From Candidatus Scatosoma pullicola (GTDB taxonomy: Bacteria > Bacillota > Clostridia > Christensenellales > Borkfalkiaceae): a DNA stretch of 43,556 nucleotides. Position numbers and translations under genes: made by a program. Shown piece by piece: positions 1-43,556 of this stretch. Numbering within the stretch: position 1 is the stretch's first letter; every line of letters starts with the position of its first letter. The notes under the pieces were generated by a model. That model ran no database searches. It saw nothing but the letters and a program-made list of their open reading frames with translations, and was not told the DNA's origin. The DNA lies in assembly GCA_018712725.1 (NCBI GenBank), contig DVGN01000061.1:1-43556 (forward strand), given 5' to 3'.

Positions 1-745
1 CCCCTTCAAACGCCGTGAGGAAGGTGAATTCGGGCAGCCACTGCATGTCTTTGAATTTGGAAAAATCGATGATCTTCATCGCGTCGACGTCCGCCGCCGT
101 GCCGATCGCCGTCAGGATCGCCGCCAGCGCATAGCCCGTCACAATGCCGATGATGAAGGGGAAGAGCTTTAAGGTCTTTTTGCCGTACACCGAGCAGACG
201 ATCGTCACCGCCAGCGTCACCAGACCGCAGAGGATGGCGAGATAGGGAGAACTGACCGAAGCGCCGAACTCGTTCAGCACGTTGCCGTGCTGGAGGTCGC
301 CGATCGCGTTGCCCGCCAGCGAAAGCCCGATGATGGCGACCGTGGGGCCGATGACGACCGGGGGCATGAGTTTGTCGATCCAGTTCACGCCCGCGAATTT
401 CACGACGACGGCGATGACCACGTACACCAGCCCCGCGAACAGCGCGCCGATGACGAGGCCGAGATAGCCCAAAGACATGCTTGCGGCGCCCGCAAAAGCA
501 GTCGTCATGGAGCCGATGAACGCGAAGGACGAGCCGAGGAATACCGGGCTGCGGAAGCGGGTGAACAGAAGGTACACGAGCGTGCCCGCGCCCGCGCCGA
601 ACAGCGCCGCCGAAGCGGACATCCCGTTCCCGACCACCGCCGGCACCGCGATCGTCGCCGCGAGAATGGCGAGCAGCTGCTGCAGCGCCGCCACGATGAG
701 TTTGCCGAAAGGCGGACGGTCTTTCACCTTGTAGACAAGTTCCAT
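1..745 (-). CDS. NCS2-family uracil/xanthine permease, C-terminus cut by window edge
   Basis: Membrane transporter of the nucleobase:cation symporter-2 family (UraA/PbuX type) that imports uracil or xanthine with protons. The visible 248 residues start MELVYKVKDRPPFGKL and run through repeated hydrophobic helices (for example LLAILAATIAVPAVV, FLGSSFAFIGSMTTAFAGAA, PPVVIGPTVAIIGLSLAGNA). The QQLLAILAATIAVP and FLGSSFAFI stretches are typical of UraA-like members, so uracil is favoured over xanthine, by family resemblance only. The ATG at 743-745 follows AGGAG at 752-756. The gene runs off the left edge, so the C-terminal half is missing because of the window, not because of a mutation. It has its own consensus promoter about 300 nt upstream and a terminator-like hairpin in the leader. 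Confidence 0.9.
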   Translation of the reverse strand, partial: MELVYKVKDRPPFGKLIVAALQQLLAILAATIAVPAVVGNGMSASAALFGAGAGTLVYLLFTRFRSPVFLGSSFAFIGSMTTAFAGAASMSLGYLGLVIGALFAGLVYVVIAVVVKFAGVNWIDKLMPPVVIGPTVAIIGLSLAGNAIGDLQHGNVLNEFGASVSSPYLAILCGLVTLAVTIVCSVYGKKTLKLFPFIIGIVTGYALAAILTAIGTAADVDAMKIIDFSKFKDMQWLPEFTFLTAFEG

Positions 746-973
746 ATGCTTTCTCCTAAAAATTTTTTTCTTTTCGCCCGGGCTCCGTTTTTTCGGGCGG
801 GCGCTTTTTTCGCGAGAACAAACGATTTTCGGAAAAGTCTTTTCCGGAAAGGGATATGGAATATATAGAATATCCGCAGATATAATCCCCGCTTATAAAA
901 TGCGTTTTCCGATGTATTCGTATGGCTTATGGAAGGCGGGCGGGAGGGAAGGAGGAAAATCCGTCCGACCCCG

Positions 974-1008
974 AAAAAAGCCCCTTGCAACCCGTCTGTC
1001 GCAAAGGG
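974..1008 (-). terminator. Possible attenuator hairpin in the permease leader
   Basis: Read on the minus strand, CCCTTTGC (1008-1001) pairs with GCAAGGGG (988-981) with one G-U pair, and a six-U run follows (979-974). This has intrinsic-terminator form and sits about 35 nt after the predicted transcription start, before the permease gene. I do not see a PyrR-binding loop or a purine riboswitch core in the leader. Confidence 0.5.
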
Positions 1009-1049
1009 AAAGCGGGAGATCCGCACGCCGTATTTACGTTATTTTTACT

Positions 1050-1079
1050 ATTGTATCACATTTTTTACATTTCTGTCAA
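1050..1079 (-). promoter_or_regulatory. Sigma-A promoter for the permease
   Basis: Minus strand TTGACA (1079-1074), 18-nt spacer, TACAAT (1055-1050). The predicted start near 1043 gives the permease an unusually long leader of about 300 nt. Confidence 0.75.
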
Positions 1080-1080
1080 G

Positions 1081-1120
1081 TAAAAGCCCCGCCCGGACGA
1101 AAAAATCCGCCGGTCGGGGC
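1081..1120 (-). terminator. Terminator after the SSB-like gene
   Basis: Hairpin GCCCCG (1086-1091) with CGGGGC (1115-1120), extended by CGGA/TCCG, followed on the minus strand by TTTTA. It lies 106 nt past the stop of the SSB-like gene and directly before the permease promoter, separating the two transcription units. Confidence 0.6.
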
Positions 1121-1226
1121 AAAAAGTTTTTATTGTCTTTTGATCGTCGGCGCTGCGGCCTCTTCTGCCGTCGTGGCGTTCTGCCGTGGGGAAAAGAGGT
1201 TTTTTCCGAGCGCCGGGGGGCTGCCG

Positions 1227-1928
1227 TCAGACGATGTCGGTGACGGATTTCTGTCCCCCGTCGTGCAGGGTGTACAGGTCGAATTCGCTGTCGATGTCGA
1301 AATCTTCGGCGTTGTCGAAGGCGGCGAGTTTGGAGACGGAGACTTCGTAGGCGGTCATCGTCTTTACTTCGGTGTCCGAAAGCCGTTTCTGATATTCCCG
1401 GCTCTGGATCCTGCCCGAGATCGCCACCTTGTCGCCCACCGCGAGGTTGCGCACGAAACGGGCGTTCCTGCCCCAGGCGATGCAGGGGATGTAGTCGGAC
1501 TTGTTATAGGCGCGGTTGACCGCCACCAGAAGATCGGCGATTTCCCGATTGAAGGGGGTGGTGCGGTAGACGGGCGGCTTGCAGATGTAGCCGCTCAACA
1601 GGATGCTGTTGGGGTTTTTGCCCGGAAGTTCGGGCAGAAGCTCGCGCACGAAGACGGTGAGCATCAGCCGCGATCTGCCGTTTTCCAGCTTGTTGTAGCT
1701 GCGGAACTGCCCCAGCGCGCACAGCGTCGAGCCGCGCACGAGCGAAGAACCGGCGATCAGGCGCTCGGAGACGGTGACGGGCAGCGTGTCCGCCTGACCG
1801 GACAGACGCATCACCCGCACGTAAAATTCGTAGAAGCCTTCGCCGTAGACTTCGTGCGAAAATGCCGCGTCGCTCACGATTTCGCCGTAGATGTAGACCT
1901 TGTTGTTTTTTTCTGCTGCGTAATTCAT
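1227..1928 (-). CDS. SSB-like protein with two OB folds
   Basis: Single-stranded-DNA-binding-type protein of 233 residues. The second half (about residues 108-210) is clearly SSB-like: SGYICKPPVYRTTPFNRE, LLVAVNRAYNKSDYIPCIAW, GDKVAISGRIQSREYQK. The first half (about 1-100) looks like a second, more diverged OB fold (VYIYGEIVSDAAFSHEVYGE). This double-OB layout is longer than ordinary bacterial SSB (about 150-180 residues). The C-terminus ends KSVTDIV and lacks the acidic DDDIPF-type tip that recruits partners in canonical SSB, so it may be an accessory SSB rather than the main one. ATG at 1926-1928 follows GGAGG (1934-1938). Confidence 0.8.
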   Translation of the reverse strand: MNYAAEKNNKVYIYGEIVSDAAFSHEVYGEGFYEFYVRVMRLSGQADTLPVTVSERLIAGSSLVRGSTLCALGQFRSYNKLENGRSRLMLTVFVRELLPELPGKNPNSILLSGYICKPPVYRTTPFNREIADLLVAVNRAYNKSDYIPCIAWGRNARFVRNLAVGDKVAISGRIQSREYQKRLSDTEVKTMTAYEVSVSKLAAFDNAEDFDIDSEFDLYTLHDGGQKSVTDIV

Positions 1929-1967
1929 AAAAACCTCCGGTTTCGTTTTTCTTTTTTCGGTGATTAT

Positions 1968-1991
1968 GTGCGGCAGTTAAAACCCTGCCCC
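1968..1991 (-). repeat. Type C repeat (GGGGCAGGG family)
   Basis: Minus-strand copy GGGGCAGGGTTTTAAC followed by TGCCGCAC, between the SSB-like gene and the deacetylase. See the copy at 6459 for the full list of family members. Confidence 0.6.
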
Positions 1992-2029
1992 GCTCATTTT
2001 GGAAAAAATGACCCGTTTTCGGGGTGCCG

Positions 2030-2797
2030 TCAGGCGGCGGGATGCTGTTTCCCCGCCGCGTCGATCGTGTAGTTTTCGCGGTAGATGAGTTCGCCGATGG
2101 GGACGAAGGTATAGCCCTTGTTTTGCAGGGCGGAAAAGATCATCGGCAGCGCTTCCGCCGTGTGCAGCCCGTTGTTGTGGCAGAGGATGATCGAGCCGGG
2201 CTGCGTTCCGTTTATGATGCGCAGCGCGATGTCCTGCGCGGAGAGGTCTTTCCAGTCCAGCGAGTCCACGTCCCACTGGACGGGATACAGCCCCATGTCC
2301 TTCGCCGTGTCGATGACGAGATTGTTGTATTCCCCGAAGGGCGGGCGGAAGAGTTCGGCTTTTTTGCCCGTCACGTTTTCGATCGCCGCCGCCGACGAAG
2401 AGAGTTCTTCGCGGATCTGCGCTTCGCTCAGGCCGTTCATGTGCGGGTGCGTCTTGCTGTGCGTGCCGATTTCGTGTCCCGCTTCGTCTATCTTTTTCAC
2501 GTATTCGGGGTACTTTTCCGTCCAGAATTCCACCATGAAAAAGGTCGCCTTCACGCCGGCGCGGTCGAGCTCGCGCAAAATGGCGTCCGTGTGCTCGGTG
2601 CCCCAGGCGCAGTCGAAGGAAATCGCCGCGATTTTCTCCTCTTTTTCCACCGAGTAGATGGGCAGCGATCGGGCGGACGAAAAGGCGTTCACCGCGTACA
2701 TGCCTACCTCTCTCATGATAAAAAGCACCGCCGTCGCGAGCGCGAAAAGCCCCAGCCCGGAAAAAAATCTCTTCGCCTTGAAACAGATGATTTTCAT
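2030..2797 (-). CDS. Polysaccharide deacetylase, PdaB-like
   Basis: Membrane-anchored NodB-fold deacetylase of 255 residues, probably acting on peptidoglycan or another cell-surface glycan outside the membrane. After MKIICFKAKRFF there is one hydrophobic segment (GLGLFALATAVLFIM). NodB motifs follow in order: SFDCAWG (motif 1, with a single Asp and W as in the PdaB/spore-linked branch), GTHSKTHPHM (metal-binding histidines), FRPPFGEYN, QWDVDSLDW and ILCHNNGLHT. PdaB is linked to sporulation in Bacillus, which fits the spore genes elsewhere in the window. I prefer the start at 2797, preceded by GGAGGGG, over an upstream in-frame ATG at 2866 with no ribosome site. Confidence 0.85.
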   Translation of the reverse strand: MKIICFKAKRFFSGLGLFALATAVLFIMREVGMYAVNAFSSARSLPIYSVEKEEKIAAISFDCAWGTEHTDAILRELDRAGVKATFFMVEFWTEKYPEYVKKIDEAGHEIGTHSKTHPHMNGLSEAQIREELSSSAAAIENVTGKKAELFRPPFGEYNNLVIDTAKDMGLYPVQWDVDSLDWKDLSAQDIALRIINGTQPGSIILCHNNGLHTAEALPMIFSALQNKGYTFVPIGELIYRENYTIDAAGKQHPAA

Positions 2798-2866
2798 CGA
2801 ATTCCCCTCCGTCCGGCAACCTTTTCGCCCCCGCGTTTTTTGTCCGCTCTGTTTCCATACTATCAT

Positions 2867-3315
2867 AACAGATCCCGTCCGTCGAAAAAGAGAGACAAAG
2901 AGCGCTTTTTGTCTGTTTTTGTCGAAAACGGCTTTTGCCGGTATGTACGTTTTTGCCGTCCGGGCGCGTTTCGGGGCGGCGTCGTGATCGGATTTCGCCC
3001 TCCCCCTGTGCTTTTATTTTATGGAGGCGCGCACCCGATTATAACTTCCGCCGGGCAAAATCCGTCCGGTTTTCGCCGAAAGATTTTTTCGCCGCCCCTT
3101 CGCCGCAGCCCTGCCCCCTTTATAGGACAGATGGAGAGCCGGACGGACAATCCCTCAGTAGCTTCGCTGACAGCTCCCTTTGCACAAGGGAGCCATGGGT
3201 GGGGTGCGTCTTGCGCTGCCGCCCTTTGCGCAAGGGGGTTGTGCAAGGGGAGCGAAAGTTAGGAGAGCGGCGTTGAAATTTTTTCGTGAAAGAAGAGGGG
3301 CGCCGCCTTTTTTCG
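2867..3315. other. Non-coding stretch with repeat material
   Basis: No credible gene. It holds a minus-strand type C-like remnant around 3103-3120, a full type 1 palindromic repeat at 3147-3198 and a degenerate hairpin half (CTTTGCGCAAGG) just after it. Confidence 0.6.
3147..3198 (+). repeat. Type 1 palindromic repeat
   Basis: ACAATCCCTCAGTAGC, a short stem AGC-TTC-GCT, then GCTCCCTT-TGCAC-AAGGGAGC and CATGG. The first stem is shorter than in the other copies (it lacks one TCAG), so this copy looks slightly decayed. Confidence 0.75.
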
Positions 3316-3344
3316 TTTACTTTTTCCGCGTTTTCCTGTATAAT
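3316..3344 (+). promoter_or_regulatory. Promoter for the 85-residue protein
   Basis: TTTACT (3316-3321), 17-nt spacer, TATAAT (3339-3344), about 85 nt before the start codon at 3429. Confidence 0.6.
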
Positions 3345-3428
3345 AGGAAAGGACAAAGGCGGAGCGGCGGGTTCCGCCCCAAATCCTTCCGGGGCAAAGA
3401 CGTCCTTTCGGGAGGGAACGGAGGGTTT

Positions 3429-3686
3429 ATGAAAATCTGGGCAAAACTTCTCGTGAACGGCAAAATCAAAAAACAATTCGTCTATGAACGGGAGGAGCGG
3501 CTTACCTATTCCCGCTTTTTCGACTATCTGTCCGAGATCTGCCAGCAGCTCGACATCCCCACCCCCGTGCTTCTCAAAACGCACATCTTCAACTTTGCCA
3601 AGTTCAACCACGTCAATTTTCTGCCCCGCGATTTCGTCGAACAGTTCGATTACGATCGCCTGGTTCTCGAAAACATCATTGTATAA
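3429..3686 (+). CDS. Small conserved-looking protein of unknown function
   Basis: 85 residues, beginning MKIWAKLLVNGKIKKQ. ATG at 3429 follows GGAGGG with a 3-4 nt gap, and a promoter lies upstream. No signal peptide or membrane helix is visible; the sequence is a mix of basic and aromatic residues (FFDYLSEICQQL, FNFAKFNHVNFLPRDF). I do not recognise a named domain. The strong ribosome site, promoter and codon use support a real gene. It is a single-gene unit between the repeats and the greA promoter. Confidence 0.65.
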   Translation: MKIWAKLLVNGKIKKQFVYEREERLTYSRFFDYLSEICQQLDIPTPVLLKTHIFNFAKFNHVNFLPRDFVEQFDYDRLVLENIIV

Positions 3687-3846
3687 GATTTACTTATATC
3701 TATCCACCCTTTCGGTATAAGACGCTGTTATATCCGGGCGGAGCGGAGTCTGCCGATTTGAGGGGCGGAAGAAGAGGCGGGCGATGGCGGGTGCAGAATC
3801 TGTCCTTTGTAAGCCGCTTTTTTTGTCCGGAAGTGGGGATATTTTA

Positions 3847-3875
3847 TTGACAAAGGGAAAAAAATGCTGTATAAT
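3847..3875 (+). promoter_or_regulatory. Consensus sigma-A promoter upstream of greA
   Basis: TTGACA (3847-3852), exactly 17 nt, TATAAT (3870-3875): a perfect consensus. The predicted start is near 3882. Confidence 0.9.
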
Positions 3876-3893
3876 AGTCGCAACTGAAAAAGG

Positions 3894-3935
3894 ACCGTGG
3901 CATCCGGGAAAACGGAATGCCGCGGTTGTATTTTT
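3894..3935 (+). terminator. Terminator-like hairpin in the greA leader
   Basis: A 13-bp stem, 3894-3906 with 3913-3926 (one bulged A and one U-G pair), loop GGAAAA, followed by TGTATTTTT. It begins about 12 nt after the predicted start, so most transcripts could end after roughly 50 nt, about 150 nt before the greA start codon. Either an attenuator or the 3' end of a small RNA. Confidence 0.75.
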
Positions 3936-4083
3936 AACGTTCGCGGGGTGAACGGTTTTTTTCGTGTACGAAAATGAACGCTTTTAAGCGGCGCCGCAAG
4001 GGCGCCTTGGGCGGATTACCGGAATGAGACCCACGCAAAACCCCTTCCGACCCGACGAACGTCCGCAAAGGGAGGTATTTTTT

Positions 4084-4551
4084 ATGGCGGATCAGTTTTT
4101 CATGACGCAAAAGGGCTATGATGAGGCGGTGGAACGCCTGAAGTATCTGCAGACGGTCAAACGCCAGGAGATCATCGAACGCATCGCCGAGGCGCGCAGC
4201 CACGGCGATCTTTCGGAAAACGCCGAGTACGACGCGGCGCGCAACGAACAGTCTGCAAACGAAGGCGAAATCGTCGAGCTGGATTATAAGATCAAGAACG
4301 CGAAAATCATCGAAGAGAACGACGACACCTCTTTCGTGCATATCGGGTCGCGGGTGACGGTGTTCGATTCCGATCTCGAAGAAGAGGCGACGTACGAGAT
4401 CACCGGCACGACGGAGTCCAACGCGATGGAAAACAAAATTTCCAACGAGTCCCCCGTCGGCGCGGCGCTGCTCAAACACCGGGTGGGGGACGTGGTGACC
4501 GTTTCCGCCCCGGACGGCGCGTACAGCCTGAAAATCGTCAGTATCGGCTGA
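4084..4551 (+). CDS. greA: Transcription elongation factor GreA
   Basis: 155 residues, the normal length. GreA enters the RNA polymerase secondary channel and stimulates cleavage of backtracked transcripts. The N-terminal coiled coil (about 1-75) carries the tip sequence SHGDLSENAEYDAARNEQ, whose acidic residues act at the polymerase active site; the C-terminal FKBP-like domain ends GDVVTVSAPDGAYSLKIVSI. I start at the ATG at 4084, 7-8 nt after GGGAGG; the open frame upstream lies in the leader. lysS follows, a greA-lysS pairing common in Bacillota, but here 372 nt of repeat-rich DNA separates them. Confidence 0.97.
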   Translation: MADQFFMTQKGYDEAVERLKYLQTVKRQEIIERIAEARSHGDLSENAEYDAARNEQSANEGEIVELDYKIKNAKIIEENDDTSFVHIGSRVTVFDSDLEEEATYEITGTTESNAMENKISNESPVGAALLKHRVGDVVTVSAPDGAYSLKIVSIG

Positions 4552-4568
4552 AAAAATTGGGGCTTCAT

Positions 4569-4592
4569 GCCATTTTTCACGGGAAAAATGGC
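4569..4592. other. Perfect hairpin after greA
   Basis: GCCATTTTTC (4569-4578) pairs perfectly with GAAAAATGGC (4583-4592) around ACGG. No U-run follows on either strand, so I call it a stem-loop and not a terminator. Confidence 0.5.
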
Positions 4593-4619
4593 GGGAGGCC
4601 TTGCGGAAAGGTGGGAGAG

Positions 4620-4848
4620 ACAATCGCGTGTGCGCGGCGTGCGCCGCGCCGACCGCCGGCGCGGTGAGGCGCAAAACTTGGGTTTTGCTTGACGAATGGT
4701 TGCGCCCGGCGGCGTCTGATTGTCTGCGGCAATGGAGCGCTACGTTTTGCTTAGTTGGGAATGATACGCCTGGCGGCGTTGACCGCTGCGCGGTGAGGAT
4801 TGCGGGCTCCGCCCTGCACCCGCAAGGGGCAGGGTTTTGACTACCGCA
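4620..4848 (+). repeat. Type B repeat, ending in a type C copy
   Basis: Hairpin-rich non-coding DNA with blocks shared with 21440-21752: GACCGCTGCGCGGT, GCGCAAAACT...GTTTTGCTT, ACGCCTGGCGGCGTT and GCGGGCTCCGCCCTGCACC. It ends in a type C copy (GGGGCAGGGTTTTGAC, 4826-4841). It fills most of the greA-lysS gap. No ORF of note. Confidence 0.65.
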
Positions 4849-4923
4849 GAAATTCGCCCCGGAGGCAGCCCTACATTCACACGACCGATACGGTTTACAC
4901 GTCAATATAAAGGAAGGAAAGAT

Positions 4924-6438
4924 ATGGAAGAGAAGAAGAACACCCCGCCTGCGGCGGACGCGGCGGAGGGCGAAGAGCTCATCGAACAGGCGCGCATCCG
5001 GCGGGAAAAGCTGGCGAAATTGCAGGCGGAGGGGAAAAATCCCTACGAGCAGACGAAATTCGACGTGACCGCCGATTCGGAGGCGATCAAGGCGGATTTT
5101 GCCGCCTTTGAGGGCAAGACGGTGTCCATGGCGGGCAGGATGATGTCCCGTCGCATCATGGGTAAGGCGTCCTTTTCGCACATCGCCGACAGGAGCGGGT
5201 CCATTCAGATTTACGTCACCCGCCAGGACATCGGCGACGAGAATTATCAGTCGTATAAAAAGGACTACGACATCGGCGACATCGTCGGGTTTACCGGGTT
5301 CGTATTCAGGACGCAGACGGGGGAGATCACCGTCCACGTCACGTCGCTCGTCATGCTCTCCAAAGCCCTGCTTCCCCTGCCCGAGAAATACAACGGGTTA
5401 CAGAATCAGGACATCAAATACCGCCTGCGCCATCTCGATCTCATCATGAACGCGGACGTGAAAAAGACGTTCGTGACCCGTTCGCGCATTCTGAAAGAGA
5501 TCCGCGCCTATCTGGACGGGAAGGGGTATCTCGAAGTGGACACGCCCGTGCTTCTGACGCTGGAGATCGGCGCCGACGCCCGGCCCTTCAAGACCCACCA
5601 CAACGCGCTCGACATCGACATGTACATGCGCATCGAGACGGAGCTGTATCTCAAACGGCTCATCGTCGGCGGCATGGACAGGGTGTACGAAGTGGGCAGG
5701 ATTTTCCGCAACGAAGGCATGGACGCCTTCCACAATCCCGAGTTCACCACCATCGAAATGTACCAGGCGTACACCGATTATTTCGGCATGATGGACCTCA
5801 TCGAAGACCTGTACAGGACGGTGACCCAAAAGGTGTGCGGGACGCCGGACATCACCTACCAGGGCACCCTCATCCACATGGGCGAATGGACGCGGATGAC
5901 GATGAAAGAGGCGGTGGAAAAGTACGCCGGCGTGCGCTTTGACGACTGGGCGACGGACGCGGACGCCCGTGCGGCGGCTGCCGCCAAGGGGGTGGAACTC
6001 ACCCACGGCGAAGCGTCTACCAGGGGGCATGTCCTCATCGATTTCTTCGACGCCTTCGTCGAGGACAATCTCGTGCAGCCGACGATCATCTACGATTATC
6101 CCGTCGAGAACTCCCCTCTCGCCAAGCGCAAGCCGGACGACCCCGCCTTTACCCAGAGATTCGAATACTTCATCTGCGGGCACGAATACGGCAACGCCTT
6201 CTCCGAACTCAACGACCCCATCGATCAGAAGGAGCGCTTCGTGCGGCAGGTGGAGGCGAAGCGCGCGGCGGGCAATACCGAAGCGCAGGTGGATGAGGAC
6301 TTCATAAACGCGCTCGAATACGGCCTGCCCCCCACGGGCGGGCTGGGCATGGGCGTCGACCGGCTGGTCATGCTCCTCACCGACAGCTCCACCATCCGCG
6401 ACGTCATCCTCTTCCCCACGATGAAGCCGAAAAAGTGA
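4924..6438 (+). CDS. lysS: Lysyl-tRNA synthetase (class II)
   Basis: Charges tRNA-Lys. 504 residues, the usual length for the class II enzyme. N-terminal extension and helix (EELIEQARIRREKLAKLQAEGKNPY), OB-fold anticodon-binding domain (about 60-165; VSMAGRMMSRRIMGKASF), then the catalytic core with motif 2 (VYEVGRIFRNEGMD, FTTIEMYQAY) and motif 3 (GGLGMGVDRLVMLLTD). ATG at 4924 follows AGGAAGG; the open frame upstream runs into repeat DNA and is not preferred. No T-box is visible ahead of it. Confidence 0.97.
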   Translation: MEEKKNTPPAADAAEGEELIEQARIRREKLAKLQAEGKNPYEQTKFDVTADSEAIKADFAAFEGKTVSMAGRMMSRRIMGKASFSHIADRSGSIQIYVTRQDIGDENYQSYKKDYDIGDIVGFTGFVFRTQTGEITVHVTSLVMLSKALLPLPEKYNGLQNQDIKYRLRHLDLIMNADVKKTFVTRSRILKEIRAYLDGKGYLEVDTPVLLTLEIGADARPFKTHHNALDIDMYMRIETELYLKRLIVGGMDRVYEVGRIFRNEGMDAFHNPEFTTIEMYQAYTDYFGMMDLIEDLYRTVTQKVCGTPDITYQGTLIHMGEWTRMTMKEAVEKYAGVRFDDWATDADARAAAAAKGVELTHGEASTRGHVLIDFFDAFVEDNLVQPTIIYDYPVENSPLAKRKPDDPAFTQRFEYFICGHEYGNAFSELNDPIDQKERFVRQVEAKRAAGNTEAQVDEDFINALEYGLPPTGGLGMGVDRLVMLLTDSSTIRDVILFPTMKPKK

Positions 6439-6458
6439 TCTGATTTTGCGAAATGGAA

Positions 6459-6484
6459 GGGGCAGGGTTTTGACGACGGCAAAA
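6459..6484 (+). repeat. Type C repeat, reference copy
   Basis: GGGGCAGGGTTTTGACGACG followed by GCAAAA, 20 nt after the lysS stop. Other copies I see, with variation: 1968 (-), about 3103 (-), 4826 (+), about 12030 (-), about 13306 (-), about 18500 (+), 21310 (+), 24398 (+), 27464 (+), 29945 (+), 34077 (+). They sit at gene ends or in gaps. Approximate consensus GGGGCAGGGTTTTGACGA then CGCAAA. Confidence 0.7.
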
Positions 6485-6826
6485 ACGGGCCGCAGCCCGG
6501 CGTCGGGACAAGCCGCGTTTCGGGCGGGGCCGAGTTCCGAGCCGGTTTCCGAAAGGCTTTTCGGAGTAAATCGGAGTAAATCCGAGCTCTCCCCTTTCTT
6601 CGGGGCGCCTGCCGCGGCGGAATGCGGAAAAAACGACGGAATTTGCGCTTTGCCGGGAAGGCAAAGAGGGGGAGCGGCGGCCGCCGCGGACGGCGTCCGG
6701 CGCTTCTCCCGTAAAATCTATACGCAGATGTCCGCCCGGTCTGTCTCGTTGCGCGTATATTCCGGGATCGGCAATATACCGGCGCGGGGCGGAGCCGGCG
6801 GGAGCGGTTAATTTATCGGTAATTTT
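6485..6826. other. Non-coding stretch
   Basis: About 340 nt downstream of the type C copy with no convincing gene, promoter or recognised repeat. A short direct repeat GGAGTAAATC occurs twice in tandem at about 6560-6580. Confidence 0.4.
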
Positions 6827-7930
6827 ATGGACGCGAAAATCACAAAAAAACGGCTGAATATTCTGCTCTCCTACGACTGGATCAAGATCATCCTGACGGC
6901 GGTGGCGGTCATTCTCGTATGGAGCCTGCTCTTTACGATGACGGCGACGCGGGCGACGCAGGCGCAGGTGTTCACCATTTTCAACTACACGGGCACGACG
7001 GCGACCGATCGGTTCAGCAATTACGCCTCTTTGCAGGGGGGCGACGTGTTCTCGTACGACATTCTCGAAGTGACCCCGACGGACATCACGACGGGCGGGG
7101 ATTACAGCGATACGCTCATCCAGACCCGCCTTTCGACGGGCGAAGGGGACGCGCTGTTCGCCGCCAATTCCAATGAAGGGGTGGAGACGGAGTACGCCCG
7201 CCCGGACGGGACGACCTATCACCCCACCTATCTCGAACAGTTCCTCTCCGGCTATTTCTCCGCCGCCGAAGATCTCGGCAACGGGGACGGCACGGGCGGA
7301 TTTTTCCAGGATATGGCGGAATATCTGAACGGCTATTATCACGGCGATTATACGAAGGGCGACGCGGACGAAGAGAAGATCGAAGCGGATTTCTACGCGC
7401 GGCTGGACGGTCTGAACGACAAGCGGTTCAAGTCCGCCGCCGAAAAGCGGGCGGGCCTGGAACAGGAAAAGGCGCGCCTGGAAAAACAGCGCACCGACCT
7501 CATCGACTTCCTCTCCTATCTCGACGCCGGCTATGTCTCCTTGCAGCAGACGACCCTGTATTTTCAGGGCTCGGACGGGGAGCCGATGACGGTCACGGGC
7601 TATTACAGCATCAACCTCTGCCCGGACGACCGGATGGACGACCTCAGGCGGGACGTCTATTATTACGCCGAGAGCGGTTCGTCCGATTCGCAGGACGACA
7701 GCGCCGCCGGTTCGTCGTCGGATACGTCGGACGGCGCTTCGGATTCTGCCGGCGGCTCCGCCTCCGATTCGTCGGAAGGATCGGGGGATCCGCCCGTGCG
7801 CACCGCCAGGGACATCTGCCTGGTCCTGCTCAACGTCGCGGAGGACAGATATCAATACGCGCGGTTTGAAAGCCTGTGCTTTGTCAACTATCTTATCGAA
7901 ACGCATTGTTCCGCCCTGCAGGCGGACTGA
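6827..7930 (+). CDS. Membrane-anchored extracytoplasmic protein of unknown function
   Basis: 367 residues. A short basic N-terminus (MDAKITKKRLNILL) precedes one hydrophobic helix (WIKIILTAVAVILVWSLLF, about 18-37), leaving most of the protein outside the membrane. Features after that: an acidic, Gly-rich region, a coiled-coil-like helix (AAEKRAGLEQEKARLEKQRT, about 205-225) and a long Ser/Asp/Gly linker (about 285-325; SSDSQDDSAAGSSSDTSDGA), then a short conserved-looking tail. I recognise no domain. The ribosome site is weak: GGAGCGG ends about 19 nt upstream. A terminator at 7952 ends the unit. Confidence 0.6.
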   Translation: MDAKITKKRLNILLSYDWIKIILTAVAVILVWSLLFTMTATRATQAQVFTIFNYTGTTATDRFSNYASLQGGDVFSYDILEVTPTDITTGGDYSDTLIQTRLSTGEGDALFAANSNEGVETEYARPDGTTYHPTYLEQFLSGYFSAAEDLGNGDGTGGFFQDMAEYLNGYYHGDYTKGDADEEKIEADFYARLDGLNDKRFKSAAEKRAGLEQEKARLEKQRTDLIDFLSYLDAGYVSLQQTTLYFQGSDGEPMTVTGYYSINLCPDDRMDDLRRDVYYYAESGSSDSQDDSAAGSSSDTSDGASDSAGGSASDSSEGSGDPPVRTARDICLVLLNVAEDRYQYARFESLCFVNYLIETHCSALQAD

Positions 7931-7951
7931 TCGGGGGCGCTGCCCTCTGCC

Positions 7952-7986
7952 CGCCCGGACGAAGGAGTTTGTTCGGGCGATTTTTT
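7952..7986 (+). terminator. Terminator after the membrane-anchored protein
   Basis: CGCCCG (7952-7957) pairs with CGGGCG (7974-7979), then A and six T. It ends 15 nt before the decarboxylase-like start codon, so that gene depends on read-through or on a promoter I cannot see. Confidence 0.65.
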
Positions 7987-8001
7987 GTCTTTGGTGAACA
8001 C

Positions 8002-9345
8002 ATGGTTTTCCGCCCCGACAAAAGGACTTTGAAAAAGTGCCATATCTTCGGCATGCTTAAAGCGCACGCGAAGGGGAAACACCTCTCCTTTCACACCCCC
8101 GGGCATAAGGCAAAGGGATGGGATATCACCGAGCTGTCCTATTCGGACAACCTCGCCTGCCCGCAGGGGGCGATTCTGCGCGCCGAACGGGATGCGGCGG
8201 AGATCCTCGGCGCCGACAGGAGCTTTTTTCTCACGGACGGCAGCACGGCGGGGGTGCTGTCCATGCTGTATGCGGCAAAGCGGCTGGGGGCGCGCTCCGT
8301 CGCCTTTCCCGAAAACGCGCACAAGAGCGTGTATAACGGCTGTAAATTGTTGGGGCTGCGCCCCGTCTTGCTGTCCGTTCCCCGCTGGCGTTTTGTGACG
8401 TTACAGCCACCCAGGGGAGAGCTGACGGCAAAAATCGGCGGGGCGGACGCCCTCCTTCTCGTCTCGCCCGACTACTACGGCAATCTCGCCGATCTGGCGT
8501 TTGCGCGGCGGCTGTGCGGCGAGTCGGGCAAACTCCTTCTCGTCGACGGCGCGCACGGCGGGCATCTGCATTTCGAAGAGAAGGTCTATGCCGGGACGTA
8601 TGCCGACCTGTGGGTGGACGGCGTGCACAAGAGCCTGCCCGCGCTGACCCAGGGCGCCGTCGTATCCGCCCGCGCCCCCGCGCTTTCGGAGGCTCTCGGG
8701 GAGGCGGTCGGCATATTCCGCACCAGCAGCCCCTCCTATCCCGTGCTCGCGTCCGTCGAATATGCGCTGAAATTTCCCCGCAACGAAAGGCTGGAAGAGC
8801 GCGCTTTCCGGTTTGCGGCGCGGTTTCCGGGGCGGGTTTATACGGGCGGGGACTGGACGAAGATCACCGCGCTTTTCGGCCGGCGGGCGTTCGACGCGGA
8901 AAAATATCTCGAATCGAAGGGAATCTACGCGGAGTTCTGCGACGGGGACGGGGTGATGTTCTACCTCTCCCCCGCGACGAAAATGCGGGAATTGGCGGCG
9001 CTCGAAAGGGCGCTGTCGAAGATGTTTTCCTCCCCGGAATGGTCGGACGTCCCGGCGGAGAAATCGGCCCCTTCCGCCCCTTCGGAGCGTGTGCAAACCG
9101 CCCCTTCCCCTGCCCCTTCGGGGGGCGTGGAAAATGCCGTCGTCAAATACCTGCCCCTGTCGGAGGCGATCGGAAAGCCCGCCGCGCGGACGTGCGGATT
9201 GTTTCCGCCCTGCATGCCGCTCGTACAGGCGGGCGAGCGGCTGACGGAAGAGAGCGCGCGGCTTTTGTCGTCCGCCTCCAACGTATTCGGATTGGGCGAA
9301 TGCCGCACGTTTCCCGCGCTTTGCGGACGGGACGACCGGGCGTAA
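8002..9345 (+). CDS. Orn/Lys/Arg decarboxylase-like PLP enzyme (YaaO family)
   Basis: Fold-type I PLP enzyme of 447 residues related to the basic-amino-acid decarboxylases. Seen: FHTPGHK (about 30-36), the cofactor-binding FLTDGSTAGVLS (76-87), the substrate/PLP stretch ENAHKSVYNG, LLVDGAHGGHL and the PLP lysine in VDGVHKSLPALTQG (K210). Members of this family next to tmk in Bacillota are annotated as arginine or lysine decarboxylase, but the substrate cannot be read from sequence. A Pro/Ser-rich linker (about 350-385) separates the C-terminal domain. The ATG at 8002 follows GGTGA; the longer open frame overlaps the previous gene and is not preferred. Its position before tmk matches the yaaO-tmk order of Bacillus. 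Confidence 0.85.
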   Translation: MVFRPDKRTLKKCHIFGMLKAHAKGKHLSFHTPGHKAKGWDITELSYSDNLACPQGAILRAERDAAEILGADRSFFLTDGSTAGVLSMLYAAKRLGARSVAFPENAHKSVYNGCKLLGLRPVLLSVPRWRFVTLQPPRGELTAKIGGADALLLVSPDYYGNLADLAFARRLCGESGKLLLVDGAHGGHLHFEEKVYAGTYADLWVDGVHKSLPALTQGAVVSARAPALSEALGEAVGIFRTSSPSYPVLASVEYALKFPRNERLEERAFRFAARFPGRVYTGGDWTKITALFGRRAFDAEKYLESKGIYAEFCDGDGVMFYLSPATKMRELAALERALSKMFSSPEWSDVPAEKSAPSAPSERVQTAPSPAPSGGVENAVVKYLPLSEAIGKPAARTCGLFPPCMPLVQAGERLTEESARLLSSASNVFGLGECRTFPALCGRDDRA

Positions 9346-9427
9346 AATCCCCCCCCCCCTGCGGGAATCTTTCCGCCGTGTCCTTTTCTTGCTGCCCGTT
9401 GTCCTGCGTTTGAGGAAACCCAAGCAG

Positions 9428-9530
9428 TCAATCCCTCAGTCAGCCATTCGGCTGACAGCTCCCTTTGCACAAGGGAGCCATGGTGTGGGGGCAGGCGCTG
9501 GCGGCTTTCTTTGCACAAGGGAGCCATGGT
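9428..9530 (+). repeat. Type 1 palindromic repeat plus extra half copy
   Basis: Full copy 9428-9483 with stem GTCAGCC-ATT-CGGCTGAC and GCTCCCTT-TGCAC-AAGGGAGC, followed by a second right half (TTTGCACAAGGGAGCCATGG) at about 9510-9529. The longer first stem (GTCAGCC) keeps full pairing. Confidence 0.8.
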
Positions 9531-9564
9531 GGGATGGGTGCGGCGGCGCGCCTATCTCTCCTGC

Positions 9565-9655
9565 CTCCCCTTATGGTAAGGGGAGGTGGTGCAAAGCACC
9601 GGAGGGGATAAGAAGGTCGGTTTTTGATATGGCAAATCGGGAATCCGGCGAGACA
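9565..9655 (+). repeat. Type 2 palindromic repeat with linker
   Basis: CCTCCCCTTATGGTAAGGGGAGG, stem GGTGC-AAA-GCACC, then GGAGGGGATAAGA, followed by the linker that contains TTTTTGATATGGCAAATCGG. A degenerate type 1-like hairpin follows (9650-9700). With the preceding type 1 copy it fills the 460-nt gap before tmk. Confidence 0.75.
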
Positions 9656-9807
9656 ATCCCCCCTTCACTTCCCCCCCGTTGCACAAAGGGGGCTGGTTGG
9701 TGGTTTTACCCTTTGCGCAAGGGAGTCAGGATTGTGGGGCGCTGCGGGGTCCCTTTATACAAGGATGCCATAGAAAGGCGCGCCGCGAAATTGTTTTGAG
9801 GTAGATC

Positions 9808-10434
9808 ATGAAAAAAGGAAAATTCATCACCTTCGAAGGGTGCGACGGCTGCGGCAAGAGTACGCAGCTCGCCATGCTCGACAAATATCTTTCCCAAAGG
9901 GAGATCCCCCACCTGTTCACCCGCGAGCCGGGGGGCGGGAAGATCTCCGAAGCCATCCGCGCCATCCTTCTCGACGGCGCGAACGCGGAGATGACGGACG
10001 AGTGCGAAGCGCTTTTGTACGCCGCCGCGCGCGTCCAGCACCTGCACGACCGCGTCGCTCCCGCCCTGGAAGAGGGAAAGCTGGTCATCTGCGACCGCTA
10101 TGTCGATTCCTCTGTCGCCTACCAGGCGGGCGGCAGGGGGCTGCCCGGGGATTTCGTGCGCGCGATCAACGCCCGCGCGCTGGAATTTTTCCTGCCCGAT
10201 GCGACGGTCTTTATCGATCTCTCCCCCGAAGAGGCGTTCCGCCGCAAGCACGGCGCGGACGAGAACGACCGCCTCGAACAGGCGGGCATGGACTTTCACC
10301 GCCGCGTGTATGCCGAATATAAAAAACTCGCCGCCGAATTTCCCGGCCGCATCCTTTCCGTGGACGGCAGAAAATCCCCCGACGCCCTTTTTGAGGACGT
10401 CCTCTCCGCTCTGCGGTCGCGGGGATGTTTATAA
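9808..10434 (+). CDS. tmk: Thymidylate kinase
   Basis: Phosphorylates dTMP to dTDP for DNA synthesis. 208 residues, normal size. P-loop FEGCDGCGKSTQ (8-19; the family usually has GxDGxGK), TREPGG (39-44, substrate loop), the DRY-type motif ICDRYVDSSVAYQ, and the LID region around RRKHGADENDRLEQ. ATG at 9808 follows GAGGT. Part of the decarboxylase-tmk-holB-ricT neighbourhood known from Bacillus, but the yaaQ and yaaR genes that lie between tmk and holB there are absent. Confidence 0.96.
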   Translation: MKKGKFITFEGCDGCGKSTQLAMLDKYLSQREIPHLFTREPGGGKISEAIRAILLDGANAEMTDECEALLYAAARVQHLHDRVAPALEEGKLVICDRYVDSSVAYQAGGRGLPGDFVRAINARALEFFLPDATVFIDLSPEEAFRRKHGADENDRLEQAGMDFHRRVYAEYKKLAAEFPGRILSVDGRKSPDALFEDVLSALRSRGCL

Positions 10435-10837
10435 AGAAATTGATAATTTTAACGCAAACATTATAAAAATAAAAATACGGAAGCGATTGATAAGTTCGTA
10501 CTTAATTGTTGTCCGGCGGGGCGGGCGAAAGCGGGCGGCCGGCGGGTCGGACGGCGATCCGGGCGGGATGAGACCGACGATAATCGGGCGGGCGGCGTCG
10601 GCAGAGGGATTCGGGGAAAGGATCCGGGAGAGCCGATTGTCCGTCCGTTTTGTTTTTGCAAATTTATTCAGCGGAAGGGAGAGGTTTTCTTTTTCGGGCG
10701 GGGGCGGCGAAAGATATTTTTTTACGCCGGCGTTTCCGGAGGGAGGAAAAAATTTTTTTGGGAAAAATCCGGAAAATTCCCGTTCGGAAAGCGAAGGAGG
10801 GCTTTTTCGTTAATTTTTGCAAAAGCGTCCTTTATGC
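10435..10837. other. Gap between tmk and holB
   Basis: About 400 nt without a credible gene. 10433-10508 is AT-rich and includes TTGATA with a TATAAA 16 nt later, which could be a weak plus-strand promoter. The rest is GC-rich and carries no recognised repeat. yaaQ/yaaR homologues would be expected here by comparison with Bacillus; none is visible, even broken. Confidence 0.45.
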
Positions 10838-10866
10838 TTGCGCTTTGCTGAAAAATGTGGTATAAT
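10838..10866 (+). promoter_or_regulatory. Promoter for holB-ricT
   Basis: TTGCGC (10838-10843), 17-nt spacer, TATAAT (10861-10866), 80 nt before the holB start. Confidence 0.65.
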
Positions 10867-10945
10867 AGAGAAAAGACAGAAGTCTTTTTTGTTATAAAAT
10901 GTCAGTGAACGGAAAATTTATAAAAGCTCGAGAGAGGTGACGACA

Positions 10946-11980
10946 ATGCGCCGGCTCCTGCAAGACACCCGTTCCTATGCACTTTTGAAAACGGAACGCG
11001 CGGAAAACCGCCTGGGACACGCCTATCTTCTGGTATTCGACGACGCCCGCAACCTGAGGACGGCGCTCAGAGAATTTGCTAAACTTTTCTTTCTCCCCGC
11101 GGCAGCCGAAACAGAGGGGATTGCCCCTGCCACAAACCAGACAACGGACGCGGCATACGACCGTATCTGCGCCCTCATCGACGAAGAAAATTTCGCCGAT
11201 TGCATTTTTCTGCCGGAAAAGGGAAAGAAATTTTCGGTGGAGGACGCGGAGCGCATCCGCGAAGAAAGCGCGCTGAAGCCGGTGGAGAGCGATTCCCGGC
11301 TGTTTGTCGTATCCGATTTCGGGGACGCGACCGTGCAGGCGCAGAACAAACTTCTCAAACTCCTCGAAGAGCCGCCCGCGGGCGTCCGCTTTCTGCTCGG
11401 CACGACGGTGACTTTCCCCGTCCTGCCCACCGTGCTCTCCCGCACGGAAAAGCTGGAGATCCCGCCCTTTTCGTCGGCGGAGGTCGCCGCCTGCCTTGCC
11501 CGTATGTATCCCGACTGCGCCAATCCCGCGCTCTACGCGGAGGCGTCGGGCGGATCGGTGGGCTCGGCGCAGAACATCCTGGAGGGCGGATATTACGGCC
11601 GGTTGCTGGCGGACGCCTTTTCCCTGACGGAAACCGATCTCTTCCGGCTTCCCCAGACCGTCCGGCGGGTGGGGGAGACCCCCTATAAAAAGGAACTTCT
11701 CGCCATCCTGCGGCTGATTTTCCGCGACGCGCTCATCCTCAAAACGGCGCGCATCAACGGCGTGGAGCGCTCTTCCCGGCGCGGGAACCGCGCGGAAAAA
11801 TACCTTTTGCTCCGCTCGGAAAAGGAAAAGCTGTATGCCGTCGCCGGCAATTACACCGTCCGCGCCCTCGTCTGGGCGCAGGAGGCGCTTTCGGAGGCGG
11901 AAAAGGATATCCGCTTCAATGCGGCGTTTCCGCAGTGTCTGGAAGTCTGCCTCTCCGGCATTCTCGAAAAGAACTTCTAA
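10946..11980 (+). CDS. holB: DNA polymerase III delta-prime-type subunit
   Basis: Clamp-loader subunit that helps open the sliding clamp. 344 residues. The AAA+ family signature is clear in the middle: DAERIREESALKP, LFVVSDFGDATVQAQNKLLK and LLEEPPAGVRFLLGTT. The N-terminus (RLGHAYLLVFDD) has no Walker A GxxGxGK sequence, as expected for delta-prime, which does not hydrolyse ATP. The cysteine zinc-binding cluster of some family members is not seen. I start at ATG 10946; a GTG at 10937 lies inside the AGAGGTGA ribosome site. Followed by ricT after 132 nt. Confidence 0.85.
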   Translation: MRRLLQDTRSYALLKTERAENRLGHAYLLVFDDARNLRTALREFAKLFFLPAAAETEGIAPATNQTTDAAYDRICALIDEENFADCIFLPEKGKKFSVEDAERIREESALKPVESDSRLFVVSDFGDATVQAQNKLLKLLEEPPAGVRFLLGTTVTFPVLPTVLSRTEKLEIPPFSSAEVAACLARMYPDCANPALYAEASGGSVGSAQNILEGGYYGRLLADAFSLTETDLFRLPQTVRRVGETPYKKELLAILRLIFRDALILKTARINGVERSSRRGNRAEKYLLLRSEKEKLYAVAGNYTVRALVWAQEALSEAEKDIRFNAAFPQCLEVCLSGILEKNF

Positions 11981-12112
11981 GCGCTTTTTTTCGCCTTTTC
12001 CATCCTCTTCGGGATGGAAAATGAAGCGGGAAATTGCGGTCGTTACTCCCCTGCCCCCTTCATTTATATCTATCGAGCGTTGGGTGGGGAGCGAAAAAAT
12101 ACGGAAAAAAGT

Positions 12113-13162
12113 ATGAAAAAAGTAGTAGCCATTAAATTTCGGAACGGCGGGAAGCTGTACTATTTCTCCCCCCGTCCCGGCGACAAATACGAATACAATA
12201 TGCCCGTCGTCGTGGAGACGGCGCGGGGACTGGAATACGCCTGGGTGGCTTATCCCGAACGGGAGGTGAAAGAGGAGGACATCGTCCCCCCCTTGAAGCA
12301 GATCGTCCGCATCGCGACCCAGCGGGACAAGGATTTTTACGAGCAGTGCCGCGCGAAACGCCCGCGAGCGATGCAGATCTGCAAGGAAAAGATCGCGGCG
12401 CGGGGGCTGGAAATGAAGCTCATCGACTGCGAATATACCTTCGACGGCAGCAAGCTGGTGTTTTACTTCACCGCCCCCGGCAGGGTGGACTTCCGCGAGC
12501 TGCTCAAAGACCTCGGCGCGGCCTTTCATATCCGCATCGACCTGCGGCAGGTGGGCACCAGGGATGAGACGAAGTATCTCGGCGGCATCGCGCCCTGCGG
12601 CAGAGTGTGCTGTTGCGCGGGGAATATGCCGGAGTTCAAAAAGGTGACCATCAAGATGGCGAAGACGCAGGGGCTTTCCCTCAATCCGGGCAAGATCAGC
12701 GGGCTTTGCGGGCGGCTGATGTGCTGTCTCGGCTACGAGAGCGAGTATTATGCGGAAGCGTTCAAGCAGATGCCCAAAGTGGGCGCCGAAGTGGGGACGC
12801 CCGACGGCAAGGGCTCGGTCGTGTCCGTAAATATGCTGAAAATGCAGGTGAAGGTGAAGATCGAGGGCAAGGACGGCGGGATGATCTACAAGGATTTCCC
12901 CGTGGACGAACTGCAATTCGTGCGGAAAACCGCATCGCCGCAGCCCGCCCCCGCCCGCTCCGCGGATAAACAGGAGCGCCGCCCCGAAAAGGGCGAGCGT
13001 GAGGATCGGAAGGAGCGCATGCGCGCGCAGGCGCCTGCGGACGCGGACGAGATGTTCGACTCGGACGACGAAGGCGGCGATTATGACGAATACGACGAAA
13101 ACGATGAAAACGGCGCCGGAAACGAGAGCGCGCCCCTCATCGATCTGACCGATTTATTCTGA
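12113..13162 (+). CDS. ricT: RicT/YaaT, PSP1-domain iron-sulfur protein
   Basis: 349 residues. In Bacillus, RicT forms a complex with RicA and RicF that carries 4Fe-4S clusters and affects RNase Y activity, sporulation and competence. The PSP1 domain is recognisable, with the cysteine sets CGRVCCC (162-168) and CGRLMCCLGYES (199-210) that bind the cluster. The last ~75 residues are a charged low-complexity tail (KQERRPEKGEREDRKERM, then DDEGGDYDEYDENDENG). The start at 12113 has only a weak ribosome site (ACGGA). holB-ricT order is as in Bacillus; ricA and ricF are not in the window. Confidence 0.92.
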   Translation: MKKVVAIKFRNGGKLYYFSPRPGDKYEYNMPVVVETARGLEYAWVAYPEREVKEEDIVPPLKQIVRIATQRDKDFYEQCRAKRPRAMQICKEKIAARGLEMKLIDCEYTFDGSKLVFYFTAPGRVDFRELLKDLGAAFHIRIDLRQVGTRDETKYLGGIAPCGRVCCCAGNMPEFKKVTIKMAKTQGLSLNPGKISGLCGRLMCCLGYESEYYAEAFKQMPKVGAEVGTPDGKGSVVSVNMLKMQVKVKIEGKDGGMIYKDFPVDELQFVRKTASPQPAPARSADKQERRPEKGEREDRKERMRAQAPADADEMFDSDDEGGDYDEYDENDENGAGNESAPLIDLTDLF

Positions 13163-13166
13163 AAAA

Positions 13167-13194
13167 ATTCCTCCGCTTTTGCGGGGGATTTTTT
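13167..13194 (+). terminator. Terminator after ricT
   Basis: TTCCTCCGC pairs with GCGGGGGA around TTTT, followed by TTTTTT. It begins 5 nt after the ricT stop and ends the holB-ricT unit. Confidence 0.85.
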
Positions 13195-13360
13195 GAACCG
13201 TTTCGGAAAAGCATAGGCAAGGAGCGCTTTTGCGGCTTTTATCATAAGGAGCGGAAAAGGCGGATTCTGCGGGCGGACGCCCTTTCGCGGGGAGAAATAC
13301 GCCGATAAATTGCGGTCGTCGCTCCCCTGCTGCCGCCATTTTCGGAAAAAGGAGAAAAAT

Positions 13361-13894
13361 ATGGGACTTCGGAAAAAATGGGTTTCCCTGCTTGCGTGCG
13401 GGGTTTTGGGGGTTGCGGCTGTCGGGTGCGCCGACGCTTCCGGTGCGGAAGATGTTTCGGGCGCTGCGGCGGGGGAGCTGCGGGCGGAGATCGCGGTCGA
13501 AGAAAAAAGGGACAGCTATTCTTATCCCGTCATGTTCGAAGGGAGCGGCATGGCGATTTTGAGGTCTGCCGCGGACGCGGTCGGGTATGCGCGGCAGGAA
13601 TGGACGGAGAATTTTCCCGAATTGCAGGCGGCGCTGCTCGGGCACGGGCGGGCGTTTTTTGCCGATAAAATGCTGATCGCGGTGCACTATACGTCGCCCT
13701 CCGCCTCTTATGAGGTTTCCGTGCTGTCGGCGGGCGTCCGGGACGGGCGGGTGAATGTGAAACTGAAAGAGGGATTTCCGGGCGTCGAAGACGGGGAGAA
13801 CTATGACGGCGTTTGCGCCGTAGCGTTCTGGTGTTTTCTGATCGAAGCGGACCGTGCGGACGCCCTTCCGGGCGAGATCGCCGTATCCCGGTAA
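13361..13894 (+). CDS. Lipoprotein, possibly PrcB-C-like
   Basis: 177 residues. A lipoprotein signal peptide is clear: MGLRKKWVSLLACGVLGV then lipobox VAAVGC, cleaved before Cys about 23. The mature part has FFADKMLIAVHYTSPSASYE, SVLSAGVRDGRVNVKL and a closing hydrophobic strand (VAFWCFLIEADRADALPG). That order resembles the PrcB C-terminal domain, but the match is by eye and weak. ATG at 13361 follows AAAGGAG. It is probably a single-gene unit between two terminators. Confidence 0.65.
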   Translation: MGLRKKWVSLLACGVLGVAAVGCADASGAEDVSGAAAGELRAEIAVEEKRDSYSYPVMFEGSGMAILRSAADAVGYARQEWTENFPELQAALLGHGRAFFADKMLIAVHYTSPSASYEVSVLSAGVRDGRVNVKLKEGFPGVEDGENYDGVCAVAFWCFLIEADRADALPGEIAVSR

Positions 13895-14011
13895 TTTCGG
13901 GGTTTTTGGGTGCGGAAAGGCGTTTGGGTTTCGGTGCGGCGCGCGGCCGGGAAAGCCGCCGCGCGCTGCGAAAAAATCCGTTCTGCATAAAAGAAAAAGG
14001 ACAAATAAAAA

Positions 14012-14045
14012 AGCCGACGGTCGGAGTGCCGTCGGCTGGTTTTTT
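14012..14045. terminator. Bidirectional terminator between the lipoprotein and queT
   Basis: AGCCGACGG (14012-14020) pairs with CCGTCGGCT (14029-14037). A-run before and T-run after it, so it works for both converging genes. Confidence 0.85.
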
Positions 14046-14069
14046 ATCGTTTAGTTATATGTACGCCGT

Positions 14070-14738
14070 TTATTTTTGCGCGGGTCCGGCGTTCCGTCCG
14101 TCTGCCGCCGCAGAGGCGGCGCCGGAAGTTCCGGACGCGGGTTCGGAGGCGACGCGCGCGGGGTCAGGCATCATTTCGGGCGTCCCGTCGCGCGCTTCGT
14201 CGGGCGCCTGATCGGAGGCGCGTTTTTCCCGATCGTCGCAGAATACTTTCACTCCCTTTTTCCGCAGGCCCAGCACCGCGAAATACAGCGCCGTGCCGAA
14301 GACGCCGATCGCGATCGCCTGTCCCGCCGCCATGACGGCGACTTCGACGAAATAGGCGTAATTCTGCGTGCCGTTGATGATGAATACCACGGGGACGAGC
14401 AGCGCGTTGACGACGATCGGGGGCAGGATGCCGAGAATCAGGCGCAGGGGGGCGTTTCTGACCGCCCTGCCGATAAAATAGGTGCTCGTTGCGGCGATGA
14501 GGGTTGCCAAAGACCCTAAAATCATGTCCGCCGCACCGTTCATGACGTTGGCGAGAAAGCAGCCGATGAACAGCCCGGGTACCGCTTCCGGAAAGAAGAG
14601 GGGCAGCACCGTGAGCGCTTCCGACAGCCGGCATTGCACGGGCGTGGAAGAGTAGGGCTGGACGATGGCGATGACCGCATACAGCGCCGCGATCACCGCC
14701 GCGCGGCAGAGCCTGCGGGTAGTGAAAAATCTTTGCAT
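14070..14738 (-). CDS. queT: QueT-family ECF transporter substrate-binding subunit
   Basis: Membrane S component for uptake of a queuosine precursor, working with a shared ECF energising module that is not in this window. 222 residues with about five hydrophobic segments. The conserved QueT stretch is present near residues 28-65: VQPYSSTPVQCRLSEALTVL, FPEAVPGLFIGCFLANVMNG. The last ~55 residues form an unusual hydrophilic, Ala/Pro/Asp-rich tail that the family does not need. The assignment is strongly supported by the preQ1-I riboswitch in its leader. The start at 14738 has GAGGT 10 nt upstream, embedded in that riboswitch. Confidence 0.92.
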   Translation of the reverse strand: MQRFFTTRRLCRAAVIAALYAVIAIVQPYSSTPVQCRLSEALTVLPLFFPEAVPGLFIGCFLANVMNGAADMILGSLATLIAATSTYFIGRAVRNAPLRLILGILPPIVVNALLVPVVFIINGTQNYAYFVEVAVMAAGQAIAIGVFGTALYFAVLGLRKKGVKVFCDDREKRASDQAPDEARDGTPEMMPDPARVASEPASGTSGAASAAADGRNAGPAQK

Positions 14739-14749
14739 ATGAAATTGTA

Positions 14750-14792
14750 CCTCGGTTTTTTTATTCGGAAGTGTTCTCCGAAAACCTTCCGT
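14750..14792 (-). promoter_or_regulatory. preQ1-I riboswitch upstream of queT
   Basis: Minus-strand RNA: P1 stem CGGAAG (14791-14786) with CTTCCG (14771-14766); loop GTTTTCGGAGAACA; A-rich tail AATAAAAAAA; then CCGA (14755-14752), which can pair with TCGG in the loop (14781-14778) to make the class I pseudoknot. The pseudoknot strand overlaps the ribosome site GAGGT (14753-14749), so preQ1 binding would be expected to block translation of queT. Established class; assigned here by motif and by the transporter it precedes. Confidence 0.88.
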
Positions 14793-14799
14793 GACGCCT

Positions 14800-14829
14800 A
14801 TTATAGCATATCCCGCGCGCGGGTGTCAA
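14800..14829 (-). promoter_or_regulatory. Sigma-A promoter for queT
   Basis: TTGACA (14829-14824), 18-nt spacer, TATAAT (14805-14800). The start near 14793 places the riboswitch at the very 5' end of the transcript. Confidence 0.88.
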
Positions 14830-14915
14830 TTCTTTTTGCATCCTCTTTTTCGGTCCTCCCGAAATCCCCCTCCCGCTTTTTCCGTTTTGCTGCCGTTTGT
14901 CGGATTTGTCCGGGC

Positions 14916-14981
14916 GCCCGCCTTCCGCACGGAAGGCGGGCGGCAGATCGGACGCCCCTTTCCGCAAGGCGGAAAGGGGCG
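14916..14981. other. Two adjacent long hairpins between yyaC and queT
   Basis: GCCCGCCTTCCG (14916-14927) with CGGAAGGCGGGC (14930-14941), then GCCCCTTTCCGC (14954-14965) with GCGGAAAGGGGC (14969-14980). Each is a perfect 12-bp stem. There is no U-run after either on the minus strand, so they may stabilise the 3' end of the yyaC transcript or act as weak terminators. Confidence 0.6.
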
Positions 14982-15066
14982 CAGAAAACAAAACGGGGCG
15001 CCCAGGTAAGCGTTTACCGCTCGCCAACCTCGTCCGTCCGACCCGGAACGCCCCGCCGCGCCGCGC

Positions 15067-15705
15067 TTAAACCACCCGCCGGGGCGCGCTGCCGTGCAGT
15101 TCCCAAAGCAGCGCCGAAAGTCCGTCCGAGATGATCTCCGCCATCGAATAGACGAGATTTAAGCGGGTGGTGTTGAGGAGTCCGTAATTCATCAGCGATT
15201 TTTCGGCGACGATGCCGAGTACGGAGACGTCTCCGATGCTGCCCAATTTTTTGTTGGCGCCCGCGCCCGGGCGGAGGGGCTCGTCGATGATTTTGATGAG
15301 CCCGATGTCCCCTTCGCTGCCGACGGCGGCGTCGATCGCCACCACTTTCCGCCCGCGGTGGGTCTCGCGGAGAAAGGAGCGCAGGTATCTGACCTCTTTC
15401 GCCGTCACGGGCGCTTTCAGGGTGCCGTACAGAAACACGTCCAGCCCCTGCGTCTTATAGCGGAGCATGGAGCCGACGATGGGGCCCAGGCTGTCCCCGA
15501 TGGCGAGATCGCTGCCCACGCAGACGATGACGGGGAGCCCGGACGGCTCGGCGGCAAAGGGGGTTGCGGCGCGGGTGCGGGGTTGGGCGGTTTTTCTGCC
15601 CTCCTTTTTGTCGCCTTTATCGCCTTCGCCGCGCAAGAATTTGCTGACCGCCATCGTCGTGCCGTCGGCGGCGAGTTTGTTGAAGAGATTGAAGCTGTAT
15701 TCCAC
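15067..15705 (-). CDS. yyaC: YyaC-family spore protein
   Basis: 212 residues, a putative protease-like spore protein related in fold to the germination protease GPR. Family motifs: VIVCVGSDLAIGDSLGPIVG (about 92-111), YGTLKAPVTAKE, VVAIDAAVGSEGDIGLIKII and LGSIGDVSVLGIV. The N-terminal ~85 residues are a variable Lys/Thr-rich region. I choose the GTG at 15705, which follows GAGGAGG with a 6-nt gap; the open frame upstream to 15837 has no ribosome site. Its presence supports a spore-forming host. In Bacillus yyaC lies near the replication origin, which is of interest given the DnaA boxes 1.6 kb away. Confidence 0.88.
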   Translation of the reverse strand: MEYSFNLFNKLAADGTTMAVSKFLRGEGDKGDKKEGRKTAQPRTRAATPFAAEPSGLPVIVCVGSDLAIGDSLGPIVGSMLRYKTQGLDVFLYGTLKAPVTAKEVRYLRSFLRETHRGRKVVAIDAAVGSEGDIGLIKIIDEPLRPGAGANKKLGSIGDVSVLGIVAEKSLMNYGLLNTTRLNLVYSMAEIISDGLSALLWELHGSAPRRVV

Positions 15706-15841
15706 GGGGAGCCTCCTCGGCGTCGTCTGTGCCCCTATCGGCGCGGGCGCGCGGGGCACGAGGTTATCGGAAGGAGTATTCCCCTTTTTGCCGCGGATAT
15801 ACCGCCGGGGACGGATTTTTCGGACAACCCGCGTCAAAGGC

Positions 15842-15870
15842 TTGAAATCGGGAAAGAATTGTGATATAAT
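15842..15870 (+). promoter_or_regulatory. Sigma-A promoter for the CvpA-like gene
   Basis: TTGAAA (15842-15847), 17-nt spacer, TATAAT (15865-15870), 82 nt before the start codon. Confidence 0.8.
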
Positions 15871-15951
15871 AAATCCGTCGCAGAAAAAGCGGGAGCGGAA
15901 AAGAGGGGTTAAAAAGGCGCCCGTGCGGCAAAAATACTCGGGAGGTAGTGT

Positions 15952-16662
15952 ATGGATTGTCTTTTGGCTTCCTTCAACACCGCATATATCGCGGACATCG
16001 CGTGCGCGCTGCTCCTGCTCGTGGGGGCGGCGATCGGCGCGAAAAAGGGATTTGTAAAGTGTTTTTTCGGGCTCGTCTCAACCCTGGTGGCCCTGATTCT
16101 GGCTTTTGCGCTCGCTTCGACGGTGGCGGGAATGCTTTCGTCCGTGTTCGGCGCGGAAGGTTCTCTGACGGGAAAACTCGAAGAGGTGTTTCTCGGCTGG
16201 AACGGATTTGACGCCGATGTTTCGGCGGGCGGCATCGCGGCGGCGCTGGAAAACGTCAGCCTGCCCGGCTTTGTCAAGGACGCCATCGCGGACAATCTCG
16301 GCGAGATCAACGACCTCGCCCCCGGCACCACCCTGGCGGCTGCTGCCGCGCCCGTCGTTTCGCGCTTTATCGGCCTTCTGATCTCGGGCATCGCCGTGTT
16401 TATCGTCGCCAAACTGCTGCTCTTCATCGTGGAAAAGATCCTCACCAAAATCGTCAATTCCTGGTCGGTGGCGGCGGCGCTGAACGGACTTCTCGGCTTC
16501 GCGGTGGGCTTCCTCAAATCGGCGATTCTCGTCTGCGCCGTGCTGGCGGTTCTGGCGCTCATCCCCTCCGAAGGGATGATTTCCTTCTTCGACGAAACGC
16601 TGTTTCTGAAATTTATCTATAACGATAACCCGCTCACCAAACTTTTGGGCGTGCTGATCTGA
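15952..16662 (+). CDS. CvpA-family membrane protein
   Basis: 236 residues with four to five hydrophobic segments (IACALLLLVGAAIG; FGLVSTLVALILAFALAS; IGLLISGIAVFIVAKLLLFI; LLGFAVGFLKSAILVCAVLA). The order, and the conserved GAKKGFVKCFFGLVS and NGLLGFAVGFLKSA stretches, fit the CvpA/colicin-V-production family. No molecular function is established for the Bacillota members. ATG at 15952 follows GGGAGGT. Single-gene unit with its own promoter and terminator. Confidence 0.82.
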   Translation: MDCLLASFNTAYIADIACALLLLVGAAIGAKKGFVKCFFGLVSTLVALILAFALASTVAGMLSSVFGAEGSLTGKLEEVFLGWNGFDADVSAGGIAAALENVSLPGFVKDAIADNLGEINDLAPGTTLAAAAAPVVSRFIGLLISGIAVFIVAKLLLFIVEKILTKIVNSWSVAAALNGLLGFAVGFLKSAILVCAVLAVLALIPSEGMISFFDETLFLKFIYNDNPLTKLLGVLI

Positions 16663-16717
16663 ACTCCGGCCGCCCGCCTGCGCTTCGTCGGTCGGATTCG
16701 TCGATTTTCCTTTATGC

Positions 16718-16746
16718 AAAAAGCTCTCCTGCGGGAGGGCTTTTTT
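16718..16746 (+). terminator. Terminator after the CvpA-like gene
   Basis: AAAAAGCTCTCC-TGC-GGGAGGGCTTTTTT: stem plus U-run, 56 nt after the stop. Confidence 0.85.
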
Positions 16747-16769
16747 ATATCGGGCGTTATATCGGGCGC

Positions 16770-16919
16770 CCTCCCTTTGCACAAGGGAGCCATGATGGGG
16801 GGGGGCGGCAAAAGCGCCGCCCAGATCTCTCCTTATGACAGGGGAGCGTGTCGCACCCCACCCCATGCCTCCCCTTATGGTAAGGGGAGGTGTCACGAAG
16901 TGACGGAGGGGATAAGAGT
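16770..16919 (+). repeat. Type 1 half copy and full type 2 repeat
   Basis: CTCCCTT-TGCAC-AAGGGAG (16770-16790, right half of type 1), then type 2 at 16866-16919: CCTCCCCTTATGGTAAGGGGAGG, stem GTCAC-GAA-GTGAC, GGAGGGGATAAGA. A structured element starts directly after it. Confidence 0.8.
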
Positions 16920-16920
16920 A

Positions 16921-17112
16921 AATCCGCAAAAAGGGCGTCACTTGTTATGCACTTTTTGCCCTTGTGAAAACGGAAACAAGGTGAAACGAGCGGCAATGCC
17001 GCGAGAGAGGAAAGAAACCGGCAGTCAGCCGCACGGCGTGTCGCCGGTGTCTGTCCTATATAATCTTTCCGCAGTCCCCTCGTTAAATTTTTCTCTGAAA
17101 AAATTTAACGAA
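16921..17112 (+). repeat. Structured repeat element, copy A
   Basis: About 190 bp. Conserved head from AATCCGCAAAAAGGGC to CTTTTTGCCCTT; stem CTTGT...ACAAG; small stem GCGGC-AAT-GCCGC; GGAAAG (16010-block, before AAACCGGC) pairing with CTTTCC (17066-17071); stem ACCGGC...GCCGGT with an inner GCCG-CA-CGGC; tail hairpin CGTTAAATTTTT...AAATTTAACG (17081-17110). Copies B (29628) and C (34963) share the plan with different stem sequences. Followed by the right half of a type 2 repeat (17120-17162). No convincing protein is encoded; an open frame through it is not conserved in copy B. Confidence 0.8.
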
Positions 17113-17119
17113 ACAGAGA

Positions 17120-17162
17120 TGTGAGGGGAGGTGTCGAGCGGAGCGAGACGGAGGGGATAAGA
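17120..17162 (+). repeat. Right half of a type 2 repeat
   Basis: GAGGGGAGGTGTC followed by a long stem GTC-GAGC-GGA-GCGA-GAC and GGAGGGGATAAGA. Only the right half remains, immediately after structured element copy A. Confidence 0.65.
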
Positions 17163-17204
17163 AGTTCGGAAGCCGAACAGCCAATTTCTCAGTGCGGACA
17201 ACGG

Positions 17205-17581
17205 ATGACGAGTTGGTATTTTATTAAATATTTGAGAATAAATATTCTTGTATGATTTCGGGAAACAATTGTGGATAACTTGAAAAACGGACAATCCGAA
17301 CAGGTGTTCGGATGGATAATCGGGAAAAATACGGGCTTTTTCGGGAAAAAACGGGCGGTTTATAACCTGATTTTTCGGTTATCCACAGGAAAAATCAGCG
17401 TTTTTATGACAATTTTTTTACAAATGTGATTGAGTTATCCACAATATACCCCGTATTTATCCCGAATAGGGGCGATTTCCCGAATAGATTCGCATAGTTT
17501 GTGTAAAACGGGGAAAAGTTATCCACAAAGTCGGAAAAATTCCTGTGGACAACCCCTTTTTATCCACATTCCGGTGGATAA
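17205..17581. other. DnaA-box cluster with AT-rich stretch (origin-like)
   Basis: Five exact DnaA boxes TTATCCACA: 17270-17278 (-), 17379-17387 (+), 17435-17443 (+), 17519-17527 (+), 17560-17568 (+). Two with one mismatch: TTGTCCACA 17544-17552 (-) and TTATCCACC 17573-17581 (-). A weaker one is near 17310-17318 (-). An AT-rich block (17210-17255, with AGAATA/TATTCT inverted repeat) lies to the left and could be the unwinding element. There is no gene here and dnaA is not within the window. Neighbouring genes point towards the cluster, which is unusual for an origin. Confidence 0.8.
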
Positions 17582-17658
17582 CCGTTATTGCATAAACGGA
17601 TGAAATCGGAATAAAAAGGGACGGCGCCGCTTTTCTTCCGCGCCGCGCGCGGGGCGGG

Positions 17659-18198
17659 TCAGCCGGCGGTCGCAAGGGAAATGTGCGCCAGGATTTTGTT
17701 GCCGAACGCGTCCGCGTACAGACCCGCGTATTCTTCGTACGTCAGCGGCGCGCCGAAGGAGAGGAGTTCCATCTGCACCCCGAAGAGGTTGACGCGGAAG
17801 GGCAGCGGGGTCATGCCGGCGCGCAGGTAAAACGCCCGCCGCTTTTGCCGCTGTTCGGGGTTGTCGTTGGGGACGAAGGGGTCTTCGATTTCGAGAAAGA
17901 ACCGCTTTCCGGCGTACCGCTCCCGCAGCATGCCGAGCGCCTTTCCGCCCGCGCCCTGACCCCGCAGGGCGGGCGAGATGGCGAAATAGTCCAGAAGCGC
18001 GAGATCGCCCGAAAACACCGTGACGGCAAGCCCCGAAAAAGAACCCGATTCTTCGAGGGAGAGGATTTCCGCGCGGCCTTCGTCCCGCTTTTTGAGGATG
18101 AGGGAAAAGGGCTTGCGCTCGGCGGCGGGGAATGCCTGAAAATACAGTTTCCGGATGGCGTCGAGACGGGTTTCGTCCCGCGCGTCGATGAGTTGCAT
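17659..18198 (-). CDS. GNAT-family N-acetyltransferase
   Basis: 179 residues. Transfers an acetyl group from acetyl-CoA to an unknown amine. The acetyl-CoA-binding motif A is seen at LDYFAISPALRGQGAGGKAL (about 78-97; the Q-G-A-G-G loop), followed by LRERYAGKRFFLEIEDP and a tyrosine-containing FYLRAGM segment typical of motif B. ATG at 18198 follows AAGGAG. It has a perfect sigma-A promoter and is a single-gene unit downstream (in minus-strand sense, upstream) of the origin-like region. Confidence 0.85.
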   Translation of the reverse strand: MQLIDARDETRLDAIRKLYFQAFPAAERKPFSLILKKRDEGRAEILSLEESGSFSGLAVTVFSGDLALLDYFAISPALRGQGAGGKALGMLRERYAGKRFFLEIEDPFVPNDNPEQRQKRRAFYLRAGMTPLPFRVNLFGVQMELLSFGAPLTYEEYAGLYADAFGNKILAHISLATAG

Positions 18199-18280
18199 GA
18201 TGATCTCCTTTTTTGTCGTCTGCCGCGCGAAAAGAGGCAGGCAGGGTTGCGGCGAGTGGCTTTTACTGCCTCCGATCCCC

Positions 18281-18309
18281 ATTATAGCAGATATTTTTAT
18301 GCGTGTCAA
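18281..18309 (-). promoter_or_regulatory. Consensus promoter for the acetyltransferase
   Basis: TTGACA (18309-18304), 17-nt spacer, TATAAT (18286-18281): perfect consensus. Confidence 0.9.
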
Positions 18310-18521
18310 GCGGCGCCCGCGCGGAGTCGGGTTTTGTTGCTTTTCTTTTGCCCCGCAAAAGGAAAACGACGAGCATTTGCGGAAAGATTTGACGGAGAGA
18401 CAGCCGGACGACCGCGGGCGCGCGGCGGGTGCCGCCCGATTGCGGTTTTCCCCGCCTCGCGTCTCATGTCCCAAGGGGCAAGTGAAAAAGGAGTTTGAAG
18501 GGGGCAGGGGTGAGATGAAAG

Positions 18522-18556
18522 GAAAAACGACGCCTTCCCGCGATAGCGGGAAGGCG
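18522..18556 (-). terminator. Terminator after natB
   Basis: CGCCTTCCCGC (18531-18541) pairs with GCGGGAAGGCG (18546-18556); TCGTTTTTCC follows on the minus strand. Confidence 0.8.
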
Positions 18557-18636
18557 CCGGAAAATCGGTCCGAGCGTTTGAATCCGTCCGATGATTTCGG
18601 GAAAGACGATCCGGTCTACGGCTTTAAGCCGTCCGA

Positions 18637-19803
18637 TTATTTGTTGAACATGATCTTTTCGCTGTCGAACATCTTTGCGAGCAGCACGGCGAGCAGCGCC
18701 GCCACGACGAGGTTGACCGCGATCGTGATCAGCACGGCGACGGGGGAGGCGAGGAAGGAGAAGATGCCGCTCATCGCCCGCGCGCTGTTGTACAGCGGGA
18801 TGAGGTACCAGAGGTAAGAGCCCGTCGCGCCCGAAGAGAACATCGTGCTGAGGCCCAGAATCATGACGAGGATCATGAGGGGGCCGATCATGCCCGTCGC
18901 CTCTTTGACGCTCTTGGCGAACGCCGAGACGATGGAGACCAGCGCCACCATCACGAGCACGGAGGACAGCACGATGCCGAGAATCATCAGGTAGTCGCCC
19001 GCCGTATATACCGCTACGCTCAGATTTCCCGCCGCGCCCATGAGCTTGGGCAGGGACAGGATGATGCCCAAAAAGCTGCATATGCCGCTCAGCAGGGAGA
19101 TGGCGGAGAGGGCGATGATCTTGCCCGCAGCGATGTGACTGCGCCTGACGGGGGTCACCAGCATGGTCGCCAGCGTGCCGCGTTCCTTTTCGCCCGCGAT
19201 GGATTCGGGTGCCACCGACATACAGCCCGAGAACAGGAGCATGAGCACCAGCATGGGCGCGATCATCGAGAAGATCATGCCCGTCACGTCCGCGTCCGTG
19301 GCGAGATCGGTGACGAGGGGCAGGAAATAGGGGGTGACCTGCTGCTGCAAATCGGAGATCGCCGAAGCGAACAGCGAATACGCCTGCGTTCCCTCCGACC
19401 GCACCGTGTTATAGAAGAATTCTACCGTGGGCGCCGCCGTCGGATCGCCCGCCACCGCCGCGGCGTACTTCTCTTCGAAGTCCGCGGGGAAGATGACGAG
19501 AAGATCTTCCTGCTGGTCGGACACCGCCTGTTTGTGGCCGTCCGCCTCTTCCGCGGAAATTGCGTGCAGTTCCATGAAGCTGACGCCTTCGAACTGCGCG
19601 GCAAATTCATCGGGCATGTTGACCGTATAGACCTGATACACGTAATTTTCGTCCACGCCGCCGAGATTGGAGATCAACCCCGACCCCAGCAGGGAATAGA
19701 TGAGATAGATGAGGATGCCGGGAAGAAAGAGGGAAACCACCAGCCGTCTGTCCCGGAAAAAGCGGGCAAACTCCTTTTTCATGACCGTCCAGATGTTTTT
19801 CAT
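18637..19803 (-). CDS. ABC-2 type transporter permease (NatB-like)
   Basis: 388 residues. One N-terminal helix (LVVSLFLPGILIYLIYSLLG), a large extracytoplasmic domain (about 45-175), then five hydrophobic segments (MIAPMLVLMLLFSGCMS, ALSAISLLSGICSFLGIIL, LMILGIVLSSVLVMVALVS and others). The motif ESIAGEKERGTLATMLVTPV is diagnostic of ABC-2 permeases of the NatB/YhaP kind. NatAB exports sodium in Bacillus; the substrate here is not known. It starts 3 nt after the ATPase stop and uses GGGAGGG inside the end of that gene, so the two are translationally close. Confidence 0.9.
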   Translation of the reverse strand: MKNIWTVMKKEFARFFRDRRLVVSLFLPGILIYLIYSLLGSGLISNLGGVDENYVYQVYTVNMPDEFAAQFEGVSFMELHAISAEEADGHKQAVSDQQEDLLVIFPADFEEKYAAAVAGDPTAAPTVEFFYNTVRSEGTQAYSLFASAISDLQQQVTPYFLPLVTDLATDADVTGMIFSMIAPMLVLMLLFSGCMSVAPESIAGEKERGTLATMLVTPVRRSHIAAGKIIALSAISLLSGICSFLGIILSLPKLMGAAGNLSVAVYTAGDYLMILGIVLSSVLVMVALVSIVSAFAKSVKEATGMIGPLMILVMILGLSTMFSSGATGSYLWYLIPLYNSARAMSGIFSFLASPVAVLITIAVNLVVAALLAVLLAKMFDSEKIMFNK

Positions 19804-19806
19804 GTT

Positions 19807-20652
19807 TTACGCCCTCCCTTCGGCGCGCGCCGCATAGATGTCGAAAAAGGCGTCTTCCAGGTTCTTTTCCCTCGTCAGCGCCGACACCGTGTCCTCCGCC
19901 GCCATCTTCCCGTCGATGATGATGCCCACCCGGTCGCAGATCTTCTCGACGAGCGAAAAGATGTGCGTGGACAGGAGAATGGTTTTGCCCTGCTCTTTCA
20001 GTTCCACCAGAAAGTCGGTCACCGATTTCGCCGTCAAAACGTCCAGGCCGTTGGTCGGCTCGTCGAAGATGATGAATTCGGGGTCGTGGACGAGGGAGAT
20101 CGCGATGGAGACCTTCTGCTTCATGCCCGTCGAAAGATCGGAGATTTTCGTCTCCGCAAACTTGTCGATGCCGAAGCGGGAAAAAAGCATTTTTTTGCGC
20201 TCGTCCCTTACCTGGGTGGGGATATTTTGCAGTTCGCTGAAAAAATCGAAGGTGTAGTTGGGGGTGAAAAATTCGTCCGGTTTGAGTTCGCTGGTCAGAA
20301 ATCCGATCTTCGAGCGCACTTTGTCCGGCTCGCGCACGATGGAATAACCGTCGATTTCGGCGTCGCCTTCGTCCGGGCGGATGAGGGTGGCGAGCATGCG
20401 GAGCGTCGTCGTTTTGCCCGCGCCGTTGGGGCCGAGAAGTCCGTAGATCTCCCCTTTGCGCGCCGTAAACGAAAGCCCGTTTACCGCGATCTTTTCGCGC
20501 GTTGCCGTCTTTTCGATTTTCCGCTGTTTTGCCGACAGACGGAACGTCTTTTTGAGGTTTGTCGCCACGAGCACGTTCTCCGGCTCGGACGGAAGGGGTT
20601 GTGCCGTGCCGTTTCCGAATTCTTCGAACGGCGCTGTCTGTTGCAGTTCCAT
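19807..20652 (-). CDS. ABC transporter ATP-binding protein (NatA-like)
   Basis: 281 residues; drives the adjacent ABC-2 permease. Walker A LLGPNGAGKTTTLRML, signature LSTGMKQKV (Thr in place of the usual Gly), Walker B EFIIFDEPTNGLD, switch histidine in LLSTHIFSLVEK. About 30 extra N-terminal residues (MELQQTAPFEEFGNGTAQPL) precede the nucleotide-binding domain. ATG at 20652 follows AAGGAG. A 10-bp hairpin (20747-20773) lies in the gap to the regulator gene upstream. Regulator, ATPase and permease form one operon. Confidence 0.93.
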   Translation of the reverse strand: MELQQTAPFEEFGNGTAQPLPSEPENVLVATNLKKTFRLSAKQRKIEKTATREKIAVNGLSFTARKGEIYGLLGPNGAGKTTTLRMLATLIRPDEGDAEIDGYSIVREPDKVRSKIGFLTSELKPDEFFTPNYTFDFFSELQNIPTQVRDERKKMLFSRFGIDKFAETKISDLSTGMKQKVSIAISLVHDPEFIIFDEPTNGLDVLTAKSVTDFLVELKEQGKTILLSTHIFSLVEKICDRVGIIIDGKMAAEDTVSALTREKNLEDAFFDIYAARAEGRA

Positions 20653-20822
20653 AAGTTCTCCTTATATGATTTTTTGACGCTCGGATAACCCGGCGGCTGC
20701 CCTGCGAAGGTTTTCGGCAAAAGCGCGCCGCAGATTTGTCCGGCTGCCGCCGGAAGCGTTTTTCTTCCGGCGGACGATCGTTGTCTTTGTCCCTTTATCG
20801 CGCGGGAGAGGCGCGGGGCGGG

Positions 20823-21176
20823 TTATGCCGTTTTGGTCGAGCCGCCCGGTGCGCTCTCCTCCCCGGAGAGCGCAAAAGGGGAGTTCTCCGCCTGCGGCTC
20901 CGCACTCCCCATAAAATCCTGCCCGGCAAACAATTCGTTTACCGAACGCAGAAAGGCGCGGAGCGCCGCTTTGTCCAGCGAATAGACCACCGTTTGCGCG
21001 TATTTTGCCGCCGTGATCAGCCCCGCCGCTTTGAGAACCGAAAGGTGGTGGGATACGGTGGCTCTGGTCAGGCGGAATCTGTCCGCGATTTCCCCCGCGC
21101 TCATGTCCCCCGTTTGCAGCATCGCGAGAATTTCCCGACGCGTCTTGTCCCGCATCGCTTCCCATACGTCCCGCAT
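20823..21176 (-). CDS. ArsR/SdpR-family winged-helix repressor
   Basis: 117 residues. The winged-helix domain covers residues 1-85: LAMLQTGDMSAGEIADRFRL, then recognition helix TRATVSHHLSVLKAAGLITA and wing TVVYSLD. The sequence is closest to the SdpR autorepressor branch, which lacks metal-binding cysteines, and none is seen here. A 30-residue acidic tail follows. It is the first gene of the natA-natB type operon and the operator at 21201-21220 suggests that it represses its own unit. ATG at 21176 follows AAGGAGG. Confidence 0.88.
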   Translation of the reverse strand: MRDVWEAMRDKTRREILAMLQTGDMSAGEIADRFRLTRATVSHHLSVLKAAGLITAAKYAQTVVYSLDKAALRAFLRSVNELFAGQDFMGSAEPQAENSPFALSGEESAPGGSTKTA

Positions 21177-21200
21177 GCTTTTTCCTCCTTATTTTTGTTT

Positions 21201-21220
21201 ATTTAGATAATCGTCTAAAT
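21201..21220. promoter_or_regulatory. Operator for the ArsR/SdpR-type repressor
   Basis: Perfect inverted repeat ATTTAGA (21201-21207), 6 nt, TCTAAAT (21214-21220), between the promoter and the ribosome site of the repressor gene. Confidence 0.8.
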
Positions 21221-21229
21221 ATCATATAT

Positions 21230-21259
21230 ATTGTATCACAGCGAAAAAGGGGCTGTCAA
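21230..21259 (-). promoter_or_regulatory. Sigma-A promoter of the repressor-natA-natB operon
   Basis: TTGACA (21259-21254), 18-nt spacer, TACAAT (21235-21230). The operator starts 10 nt downstream, over the transcription start region. Confidence 0.82.
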
Positions 21260-21309
21260 GTCTTTGAAACAAAAAAGTTGTAAAATCTTTTTTACAGGAA
21301 AAAACGGGC

Positions 21310-21333
21310 GGGGCAGGGATTTGACGAGCGAAA
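21310..21333 (+). repeat. Type C repeat
   Basis: GGGGCAGGGATTTGACGAGC followed by GAAA, upstream of the repressor promoter and before the type B block. Confidence 0.65.
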
Positions 21334-21439
21334 AACCATGGGCGGATTACAGAGGGGCGTGCGGGATTTTTGACGGGAGGGGCGCGGGGGGCTGTCGGCG
21401 CCGATCGCCTTGCGGCGGGGGCGTGTTCGGGGTGGAAAA

Positions 21440-21752
21440 GTTGCGCGGCATAGCCGCGTTGACCGCTGCGCGGTAAGGCGCAAAACTGCGTTTTGCTTGG
21501 AGGGATGGATTACGCCTGGCGGCGTTTGATTGCCTGGCGGCGTTTGATTGCCTGGCGGCGTTTGATTGCCTGACGGCAATGGGGCGCAAGTCTGCGACTT
21601 GCTTATGGGGGAATAAATTGCGCCTGTCGGCGCTGACCGCTGACGCGGTAAAAGATTGCGGGCTCTGCCCTGCACCCGCAAGGGACATCGTCCCTTGACC
21701 CGAATTGCGCAAAACTGCGTTTTGCTTGGGGGATGGGTTACGCCTTACGGCA
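21440..21752 (+). repeat. Type B repeat block with internal 18-bp tandem
   Basis: Hairpin-rich blocks shared with 4620-4848: GACCGCTGCGCGGT, GCGCAAAACTGCGTTTTGC (twice), ACGCCTGGCGGCGTT, GCGGGCTCTGCCCTGCACCC. Inside, CTGGCGGCGTTTGATTGC occurs in tandem three times (about 21519-21572, the last ending in CTGACGG). It holds no credible gene. Confidence 0.7.
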
Positions 21753-21810
21753 ATGGTTTTTTCGCGGGCGCTGCCCACACCCGTATAGGGGAGGGGGATA
21801 AAATCGCGTT

Positions 21811-21846
21811 TGAAAAACGGCGCGCCGTGCAACAGCACGGCGCGCC
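21811..21846 (-). terminator. Terminator after alaS
   Basis: GGCGCGCCGTGC (21819-21830) pairs perfectly with GCACGGCGCGCC (21835-21846); GTTTTTCA follows on the minus strand. A 12-bp GC stem, 48 nt past the stop. Confidence 0.85.
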
Positions 21847-21893
21847 GCCCATAGATTCGTTTGTTATAAGATACCGTTATATAAGGCAGCCCG

Positions 21894-23726
21894 TCAGTGC
21901 TCCAGAACCGCCTTGATGCGGCGCACGCCGGCGGCGCAGCTCTGCTCTTTCACGATTCGGAATTTCCCGAGTTCGCCCGTCGTCGCCGCATGCGGGCCGC
22001 CGCAGATCTCCCGCGAAAAATCGCCCACCGAATACGTCTTGACCCGTTCGCCGTACTTGCTTTCGAACAAGCCGGTGAAATGTTCCGACTTCGCCTCTTC
22101 CAGCGTCATTTCCTTCATCACCACGGGGATGTTTTCCCGGATCTTCTCGTTGACGAGATCCTCCACTTCCCCGATCTCCTCCTTGGTCATGGGGCGGTCG
22201 AAATTGAAGTCGAAGCGCAGCCGCTCCTCCGTGATGTTGGAGCCGCGCTGGTTGACCTCTTCGCCCAGCACCTTTTTGAGCGCCGCGTGCAGGAGGTGGG
22301 TTGCCGTGTGCAGCCGGGTGGTCTCTTCCTTATGATCGGCGAGACCGCAGGCGAATTTCTGCTCGCTGCCCGCCTTGCTCTTGCTCTGGTGTTCTTCGAA
22401 CGCCGCGTTGTAGCCGGCGATGTCCACGCCGTAGCCCCGTTCCTTCGCCATTTCCTGCGTGATCTCCACGGGGAAGCCGTAAGTGTCGTACAGGTGGAAC
22501 GCCTGTTTGCCGCCGATCACCTTTTCGGGCACGTAGGCGGGGTCTTTCTGGGACATGAAGGCGTTTTTGCGCTCGATGCCCGACAGGCATTTTTCGAACT
22601 CTTTCAGGCCCTGCTGCAAGGTCTTGGAGAATTTCGCCTCTTCTTTGCCCAGCTCTTCGGCGATGCGGGCGCGGTTGGCGTCGAGTTCGGGGTACACGGC
22701 CTTGTACTTTTCGACGAAGGTCTCCGCGATCGCGGCAAGGCTGCCTTCGGGCAGGTCGATCTTCCGCCCGTACCGCACCGCGCGGCGGATGATCCGGCGC
22801 AGGATATACCCCTGGTCGGTGTTGGAGGGGACGATGCCCTTCTCGTCGCCGATCATGAATGCCGCCGTGCGCACGTGATCCAGAAGCACCCGGAACGCCC
22901 GCGTCGTCTCTTCGTCCGCGCCGTATTTTCTGCCCGTCAGCTCCTCGATTTTCGCGATCGCGTTTTCGAAGATGTCCGTCTCGTACACGCTGGCTTTATT
23001 GTTCAGAACGCAGAGCGCCCGCTCCAGGCCCATGCCCGTATCCACGTTTTTCTGGCTGAGTTCGGTGTACGTCCCGTCCGCCTGCTTGTTGAAGCGCATG
23101 AAGACGTCGTTCCAGATTTCCAGGAACGCCCCGCAGCTGCAATCGGGGTTGCAGTTCGGCCCGCACTTGGGCTTGCGGATGACGAACATCTCGGTGTCCG
23201 TGCCGCACGGGCCCGTCGTGCCCGCGGGACCCCACCAGTTGTTTTCGCGGGGCATGAAATAGATGTTTTCCTTTTTGATGCCCGCCTGCTCCCAAAGCTC
23301 GGCCGCTTCGTCGTCGCGGGGCAGGCTGTCGTCCCCGCCGAACACCGTCACGGCGATCTTGTCCGCGGGGATGTCGAGATAGTCCTTCCCCGTCAGAAAT
23401 TCGTAGCTCCAGGGAATCATCTCCTTTTTGAAATAGTCCCCCAGCGACCAGTTGCCGAGCATCTCGAAAAAAGTGCAGTGCCGCTCGTCGCCCACGTCGT
23501 CGATGTCGCCCGTGCGGACGCATTTCTGCACGTCGGTCAGCCGCTTGCCCGCGGGATGCTTCTCGCCTAAGAGATAGGGCACGAGCGGGTGCATCCCCGC
23601 CGTCGTGAACAAAACCGTCGGGTCGTTTTCGGGGATGAGGGACGCCGAAGGGATCACCTTGTGCCCCCGTTCTTTGAAGAAGTTCAGATACATGTCGCGG
23701 AGATTTTCGCTGGTATATTCTTTCAT
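21894..23726 (-). CDS. alaS: Alanyl-tRNA synthetase, compact form
   Basis: 610 residues against about 870-880 for the usual bacterial enzyme. The catalytic core is intact (FFKERGHKVIPSASLIPEND, TTAGMHPLVPYLLG, DVGDERHCTFFEMLGNWSLG), followed by the tRNA-recognition region and the editing domain with the zinc site HTATHLLHAAL and CGGPHAATTG (the common form is CGGTH). Missing are the beta-barrel insert that normally precedes HTATH (here GLADHKEETTRLHTATH follows directly) and the whole C-Ala domain after RRIKAVLEH. From memory this matches the compact type common in Patescibacteria. No decayed C-terminal coding follows, so it is not a recent truncation. I start at ATG 23726 after AGGTGA, not at the GTG at 23735 inside that site. 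Confidence 0.93.
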   Translation of the reverse strand: MKEYTSENLRDMYLNFFKERGHKVIPSASLIPENDPTVLFTTAGMHPLVPYLLGEKHPAGKRLTDVQKCVRTGDIDDVGDERHCTFFEMLGNWSLGDYFKKEMIPWSYEFLTGKDYLDIPADKIAVTVFGGDDSLPRDDEAAELWEQAGIKKENIYFMPRENNWWGPAGTTGPCGTDTEMFVIRKPKCGPNCNPDCSCGAFLEIWNDVFMRFNKQADGTYTELSQKNVDTGMGLERALCVLNNKASVYETDIFENAIAKIEELTGRKYGADEETTRAFRVLLDHVRTAAFMIGDEKGIVPSNTDQGYILRRIIRRAVRYGRKIDLPEGSLAAIAETFVEKYKAVYPELDANRARIAEELGKEEAKFSKTLQQGLKEFEKCLSGIERKNAFMSQKDPAYVPEKVIGGKQAFHLYDTYGFPVEITQEMAKERGYGVDIAGYNAAFEEHQSKSKAGSEQKFACGLADHKEETTRLHTATHLLHAALKKVLGEEVNQRGSNITEERLRFDFNFDRPMTKEEIGEVEDLVNEKIRENIPVVMKEMTLEEAKSEHFTGLFESKYGERVKTYSVGDFSREICGGPHAATTGELGKFRIVKEQSCAAGVRRIKAVLEH

Positions 23727-23860
23727 AGACTTCACCTTTTTTCTTGTCTTTATTCTCTTTTTGCCTGTTTTCGTCTTTCGGGCGTTTGTCTTCCGGCTTT
23801 TGCTCTTTGTCCCGCCGGAACGCCCGGCTGCGGGGGGGCTTTTTGCCCTCTTTCCCGTCT

Positions 23861-23889
23861 ATTATATAGGCGCGCGCCGAAAAAGTCAA
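23861..23889 (-). promoter_or_regulatory. Sigma-A promoter for alaS
   Basis: TTGACT (23889-23884), 17-nt spacer, TATAAT (23866-23861). The leader of about 130 nt has no T-box signature. Confidence 0.85.
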
Positions 23890-23949
23890 CCGTTTTCGCC
23901 GTCCGACCCCGCAAAAGAGGCCTTGATTTTTGCCTTTGCATCGTTTTTT

Positions 23950-24391
23950 ATACGATGGCTCCCTTGTGCAAGGAAGGGGGCGAAATGTCGCCCTATACCA
24001 TGGCTCCCTTGTGCAAAGAGTGACAGCGCACCCCCAACCATGGCTCCCTTGTGCAAAGGGAGCTGTCAGCGAAGCTGACTGAGGGATTGTCTGTTCGATT
24101 TCCGATTTGTTGTTATCGAAAGCAGACTTTCTTATCCCCTCCGGTGCTTTGCACCACCTCCCCTTACCATAAGGGGAGGCATGGTTGGTGGGGCGACACC
24201 TCCCCTTACCATAAGGGGAGGCATGGTTGGTGGGACGACACCTCCCCTTTCCAAAAGGGGAGGCATGAGAGGAGGGCGTGACAGCCGCCCCATACCGTGG
24301 CTTTCTTGTGCAAGGGGCGGCGACGCAAGCCACCTAATATGGCTCCCTTGTGCAAAGGGAGCTGTCATGCGAAGCATGACTGAGGGATTGT
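23950..24391 (-). repeat. Array of type 1 and type 2 palindromic repeats
   Basis: On the minus strand: a full type 1 copy (24391-24340, stem GTCATGC-TTC-GCATGAC), half copies near 24300 and 24000, three type 2 left arms in a row (CCTCCCCTTATGGTAAGGGGAGG-like at 24268-24240, 24223-24197 and 24181-24155; the first uses TTTTGG in the loop), the type 2 right part (stem GGTGC-AAA-GCACC, GGAGGGGATAAGA), the linker with TTTCGATAACAACAAATCGG, and a full type 1 copy (24093-24039). This shows the order type 2 - linker - type 1. No gene is present. Confidence 0.8.
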
Positions 24392-24397
24392 AAGGGC

Positions 24398-24423
24398 GGG
24401 GCAGGGTTTTGGCGAGCGCAAAT
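24398..24423 (+). repeat. Type C repeat
   Basis: GGGGCAGGGTTTTGGCGAGC followed by GCAAAT, just beyond the palindromic array. Confidence 0.65.
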
Positions 24424-24530
24424 TTTTTCCGAAAATCGGGCGCAAAAGGGCGGGCAAAGTCCGCGCGGCGGGAAGCAAAACCCGGGGTGCTTTGGCGGGA
24501 ACGGGGCGCGGCCGCGAAAGGCGTTCGGGC

Positions 24531-24563
24531 AAAATAAAAAGCGCTCCCCGCAGGCGGGGAGCG
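24531..24563 (-). terminator. Terminator after the PAP2 gene
   Basis: CGCTCCCCGC (24542-24551) pairs with GCGGGGAGCG (24554-24563); TTTTTATTTT follows on the minus strand. Confidence 0.88.
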
Positions 24564-24572
24564 GAAAAAGGG

Positions 24573-25076
24573 TCAGAGAAAGGCGAGCAAGCCGAACAGG
24601 GCGCCGATCAGAGCGCCGGCGGCGAGATCGGAGGGGTAGTGCAGCCCCGCGGCAAAGCGTATGTAGCCGAGTATAAGCCCTGCGGCGAGGACGGGGATCC
24701 CGCCCCAGACCGCATACCGCAGCAGCACCGTGCCGATGACGAATGCCGAAGCGACGTGACGGCTGGGGAAAGATCGTCCCGACTTGTTTTTGTGCAGCAG
24801 CGGCCGGATGTCCGCGCATTCGTAGGGGCGCTTGCGGTTGATGAGGTTGCGCAGCGCCGACACCGTCAGAAGGCATAAAAGGGGGACGCCGACGATGCGG
24901 AGGACGTCCGCGAGCGAGCCGCCGATAAAGCCGAAGGCGCACAGCAGCGCATAGGCGGCGAACACGGCGGCGGTGAGGGCGAAATTGGCGAAGATCAGCG
25001 CCTTCATGGCGCGGGGGTGCGCTTTATAGAACGCCGCCTGACGGGCGTATAATTTTCGATAGGTTTCCCGCTTCAT
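24573..25076 (-). CDS. PAP2-superfamily phosphatase, membrane-bound
   Basis: 167 residues. Integral membrane acid phosphatase, possibly acting on undecaprenyl diphosphate or another lipid phosphate. The three PAP2 motifs are present: NRKRPYE (motif 1, KxxxxxxRP), GRSFPSRHVASAF (PSRH, motif 2; PSGH in most members) and RFAAGLHYPSDLAAG (motif 3, GxHYPxD). Hydrophobic helices flank these. The ATG at 25076 lies only about 9 nt after a good -10 box and has no ribosome site, so the mRNA may be leaderless; a longer open frame upstream begins before the promoter and is rejected. Confidence 0.88.
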   Translation of the reverse strand: MKRETYRKLYARQAAFYKAHPRAMKALIFANFALTAAVFAAYALLCAFGFIGGSLADVLRIVGVPLLCLLTVSALRNLINRKRPYECADIRPLLHKNKSGRSFPSRHVASAFVIGTVLLRYAVWGGIPVLAAGLILGYIRFAAGLHYPSDLAAGALIGALFGLLAFL

Positions 25077-25084
25077 ATATACCA

Positions 25085-25113
25085 AGTATATCACAATCGC
25101 AAAAAACAGGCAA
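25085..25113 (-). promoter_or_regulatory. Promoter of the PAP2 gene
   Basis: TTGCCT (25113-25108), 17-nt spacer, TATACT (25090-25085). The expected start, about 25078, almost coincides with the ATG at 25076. Confidence 0.7.
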
Positions 25114-25156
25114 GAATTTATGCGGCATTTTGCATAAAAAGTGCCGGAGGATGTCG

Positions 25157-25197
25157 AAAAAACGGGATTTTCCGGAGGGGGAACCCGGAAAATCCCG
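25157..25197 (-). terminator. Terminator after the EF-G-like gene
   Basis: CGGGATTTTCCGG (25163-25175) pairs perfectly with CCGGAAAATCCCG (25185-25197); six U follow on the minus strand. Confidence 0.88.
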
Positions 25198-25254
25198 CCC
25201 GCTTGCCGCGGCACGCAAAGGCTTTAACAACCGCGGGTTGCTTTCGGTGAAAAG

Positions 25255-27321
25255 TCAGTCTTTCTTCGCCGCCAGCGCCGCCTGGACGATCTTGTCCTTG
25301 TACATGGGCGGCACTTCTTCGTAATCGAGGAATTCGGCGACGAATCTGCCGCTGCCGCGCGTGAGGGAGCGGAGTTCGGTGGTGTACGTCTTGATTTCCG
25401 CCTGCGGGACTTCCGCCGTGACGACGGTGAGTTCGCCCTCCGTGGAGGTGCCCATGATCCTGCCGCGGCGCTTGTTGATGTCGCCCATGACGTCGCCGAG
25501 ATAGTCGCCGGGAACGGCGATTTTCAGGCGGTAGACGGGTTCGAGCAGGACGGGGGAGGCGTTTTTCAGCCCCTCTTTGAAGGCGAGCGACGCCGCCGCT
25601 TTGAACGCCATTTCCGAGCTGTCCACTTCGTGATAGCTGCCGTCGTACAGCACCGCCTTCACGCCCGTGACGGGATAGCCGGCGATGGGGCCGGAGGAGA
25701 GGCTTTCGCGCAGCCCCTTTTCCACGGCGGGGAAGTACTGTTTGGGCACCGCGCCGCCGACGACCTCTTCTTCGAAGACGAAGGGTTCTTCGCAGGGTTC
25801 GAAGCGGATCTTGCAGTGGCCGTACTGCCCGTGTCCGCCCGTCTGTTTCTTGTATTTGCCTTCCGCTTCGGCGGTGGAGCGGATGGTCTCGCGGTAGGCG
25901 ATCTTGGGCTCGGAGAGCTTGACGTCCACGCCGTAGCGCGCCTTGACCTTCCTGGCGAGAATTTCGAGCTGGGTGTCCCCCTGCCCGCCGATGAGGATCT
26001 CGCCCGTCTCGGCGTTCTTCTCCACGGAGAAGGTGTAGTCCTCTTCCGCGAGCTTGTTCAGCCCCGCAAACACCTTGTCTTCCTCCCCCTTCTTCTCGGC
26101 GGACACCGCCATGAACAGGGTGGGCTTGGGGAAGCGGATGGGGTCGAAGCGGACTTTCGCCGCGGGGTCGCAGAGGGTGTCGCAGGTGGAGGTCACGCTG
26201 AGTTTGTTGACCGCGCCGATGTCGCCCGCCGCAAGTTCGGAGACCGGCTCCGTCTTTTTGCCCTTCAACAGATAGATCTGGCCGATTCGCTCTTCCTTTT
26301 CGGCGTTGGCGTTCCAGACGGTGGAGCCGCTTTTCAGCTTGCCGCGGAACACTTTCAGATAGCTGAGCTTGCCCGAATAGGGGTCGATGACCGTCTTGAA
26401 CACCTGCGCGGCGAGAGGTTCGTCCTCTTCGGGCAGAATGTTGACGACTTTGTCCGCCGCAAGGTCGGTGGCGAGCGTGTTGACGCGCTCGTTTGCCTGG
26501 GGCATGTATGTGACGATCTCGTTCAGGAGGTTGATGACGCCGCGGTTTTGCAGCGCCGATCCCGCCATGACGGGGATGGTGTTCACGGAGGCGATCCCTA
26601 AGCGGATGCCGTGGATGGTGTCCTCCCGCGAAAGGGAGCCGTCTTCGAAATATTTGTCGAGCAGCACTTCGTCGTTTTCGGCGGCGGTCTCCATCAGGCT
26701 CGCCTGCATCTCTTCGACCTGACCTTTGAGGTTGTCGGGTATGGGGATTTCCTCCGCGCCGCCCGGCGTGAAGCGGTATGCCTTTTCCTGCAGGACGTTG
26801 ACGCAGCCCTGCATCTTGCCCCCTTCCATAATGGGGATCTGAATAGGAGCGAGCTTGCCCGCGTACTTTTCGCGCAGCGCCCGCACCGTGCCGGGATAGT
26901 CGGCGTTTTCCTTGTCCATGCCGTTGATGAAGATGATGAGGGGCTTGCCGAGCCGCAGGCAGTAGTCCACGACGCTCTCCGCGCCGATGGGCAGCACGCC
27001 GTTGGCGCCGATGACGAGCAGCGCTCCGCCCGCCGCGCGCAGACCTTCGTGCCGTTCCCCTTCGAAATCGTAGAAGCCGGGCAGGTCGAGAAGGTTGATC
27101 TTGACGTCCTTCCACATCAGGCAGGCGCAGGCGGTGTAGATGGACATCTTCTTCGCCTTTTCCATGTCGTCGAAGTCGGTGACCGTCGTCCCGTCCGCGA
27201 CTTTCCCCTGACGGTCGGTGGCGCCGCCGTTGAACAGCATGGCTTCGCAAAGGGTGGTCTTGCCCTCCCCGCTGTGTCCGATGACCGCAATGTTGCGGAT
27301 GTTTTCGCCCGAGATGCTCAT
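25255..27321 (-). CDS. EF-G-like translation GTPase (paralogue, not canonical FusA)
   Basis: 688 residues with the EF-G domain order: G domain, domain II (QVFKTVIDPYSGKLSYLKVF), domains III-V (KARYGVDVKLSEPKIAYRET, KQTGGHGQYGHCKI, PGDYLGDVMGDINKRRGRIM). The G motifs deviate from true EF-G: P-loop GHSGEGKTT (15-23) rather than AHIDAGKTT; switch II DLPGFYDF, with Phe where EF-G has the catalytic His of DTPGHVDF; G4 NGMD where EF-G has NKMD. Firmicute EF-G-like proteins of this kind are known, but their role is unclear. ATG at 27321 follows AGGGGGA; the upstream extension lies in the promoter. The function in translocation should not be assumed. Confidence 0.85.
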   Translation of the reverse strand: MSISGENIRNIAVIGHSGEGKTTLCEAMLFNGGATDRQGKVADGTTVTDFDDMEKAKKMSIYTACACLMWKDVKINLLDLPGFYDFEGERHEGLRAAGGALLVIGANGVLPIGAESVVDYCLRLGKPLIIFINGMDKENADYPGTVRALREKYAGKLAPIQIPIMEGGKMQGCVNVLQEKAYRFTPGGAEEIPIPDNLKGQVEEMQASLMETAAENDEVLLDKYFEDGSLSREDTIHGIRLGIASVNTIPVMAGSALQNRGVINLLNEIVTYMPQANERVNTLATDLAADKVVNILPEEDEPLAAQVFKTVIDPYSGKLSYLKVFRGKLKSGSTVWNANAEKEERIGQIYLLKGKKTEPVSELAAGDIGAVNKLSVTSTCDTLCDPAAKVRFDPIRFPKPTLFMAVSAEKKGEEDKVFAGLNKLAEEDYTFSVEKNAETGEILIGGQGDTQLEILARKVKARYGVDVKLSEPKIAYRETIRSTAEAEGKYKKQTGGHGQYGHCKIRFEPCEEPFVFEEEVVGGAVPKQYFPAVEKGLRESLSSGPIAGYPVTGVKAVLYDGSYHEVDSSEMAFKAAASLAFKEGLKNASPVLLEPVYRLKIAVPGDYLGDVMGDINKRRGRIMGTSTEGELTVVTAEVPQAEIKTYTTELRSLTRGSGRFVAEFLDYEEVPPMYKDKIVQAALAAKKD

Positions 27322-27385
27322 AGTGGTAGTCCCCCTATTTGTTTTTTTCGGAGCGCGCCTTGTTTTGGAGCGGCGTTCCGTTATA

Positions 27386-27414
27386 ATTATAATATATCCC
27401 GCGGGATTTTTCAA
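27386..27414 (-). promoter_or_regulatory. Sigma-A promoter for the EF-G-like gene
   Basis: TTGAAA (27414-27409), 17-nt spacer, TATAAT (27391-27386), 65 nt before the start codon. Confidence 0.85.
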
Positions 27415-27463
27415 GGGGGTTTTGGAAAATTTTTCGGAAAAATTTGAAATTTGTCAAAATGCA

Positions 27464-27488
27464 GGGAGCAGGGTTGCGACGAACGCAA
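27464..27488 (+). repeat. Type C repeat
   Basis: GGAGCAGGGTTGCGACGAAC followed by GCAAC, next to the terminator at 27490. Confidence 0.5.
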
Positions 27489-27489
27489 C

Positions 27490-27511
27490 AAAAAAAGAGC
27501 GCGAAACGCTC
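27490..27511 (-). terminator. Short terminator downstream of the MATE gene
   Basis: GAGCG-TTTCG-CGCTC then seven U on the minus strand. It lies about 245 nt after the MATE stop, with repeats in between. Confidence 0.6.
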
Positions 27512-27588
27512 CTTTCTTGTTCTTCGTGTCCGAAAAAGACAAATTTCCGGGATTTTTGGGCGGCGGTTTTGCCCGGAAGCAAAGCCGA

Positions 27589-27700
27589 CAATCCCTCAGT
27601 CAGCTACGCTGACAGCTCCCTTTGCACAAGGGAGCCAAGTAAAAGGAACCTCCCCTTATGGTAAGGGGAGGTGTCACAAAGTGACGGAGGGGATAAGAAA
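27589..27700 (+). repeat. Type 1 and type 2 palindromic repeats, side by side
   Basis: Type 1 at 27589-27635 (stem GTCAGC-TAC-GCTGAC) and type 2 at 27648-27699 (stem GTCAC-AAA-GTGAC), 12 nt apart, in the gap after the MATE gene. Confidence 0.82.
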
Positions 27701-27754
27701 GTCCGGATATTTCGCAAAGGACAAGCAGGAACAAAACCGGCGCCGCGGGCGCAA

Positions 27755-29191
27755 TCATTCTATATTTTGGCGGGTCTGTTCGGTGAGCGGCTGCGAAGAA
27801 AGGTGGCTGCGGACTTCGCGGTCCCGCTTTTTCAGGATCTTGCCGATGAGGGAGAAAAAGACGATCGTCGAAAGGGCGCCGCCGACGAGATCGGCGATCG
27901 GTTCCGCCCAGAGCGCCGCCTCCGCGCCGAAAAACCGGGGCAGAAGCAGGGTGAGGGTGAGCATGAGGGCGATTTTGCGGAAGAGGGAAAGGGTGATGGC
28001 GACGGGCGCGATGCCCAGCGCCGTCAGTCCGTCCACCAGCGCGTACTGGAAGGCGAGCGGGATGATCATCAGCGTATAGATGCGGATAAAGCGCATGCTT
28101 TCCTCTTTGAGCGCCGCATCCGACGTGAACAGGGACACGATCCCGCCCGCGCCGAAGCGCGCCACGAGAAACATCGCCGCGGCGAACAGGACGCACAGCC
28201 CGAGAATCCACCATTCGCACTTTTTCACCCGCGCGGGGTTGTTGGCGCCGTAGTTATAGGAGAGCGCCGGCTGCGTGCCCCCCGAAATGCCGCCCATCGG
28301 CAGCGTTATGATCTGCATGAACGAGAGCATGATGGTCGCCGCGGAGATGAGTTCGTCCGCCCGTTCCCCGCCGTAGGCGCGCAGGACGGCGTTGAGCGCC
28401 AGAATCATGACCGAATCGGTGGCGATGATGAGGAAGGGGGAAAGCCCGAGCGCAAGGATTTTTCCCATCGTCTTCCGATTGTATCCGCCGATGCGGAGCT
28501 TGACTTCCGCCCGCTTTCCGACCAGGAAAAGCACCGTGAAGGCGGCGGACAGCGCCTGGGAGATGACGGTCGCGATCGCCGCGCCCGCGACGCCCATGTC
28601 GAACGCATAGATGAAGAGGGGATCGAGCGCGATGTTCGCCACCGCGCCGATGCACACCGTCGCCATGCCCGCCTTGCCGTGCCCCTGGCCGACGATATAG
28701 GCGTTCAGACCCGTCGTCATCACTGCGAACACCGTTCCCGCCGCATACCAGGAGAAATATTCGTAGGTATATTGGGCGCTGTTTCCGCCCGCGCCGAACA
28801 GCCGCAGCAAGGGGGTGCGGAAGGCGAAGGCGGCGCCCGTGAGCAGCACGGACATCACCGCGAGCAGCAGGGCGCCGTTGGAAAGGATTTTCTGCGCGCC
28901 GTCGGTGTCCTTTTCCCCCATTTTGATGGACATCGCGGGCGAGCCGCCCAGCCCTACCCAGGTGCCGAAGGAGGAGAGCAGCGTGACCAGGGGCCCGCAG
29001 ATGCCCACGCCCGCCAGCGCCTCTTTGCCCACTCCTTCCATGTGGCCGATATAGATGCGGTCGACGATGCTGTACAGAACGTTGACGAACTGCGCCAGCA
29101 TGGAGGGGATCGCCAGCCGGAGTACCGCCCTCCAGGGGGCGTCGGTGCCGAGATAGCCGGAGTCGTGTGCCTTTGTTTGCCTGTCTTTCAT
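27755..29191 (-). CDS. MATE-family efflux transporter
   Basis: 478 residues with about twelve hydrophobic segments in two related halves, as in the MATE family of cation-coupled multidrug exporters. Recognisable: the N-terminal LRLAIPSMLAQFVNVLYSIV with DRIYIGHMEG, LVTLLSSFGTWVGLGGSPAM, and in the second half QIITLPMGGISGGTQPALSY with NYGANN. The substrate cannot be told. I prefer the ATG at 29191 after AGAGGAA to the in-frame codon at 29224, which lies almost in the promoter. Confidence 0.93.
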   Translation of the reverse strand: MKDRQTKAHDSGYLGTDAPWRAVLRLAIPSMLAQFVNVLYSIVDRIYIGHMEGVGKEALAGVGICGPLVTLLSSFGTWVGLGGSPAMSIKMGEKDTDGAQKILSNGALLLAVMSVLLTGAAFAFRTPLLRLFGAGGNSAQYTYEYFSWYAAGTVFAVMTTGLNAYIVGQGHGKAGMATVCIGAVANIALDPLFIYAFDMGVAGAAIATVISQALSAAFTVLFLVGKRAEVKLRIGGYNRKTMGKILALGLSPFLIIATDSVMILALNAVLRAYGGERADELISAATIMLSFMQIITLPMGGISGGTQPALSYNYGANNPARVKKCEWWILGLCVLFAAAMFLVARFGAGGIVSLFTSDAALKEESMRFIRIYTLMIIPLAFQYALVDGLTALGIAPVAITLSLFRKIALMLTLTLLLPRFFGAEAALWAEPIADLVGGALSTIVFFSLIGKILKKRDREVRSHLSSQPLTEQTRQNIE

Positions 29192-29225
29192 CGGGGGAGT
29201 TCCTCTTGCCAAAAATTCATACAAT

Positions 29226-29253
29226 ATTATAGCCGATCGCGCGGGAAAAGCAA
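29226..29253 (-). promoter_or_regulatory. Promoter for the MATE gene
   Basis: TTGCTT (29253-29248), 16-nt spacer, TATAAT (29231-29226). Confidence 0.7.
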
Positions 29254-29408
29254 GCGTTTATGCGCTTCTTTCGGACAAAATTTCCGCGGCCTGCCGAGCC
29301 TTTGCGCCTTTCCGCACGGCAAAGAGCGGCGCCTTTCCTCTCCTTTCTCTCCTTTTGATCAAGGCGGCACATTTTTCCCGCCTTCCTTATGCCGGGAGCG
29401 GCGCTCTC

Positions 29409-29587
29409 CTCTATGCCTTCCCTTATGGTAAGGTGGCGGCACACCTCATTCTCATGCCTCTCCTGATGATAGGAGGGTGTCGCACCCTCTTTCTATGCCT
29501 CCTCTTATGGTAAGGGAAGGGGTGCCCCATTCCCATGCCTCCCCTTATGGTAAGGGGAGGTGGCACGGAGTGACGGAGGGGATAAGA
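29409..29587 (+). repeat. Type 2 repeat array, partly decayed
   Basis: Four left arms in a row (TTCCCTTATGGTAAGG, CTCTCCTGATGATAGGAG, CTCCTCTTATGGTAAGGG, CTCCCCTTATGGTAAGGGG), the earlier ones increasingly mismatched, then the right part with stem GGCAC-GGA-GTGAC and GGAGGGGATAAGA. The linker with TTTCGATACAGCCAATCGAAA (29595-29617) leads into structured element copy B. Confidence 0.78.
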
Positions 29588-29627
29588 AAGTCGGCTTTCG
29601 ATACAGCCAATCGAAACGCCGGAAATC

Positions 29628-29847
29628 AATCCGCAAAAAGGGCGTCACTTGTTATGCACTTTTTGCCCTTACTCGGCGCGGAGTGCCGAGCAGGAAAGGA
29701 AGGGAACTTTGCCCCAACGGGGCAAAGAGGGAGGGAAAACCGCGATTTAACGGAGCAGCGCTCCGCGCGCACGCGGTTGTCTCTCCGTTAAAATTTTCCG
29801 CAAGTCACTCGTTGCTTTTGTTTTGCAAGCAAAAGAAAAGCAACGAA
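29628..29847 (+). repeat. Structured repeat element, copy B
   Basis: Same head as the other two copies (AATCCGCAAAAAGGGC to CTTTTTGCCCTT), but the inside is diverged while the stem plan is kept: CTCGGC...GCCGAG; TTTGCCCC-AAC-GGGGCAAA; AACCGCG...CGCGGTT with inner GGAGC-AGC-GCTCC; GGAAAA with TTTTCC; conserved TTTTCCGCA; tail hairpin CGTTGCTTTTG...CAAAAGAAAAGCAACG (29810-29845). This copy gives the strongest evidence of compensatory change. Confidence 0.8.
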
Positions 29848-29858
29848 ACCCGGCTTTA

Positions 29859-29911
29859 TGCCTCCCCTTATGGTAAGGGGAGGTGGTGCGAAGCACCGGA
29901 GGGGATAAGAA
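29859..29911 (+). repeat. Type 2 palindromic repeat
   Basis: CCTCCCCTTATGGTAAGGGGAGG, stem GGTGC-GAA-GCACC, GGAGGGGATAAGA, directly after structured element copy B. A type C copy follows at 29945-29970. Confidence 0.82.
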
Positions 29912-29944
29912 AGTTCGTTTTCGATAGGGAAAACCGAAACGGGG

Positions 29945-29970
29945 CGGGCAGGGTTGAGACGACGGTAAAT
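29945..29970 (+). repeat. Type C repeat
   Basis: GGGCAGGGTTGAGACGACGG followed by TAAATT, 48 nt before the promoter of the next gene. Confidence 0.55.
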
Positions 29971-30017
29971 TCTTAAAAGCGTGGGAAATGCCGACGGGAT
30001 TGTTTCAGAGGAAGATA

Positions 30018-30046
30018 TTGACAAAACGCAAGAAATTTGCTATACT
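30018..30046 (+). promoter_or_regulatory. Promoter of the 30.1-kb gene group
   Basis: TTGACA (30018-30023), 17-nt spacer, TATACT (30041-30046). It lies inside the longest open frame, which shows that the real start codon is downstream, at 30110. Confidence 0.85.
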
Positions 30047-30109
30047 TACGATAAAGGTATTGTCGGTATCGGCAAAATGCAGGGCGCAAACGGACGGGAG
30101 AAAAGAGGT

Positions 30110-30742
30110 ATGTGGAAAAAAGCAATGATTGTTTGCTGCGCGGCGGCGATTTGTCTGATTCCGTTTTTCTTTTGGGATCGGGCGGTCGGGAAGCTACTCG
30201 GAGGGGTGGGATTTACTTTTTTGATACTGGCACAGATTTTTAATTCGGAGCGGCTTATCGCCGACATGAAAAAGGCCGGAAAAGAAAAATCCGAACCGAA
30301 CCATCCGGCTTCGGACAATTCCGCTGCGGATACCCTTCCGCCTTCCCAGCCGGAGCCGCCGCGGACGCCATATACATTGGAGGATTTCAAAGAGGACGTC
30401 GCGCAGACTAAGGCAAAGATGGAGGAATTGGCAGCCTATCTGAAAACGATCGATGCGGCGGTTAAAAAACAGTTGGAATCGTGGGATTTGGATGGTTGCG
30501 CAAAGCAGTTACAAAAATACATGATCCCGGAAATGGAGAAATTATTGCAACAGGCGGAGACGGAGACGTTGCCGCTGAAATATAGGCGGAATCAATTGGG
30601 ATCTTACTATTATATAATAGATTCGTGGCCGTGTACGTCGAAGCCGGACCGAAATAAAAATCCGGAGATTTGGGACAGGCTTCAGGAGGTTGGACATATG
30701 CTGTCCCATTTGGATCGGCACTATCGGGAGGATTTGCCGTAA
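30110..30742 (+). CDS. Membrane protein of unknown function
   Basis: 210 residues. Two hydrophobic segments close together (AMIVCCAAAICLIPFFFW, about 5-22, and LLGGVGFTFLILAQIF, about 27-42) followed by a Pro/Ser/Glu-rich linker and a soluble domain of about 120 residues (YTLEDFKEDVAQTKAKMEEL, coiled-coil-like). I recognise no family. The start at 30110 has GGGAG 9 nt upstream. First of three short genes (with 30773 and 31163) that are less GC-rich than the neighbours and whose small size and co-orientation suggest a gene cassette of unknown role. Confidence 0.65.
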   Translation: MWKKAMIVCCAAAICLIPFFFWDRAVGKLLGGVGFTFLILAQIFNSERLIADMKKAGKEKSEPNHPASDNSAADTLPPSQPEPPRTPYTLEDFKEDVAQTKAKMEELAAYLKTIDAAVKKQLESWDLDGCAKQLQKYMIPEMEKLLQQAETETLPLKYRRNQLGSYYYIIDSWPCTSKPDRNKNPEIWDRLQEVGHMLSHLDRHYREDLP

Positions 30743-30772
30743 ACGGAGCGGAGCGGGGAGGATGCCAGGAAG

Positions 30773-31135
30773 ATGGATCTGAAAGAGAGATATGAATATT
30801 ATCTGGAAACTCTGTCCCATTGCGGCAGTTTTTTGAAGGGGTGCGATGAGGAGGAAATTTCCTGGACGCTGTTGGAAGAATTTGACGGGGACAGCGTGTC
30901 TTTTCTGCATAAAAATGCGTTGGCGCCGCTGTTGGAAAACGGATGGATCGACGCGGAGGCGTACGAAAAATCGCTGTTGCTGCGGGAAGAATTCCGGAAG
31001 ATGGAAAACACCCGGTTTTGGAATCCGGAATCGGTAAAGGACGGAAGTTGGGACGAAATACTTTCCCTTGCGGATGAAATCAAAGAAAAAATCGGATTTT
31101 TCCGTCCGAAAATTGATTTTGCCGCAAAGAAATAA
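30773..31135 (+). CDS. Small cytoplasmic protein of unknown function
   Basis: 120 residues, acidic, helical (MDLKERYEYYLETLSHCG; DEEEISWTLLEEFDGDSVSF; LADEIKEKIGFF), with no signal or membrane segment. The spacing (31 nt after the previous gene) and GGGAGG upstream argue for co-expression. The size and acidity would suit an immunity-type protein, but this is only a guess from context. Confidence 0.6.
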   Translation: MDLKERYEYYLETLSHCGSFLKGCDEEEISWTLLEEFDGDSVSFLHKNALAPLLENGWIDAEAYEKSLLLREEFRKMENTRFWNPESVKDGSWDEILSLADEIKEKIGFFRPKIDFAAKK

Positions 31136-31162
31136 AAAGGAAAATCCGGGAGCAAATGAGCG

Positions 31163-31555
31163 ATGAAAAAAGCGAAAATACATTTGGTCATGGACGTGAT
31201 TTTTGAAAACGATACGGATATCGGCAGAATTCCCGAAATAGCAGCTCTGCCGGCGGTCACATTATGCCGGAAAGGGGAAAAATACCGTTTGAAAAAGGAG
31301 AAAATTTACGACGCTTCCCGCTGCCGCTTCGATTTTGAAGGGGAAAGCGACGAATTTTCCGGATTTATCGTGGAGAAATTTGCGCCGATAGAGAAAAATC
31401 TCCGGGCTTTGGCGGAATTTACGGAAGAAAACGGCGGAAGAATCGAACTGACCGCATATTTTGAAAAAAGGCCGAAACCTTCCGACCTTTCTGTTCACGG
31501 GAAAGCGAAAGCGCTTTTGTTCCCGTTGAATCCGGATATTTATTTTTCTTTTTAA
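31163..31555 (+). CDS. Small protein, possibly DUF4279-like
   Basis: 130 residues, no signal or membrane segment. The order of elements (an N-terminal strand, a central Lys-rich CRKGEKYRLKKEKI stretch, a helix EKNLRALAEFTEENGGRIEL, and a final strand pair ending LLFPLNPDIYFSF) resembles DUF4279 proteins as I remember them. The match is tentative. It follows the 30773 gene by 27 nt and closes the three-gene group. Confidence 0.55.
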   Translation: MKKAKIHLVMDVIFENDTDIGRIPEIAALPAVTLCRKGEKYRLKKEKIYDASRCRFDFEGESDEFSGFIVEKFAPIEKNLRALAEFTEENGGRIELTAYFEKRPKPSDLSVHGKAKALLFPLNPDIYFSF

Positions 31556-31675
31556 TATATGCGATTCGGGCGAAAACCGGGCGCGGTGTAAGCGATCGAT
31601 GTAAAATCGGCGGCGGGGCGGAGCGCGGGACAGACTGCCGAAGGCGTGAAGGGCACGGCGGACGGTCGGTGCAAG

Positions 31676-31718
31676 TCGGTATAAATCGGTATAAAGTCGG
31701 CATAAATCGGTATAATTG
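31676..31718 (+). repeat. Short tandem repeat (TCGGTATAAA)
   Basis: Four imperfect 10-11 bp units, GTCGGTATAAATCGGTATAA then AGTCGGCATAAATCGGTATAA, just upstream of a TATAAT-like box (31732-31737) and the PF06541-type gene. Confidence 0.7.
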
Positions 31719-31749
31719 ATGTCGGTTGAAGTATAATAAGACCGACGCT

Positions 31750-32379
31750 ATGAAAGGGGCAAAAAGGGAAAGAAAAGAGGGGAGATTTTTTTATCTGGTC
31801 ATCATCTTCATGCTGGTGTCCTTTATCGGATGGTGCATGGAGACGATTTATTTTTTGGCGGACCGGCACGATTTTGCGGACAGGGGATTTTTGTCGCTGC
31901 CTCTCTGCCCGATCTACGGCGGCAGCATTCTGGCGGTGTATCTGCTGATCGGCACGCCGACCGGGGGCAGGCTGCGGCCGTTGTTTGCGGCGGCAAAAAG
32001 GCTGTCCGCCTTTCCGCGGGCGGCTGCTTATGTCGGTCTGTATCTTGTCTATTTTGTCCTCGCCGCCCTCATTCCGACGATCGCCGAATTTTTCACGGCG
32101 CTGTTTTTCGATAAGGCGTTCGGCGTGGTCTTATGGGATTACAGCCATCATACCTACGACCTTTTCGGGTATGTCTGTCTGGAAATGACCCTCATCTGGG
32201 GCGCCGTCATCACGGCGGCGATGAGCATCCTCTGGCCGCTTCTGGAAAAGCTGGTCGACCGGATACCGCCGCGGGCGGCAAAAGCCGCGGCGATCCTTTT
32301 TCTCGTTCTGCTCTCCGCCGACTTTCTCGTAAATTTTGCCTATCTTTGCATCGCGGGGAAGCATTTGCTTTTGTATTGA
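31750..32379 (+). CDS. Multi-pass membrane protein, PF06541-type putative ABC permease
   Basis: 209 residues with about five to six hydrophobic segments. The conserved N-terminal pattern FFYLVIIFMLVSFIGWCMET with DRGFLSLPLCPIYGGS, and the later HHTYDLFGYVCLEMTLIWGA, fit the family called putative ABC-transporter type IV (PF06541), of unknown substrate. I choose ATG 31750; the open frame starts at a TTG (31726) just before a TATAAT-like sequence. No clear ribosome site is present, so start choice is uncertain. Confidence 0.78.
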   Translation: MKGAKRERKEGRFFYLVIIFMLVSFIGWCMETIYFLADRHDFADRGFLSLPLCPIYGGSILAVYLLIGTPTGGRLRPLFAAAKRLSAFPRAAAYVGLYLVYFVLAALIPTIAEFFTALFFDKAFGVVLWDYSHHTYDLFGYVCLEMTLIWGAVITAAMSILWPLLEKLVDRIPPRAAKAAAILFLVLLSADFLVNFAYLCIAGKHLLLY

Positions 32380-32525
32380 ATTCGGACTTTTACAGACAAA
32401 ACGCATCGTCTGCGGAAGTCCGAAGGGAGTTTACCCGGGAGTAAATGACCCGAGAAACCCGTAAAGGCGATAATGGAGTGCGCCGCAGATACGCGTTTTG
32501 CCCGAATAAAACAACAGAGCAAAAG

Positions 32526-33059
32526 TTATTGCCGGGTGATATTATATAAGATATCCTCAAGCCGTCCGAAATCGGTGAAGTCGGCTTTCTTTCCGTATGT
32601 TTCCAGAAAGGCGCGCGTCTCCGCGTTTCTCTGCGGCTCGGGAATTTTGCTCTCTTTGGCGTACAGCAGTTTCATCAGAAGTTTATGCCCGGAGGAAAGG
32701 CGCGCATAATCGATGCCGCCGCGCAGGTGAAAGACTTTCAGTTTTGCGCGCAGCGCTTCGGGAACCGCCGTTTCCGCCGCGTTTTGCAGCCGGCTGCGGT
32801 TTTCCCTGTCGTCGGGATCGGCAAGCCCCACCGTGACGACGGCAAAGACGGACGTCTTCTCTGCGCAAATCCGTTTCGCCGTCCGTTTCAGCCCTTTCAG
32901 GCCGCCCGCGTACATCGCGCAGAAACAGACGACTGTATCCGCCTGGGGCAGCTCCCGCGCGTCGTACGGGTACGCCCGTCCGCCCGTCATCTCCGCGAAC
33001 TTCTCGGCATACCGCCGCGCCGTGCCGTAACAGCTTCCGTATACGATCAGCATATCCAT
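32526..33059 (-). CDS. Flavodoxin-domain protein
   Basis: 177 residues. The FMN phosphate-binding loop is at the N-terminus (MLIVYGSCYGTARRYAEKFA; GSCYGTAR), followed by VVCFCAMYAGGLKGLKRTAK and a second loop VVTVGLADPDD. The layout resembles the flavodoxin-domain (HemG/protoporphyrinogen-oxidase-like) group; the substrate is not known. ATG at 33059 follows GGGAGGT. It has its own promoter and a 176-nt structured leader. Confidence 0.85.
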   Translation of the reverse strand: MDMLIVYGSCYGTARRYAEKFAEMTGGRAYPYDARELPQADTVVCFCAMYAGGLKGLKRTAKRICAEKTSVFAVVTVGLADPDDRENRSRLQNAAETAVPEALRAKLKVFHLRGGIDYARLSSGHKLLMKLLYAKESKIPEPQRNAETRAFLETYGKKADFTDFGRLEDILYNITRQ

Positions 33060-33126
33060 GTCCGACCTCCCGTTTCTTGAAATCTGCCCCCAAGGGCGCC
33101 GCCCGCGGCATTTTCCGGAAAGATAA

Positions 33127-33235
33127 TTCCCCCGAAACCTTGCGGCCTCGGGGGAACTACCTATATGATAAGGGGGAAAATGATGAGCTTCTTTTCGCGT
33201 AAATCTCTTCGGAGATATGTCCCCGTTCGATTTAC
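33127..33235 (-). ncRNA. Structured leader ahead of the flavodoxin gene
   Basis: From the predicted start (33235): GUAAAUC (33235-33229) pairs with GAUUUAC (33205-33199), enclosing GGGGA-CAUA-UCUCC. A second hairpin (33156-33127) is a 13-bp stem UUCCCCCGA... with a GCAA tetraloop. No terminator U-run follows the second hairpin. I recognise no riboswitch class. It could be a cis-regulatory leader or a small RNA. Confidence 0.5.
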
Positions 33236-33241
33236 AACCAT

Positions 33242-33270
33242 ATTGTACTATATTCCGACAAAAAAGTAAA
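33242..33270 (-). promoter_or_regulatory. Promoter for the flavodoxin leader
   Basis: TTTACT (33270-33265), 17-nt spacer, TACAAT (33247-33242). The predicted start at 33235 coincides with the base of the first hairpin. Confidence 0.6.
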
Positions 33271-33372
33271 TACTTTTTTCAAACTTTTTCAAAAATTTTT
33301 ATAACCGCCTGTTTTGCGCAAAAAATGTTCGTATATAACATTTTCACAATATTTTCACATTTATAAAATGTT

Positions 33373-33394
33373 AATTGACAAATATCTGTCAATT
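33373..33394. promoter_or_regulatory. Perfect inverted repeat, possible operator
   Basis: AATTGACA (33373-33380), AATATC, TGTCAATT (33387-33394): 8-bp arms in an AT-rich stretch between spmB and the flavodoxin promoter. Each arm contains a -35-like TTGACA. No matching -10 is convincing. Confidence 0.45.
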
Positions 33395-33536
33395 ACAGAC
33401 AAAACGCCCCGCGGGACGGACCTTCGGGGGGCAGGAAGAGGCGGAACGGGACAAAGGGAGCGGGGAGCGGGACGGACGGAAAAAAGCCGTGTAAATCCGG
33501 GGCGTCCGCGACGGAACGGCCGGGGGCGGCGGTCGG

Positions 33537-34049
33537 TTACAGGATCTTGCAGAGGGCGCAGCAGAGGACGACGGAGGCGAAGTAGGAGAAGAGGGAGATG
33601 AGGAGGGCGGCGGTGAACTTTTTGCGCTTGGTGCGGGAGAAGTACACGGCGCCGATGTAGAAGACCGTTTCGGAAGAGCCGTAGGCGGCGCAGGCGCAGC
33701 GGGCAATATAGCTGTCGGCGCCGTAGCGGGAGAGGATGTCGGAGAGCAGGGCGGTGGAGCCGCTGCCCGAAAGGGGTTTGACCAGGACGAGAGGTCCGAT
33801 CTCGGCGGGGATGCCCAGGGCGCGGAAGAGGGGGGAGAGGAGGCGGAGGAGTTTTTCGTCCAGACCGGAGACGGTAAAGAGAGAGGTGAGCATGAGGACG
33901 GCGGCGAGATAGGGAAAGACGGAGAGGACGAGGGGAAACGCCTCTTTGACTCCTTCGGTAAAGCTGTCGTAGACGCGCATTTTGCGGGCGGCGGCAAAGA
34001 GGAAGGTGGCGAGGAAGAGAAGGGGGATGATCAGTGCGAATACCTTCAT
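33537..34049 (-). CDS. spmB: Spore maturation protein B
   Basis: 170 residues with four or more hydrophobic segments. In Bacillus, SpmA and SpmB are needed for full dehydration of the spore core. Family features: DSFTEGVKEAFPLVLSVFPYL (N-terminal nucleoside-recognition, Gate-like domain), PEIGPLVLVKPLSGSGS-type sequence (seen as EIGPLVLVKPLSGSGSTALL), and AYGSSETVFYIGAVYF. The ATG at 34049 overlaps the spmA stop (ATGA type), so the two are translationally coupled. Confidence 0.93.
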   Translation of the reverse strand: MKVFALIIPLLFLATFLFAAARKMRVYDSFTEGVKEAFPLVLSVFPYLAAVLMLTSLFTVSGLDEKLLRLLSPLFRALGIPAEIGPLVLVKPLSGSGSTALLSDILSRYGADSYIARCACAAYGSSETVFYIGAVYFSRTKRKKFTAALLISLFSYFASVVLCCALCKIL

Positions 34050-34696
34050 ATTTGCTTCCCTTTTGCCGTGACGATGGGGGCAGGGCTGCGACGAGCGGCG
34101 GATTTGGCGGTTCTGTCGAATTTTATCCCGGACGGGTGCGCCTTTTTTTCGCGGACGAAAAGGCGGGTGAGGAGGACGCCGAGCAGGGTGGAAAACGCCG
34201 TCGTGAGCAAGGTGGGGAGGAGGATGTCGGCGGCGGAAGCGCTGCCCCCCGCGATGCGCATGGCGATGACGGACGTGGGGATGAGTTGCAGGGAAGTGGC
34301 GTTGACGACGAAGAGCATGGAAGAGGAATAGAGGGGACGGCTGCCCCGCTGTTCGAGAAGTTCCGCGGCGCGGATGCCGTAGGGGGTGGCGGCGGAGCCG
34401 ATGCCCAGCAGGTTTGCCGATAAGTTCATGCCGATCGCGGAGAGGGTCTCTTCGTCGTCCGTCTTGAAGAGCCGGCGGGAAAGGGGGCGTAAAAGCCGGG
34501 AGATGCCGCGGGTGACGCCGCTCTCCTCCCAAAGCCGCATAAGCCCCAGCCAGACGGCGTAGGAGGCGAGCAGGGAAGCGCTGAGCACGGCGGCGCGGCT
34601 CGCCCCGTCCAGCAGGGCGGGGAGAAAGGCGGCGGGGTCCGAAAGGAGCAGCACGGCGCCGGAGAGCAGAAAGAGGAGGAGGTAGAGGGCGTTCAT
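34046..34696 (-). CDS. spmA: Spore maturation protein A
   Basis: 216 residues, multi-pass membrane protein. Family signature NLSANLLGIGSAATPYGIRA (about 92-111), then MLFVVNATSLQLIPTSVIAM. Acts with SpmB in spore-core dehydration. The C-terminal ~15 residues (RRSPAPIVTAKGKQI) are encoded over a type C repeat (34077-34102), which suggests that a repeat has supplied the tail. The ATG at 34696 lies only about 7 nt past a -10-like sequence, with AGGGG almost touching it, so the start is slightly uncertain. Confidence 0.92.
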   Translation of the reverse strand: MNALYLLLFLLSGAVLLLSDPAAFLPALLDGASRAAVLSASLLASYAVWLGLMRLWEESGVTRGISRLLRPLSRRLFKTDDEETLSAIGMNLSANLLGIGSAATPYGIRAAELLEQRGSRPLYSSSMLFVVNATSLQLIPTSVIAMRIAGGSASAADILLPTLLTTAFSTLLGVLLTRLFVREKKAHPSGIKFDRTAKSAARRSPAPIVTAKGKQI

Positions 34697-34702
34697 GCCC
34701 CT

Positions 34703-34732
34703 ATTATATGAAAGGGCTTTGTTGTTTTATTC
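34703..34732 (-). promoter_or_regulatory. Possible mother-cell (sigma-E type) promoter for spmAB
   Basis: GAATAAA (34732-34726), 15-nt spacer, CATATAAT (34710-34703). This resembles sigma-E/K spacing and -10 form; spmA-spmB are sigma-E dependent in Bacillus. The predicted start nearly coincides with the ATG. Confidence 0.45.
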
Positions 34733-34796
34733 GGGGGAAACGCGTATCTACGTCGCAATACATTGTCGGGCTTGCGTTTTTGCTCCCTTTTCCCGC

Positions 34797-34962
34797 CTTA
34801 TGGTAAGGGGGTGTCGCACCCACCCATCATGCCTCCCCTTATGGTAAGGAGAGGTGGCGCGCACCTCTTATGCCTCCCCTTATGGTAAGGGGAGGTGGTG
34901 CGTAGCATCGGAGGGGATAAGAAAGCCGGATTTCGATACAGCAAATCGAAACGCCGAAAATC
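34797..34962 (+). repeat. Type 2 repeat array with linker
   Basis: Three left arms (around 34797, 34831 and 34872; the last is intact), right part with stem GGTGC-GTA-GCATC and GGAGGGGATAAGA, then the linker TTTCGATACAGCAAATCGAAA, leading into structured element copy C. Confidence 0.78.
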
Positions 34963-35153
34963 AATCCGCAAAAAGGGCGTCACTTGTTATGCACTTTTTG
35001 CCCTTGTAAAAAACGGAAACAAGGTGAAACGAGCCGCAGGCGAGAGAGGAAAGAAACCGGCAGTCAGCCGTACGGCGTGTCGCCGGTTTCTGTCCTGTAT
35101 AATCTTTCCGCAGAATCATCGTTACATTTTTTTTCGCGAAAAAATGTAACGAA
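34963..35153 (+). repeat. Structured repeat element, copy C
   Basis: Same head and nearly the same core as copy A, with differences confined to stems and loops: GCC-GCA-GGC where A has GCGGC-AAT-GCCGC; inner stem GCCG-TA-CGGC; full ACCGGC...GCCGGT closing with TTTC; tail hairpin CGTTACATTTTTT...AAAAAATGTAACG (35120-35151). Followed at once by a type 1 repeat. Confidence 0.8.
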
Positions 35154-35160
35154 CCTCCTT

Positions 35161-35213
35161 ACAATCCCTCAGTCAGCTATGCTGACAGCTCCCTTTGCAC
35201 AAGGGAGCCATGG
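35161..35213 (+). repeat. Type 1 palindromic repeat
   Basis: ACAATCCCTCAGTCAGC-TAT-GCTGACAGCTCCC...GGGAGCCATGG, 20 nt before the stop of the next minus-strand gene. Confidence 0.82.
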
Positions 35214-35232
35214 TGGGGGCCGTCTGCCCGCG

Positions 35233-35685
35233 CTATTTTTTCGCTTCCGCAAATTCCAGAAGGGTGCCGGACGTCCGATAATTTTTTGCGGGCGGTACTT
35301 TTTCGAAGTCCGTATTCAGCTGAAAGGCGCGGTATTTTTCCTGCCGCCCAGCTTCCTCTTTCCGAAGGTCGGGATTCTGCCGCATACAGAGGTCCAATAT
35401 CTTGAAAAACACGTCGAACGCGTTTTCGTCCGTGTGGCTCTCGTACAGCAGCACTTCCGTCCAATGATGGCTGCGCGTCTCCTGAACGCTCTTTTTGAAA
35501 TACGCCCGCACGCAGGCGTCGAACGGGGCGGAACGGATGACGGACTTCTCCCGCCCGCCGAACAGTTCCGCCAGACATTTTTCGTACCCGCTTATATACA
35601 GCATCAACTGCCGGAAGGACTTTCTTTCCAGATACAGGGGGTATTTCTCTTCGAGTTCTTTCAGCATTTCAAAACACGTTTTCAT
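35233..35685 (-). CDS. Protein of unknown function
   Basis: 150 residues. Predominantly helical and charged (MKTCFEMLKELEEKYPLYLE; RKSFRQLMLYISGYEKCLAE; DAFDVFFKILDLCMRQNPDL-like), no signal or membrane segment. I do not recognise a family. ATG at 35685 follows AAGGAGG and a good promoter is upstream; the much longer open frame that continues to 36951 is a shadow of the cysteine desulfurase gene. Confidence 0.7.
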   Translation of the reverse strand: MKTCFEMLKELEEKYPLYLERKSFRQLMLYISGYEKCLAELFGGREKSVIRSAPFDACVRAYFKKSVQETRSHHWTEVLLYESHTDENAFDVFFKILDLCMRQNPDLRKEEAGRQEKYRAFQLNTDFEKVPPAKNYRTSGTLLEFAEAKK

Positions 35686-35748
35686 GCGTTGTCCTCCTTG
35701 AAAAGCGGGAGCGCGGGGCGCGGACTTTGCCGCCGGTTCCGCTCTTTT

Positions 35749-35777
35749 ATTATACACCTTTTTTCCGGCGAAGGCAA
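35749..35777 (-). promoter_or_regulatory. Promoter of the 150-residue protein
   Basis: TTGCCT (35777-35772), 17-nt spacer, TATAAT (35754-35749). Confidence 0.75.
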
Positions 35778-35901
35778 GCGCGGAAGCGGAGACGCGGCGC
35801 ATTTGCCGCCTGTCCGCCGCGTATTTTGCGGCGTGTTCCGCGATCCGGTTTGCGATCCGCCCCGCGGTCTGTCCTGCGGCGGATAAATTGCGGGCAAGGG
35901 C

Positions 35902-35930
35902 TTGACAGATGCGCCCGGACGCGGTATAAT
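35902..35930 (+). promoter_or_regulatory. Consensus promoter of the cysteine desulfurase
   Basis: TTGACA (35902-35907), 17-nt spacer, TATAAT (35925-35930), perfect consensus; about 18 nt of leader before the ATG at 35956. Confidence 0.9.
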
Positions 35931-35955
35931 GGAAGGGTAAACGCGGGAGGGGCGT

Positions 35956-37089
35956 ATGTTGTATTTCGATTATGCGGCGACGACGCCGCTCGACGGCGAA
36001 GTTCTGGAAAAGATGCTGCCGCTGCTCAAAGAAAATTTCGGGAATCCCGATTCCCTGCACGCTTACGGGCGCGCCGCCATGCGCGCCGTGGACGAAGCGC
36101 GCGATCTGTTTGCTTCCCTCATCGGCGCAAAGCCGGAGGAAATTTATTTCACTTCGGGCGGGACGGAGGCGGATAATTGGGCGATCCTTTGCGGAGCGCG
36201 CGCGCAGGCGAAAGCCGGCAAACCCCGCGTCCTCATTTCCGCAATCGAACACCACGCCGCCCTTTCCGCCGCCGAAAGGCTGGAAAAAGAGGGCTTTCCC
36301 GTGGCGTATCTGCCCGTAAACGAATGGGGCAGGGTTGAGGTGAGCGCTCTGAAAGAGGCGCTTTCGCCCGACGTGGGGTTGGTCGCCGTGATGGCGGCGA
36401 ACAACGAGACGGGGGCGGTGCAGCCCTTCCGGGAGTGCGCGCGGCTCGCCCGCGAAAACGGGAGCCTGTTCTTTACGGACGCCGTACAGGCGGCGCCCTA
36501 TATGCCCGTGGACGCGAGCGATTGGGGGGCGGACATGATCGCCTTTTCCGCACACAAATTTTTCGGGCCCAAGGGGGCGGGAGCGCTGTATATCCGCCGC
36601 GGCGTACAGATTCCCCCTCTGATTTCGGGCGGGGAACAGGAACGGGGACTGCGGGGCGGGACGCGGAACGTCGCCGCGATCGCGGGGCTCTCGGCGGCGT
36701 ATCGGAAGGCGGCGAAGGAGCGGGAGGAGAACAACGCGCATATCCGCGCCGTGTCGGCTGCCTTTTTGTCCGAGCTTGCCGCGCGCTGTCCGCAGGCGAA
36801 GCGGAACGGGGCGGGGGAACTTCTGCCCGGCATCGTCAATCTGACTTTCCCGGACGTGGACAACGCGGCGTTTCTGACCGCCATGGACCTGCACGGCGCC
36901 GCGGTGAGCGCGGGGGCGGCCTGCGCGGCTTCGTCCGTCAGACCCAGCCATGTTCTTCTGGCGATGGGGCTGAGCGAAAGGGAAGCGGGGAGTTCGGTGC
37001 GATTTTCCTTCGGGCGGGACAACACCGTCGAAGAGGGGATCGCGGGGGCGCGGCTCGCCGCGGAGGTGTACGAAAAAATACGAAGATAA
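35956..37089 (+). CDS. Cysteine desulfurase (NifS/IscS family)
   Basis: 377 residues. PLP enzyme that takes sulfur from cysteine to form a persulfide, for iron-sulfur clusters or tRNA thiolation. Seen: FDYAATTPLDGEV at the N-terminus, SGGTEADNWAI, the histidine of SAIEHHAAL, the cofactor aspartate in FFTDAVQAAP, PLP lysine K201 in FSAHKFFGPKG, and the catalytic cysteine C323 in SAGAACAASSVRPS. The short active-site loop is of the NifS/IscS type. ATG at 35956 after GGGAGGGG. No iscU, mnmA or regulator lies next to it, so the downstream pathway is open. Confidence 0.95.
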   Translation: MLYFDYAATTPLDGEVLEKMLPLLKENFGNPDSLHAYGRAAMRAVDEARDLFASLIGAKPEEIYFTSGGTEADNWAILCGARAQAKAGKPRVLISAIEHHAALSAAERLEKEGFPVAYLPVNEWGRVEVSALKEALSPDVGLVAVMAANNETGAVQPFRECARLARENGSLFFTDAVQAAPYMPVDASDWGADMIAFSAHKFFGPKGAGALYIRRGVQIPPLISGGEQERGLRGGTRNVAAIAGLSAAYRKAAKEREENNAHIRAVSAAFLSELAARCPQAKRNGAGELLPGIVNLTFPDVDNAAFLTAMDLHGAAVSAGAACAASSVRPSHVLLAMGLSEREAGSSVRFSFGRDNTVEEGIAGARLAAEVYEKIRR

Positions 37090-37181
37090 ATTTTCGGGGA
37101 GAACGGCGGGAGGGGGGACGTCGGAATTTTTGGAGATAAATGATAGAAAAAACGGACAAAAATTGATGGGAGGAAAGAAAA

Positions 37182-38108
37182 TTGAAGAAGAAAACGGGAT
37201 GTATATTGTTAAGTTGCATTATGGCGCTGGTATGTGCACTGTTTTCAGGGTGCGGCTTTTTTTCAGATCGGGAAGGTTTGGAGTATGAAAGCGACGGACT
37301 GTTTCACTATTACGGAGGGGAAAAAAGTTATATCATAATCGGAGAAGAAGAAAATCTGCCGGAAATGGTGTATGTGCCGTCGCATTATCAAGGCAAAGAG
37401 ATCGTGAGCTATAATACTCGGTATACTCCGCCTTCTACGATTGGGGGCGGACATGAGAGGTATTATCATCTGTATTTGGACGATGTAAAAAGAGTTTATT
37501 TTCCTTATAACTGTGATGCGGATTATTTTGATTGGTCGCAGCCGATAGGATCAAAAAGTTTAACGCAGCAGTTTTATACTTCGGATGGTTTTGGATTGTG
37601 GAGTTTTATCAGCAGAGCCGATGATTTATATTTTTTGTCCAATGCTGAAATTGTATCAGGCGATTTTTTTGTCAGAGAAAAGTTGTATAATAAATGTCTA
37701 GAGGAAATTTCTGAGTTTATGGAGGATGATCATAATGCAAAGTTTTTCACTTTTAAGGAAGGAAAATATAGATGTATGATACGGCAAGAGTATCGGAGAA
37801 ATAATGAATATATAGGATGCTTTGAATTTCAGTTACAAGTGACCAACACATCATATCTATTCAATTATGAAGGAGCACCAAACGACGGATATTTCTTTAT
37901 CAATGATTTCGGATACGGCGGAAAAATAGAAAATACGCCGTACGAGCCGAAGAGAGAGGGATATACGTTCGGCGGATGGTATAAGGAGCCGGAGTGCATC
38001 AACGCCTGGAATTTTGACGAAGACAAATTGCCGGAAGCGAAACAGGACGAAGAGGGCAATGCGGAATTCGTCGAAACCAAATTATATGCCAAATGGGTTC
38101 CGGCGTAA
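37182..38108 (+). CDS. Lipoprotein with C-terminal InlB-type (Listeria-Bacteroides) repeat
   Basis: 308 residues, starting at a TTG (37182) with GGGAGG 8 nt upstream. Lipoprotein signal MKKKTGCILLSCIMALVCAL and lipobox FSGC. The middle ~220 residues have no family I recognise. The end (PYEPKREGYTFGGWYKEPEC to ETKLYAKWV) is a single InlB B-repeat of the Flg_new kind found in surface proteins. The gene body is clearly more AT-rich than the neighbours (for example 37660-37860), which hints at transfer. Next to the large leucine-rich-repeat lipoprotein, so both may be surface proteins. Confidence 0.75.
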   Translation: MKKKTGCILLSCIMALVCALFSGCGFFSDREGLEYESDGLFHYYGGEKSYIIIGEEENLPEMVYVPSHYQGKEIVSYNTRYTPPSTIGGGHERYYHLYLDDVKRVYFPYNCDADYFDWSQPIGSKSLTQQFYTSDGFGLWSFISRADDLYFLSNAEIVSGDFFVREKLYNKCLEEISEFMEDDHNAKFFTFKEGKYRCMIRQEYRRNNEYIGCFEFQLQVTNTSYLFNYEGAPNDGYFFINDFGYGGKIENTPYEPKREGYTFGGWYKEPECINAWNFDEDKLPEAKQDEEGNAEFVETKLYAKWVPA

Positions 38109-38164
38109 GAAGGGAGATTGCCGGGCGAAGCCGTGCGGAAGTCCGGCGGCGAAAAGGCGGATTG

Positions 38165-38315
38165 GATTTGATTGACGGATTACGGGGGCAGGGCGCCGTC
38201 GGAGTTCCGGAAAAGGAGAAGCGGATATGAAAGTCAAAATTTTCAAAAAAGTATTGGGTGCGCTGTGCCTGACGATCGCGCTTTCGGGCGCGTTTGCCTT
38301 TACCGCCTGCGGAGG
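38165..38315 (+). repeat. Signal-peptide cassette duplication, copy 1
   Basis: About 150 bp matching 42740-42890 at a constant offset of 4575 bp with few differences: the end of an LRR-gene-like tail (GATTTGATTGA), the short gap, the ribosome site and the codons of the signal peptide up to the lipobox Cys-Gly-Gly. Confidence 0.9.
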
Positions 38316-41300
38316 GGAGGGCGGCGAAAACGGCGGTTCGGGCGGTTCGGCGGTCGAAAGCACGGCGTCGGACGGCGGTTCGGACAGTTCGCCCGGTCAG
38401 TCGGACGAAAATCCGGGCGAAAGCGATACCCAGGGGAGCGGCGAGAGCGATTTTCCCGCGGCGGGGTTTGCGGCGACGGCGGAGGCGGAGGAACACGGGG
38501 AAGCCTTGGGAAGCGGCGTATATGCCGCGGGCGAAGAGGTGACGTTTACGGCGAAGCCCGATCCGGGGTACGTGTTTATCGGCTGGTTTGAAAACGGCGT
38601 TTCGGTTTCCGACGACGCCGAATATACCTTTTCCATGCCCGAAAGGGATGTCGTCTGTACGGCAAAATTCGAGCGGATGCCGGACAGCGCAGACTTTTTG
38701 GAATTTGACGAAACGGGGAAGATCGTGGCGGGGTTCAAGGACGGAGTTGAGAACGTGAAAACCGTCGTCATCCCCGAAGGGGTGGAGGAGATATGCGAGG
38801 GGGCGTTTTATGGGGAAGATTCGGTGGAAACGGTCATCATTCCGGACAGCCTGAAAAAAATCGGCGAGACGGGGTTCTCGTACTGTAAAGCGCTGCGGAG
38901 CATCTACATTCCCGAAGGTGTGGAAGAGATCGGGGCTTCGGCCTTTTCGGGATGCGAAGCGCTGGAGAGCATAAATCTTCCCGCCGGCGTGACAAAGATC
39001 GAGCGGGGTGTGTTTCTTGAATGCCGCTCCCTGCGGGAGATCGCGATCGGGGACGGCGTGACGGAGATAGGGAGCTATGCGTTTTACGACTGCAAAGCCC
39101 TGCGGGAGGTCGTTATCGGCGACGGCGTGCGGGAGATCGGCGAATATGCGTTTAACGGGTGTGAAAATCTGACGGAGATCGTCCTGGGCGGCGGATTGAA
39201 AAAGATCGGCAAACGCGCGTTTGGCGGCGGTTCTGCGCAGAGGAACGTGTATCTGCGCGGCGAAAACGCTTTGCAGATGTGGCTGGAATTGGAGGTAGAG
39301 AAGGGATTTTCCTGGGGGGATCCGTTGTTTGAGGAGGGATTCGCGCTGTATATCGACGGCGAGCCGCTCCGCGAACTCAATCTCCCCGAGGACACGGAAC
39401 GTATCCGCGAATACGCGTTTTATAATTGCGCGTCTATAGAGAGCGTGCGCGCGGCGGGTTCTGCCGTGACGGAGATCGGGCGGTCTGCCTTTTCGGGATG
39501 TGAAAAGCTGCAGGGCATAGATTTGTCCGCGGGGATAAAATCGATCGGCGATTTGGCCTTTTCGGGATGTGAAGAATTGCAGACGGCGACGCTGCCCGAA
39601 GGGCTGGAGAGCATCGGACTCGGGGCGTTTGAGGGGTGTTTGAAACTCGCTTCCGTCCGCTTCCCCGACAGCCTGACCTCTTTGGGAACGGGCGCTTTTT
39701 CCGACTGCGCGTCGCTGGCGCGGATAGAGACGGGGGACGGGATAACGGAAATCCCCGCCCAGACCTTTGACGGTTGCACGCAGATCAAGACGGTCGTGCT
39801 CGGCAAAAACGTGGCGGCGGTGGGGGAGAACGCCTTTTCCCCGAACGAGAGAGGAGAGGGGAAAGACATCTATATAGACGATCTGAATGCGTGGTGCTCG
39901 CTGGAAGTCGACGATGATATATTCGGGACGGGACCGTTCGGCGGCATCGCGGAACTGTACGTCGGCGGCGAACCGCTCGGCGAAGAACTCGTCCTGCCCG
40001 CAGACGTGACAAAGGTGCGGGCGTGGGCGTTTTACGGGATCGCCGATCTGAAAAAGGTCGTCCTTCCCGACGGGGTGGAAGAGATCGGGAACAAGGCGTT
40101 CGGGAAGTGTAAGGCGCTTTCGGAAGTGATCCTCCCGGACGGACTGCGTTCGATCGGCGATTTGGCGTTTGCGTATTGTTCCGCTTTGCGGCGCGCGGAA
40201 CTGCCCGCGAGCCTGCAATTTATCGGCTCGAACTGCTTCCGCTACGGCGCGGAGGAATTTGAAATACATATCTCCGATTTTGCCGCCTGGCTGGGCGCAG
40301 AGCGCGCGGGGTGGCTTGCGGAGGGCTGGCGGCTGTATTTGGACGGCGAAGAGGCGGGCGATCTCGTCCTGCCCGCGGGGATGACTTCGGTCGGCGCATA
40401 TACTTTTGGGGGCTGCGTCAGCCTCCATTCCGTAACCGTTTCCGAAGGGGTGACTTCGATCGGGAACGGCGCGTTTTCGGGCTGTAAAAACCTGCAGGAA
40501 GTGGTTTTGCCCGAAACGCTGCAATCGCTCGGATATGAGGTCTTTTACGAGACGCCGGAGGGTCTGAAAATAGATGTTCCGAGCCTTTCCGGCTGGCTGA
40601 AAACAGAGCGCGCGTCCTGGATGCAAAACAGTTGGGAATTGTACGTCGGCGGCGAAAAACTGACCGAGCTCGTTTTCTCCGCTGAGGCGGAGAAAGGGAG
40701 CAGGTATGCGTTCGCGCTTTGCACGGGGATAGAATCCGTCATTATTTCCGAAGGGGTGACGAAAATCGAGAGCGTTACCTTTTCGGGCTGTGCGGGGATA
40801 AAGTCCGTCCGCATCCCCGAAGGGGTGACGGAAATCGGCAGGAAGGCCTTTTCCGGCTGTTCGGCTCTGGAACGGATCGCCCTTCCCGCGAGCTTGCAAT
40901 CGATCGGGGACGGGGCGTTCTCGGGCTGCCCGGGGCTGGAAGTGGACGTCCCCGATCTCTCCGTATGGCTCAACGCTTGGGCGGATCCGAACAATTACTC
41001 AACATTTTCGGACGGCTGGGAATTGTACGTCGGCGGGGAGAAAGTGACCGATCTCGTCCTTCCCGAGGGGGTGACGAAGGTGGGAGACTATGCGTTTGCG
41101 GGTTGCGCGAGCCTTCGTTCCGTGCATATTCCCGAAGGGGTGACGGAAATCGACGGCTTTGCGTTTTCGGAATGTACGGCGCTGGAAGAGGTATTCCTCC
41201 CCGCGAGCCTCGTTTTGCTCGACGCGAATGTTTTTTACGGGGCGGCGGGGATAAAGGCGCATATTTCCGATCTTGCCGCCTGGTCGCGGGTGTCTGTGAC

Positions 41301-42750
41301 GTGGGGGATTGCGGACGATTGGAATCTGTATGTCGGCGGAAAGGAAGTGACCGATCTCGTCATTCCCGAGGGCGTGACGGAGATAAAGAGAGAGGTCTTT
41401 TCCGGGTGTAAAAATATCCGTTCCGTGCATATTCCCGAAGGGGTGACGGAAATCGACGACTTTGCGTTTTCGGAATGCACGGCGATAGAAGAGGTATTCC
41501 TCCCCGCAAGTCTCGTTTCGGTAGGCGCGAATGTTTTCGACGGGGCGGCGGGGATAAAGGCGCATATTTCCGATCTTGCCGCCTGGTCGCAGGTGTCTGT
41601 GACGTGGGGGATTGCGGACGATTGGAATCTGTATGTCGGCGGAAAGGAAGTGACTGACCTCGTCATTCCCGAGGGCGTGACGAAGGTGGGAGAGTATGCG
41701 TTTGCGGGGTGTGCGAGCCTGCGTTCCGTAAATGTATCCGAAGGGGTGACGGAGATCGGTTCCGGGGCTTTTTCGGGATGTACGGCATTGGAGAGGGCAT
41801 ATCTCCCCGCGAGCCTGCAATCGGTCGGATATGATGTCTTTGACGGAAAGGCGGCGGGGCTGGAAGTGTATATTCCCGATCTTGCCGTATGGCTGAATTT
41901 GTCGGTGGGCAGTTCCGTTTCGGAGAACTGGGAATTGTATATCGGCGATGAAAAAGTGACCGATCTCGTCATTCCCGAAGGAACGGCGAAGGTGGGAGAG
42001 TATGCGTTTGCGGGCTGCACGAGCCTGCGTTCCGTAAATGTATCCGAAGGGGTGACGTGGATCGGCTCCGGGGCTTTTTCGGGATGTACGGCATTGGAGA
42101 GGGTATATCTCCCCGCGAGTCTGCAATCGGTCGGATATGATGTCTTTTACGGAACGGCGGCGGGGGTGGAAGTGCATATTCCCGATCTTGCCGTATGGCT
42201 GAATTTGTCGGTGGGCTGTTCCGTTTCGGGGAACTGGGAATTGTATATCGGCGATGAAAAAGTGACCGATCTCGTCATTCCCGAAGGAACGGCGAAGGTG
42301 AGCAGAGAGTTATTTGCAGGCTGCACGAGCCTGCGTTCCGCCAATATCCCCGGAAGTATGGCGAAGACGAGCGAGAATTTGTTTGCGGGGTGCACGAATC
42401 TGCGTTCCGTGCATATTTCCGAAGGGGTGACGGAAATCTGGTTTGGGATATTTTTCGGTTGTCCGGCACTCTCCGACGTGTATTACGGCGGGACGGCGGA
42501 AGAATGGGAAAAGATCGCCGGGCACGAATATGTCGAGGAGGCGAACGAGAACGTCGTCGTTTGGTTTTACAGTGAAACGGAACCGCCGATAAACGCGGAG
42601 GGCACGGCTTACGACGGGAATTATTGGCATTATGCCCCCGACGGCGTTACGCCCGTCGTCTGGGAATTGCAGCCGGATGTTGCGGCGGCTTCGGAGGGAA
42701 CCGATGCGGCGGACGGCGAACGACGGGCGGATTTTGATCGATTTGATTGA
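38227..42750 (+). CDS. Giant leucine-rich-repeat (BspA/LRR_5-type) surface lipoprotein
   Basis: 1507 residues. Signal peptide KVLGALCLTIALSGAFAF with lipobox FTAC; low-complexity linker (Gly/Ser/Asp, about 28-75); a bacterial InlB-like repeat (GEEVTFTAKPDPGYVFIGWF, about 100-150); then nearly forty LRR_5 units (IPEGVTEIGxxAFSGCxxL) interrupted by nine spacer modules with WxLYVGGExVTDLVLPEGV. The last five super-repeats are 101-102 residues long and nearly identical in DNA (303-306 bp; see 41044-42262), showing recent tandem growth at the 3' end. The C-terminal AEGTAYDGNYWHYAPDG motif is typical of these proteins. Likely surface-exposed and lipid-anchored; adhesion or host interaction is a common guess, not shown here. 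Confidence 0.92.
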   Translation: MKVKIFKKVLGALCLTIALSGAFAFTACGGEGGENGGSGGSAVESTASDGGSDSSPGQSDENPGESDTQGSGESDFPAAGFAATAEAEEHGEALGSGVYAAGEEVTFTAKPDPGYVFIGWFENGVSVSDDAEYTFSMPERDVVCTAKFERMPDSADFLEFDETGKIVAGFKDGVENVKTVVIPEGVEEICEGAFYGEDSVETVIIPDSLKKIGETGFSYCKALRSIYIPEGVEEIGASAFSGCEALESINLPAGVTKIERGVFLECRSLREIAIGDGVTEIGSYAFYDCKALREVVIGDGVREIGEYAFNGCENLTEIVLGGGLKKIGKRAFGGGSAQRNVYLRGENALQMWLELEVEKGFSWGDPLFEEGFALYIDGEPLRELNLPEDTERIREYAFYNCASIESVRAAGSAVTEIGRSAFSGCEKLQGIDLSAGIKSIGDLAFSGCEELQTATLPEGLESIGLGAFEGCLKLASVRFPDSLTSLGTGAFSDCASLARIETGDGITEIPAQTFDGCTQIKTVVLGKNVAAVGENAFSPNERGEGKDIYIDDLNAWCSLEVDDDIFGTGPFGGIAELYVGGEPLGEELVLPADVTKVRAWAFYGIADLKKVVLPDGVEEIGNKAFGKCKALSEVILPDGLRSIGDLAFAYCSALRRAELPASLQFIGSNCFRYGAEEFEIHISDFAAWLGAERAGWLAEGWRLYLDGEEAGDLVLPAGMTSVGAYTFGGCVSLHSVTVSEGVTSIGNGAFSGCKNLQEVVLPETLQSLGYEVFYETPEGLKIDVPSLSGWLKTERASWMQNSWELYVGGEKLTELVFSAEAEKGSRYAFALCTGIESVIISEGVTKIESVTFSGCAGIKSVRIPEGVTEIGRKAFSGCSALERIALPASLQSIGDGAFSGCPGLEVDVPDLSVWLNAWADPNNYSTFSDGWELYVGGEKVTDLVLPEGVTKVGDYAFAGCASLRSVHIPEGVTEIDGFAFSECTALEEVFLPASLVLLDANVFYGAAGIKAHISDLAAWSRVSVTWGIADDWNLYVGGKEVTDLVIPEGVTEIKREVFSGCKNIRSVHIPEGVTEIDDFAFSECTAIEEVFLPASLVSVGANVFDGAAGIKAHISDLAAWSQVSVTWGIADDWNLYVGGKEVTDLVIPEGVTKVGEYAFAGCASLRSVNVSEGVTEIGSGAFSGCTALERAYLPASLQSVGYDVFDGKAAGLEVYIPDLAVWLNLSVGSSVSENWELYIGDEKVTDLVIPEGTAKVGEYAFAGCTSLRSVNVSEGVTWIGSGAFSGCTALERVYLPASLQSVGYDVFYGTAAGVEVHIPDLAVWLNLSVGCSVSGNWELYIGDEKVTDLVIPEGTAKVSRELFAGCTSLRSANIPGSMAKTSENLFAGCTNLRSVHISEGVTEIWFGIFFGCPALSDVYYGGTAEEWEKIAGHEYVEEANENVVVWFYSETEPPINAEGTAYDGNYWHYAPDGVTPVVWELQPDVAAASEGTDAADGERRADFDRFD
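41044..42290 (+). repeat. Near-identical 303/306-bp super-repeats inside the LRR gene
   Basis: GTGAC(C/T)GA(T/C)CTCGTC marks module starts at 41044, 41347, 41650, 41956 and 42262: periods 303, 303, 306 and 306. Long stretches between successive modules match almost base for base, such as the 41237-41352 block at 41540-41655. All periods are multiples of three. Confidence 0.92.
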
Positions 42751-42890
42751 CGGATTACGAGGGCAGGGCGCCGTCGGAGTTCCGGAAAAGGAGAAACGAA
42801 TATGAAGGACAAAATTTTCAAAAAAGTATTGGGTGCGCTGTGCCTGACGATCGCGCTTTCGGGCGCGTTTGCCTTTACCGCCTGCGGAGG
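42740..42890 (+). repeat. Signal-peptide cassette duplication, copy 2
   Basis: Matches 38165-38315. It begins in the last codons of the LRR gene and ends just after the lipobox of the following short gene, where the two sequences diverge abruptly. Confidence 0.9.
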
Positions 42891-43065
42891 CGGCGGAACG
42901 TCGGGCGATTCGTCTTCCCCGGATGCGGGGACGTCGGGCGAAAGCAGCGCTTCGGAGGTCGGCGATTCCACGGAGGACGATTCCACGGAGGACGATTCCG
43001 CTGCGGGCGATTCGTCCGGACAGGGCGAATCGGACGACGATGGGAATTGGACGAGTTTTCATTGA
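42802..43065 (+). CDS. Short lipoprotein sharing the LRR protein's signal cassette
   Basis: 87 residues. The first ~30 (signal peptide and lipobox TACGG) are almost identical to those of the 38227 protein; the rest is a Ser/Asp/Gly linker with the tandem STEDDSTEDD, ending at a stop without any LRR or other domain. It reads as a lipoprotein stub: either a new small surface protein or the remnant of a second LRR gene that lost its repeats. The ribosome site AAAGGAG is duplicated as well, so it is probably expressed. Starts 51 nt after the LRR gene stop. Confidence 0.6.
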   Translation: MKDKIFKKVLGALCLTIALSGAFAFTACGGGGTSGDSSSPDAGTSGESSASEVGDSTEDDSTEDDSAAGDSSGQGESDDDGNWTSFH

Positions 43066-43180
43066 TGCGGAAGCGTCCGCCCTTTGGCTGCCCGGGAGGG
43101 GGTTCCGGATCCGGAAGGCAGGGAGAACCCGAAGGGCAGGGGCGGCGCCGACGGTCGGATGAAAAAATGCGGAGGCAGAT

Positions 43181-43465
43181 ATGATAAAACACATCGTTTG
43201 TTTCAGACTCAAAGACAAGGCGAAGGCGCAGGAGGCGAAGGCGCTCCTTCTCTCCATGCGCGGGAAGGTGCCCGAAGCGAAGGAGATCGAAGCGGGCGTC
43301 GATTTTCTCGGCTCCGCCCGCTCGTACGACGTATTTTTAAGCGTGACGGTGGAGGATCGGGCGGCGCTCGACGCCTATCAGAAGGACCCCTATCACGTCG
43401 GCGTGGTGAAAAAATTCATGCACGCGGAAACGGAGTCGTCCGTCGCCGTCGATTTCGAAATGTAA
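43181..43465 (+). CDS. Dabb-family (stress-responsive alpha/beta barrel) protein
   Basis: 94 residues, the usual length. MIKHIVCFRLKDKAK at the start, then the helix-strand pattern ending DAYQKDPYHVGVVKKFM and SSVAVDFEM are characteristic of the Dabb family, small dimeric alpha/beta barrels whose biochemical role is mostly unknown. ATG at 43181 follows GGAGG by 5 nt. About 90 nt of non-coding sequence remain to the window end. Confidence 0.9.
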   Translation: MIKHIVCFRLKDKAKAQEAKALLLSMRGKVPEAKEIEAGVDFLGSARSYDVFLSVTVEDRAALDAYQKDPYHVGVVKKFMHAETESSVAVDFEM

Positions 43466-43556
43466 AAGGCGGCGCGGCAAGGCAGAGGGCGGCAAGGCGG
43501 TCTGACGGCAAATCGGCGGACGCCGGAAGCGCGAAGAGGAAAAAAGAGGAAGAAGG

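Follow-up and report, generated by a model that had tools for sequence, protein, structure and literature searches.

The window analyzed here, a 43,556-nucleotide contig of the Candidatus Scatosoma pullicola draft genome (G000), contains three copies of a folded repeat (Table 1). A covariance model built from the window copies and sibling copies (R1), scanned over the window without filters, placed all three exactly where a preliminary description of this DNA had located them. All three copies have the same first 43 bases, which bears out the almost invariant head of ~43 bp reported there; beyond this head, copy 3 is 60–65% identical to copies 1 and 2 and has its own stems. The next-best R1 place is a degenerate relative on the strand opposite to the three copies, in which, by eye, just the stem 4 domain and the tail (about 18333–18466) can be recognized. 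Among eight window ORFs compared with Pfam, none matched a transposase, integrase, nuclease or helicase.

Table 1. Copies of the folded repeat in the window, the parts of copy 1 and associated repeats
Feature	Positions	Strand	Basis and remarks
Copy 1, A type, whole unit	34963–35153	+	R1 206.7 bits; R2 35.7 bits at 34971–35154
Copy 1, head hairpin, loop GTCACTTGTTAT	34968–35001	+	Single-sequence fold; helix 1 of the alignment
Copy 1, stem 2, CCTTGT/ACAAGG	35002–35024	+	Single-sequence fold; helix 2
Copy 1, stem 3, GCC/GGC	35033–35041	+	Alignment, helix 3; absent from the copy 1 MFE fold
Copy 1, stem 4 domain, GGAAAG/CTTTCC enclosing AAACCGGC/GCCGGTTT and GCCG/CGGC	35048–35109	+	Helices 4–6
Copy 1, tail hairpin	35120–35151	+	Single-sequence fold; helix 7, double changes in 6/13 pairs
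Copy 2, A type	16921–17112	+	R1 209.5 bits; 89% identity with copy 1 in aligned columns
Copy 3, B type	29628–29847	+	R1 145.6 bits
Degenerate relative	18333–18563	-	R1 28.8 bits, E 2.6e-7; sequence reading
Type 2 palindromic repeat upstream of copy 1	34870–34922	+	Sequence reading
Type 2 palindromic repeat upstream of copy 2	16865–16917	+	Sequence reading
Type 2 palindromic repeat upstream of copy 3	29535–29587	+	Sequence reading

The unit is about 190–220 bases long and consists of a head, stem 2 (S2), stem 3 (S3), a stem 4 (S4) domain and a tail, with conserved linkers between the hairpins. The head, described earlier as almost invariant, is itself a hairpin (GCAAAAAG-N-GC, loop GTCACTTGTTAT, GC-N-CTTTTTGC), and in 5 of 40 aligned G000 copies its inner pairs are altered on both sides, TCCC/GGGA replacing the usual letters. 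S2 has an extra internal hairpin in some copies, S3 reads GCGGC/GCCGC or TTTGCCCC/GGGGCAAA in other copies, and the tail hairpin terminates in AACGAA(AC). All stem pairs named in the preliminary description are present in the window copies, and two further details required revision. The GGAAAG and CTTTCC stretches before and after stem 4, taken for single-stranded blocks, can pair in 83% of cells, with this outer pairing absent from the copy 1 MFE fold; the three tail hairpins, taken to be unrelated, include close variants at 16921 and 34963, the 29628 tail alone being of another type.

The repeat is far more abundant than the three copies first noted: the model matches at least 41 places in G000. 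Searching this 2.0 Mb draft (112 contigs) with the 34963 copy yielded 52 BLAST pieces; 41 places were extracted with flanks, and 40 entered the alignment. Since 8 of the 35 fetched stretches hit a contig end inside their 400-base flank, as is usual for repeats in drafts, the G000 copy counts are lower bounds. RNAalifold predicted 33 pairs from the 40 copies, 11 of them with double changes. For the named 50-pair structure, 17 pairs were doubly changed versus 8.4 after shuffling (0 of 500 shuffles as high), corresponding to 73 versus 14.6 doubly changed cells in a test that shared descent inflates; the earlier statement that the stems change letters and keep pairing is thereby substantiated. Real copies had 94.3% of paired cells, against 89.1% in shuffled ones, with helices 4 and 5 weaker (83% and 87%). 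Sliding the partners by 1–3 columns lowered pairing from 94% to 48–53%, a flattering control because the structure was read from the same sequences. Folded singly, the window copies each outperformed all 200 dinucleotide shuffles (z of -4.8 for 34963, -4.3 for 16921 and -6.3 for 29628). Over helices at least half formed, G-U cells outnumber A-C cells by 62 to 30, a tally drawn from related copies in which 43 of the 92 cells fall in helix 4.

Several familiar identities were considered for this fold and rejected. A conserved protein, already judged absent in the preliminary description, finds no common frame across the 40 copies: a frame of at least 60 amino acids is open in at most 17 of them, and copy lengths are not frame-keeping. 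ARAGORN detected no tRNA or tmRNA in the window or in seven loci; one copy (L038, 401–579, minus strand) contains a tRNA T-arm-like stretch, ACAGGTTCAAGTCCTGT, at which its siblings differ and where ARAGORN finds no tRNA. For a promoter within the unit and for integron attC sites, the assessment was by eye alone. Rfam 15 gave no match in the window at gathering score, and a lax search of five loci gave seven matches, none on a unit. Extending the lax search to 20 loci produced five matches, among which SorY (L177, L174) and YenS (L165) overlap units at 22–26 bits versus cut-offs of 80–111. As every Rfam match on a unit lies far under its cut-off, a known RNA family was rejected; the structured repeat family is real and lies outside Rfam.

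A scan for the head pattern in genome_contigs (84,980 species by its description) returned ten stretches, three apparently unrelated by eye and seven with the element, all seven from the Clostridia drafts MAG.400 (G061), BRZ_LV bin15 (G062) and E10 bin181 (G063). A viral-contig scan gave one match, apparently unrelated. Past the common head, the units of these relatives diverge in sequence, and the hairpin order is retained. RNAalifold on 11 relative units predicted 35 pairs, 19 of which show double changes. A second covariance model (R2), built from the same 11 units of two other genomes with the window copies excluded, recognized precisely the three window copies, at E values of 7e-10 to 2e-8; under default filters the window gave no other match up to E 10.

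Using an anchored unit finder on loci of G061, G062 and further relatives, we collected 64 units, or 58 without false and duplicate ones. Their S3 arms are 98.5% paired with 24 distinct arm pairs, and their S4 arms 97.9% paired with 36; the tail arms, with one bulged base, are 93.8% paired versus 73.5% when shuffled. The S3/S4 split was picked to maximize pairing. Applied to shuffled bodies, this split search gave 11.0 of 18 Watson-Crick pairs versus 17.4 in real units, with no real unit within the shuffled range. The GTGA before S3 and the tail ends are no evidence, since the anchors force them. In the second lineage, a UUCAC within the head loop, the pre-tail UCAC and two GUGA(A) stretches complement one another, so that the possible long-range GUGA/UCAC pairings may be in competition; the 58 units carry these anchors because the finder requires them. 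At three places (L058 5859, minus strand; L105 1241 and L124 1949, plus strand), the same head hairpin is followed by an unlike, longer hairpin chain (CGTCGCCGCAAACTTTGC...), and the head thus seems common to at least two element types.

The composition of the relatives' stems bears on the level at which pairing is kept. Under a split that admits Watson-Crick pairs alone, the 406 inner S3 cells comprise 405 Watson-Crick cells and a single G-U cell, and S4 has 390 of 406 Watson-Crick cells, nine G-U and four A-C. With a split neutral to both, G-U and A-C cells number 9 and 12 in S3, 28 and 15 in S4, and 7 and 6 in the tail; a split chosen with G-U treated as pairing enlarges the apparent G-U asymmetry. 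The strand asymmetry of wobble pairs is therefore weak or absent. So few G-U pairs argue for DNA-level upkeep, toward which the one near-pure Watson-Crick stem leans. Such upkeep would be expected if arms were copied by template switching at hairpins and exchanged between copies, leaving a passive hairpin-rich repeat whose folded product is unselected. Template switching can produce perfect stems and multibase compensatory changes, according to the portion of PMC8794818 considered here, and arm changes between orthologous copies are indeed block-like. We nonetheless hold arm copying to be quite improbable as the whole account, given that the linkers and head loop are conserved too, that S4, the stem enclosing other hairpins, also covaries, and that S3, S4 and tail form two linked classes (52 of 58 units concordant), a linkage suggesting that the unit works as a whole.

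The repeat was found in one family of Clostridia, apart from one weak match outside the window's family. R1, at E up to 0.001, matched 4 of 61 genomes, with at least 41 matches in G000 and 5 in the congener G028; single matches in G007 and G032 are weak, and the element is not recognizable there. Presence among congeners is thus patchy in this set. R2 matched 19 of 81 genomes around G061, the best with at least 31 matches each, and 7 of 297 genomes in the window's order, six from the window's family (G000 counted) and one, weakly, elsewhere; absences in these searches are soft, because those covering more than 40 genomes ran under stricter filters.

Comparison of corresponding sites revealed changes in place. 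Between G061 and G062, whose compared flanks are 85–98% identical, seven corresponding sites carry element sequence in both genomes by eye, and six of them hold different bodies. Bodies differ at L060/L062, L105/L114, L055/L121, L089/L117 and L086/L115; at L097/L116, a tail-like hairpin alone remains in one genome and other DNA fills the place of the body; at L113/L119, the body is common to both, and one genome has an additional unlike unit adjoining. At L116 (G061:C4) and L097, the same two genes flank the element in one genome and unrelated coding-looking DNA in the other. Outside this tally stand L063/L122 (agreement up to a head, then difference and contig ends), L107/L120 (unalignable), L099/L118, L062/L123 and L110/L124.

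Between G000 and G028, two sites (L004 and L008) are cleanly empty in the congener, the whole repeat block being absent; the missing blocks measure several hundred bases, more than one unit, and no target duplication is seen at either. At L002 and window 16921, both flanks are present in G028 with other sequence between them and no R1 match on those contigs, and for window 34963, window 29628 and L005 one flank alone was found. One copy, beside a putative rpmB (by eye), is common to both genomes: its middle is nearly identical, and the two genomes differ in both arms of its head and tail stems. The mobility proposed in the preliminary description thus gains indirect support from two clean empty sites, patchy presence and differing bodies, but a clean one-unit insertion with target duplication was not found in the G000/G028 and G061/G062 site comparisons.

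The copies lie between genes. A crude codon model called no gene overlapping any of 25 G000 copies and placed 14 of 19 upstream genes co-directionally; a simpler ORF pass gave a different orientation picture, and because the two crude callers disagree we make no orientation claim. In the relatives, unit ends adjoin stop codons or precede Shine-Dalgarno-like stretches. Among 47 relatives' tails, crudely assigned to frames with some doubtful cases, 18 face a convergent frame, whose stop lies 0–6 bases away in 17, 21 have a start at 4–124 bases, and 8 have nothing. The earlier observation that each copy sits at the edge of a type 2 palindromic repeat extends to the genome: with loose patterns, this palindrome occurs within 45 bases upstream of 37 of 41 G000 copies and downstream of 27. 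Mobilization along with the palindrome, also proposed there, could fit G000, but many units of the relatives have other flanks. Intergenic regions are packed with palindromic repeat families other than the folded repeat, ATGCCTCCCC...GGAGGGGATAAG and TCCCTCAGTCAGC...AAGGGAGCC, at window 34870–34922, 16865–16917, 29535–29587 and 35170–35210, and palindromic repeats of like form occur in the fetched relatives.

It is possible that the repeat acts as RNA. The copies could be functional elements in messenger leaders or trailers, governing stability, processing or translation, and amplified because they are useful where they land. The linkers and loops conserved across lineages, the placement of the relatives' unit ends relative to stop codons and Shine-Dalgarno-like stretches, and the rpmB-adjacent copy kept in two genomes with compensatory arm changes would all suit such a role. 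It is unlikely on balance, since neither gene association nor orientation is consistent, the two crude callers disagreeing on the latter, corresponding sites hold different bodies and congener presence is patchy. Moreover, at L004 and L008, the unit sits between the upstream gene and the apparent promoter of the next gene and is therefore outside that gene's leader. Of the new ncRNA or RNA-based mobile element first proposed, the kept fold, the lack of a frame or Rfam match and the repeat-like dispersal stand; the RNA label is less secure, given little or no wobble asymmetry and a stem nearly free of G-U that fits DNA-level upkeep at least equally well.

As to what might move the repeat, the genome-wide mobilizer search covered Y1_Tnp and RVT_1. 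REP/REPIN sequences with RAYT transposases are high-copy intergenic hairpin repeats, and the IS200/IS605 or REP/RAYT kind is marked by hairpins at its ends, which are not inverted repeats, and by one strand that folds. The folded repeat resembles this kind in all three features, and, like REP/REPIN, it is an intergenic hairpin repeat in high copy. It could accordingly be a derivative that a Y1 transposase of the same genome moves in single-stranded DNA form: of 13 element-bearing genomes, 4 have Y1_Tnp, and G028 has it interrupted by one stop. However, Y1_Tnp is absent from G000 (draft 89.8% complete) and from eight other element-bearing genomes, and one of 13 genomes that lack listed matches has it too. 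A Y1 transposase as mobilizer is unsupported, and we consider this origin very improbable. The unit also differs from REP/REPIN in its length of about 200 bases and its five or more stems. A reverse transcriptase as common mobilizer was likewise rejected, RVT_1 being present in G061, G062 and G036 and absent from G000 and G028. Comparing the 5' end of one A-type copy with the reverse complement of its 3' end gave 6 of 30 identities, that is, no terminal inverted repeat.

We read the folded repeat as akin to BOX elements or to the 'mobile/repeat sequence candidates' known from ncRNA surveys, with a more elaborate fold. BOX elements of Streptococcus are, in the parts of PMC3049150 drawn on here, modular, folded, non-autonomous intergenic repeats of mostly 67–637 bp; their transposition was inferred, not observed, and some copies were reported as transcribed. 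The repeat shares this modular build and inferred mobility (PMC3049150). Set apart from BOX by that description, it appears unlike in sequence, forms a longer hairpin chain with compensatory arm changes and, in relatives, two linked body classes, and has no terminal inverted repeat or IS partner that we found. Mobile/repeat sequence candidates are structured motifs with many copies per genome, a class that accommodates the present family, with at least 41 copies in G000, at least 31 in the best relatives, and covariation. Genes for transposases, integrases, nucleases or helicases are frequent associates of such candidates. One of them, MRSC-65-2, is likewise structured, present in dozens of copies per genome, inconsistent in gene association and possibly DNA-acting (PMC11109978); its occasional proximity to transposase genes and its UYCCGG repeat set it apart by description. 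MITEs, as defined in the sections of PMC2229807 and PMC3049150 at hand, are also short, folded, non-autonomous and dispersed, but in the folded repeat we found neither a terminal inverted repeat nor, at the two empty sites, a target-site duplication. Human microbiomes contain thousands of candidate structured RNAs, according to the part of PMC8040213 considered, and the family may be among them. Among the papers listed by searches of open-access PMC, one of these with short sequence words, we recognized no description of it.

Taken together, these results probably reflect a non-coding, non-autonomous interspersed repeat unit whose folded form is recognized in trans and then copied or moved. 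For this we count the matches in G000 (at least 41), the patchy distribution (19/81 and 7/297 genomes), covariation in two lineages, recognition of the window copies by R2, two empty sites in G028, six of seven differing G061/G062 sites, the lack of a conserved frame and the 0/25 overlap with genes. One strand of the unit would fold when single-stranded, and a trans-acting factor would recognize the folded form and copy or move the unit. Mobility is suggested by the patchiness, the empty sites and the differing bodies. Copies would persist through their placement next to stop codons and translation starts, which leaves genes intact. Against the trans-mobilized unit, no mobilizer, terminal inverted repeat or target duplication was found, and the empty sites lack whole blocks. 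Recombination between copies could also account for the differing bodies, as could stepwise loss and gain within a repeat-rich slot, and the 17 of 18 convergent-frame tails 0–6 bases from a stop could mean a function there. If the repeat is moved in trans, its mobilizer would have been lost or be of another kind than the Y1 and RVT_1 types searched. More speculatively, and rather doubtfully, the repeat could amplify itself, with its folded single strand, be it RNA or DNA, as the form that is copied; resident units would be overwritten in place by other units, and whole hairpin bodies thereby exchanged at fixed chromosomal sites by a novel enzyme.

The family offers a test case for how high-copy non-coding bacterial elements spread without a known transposase, and for whether compensatory changes in stems are proof of RNA function or can arise from DNA-level arm copying. 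Both questions are testable through close relatives whose same sites carry different bodies.
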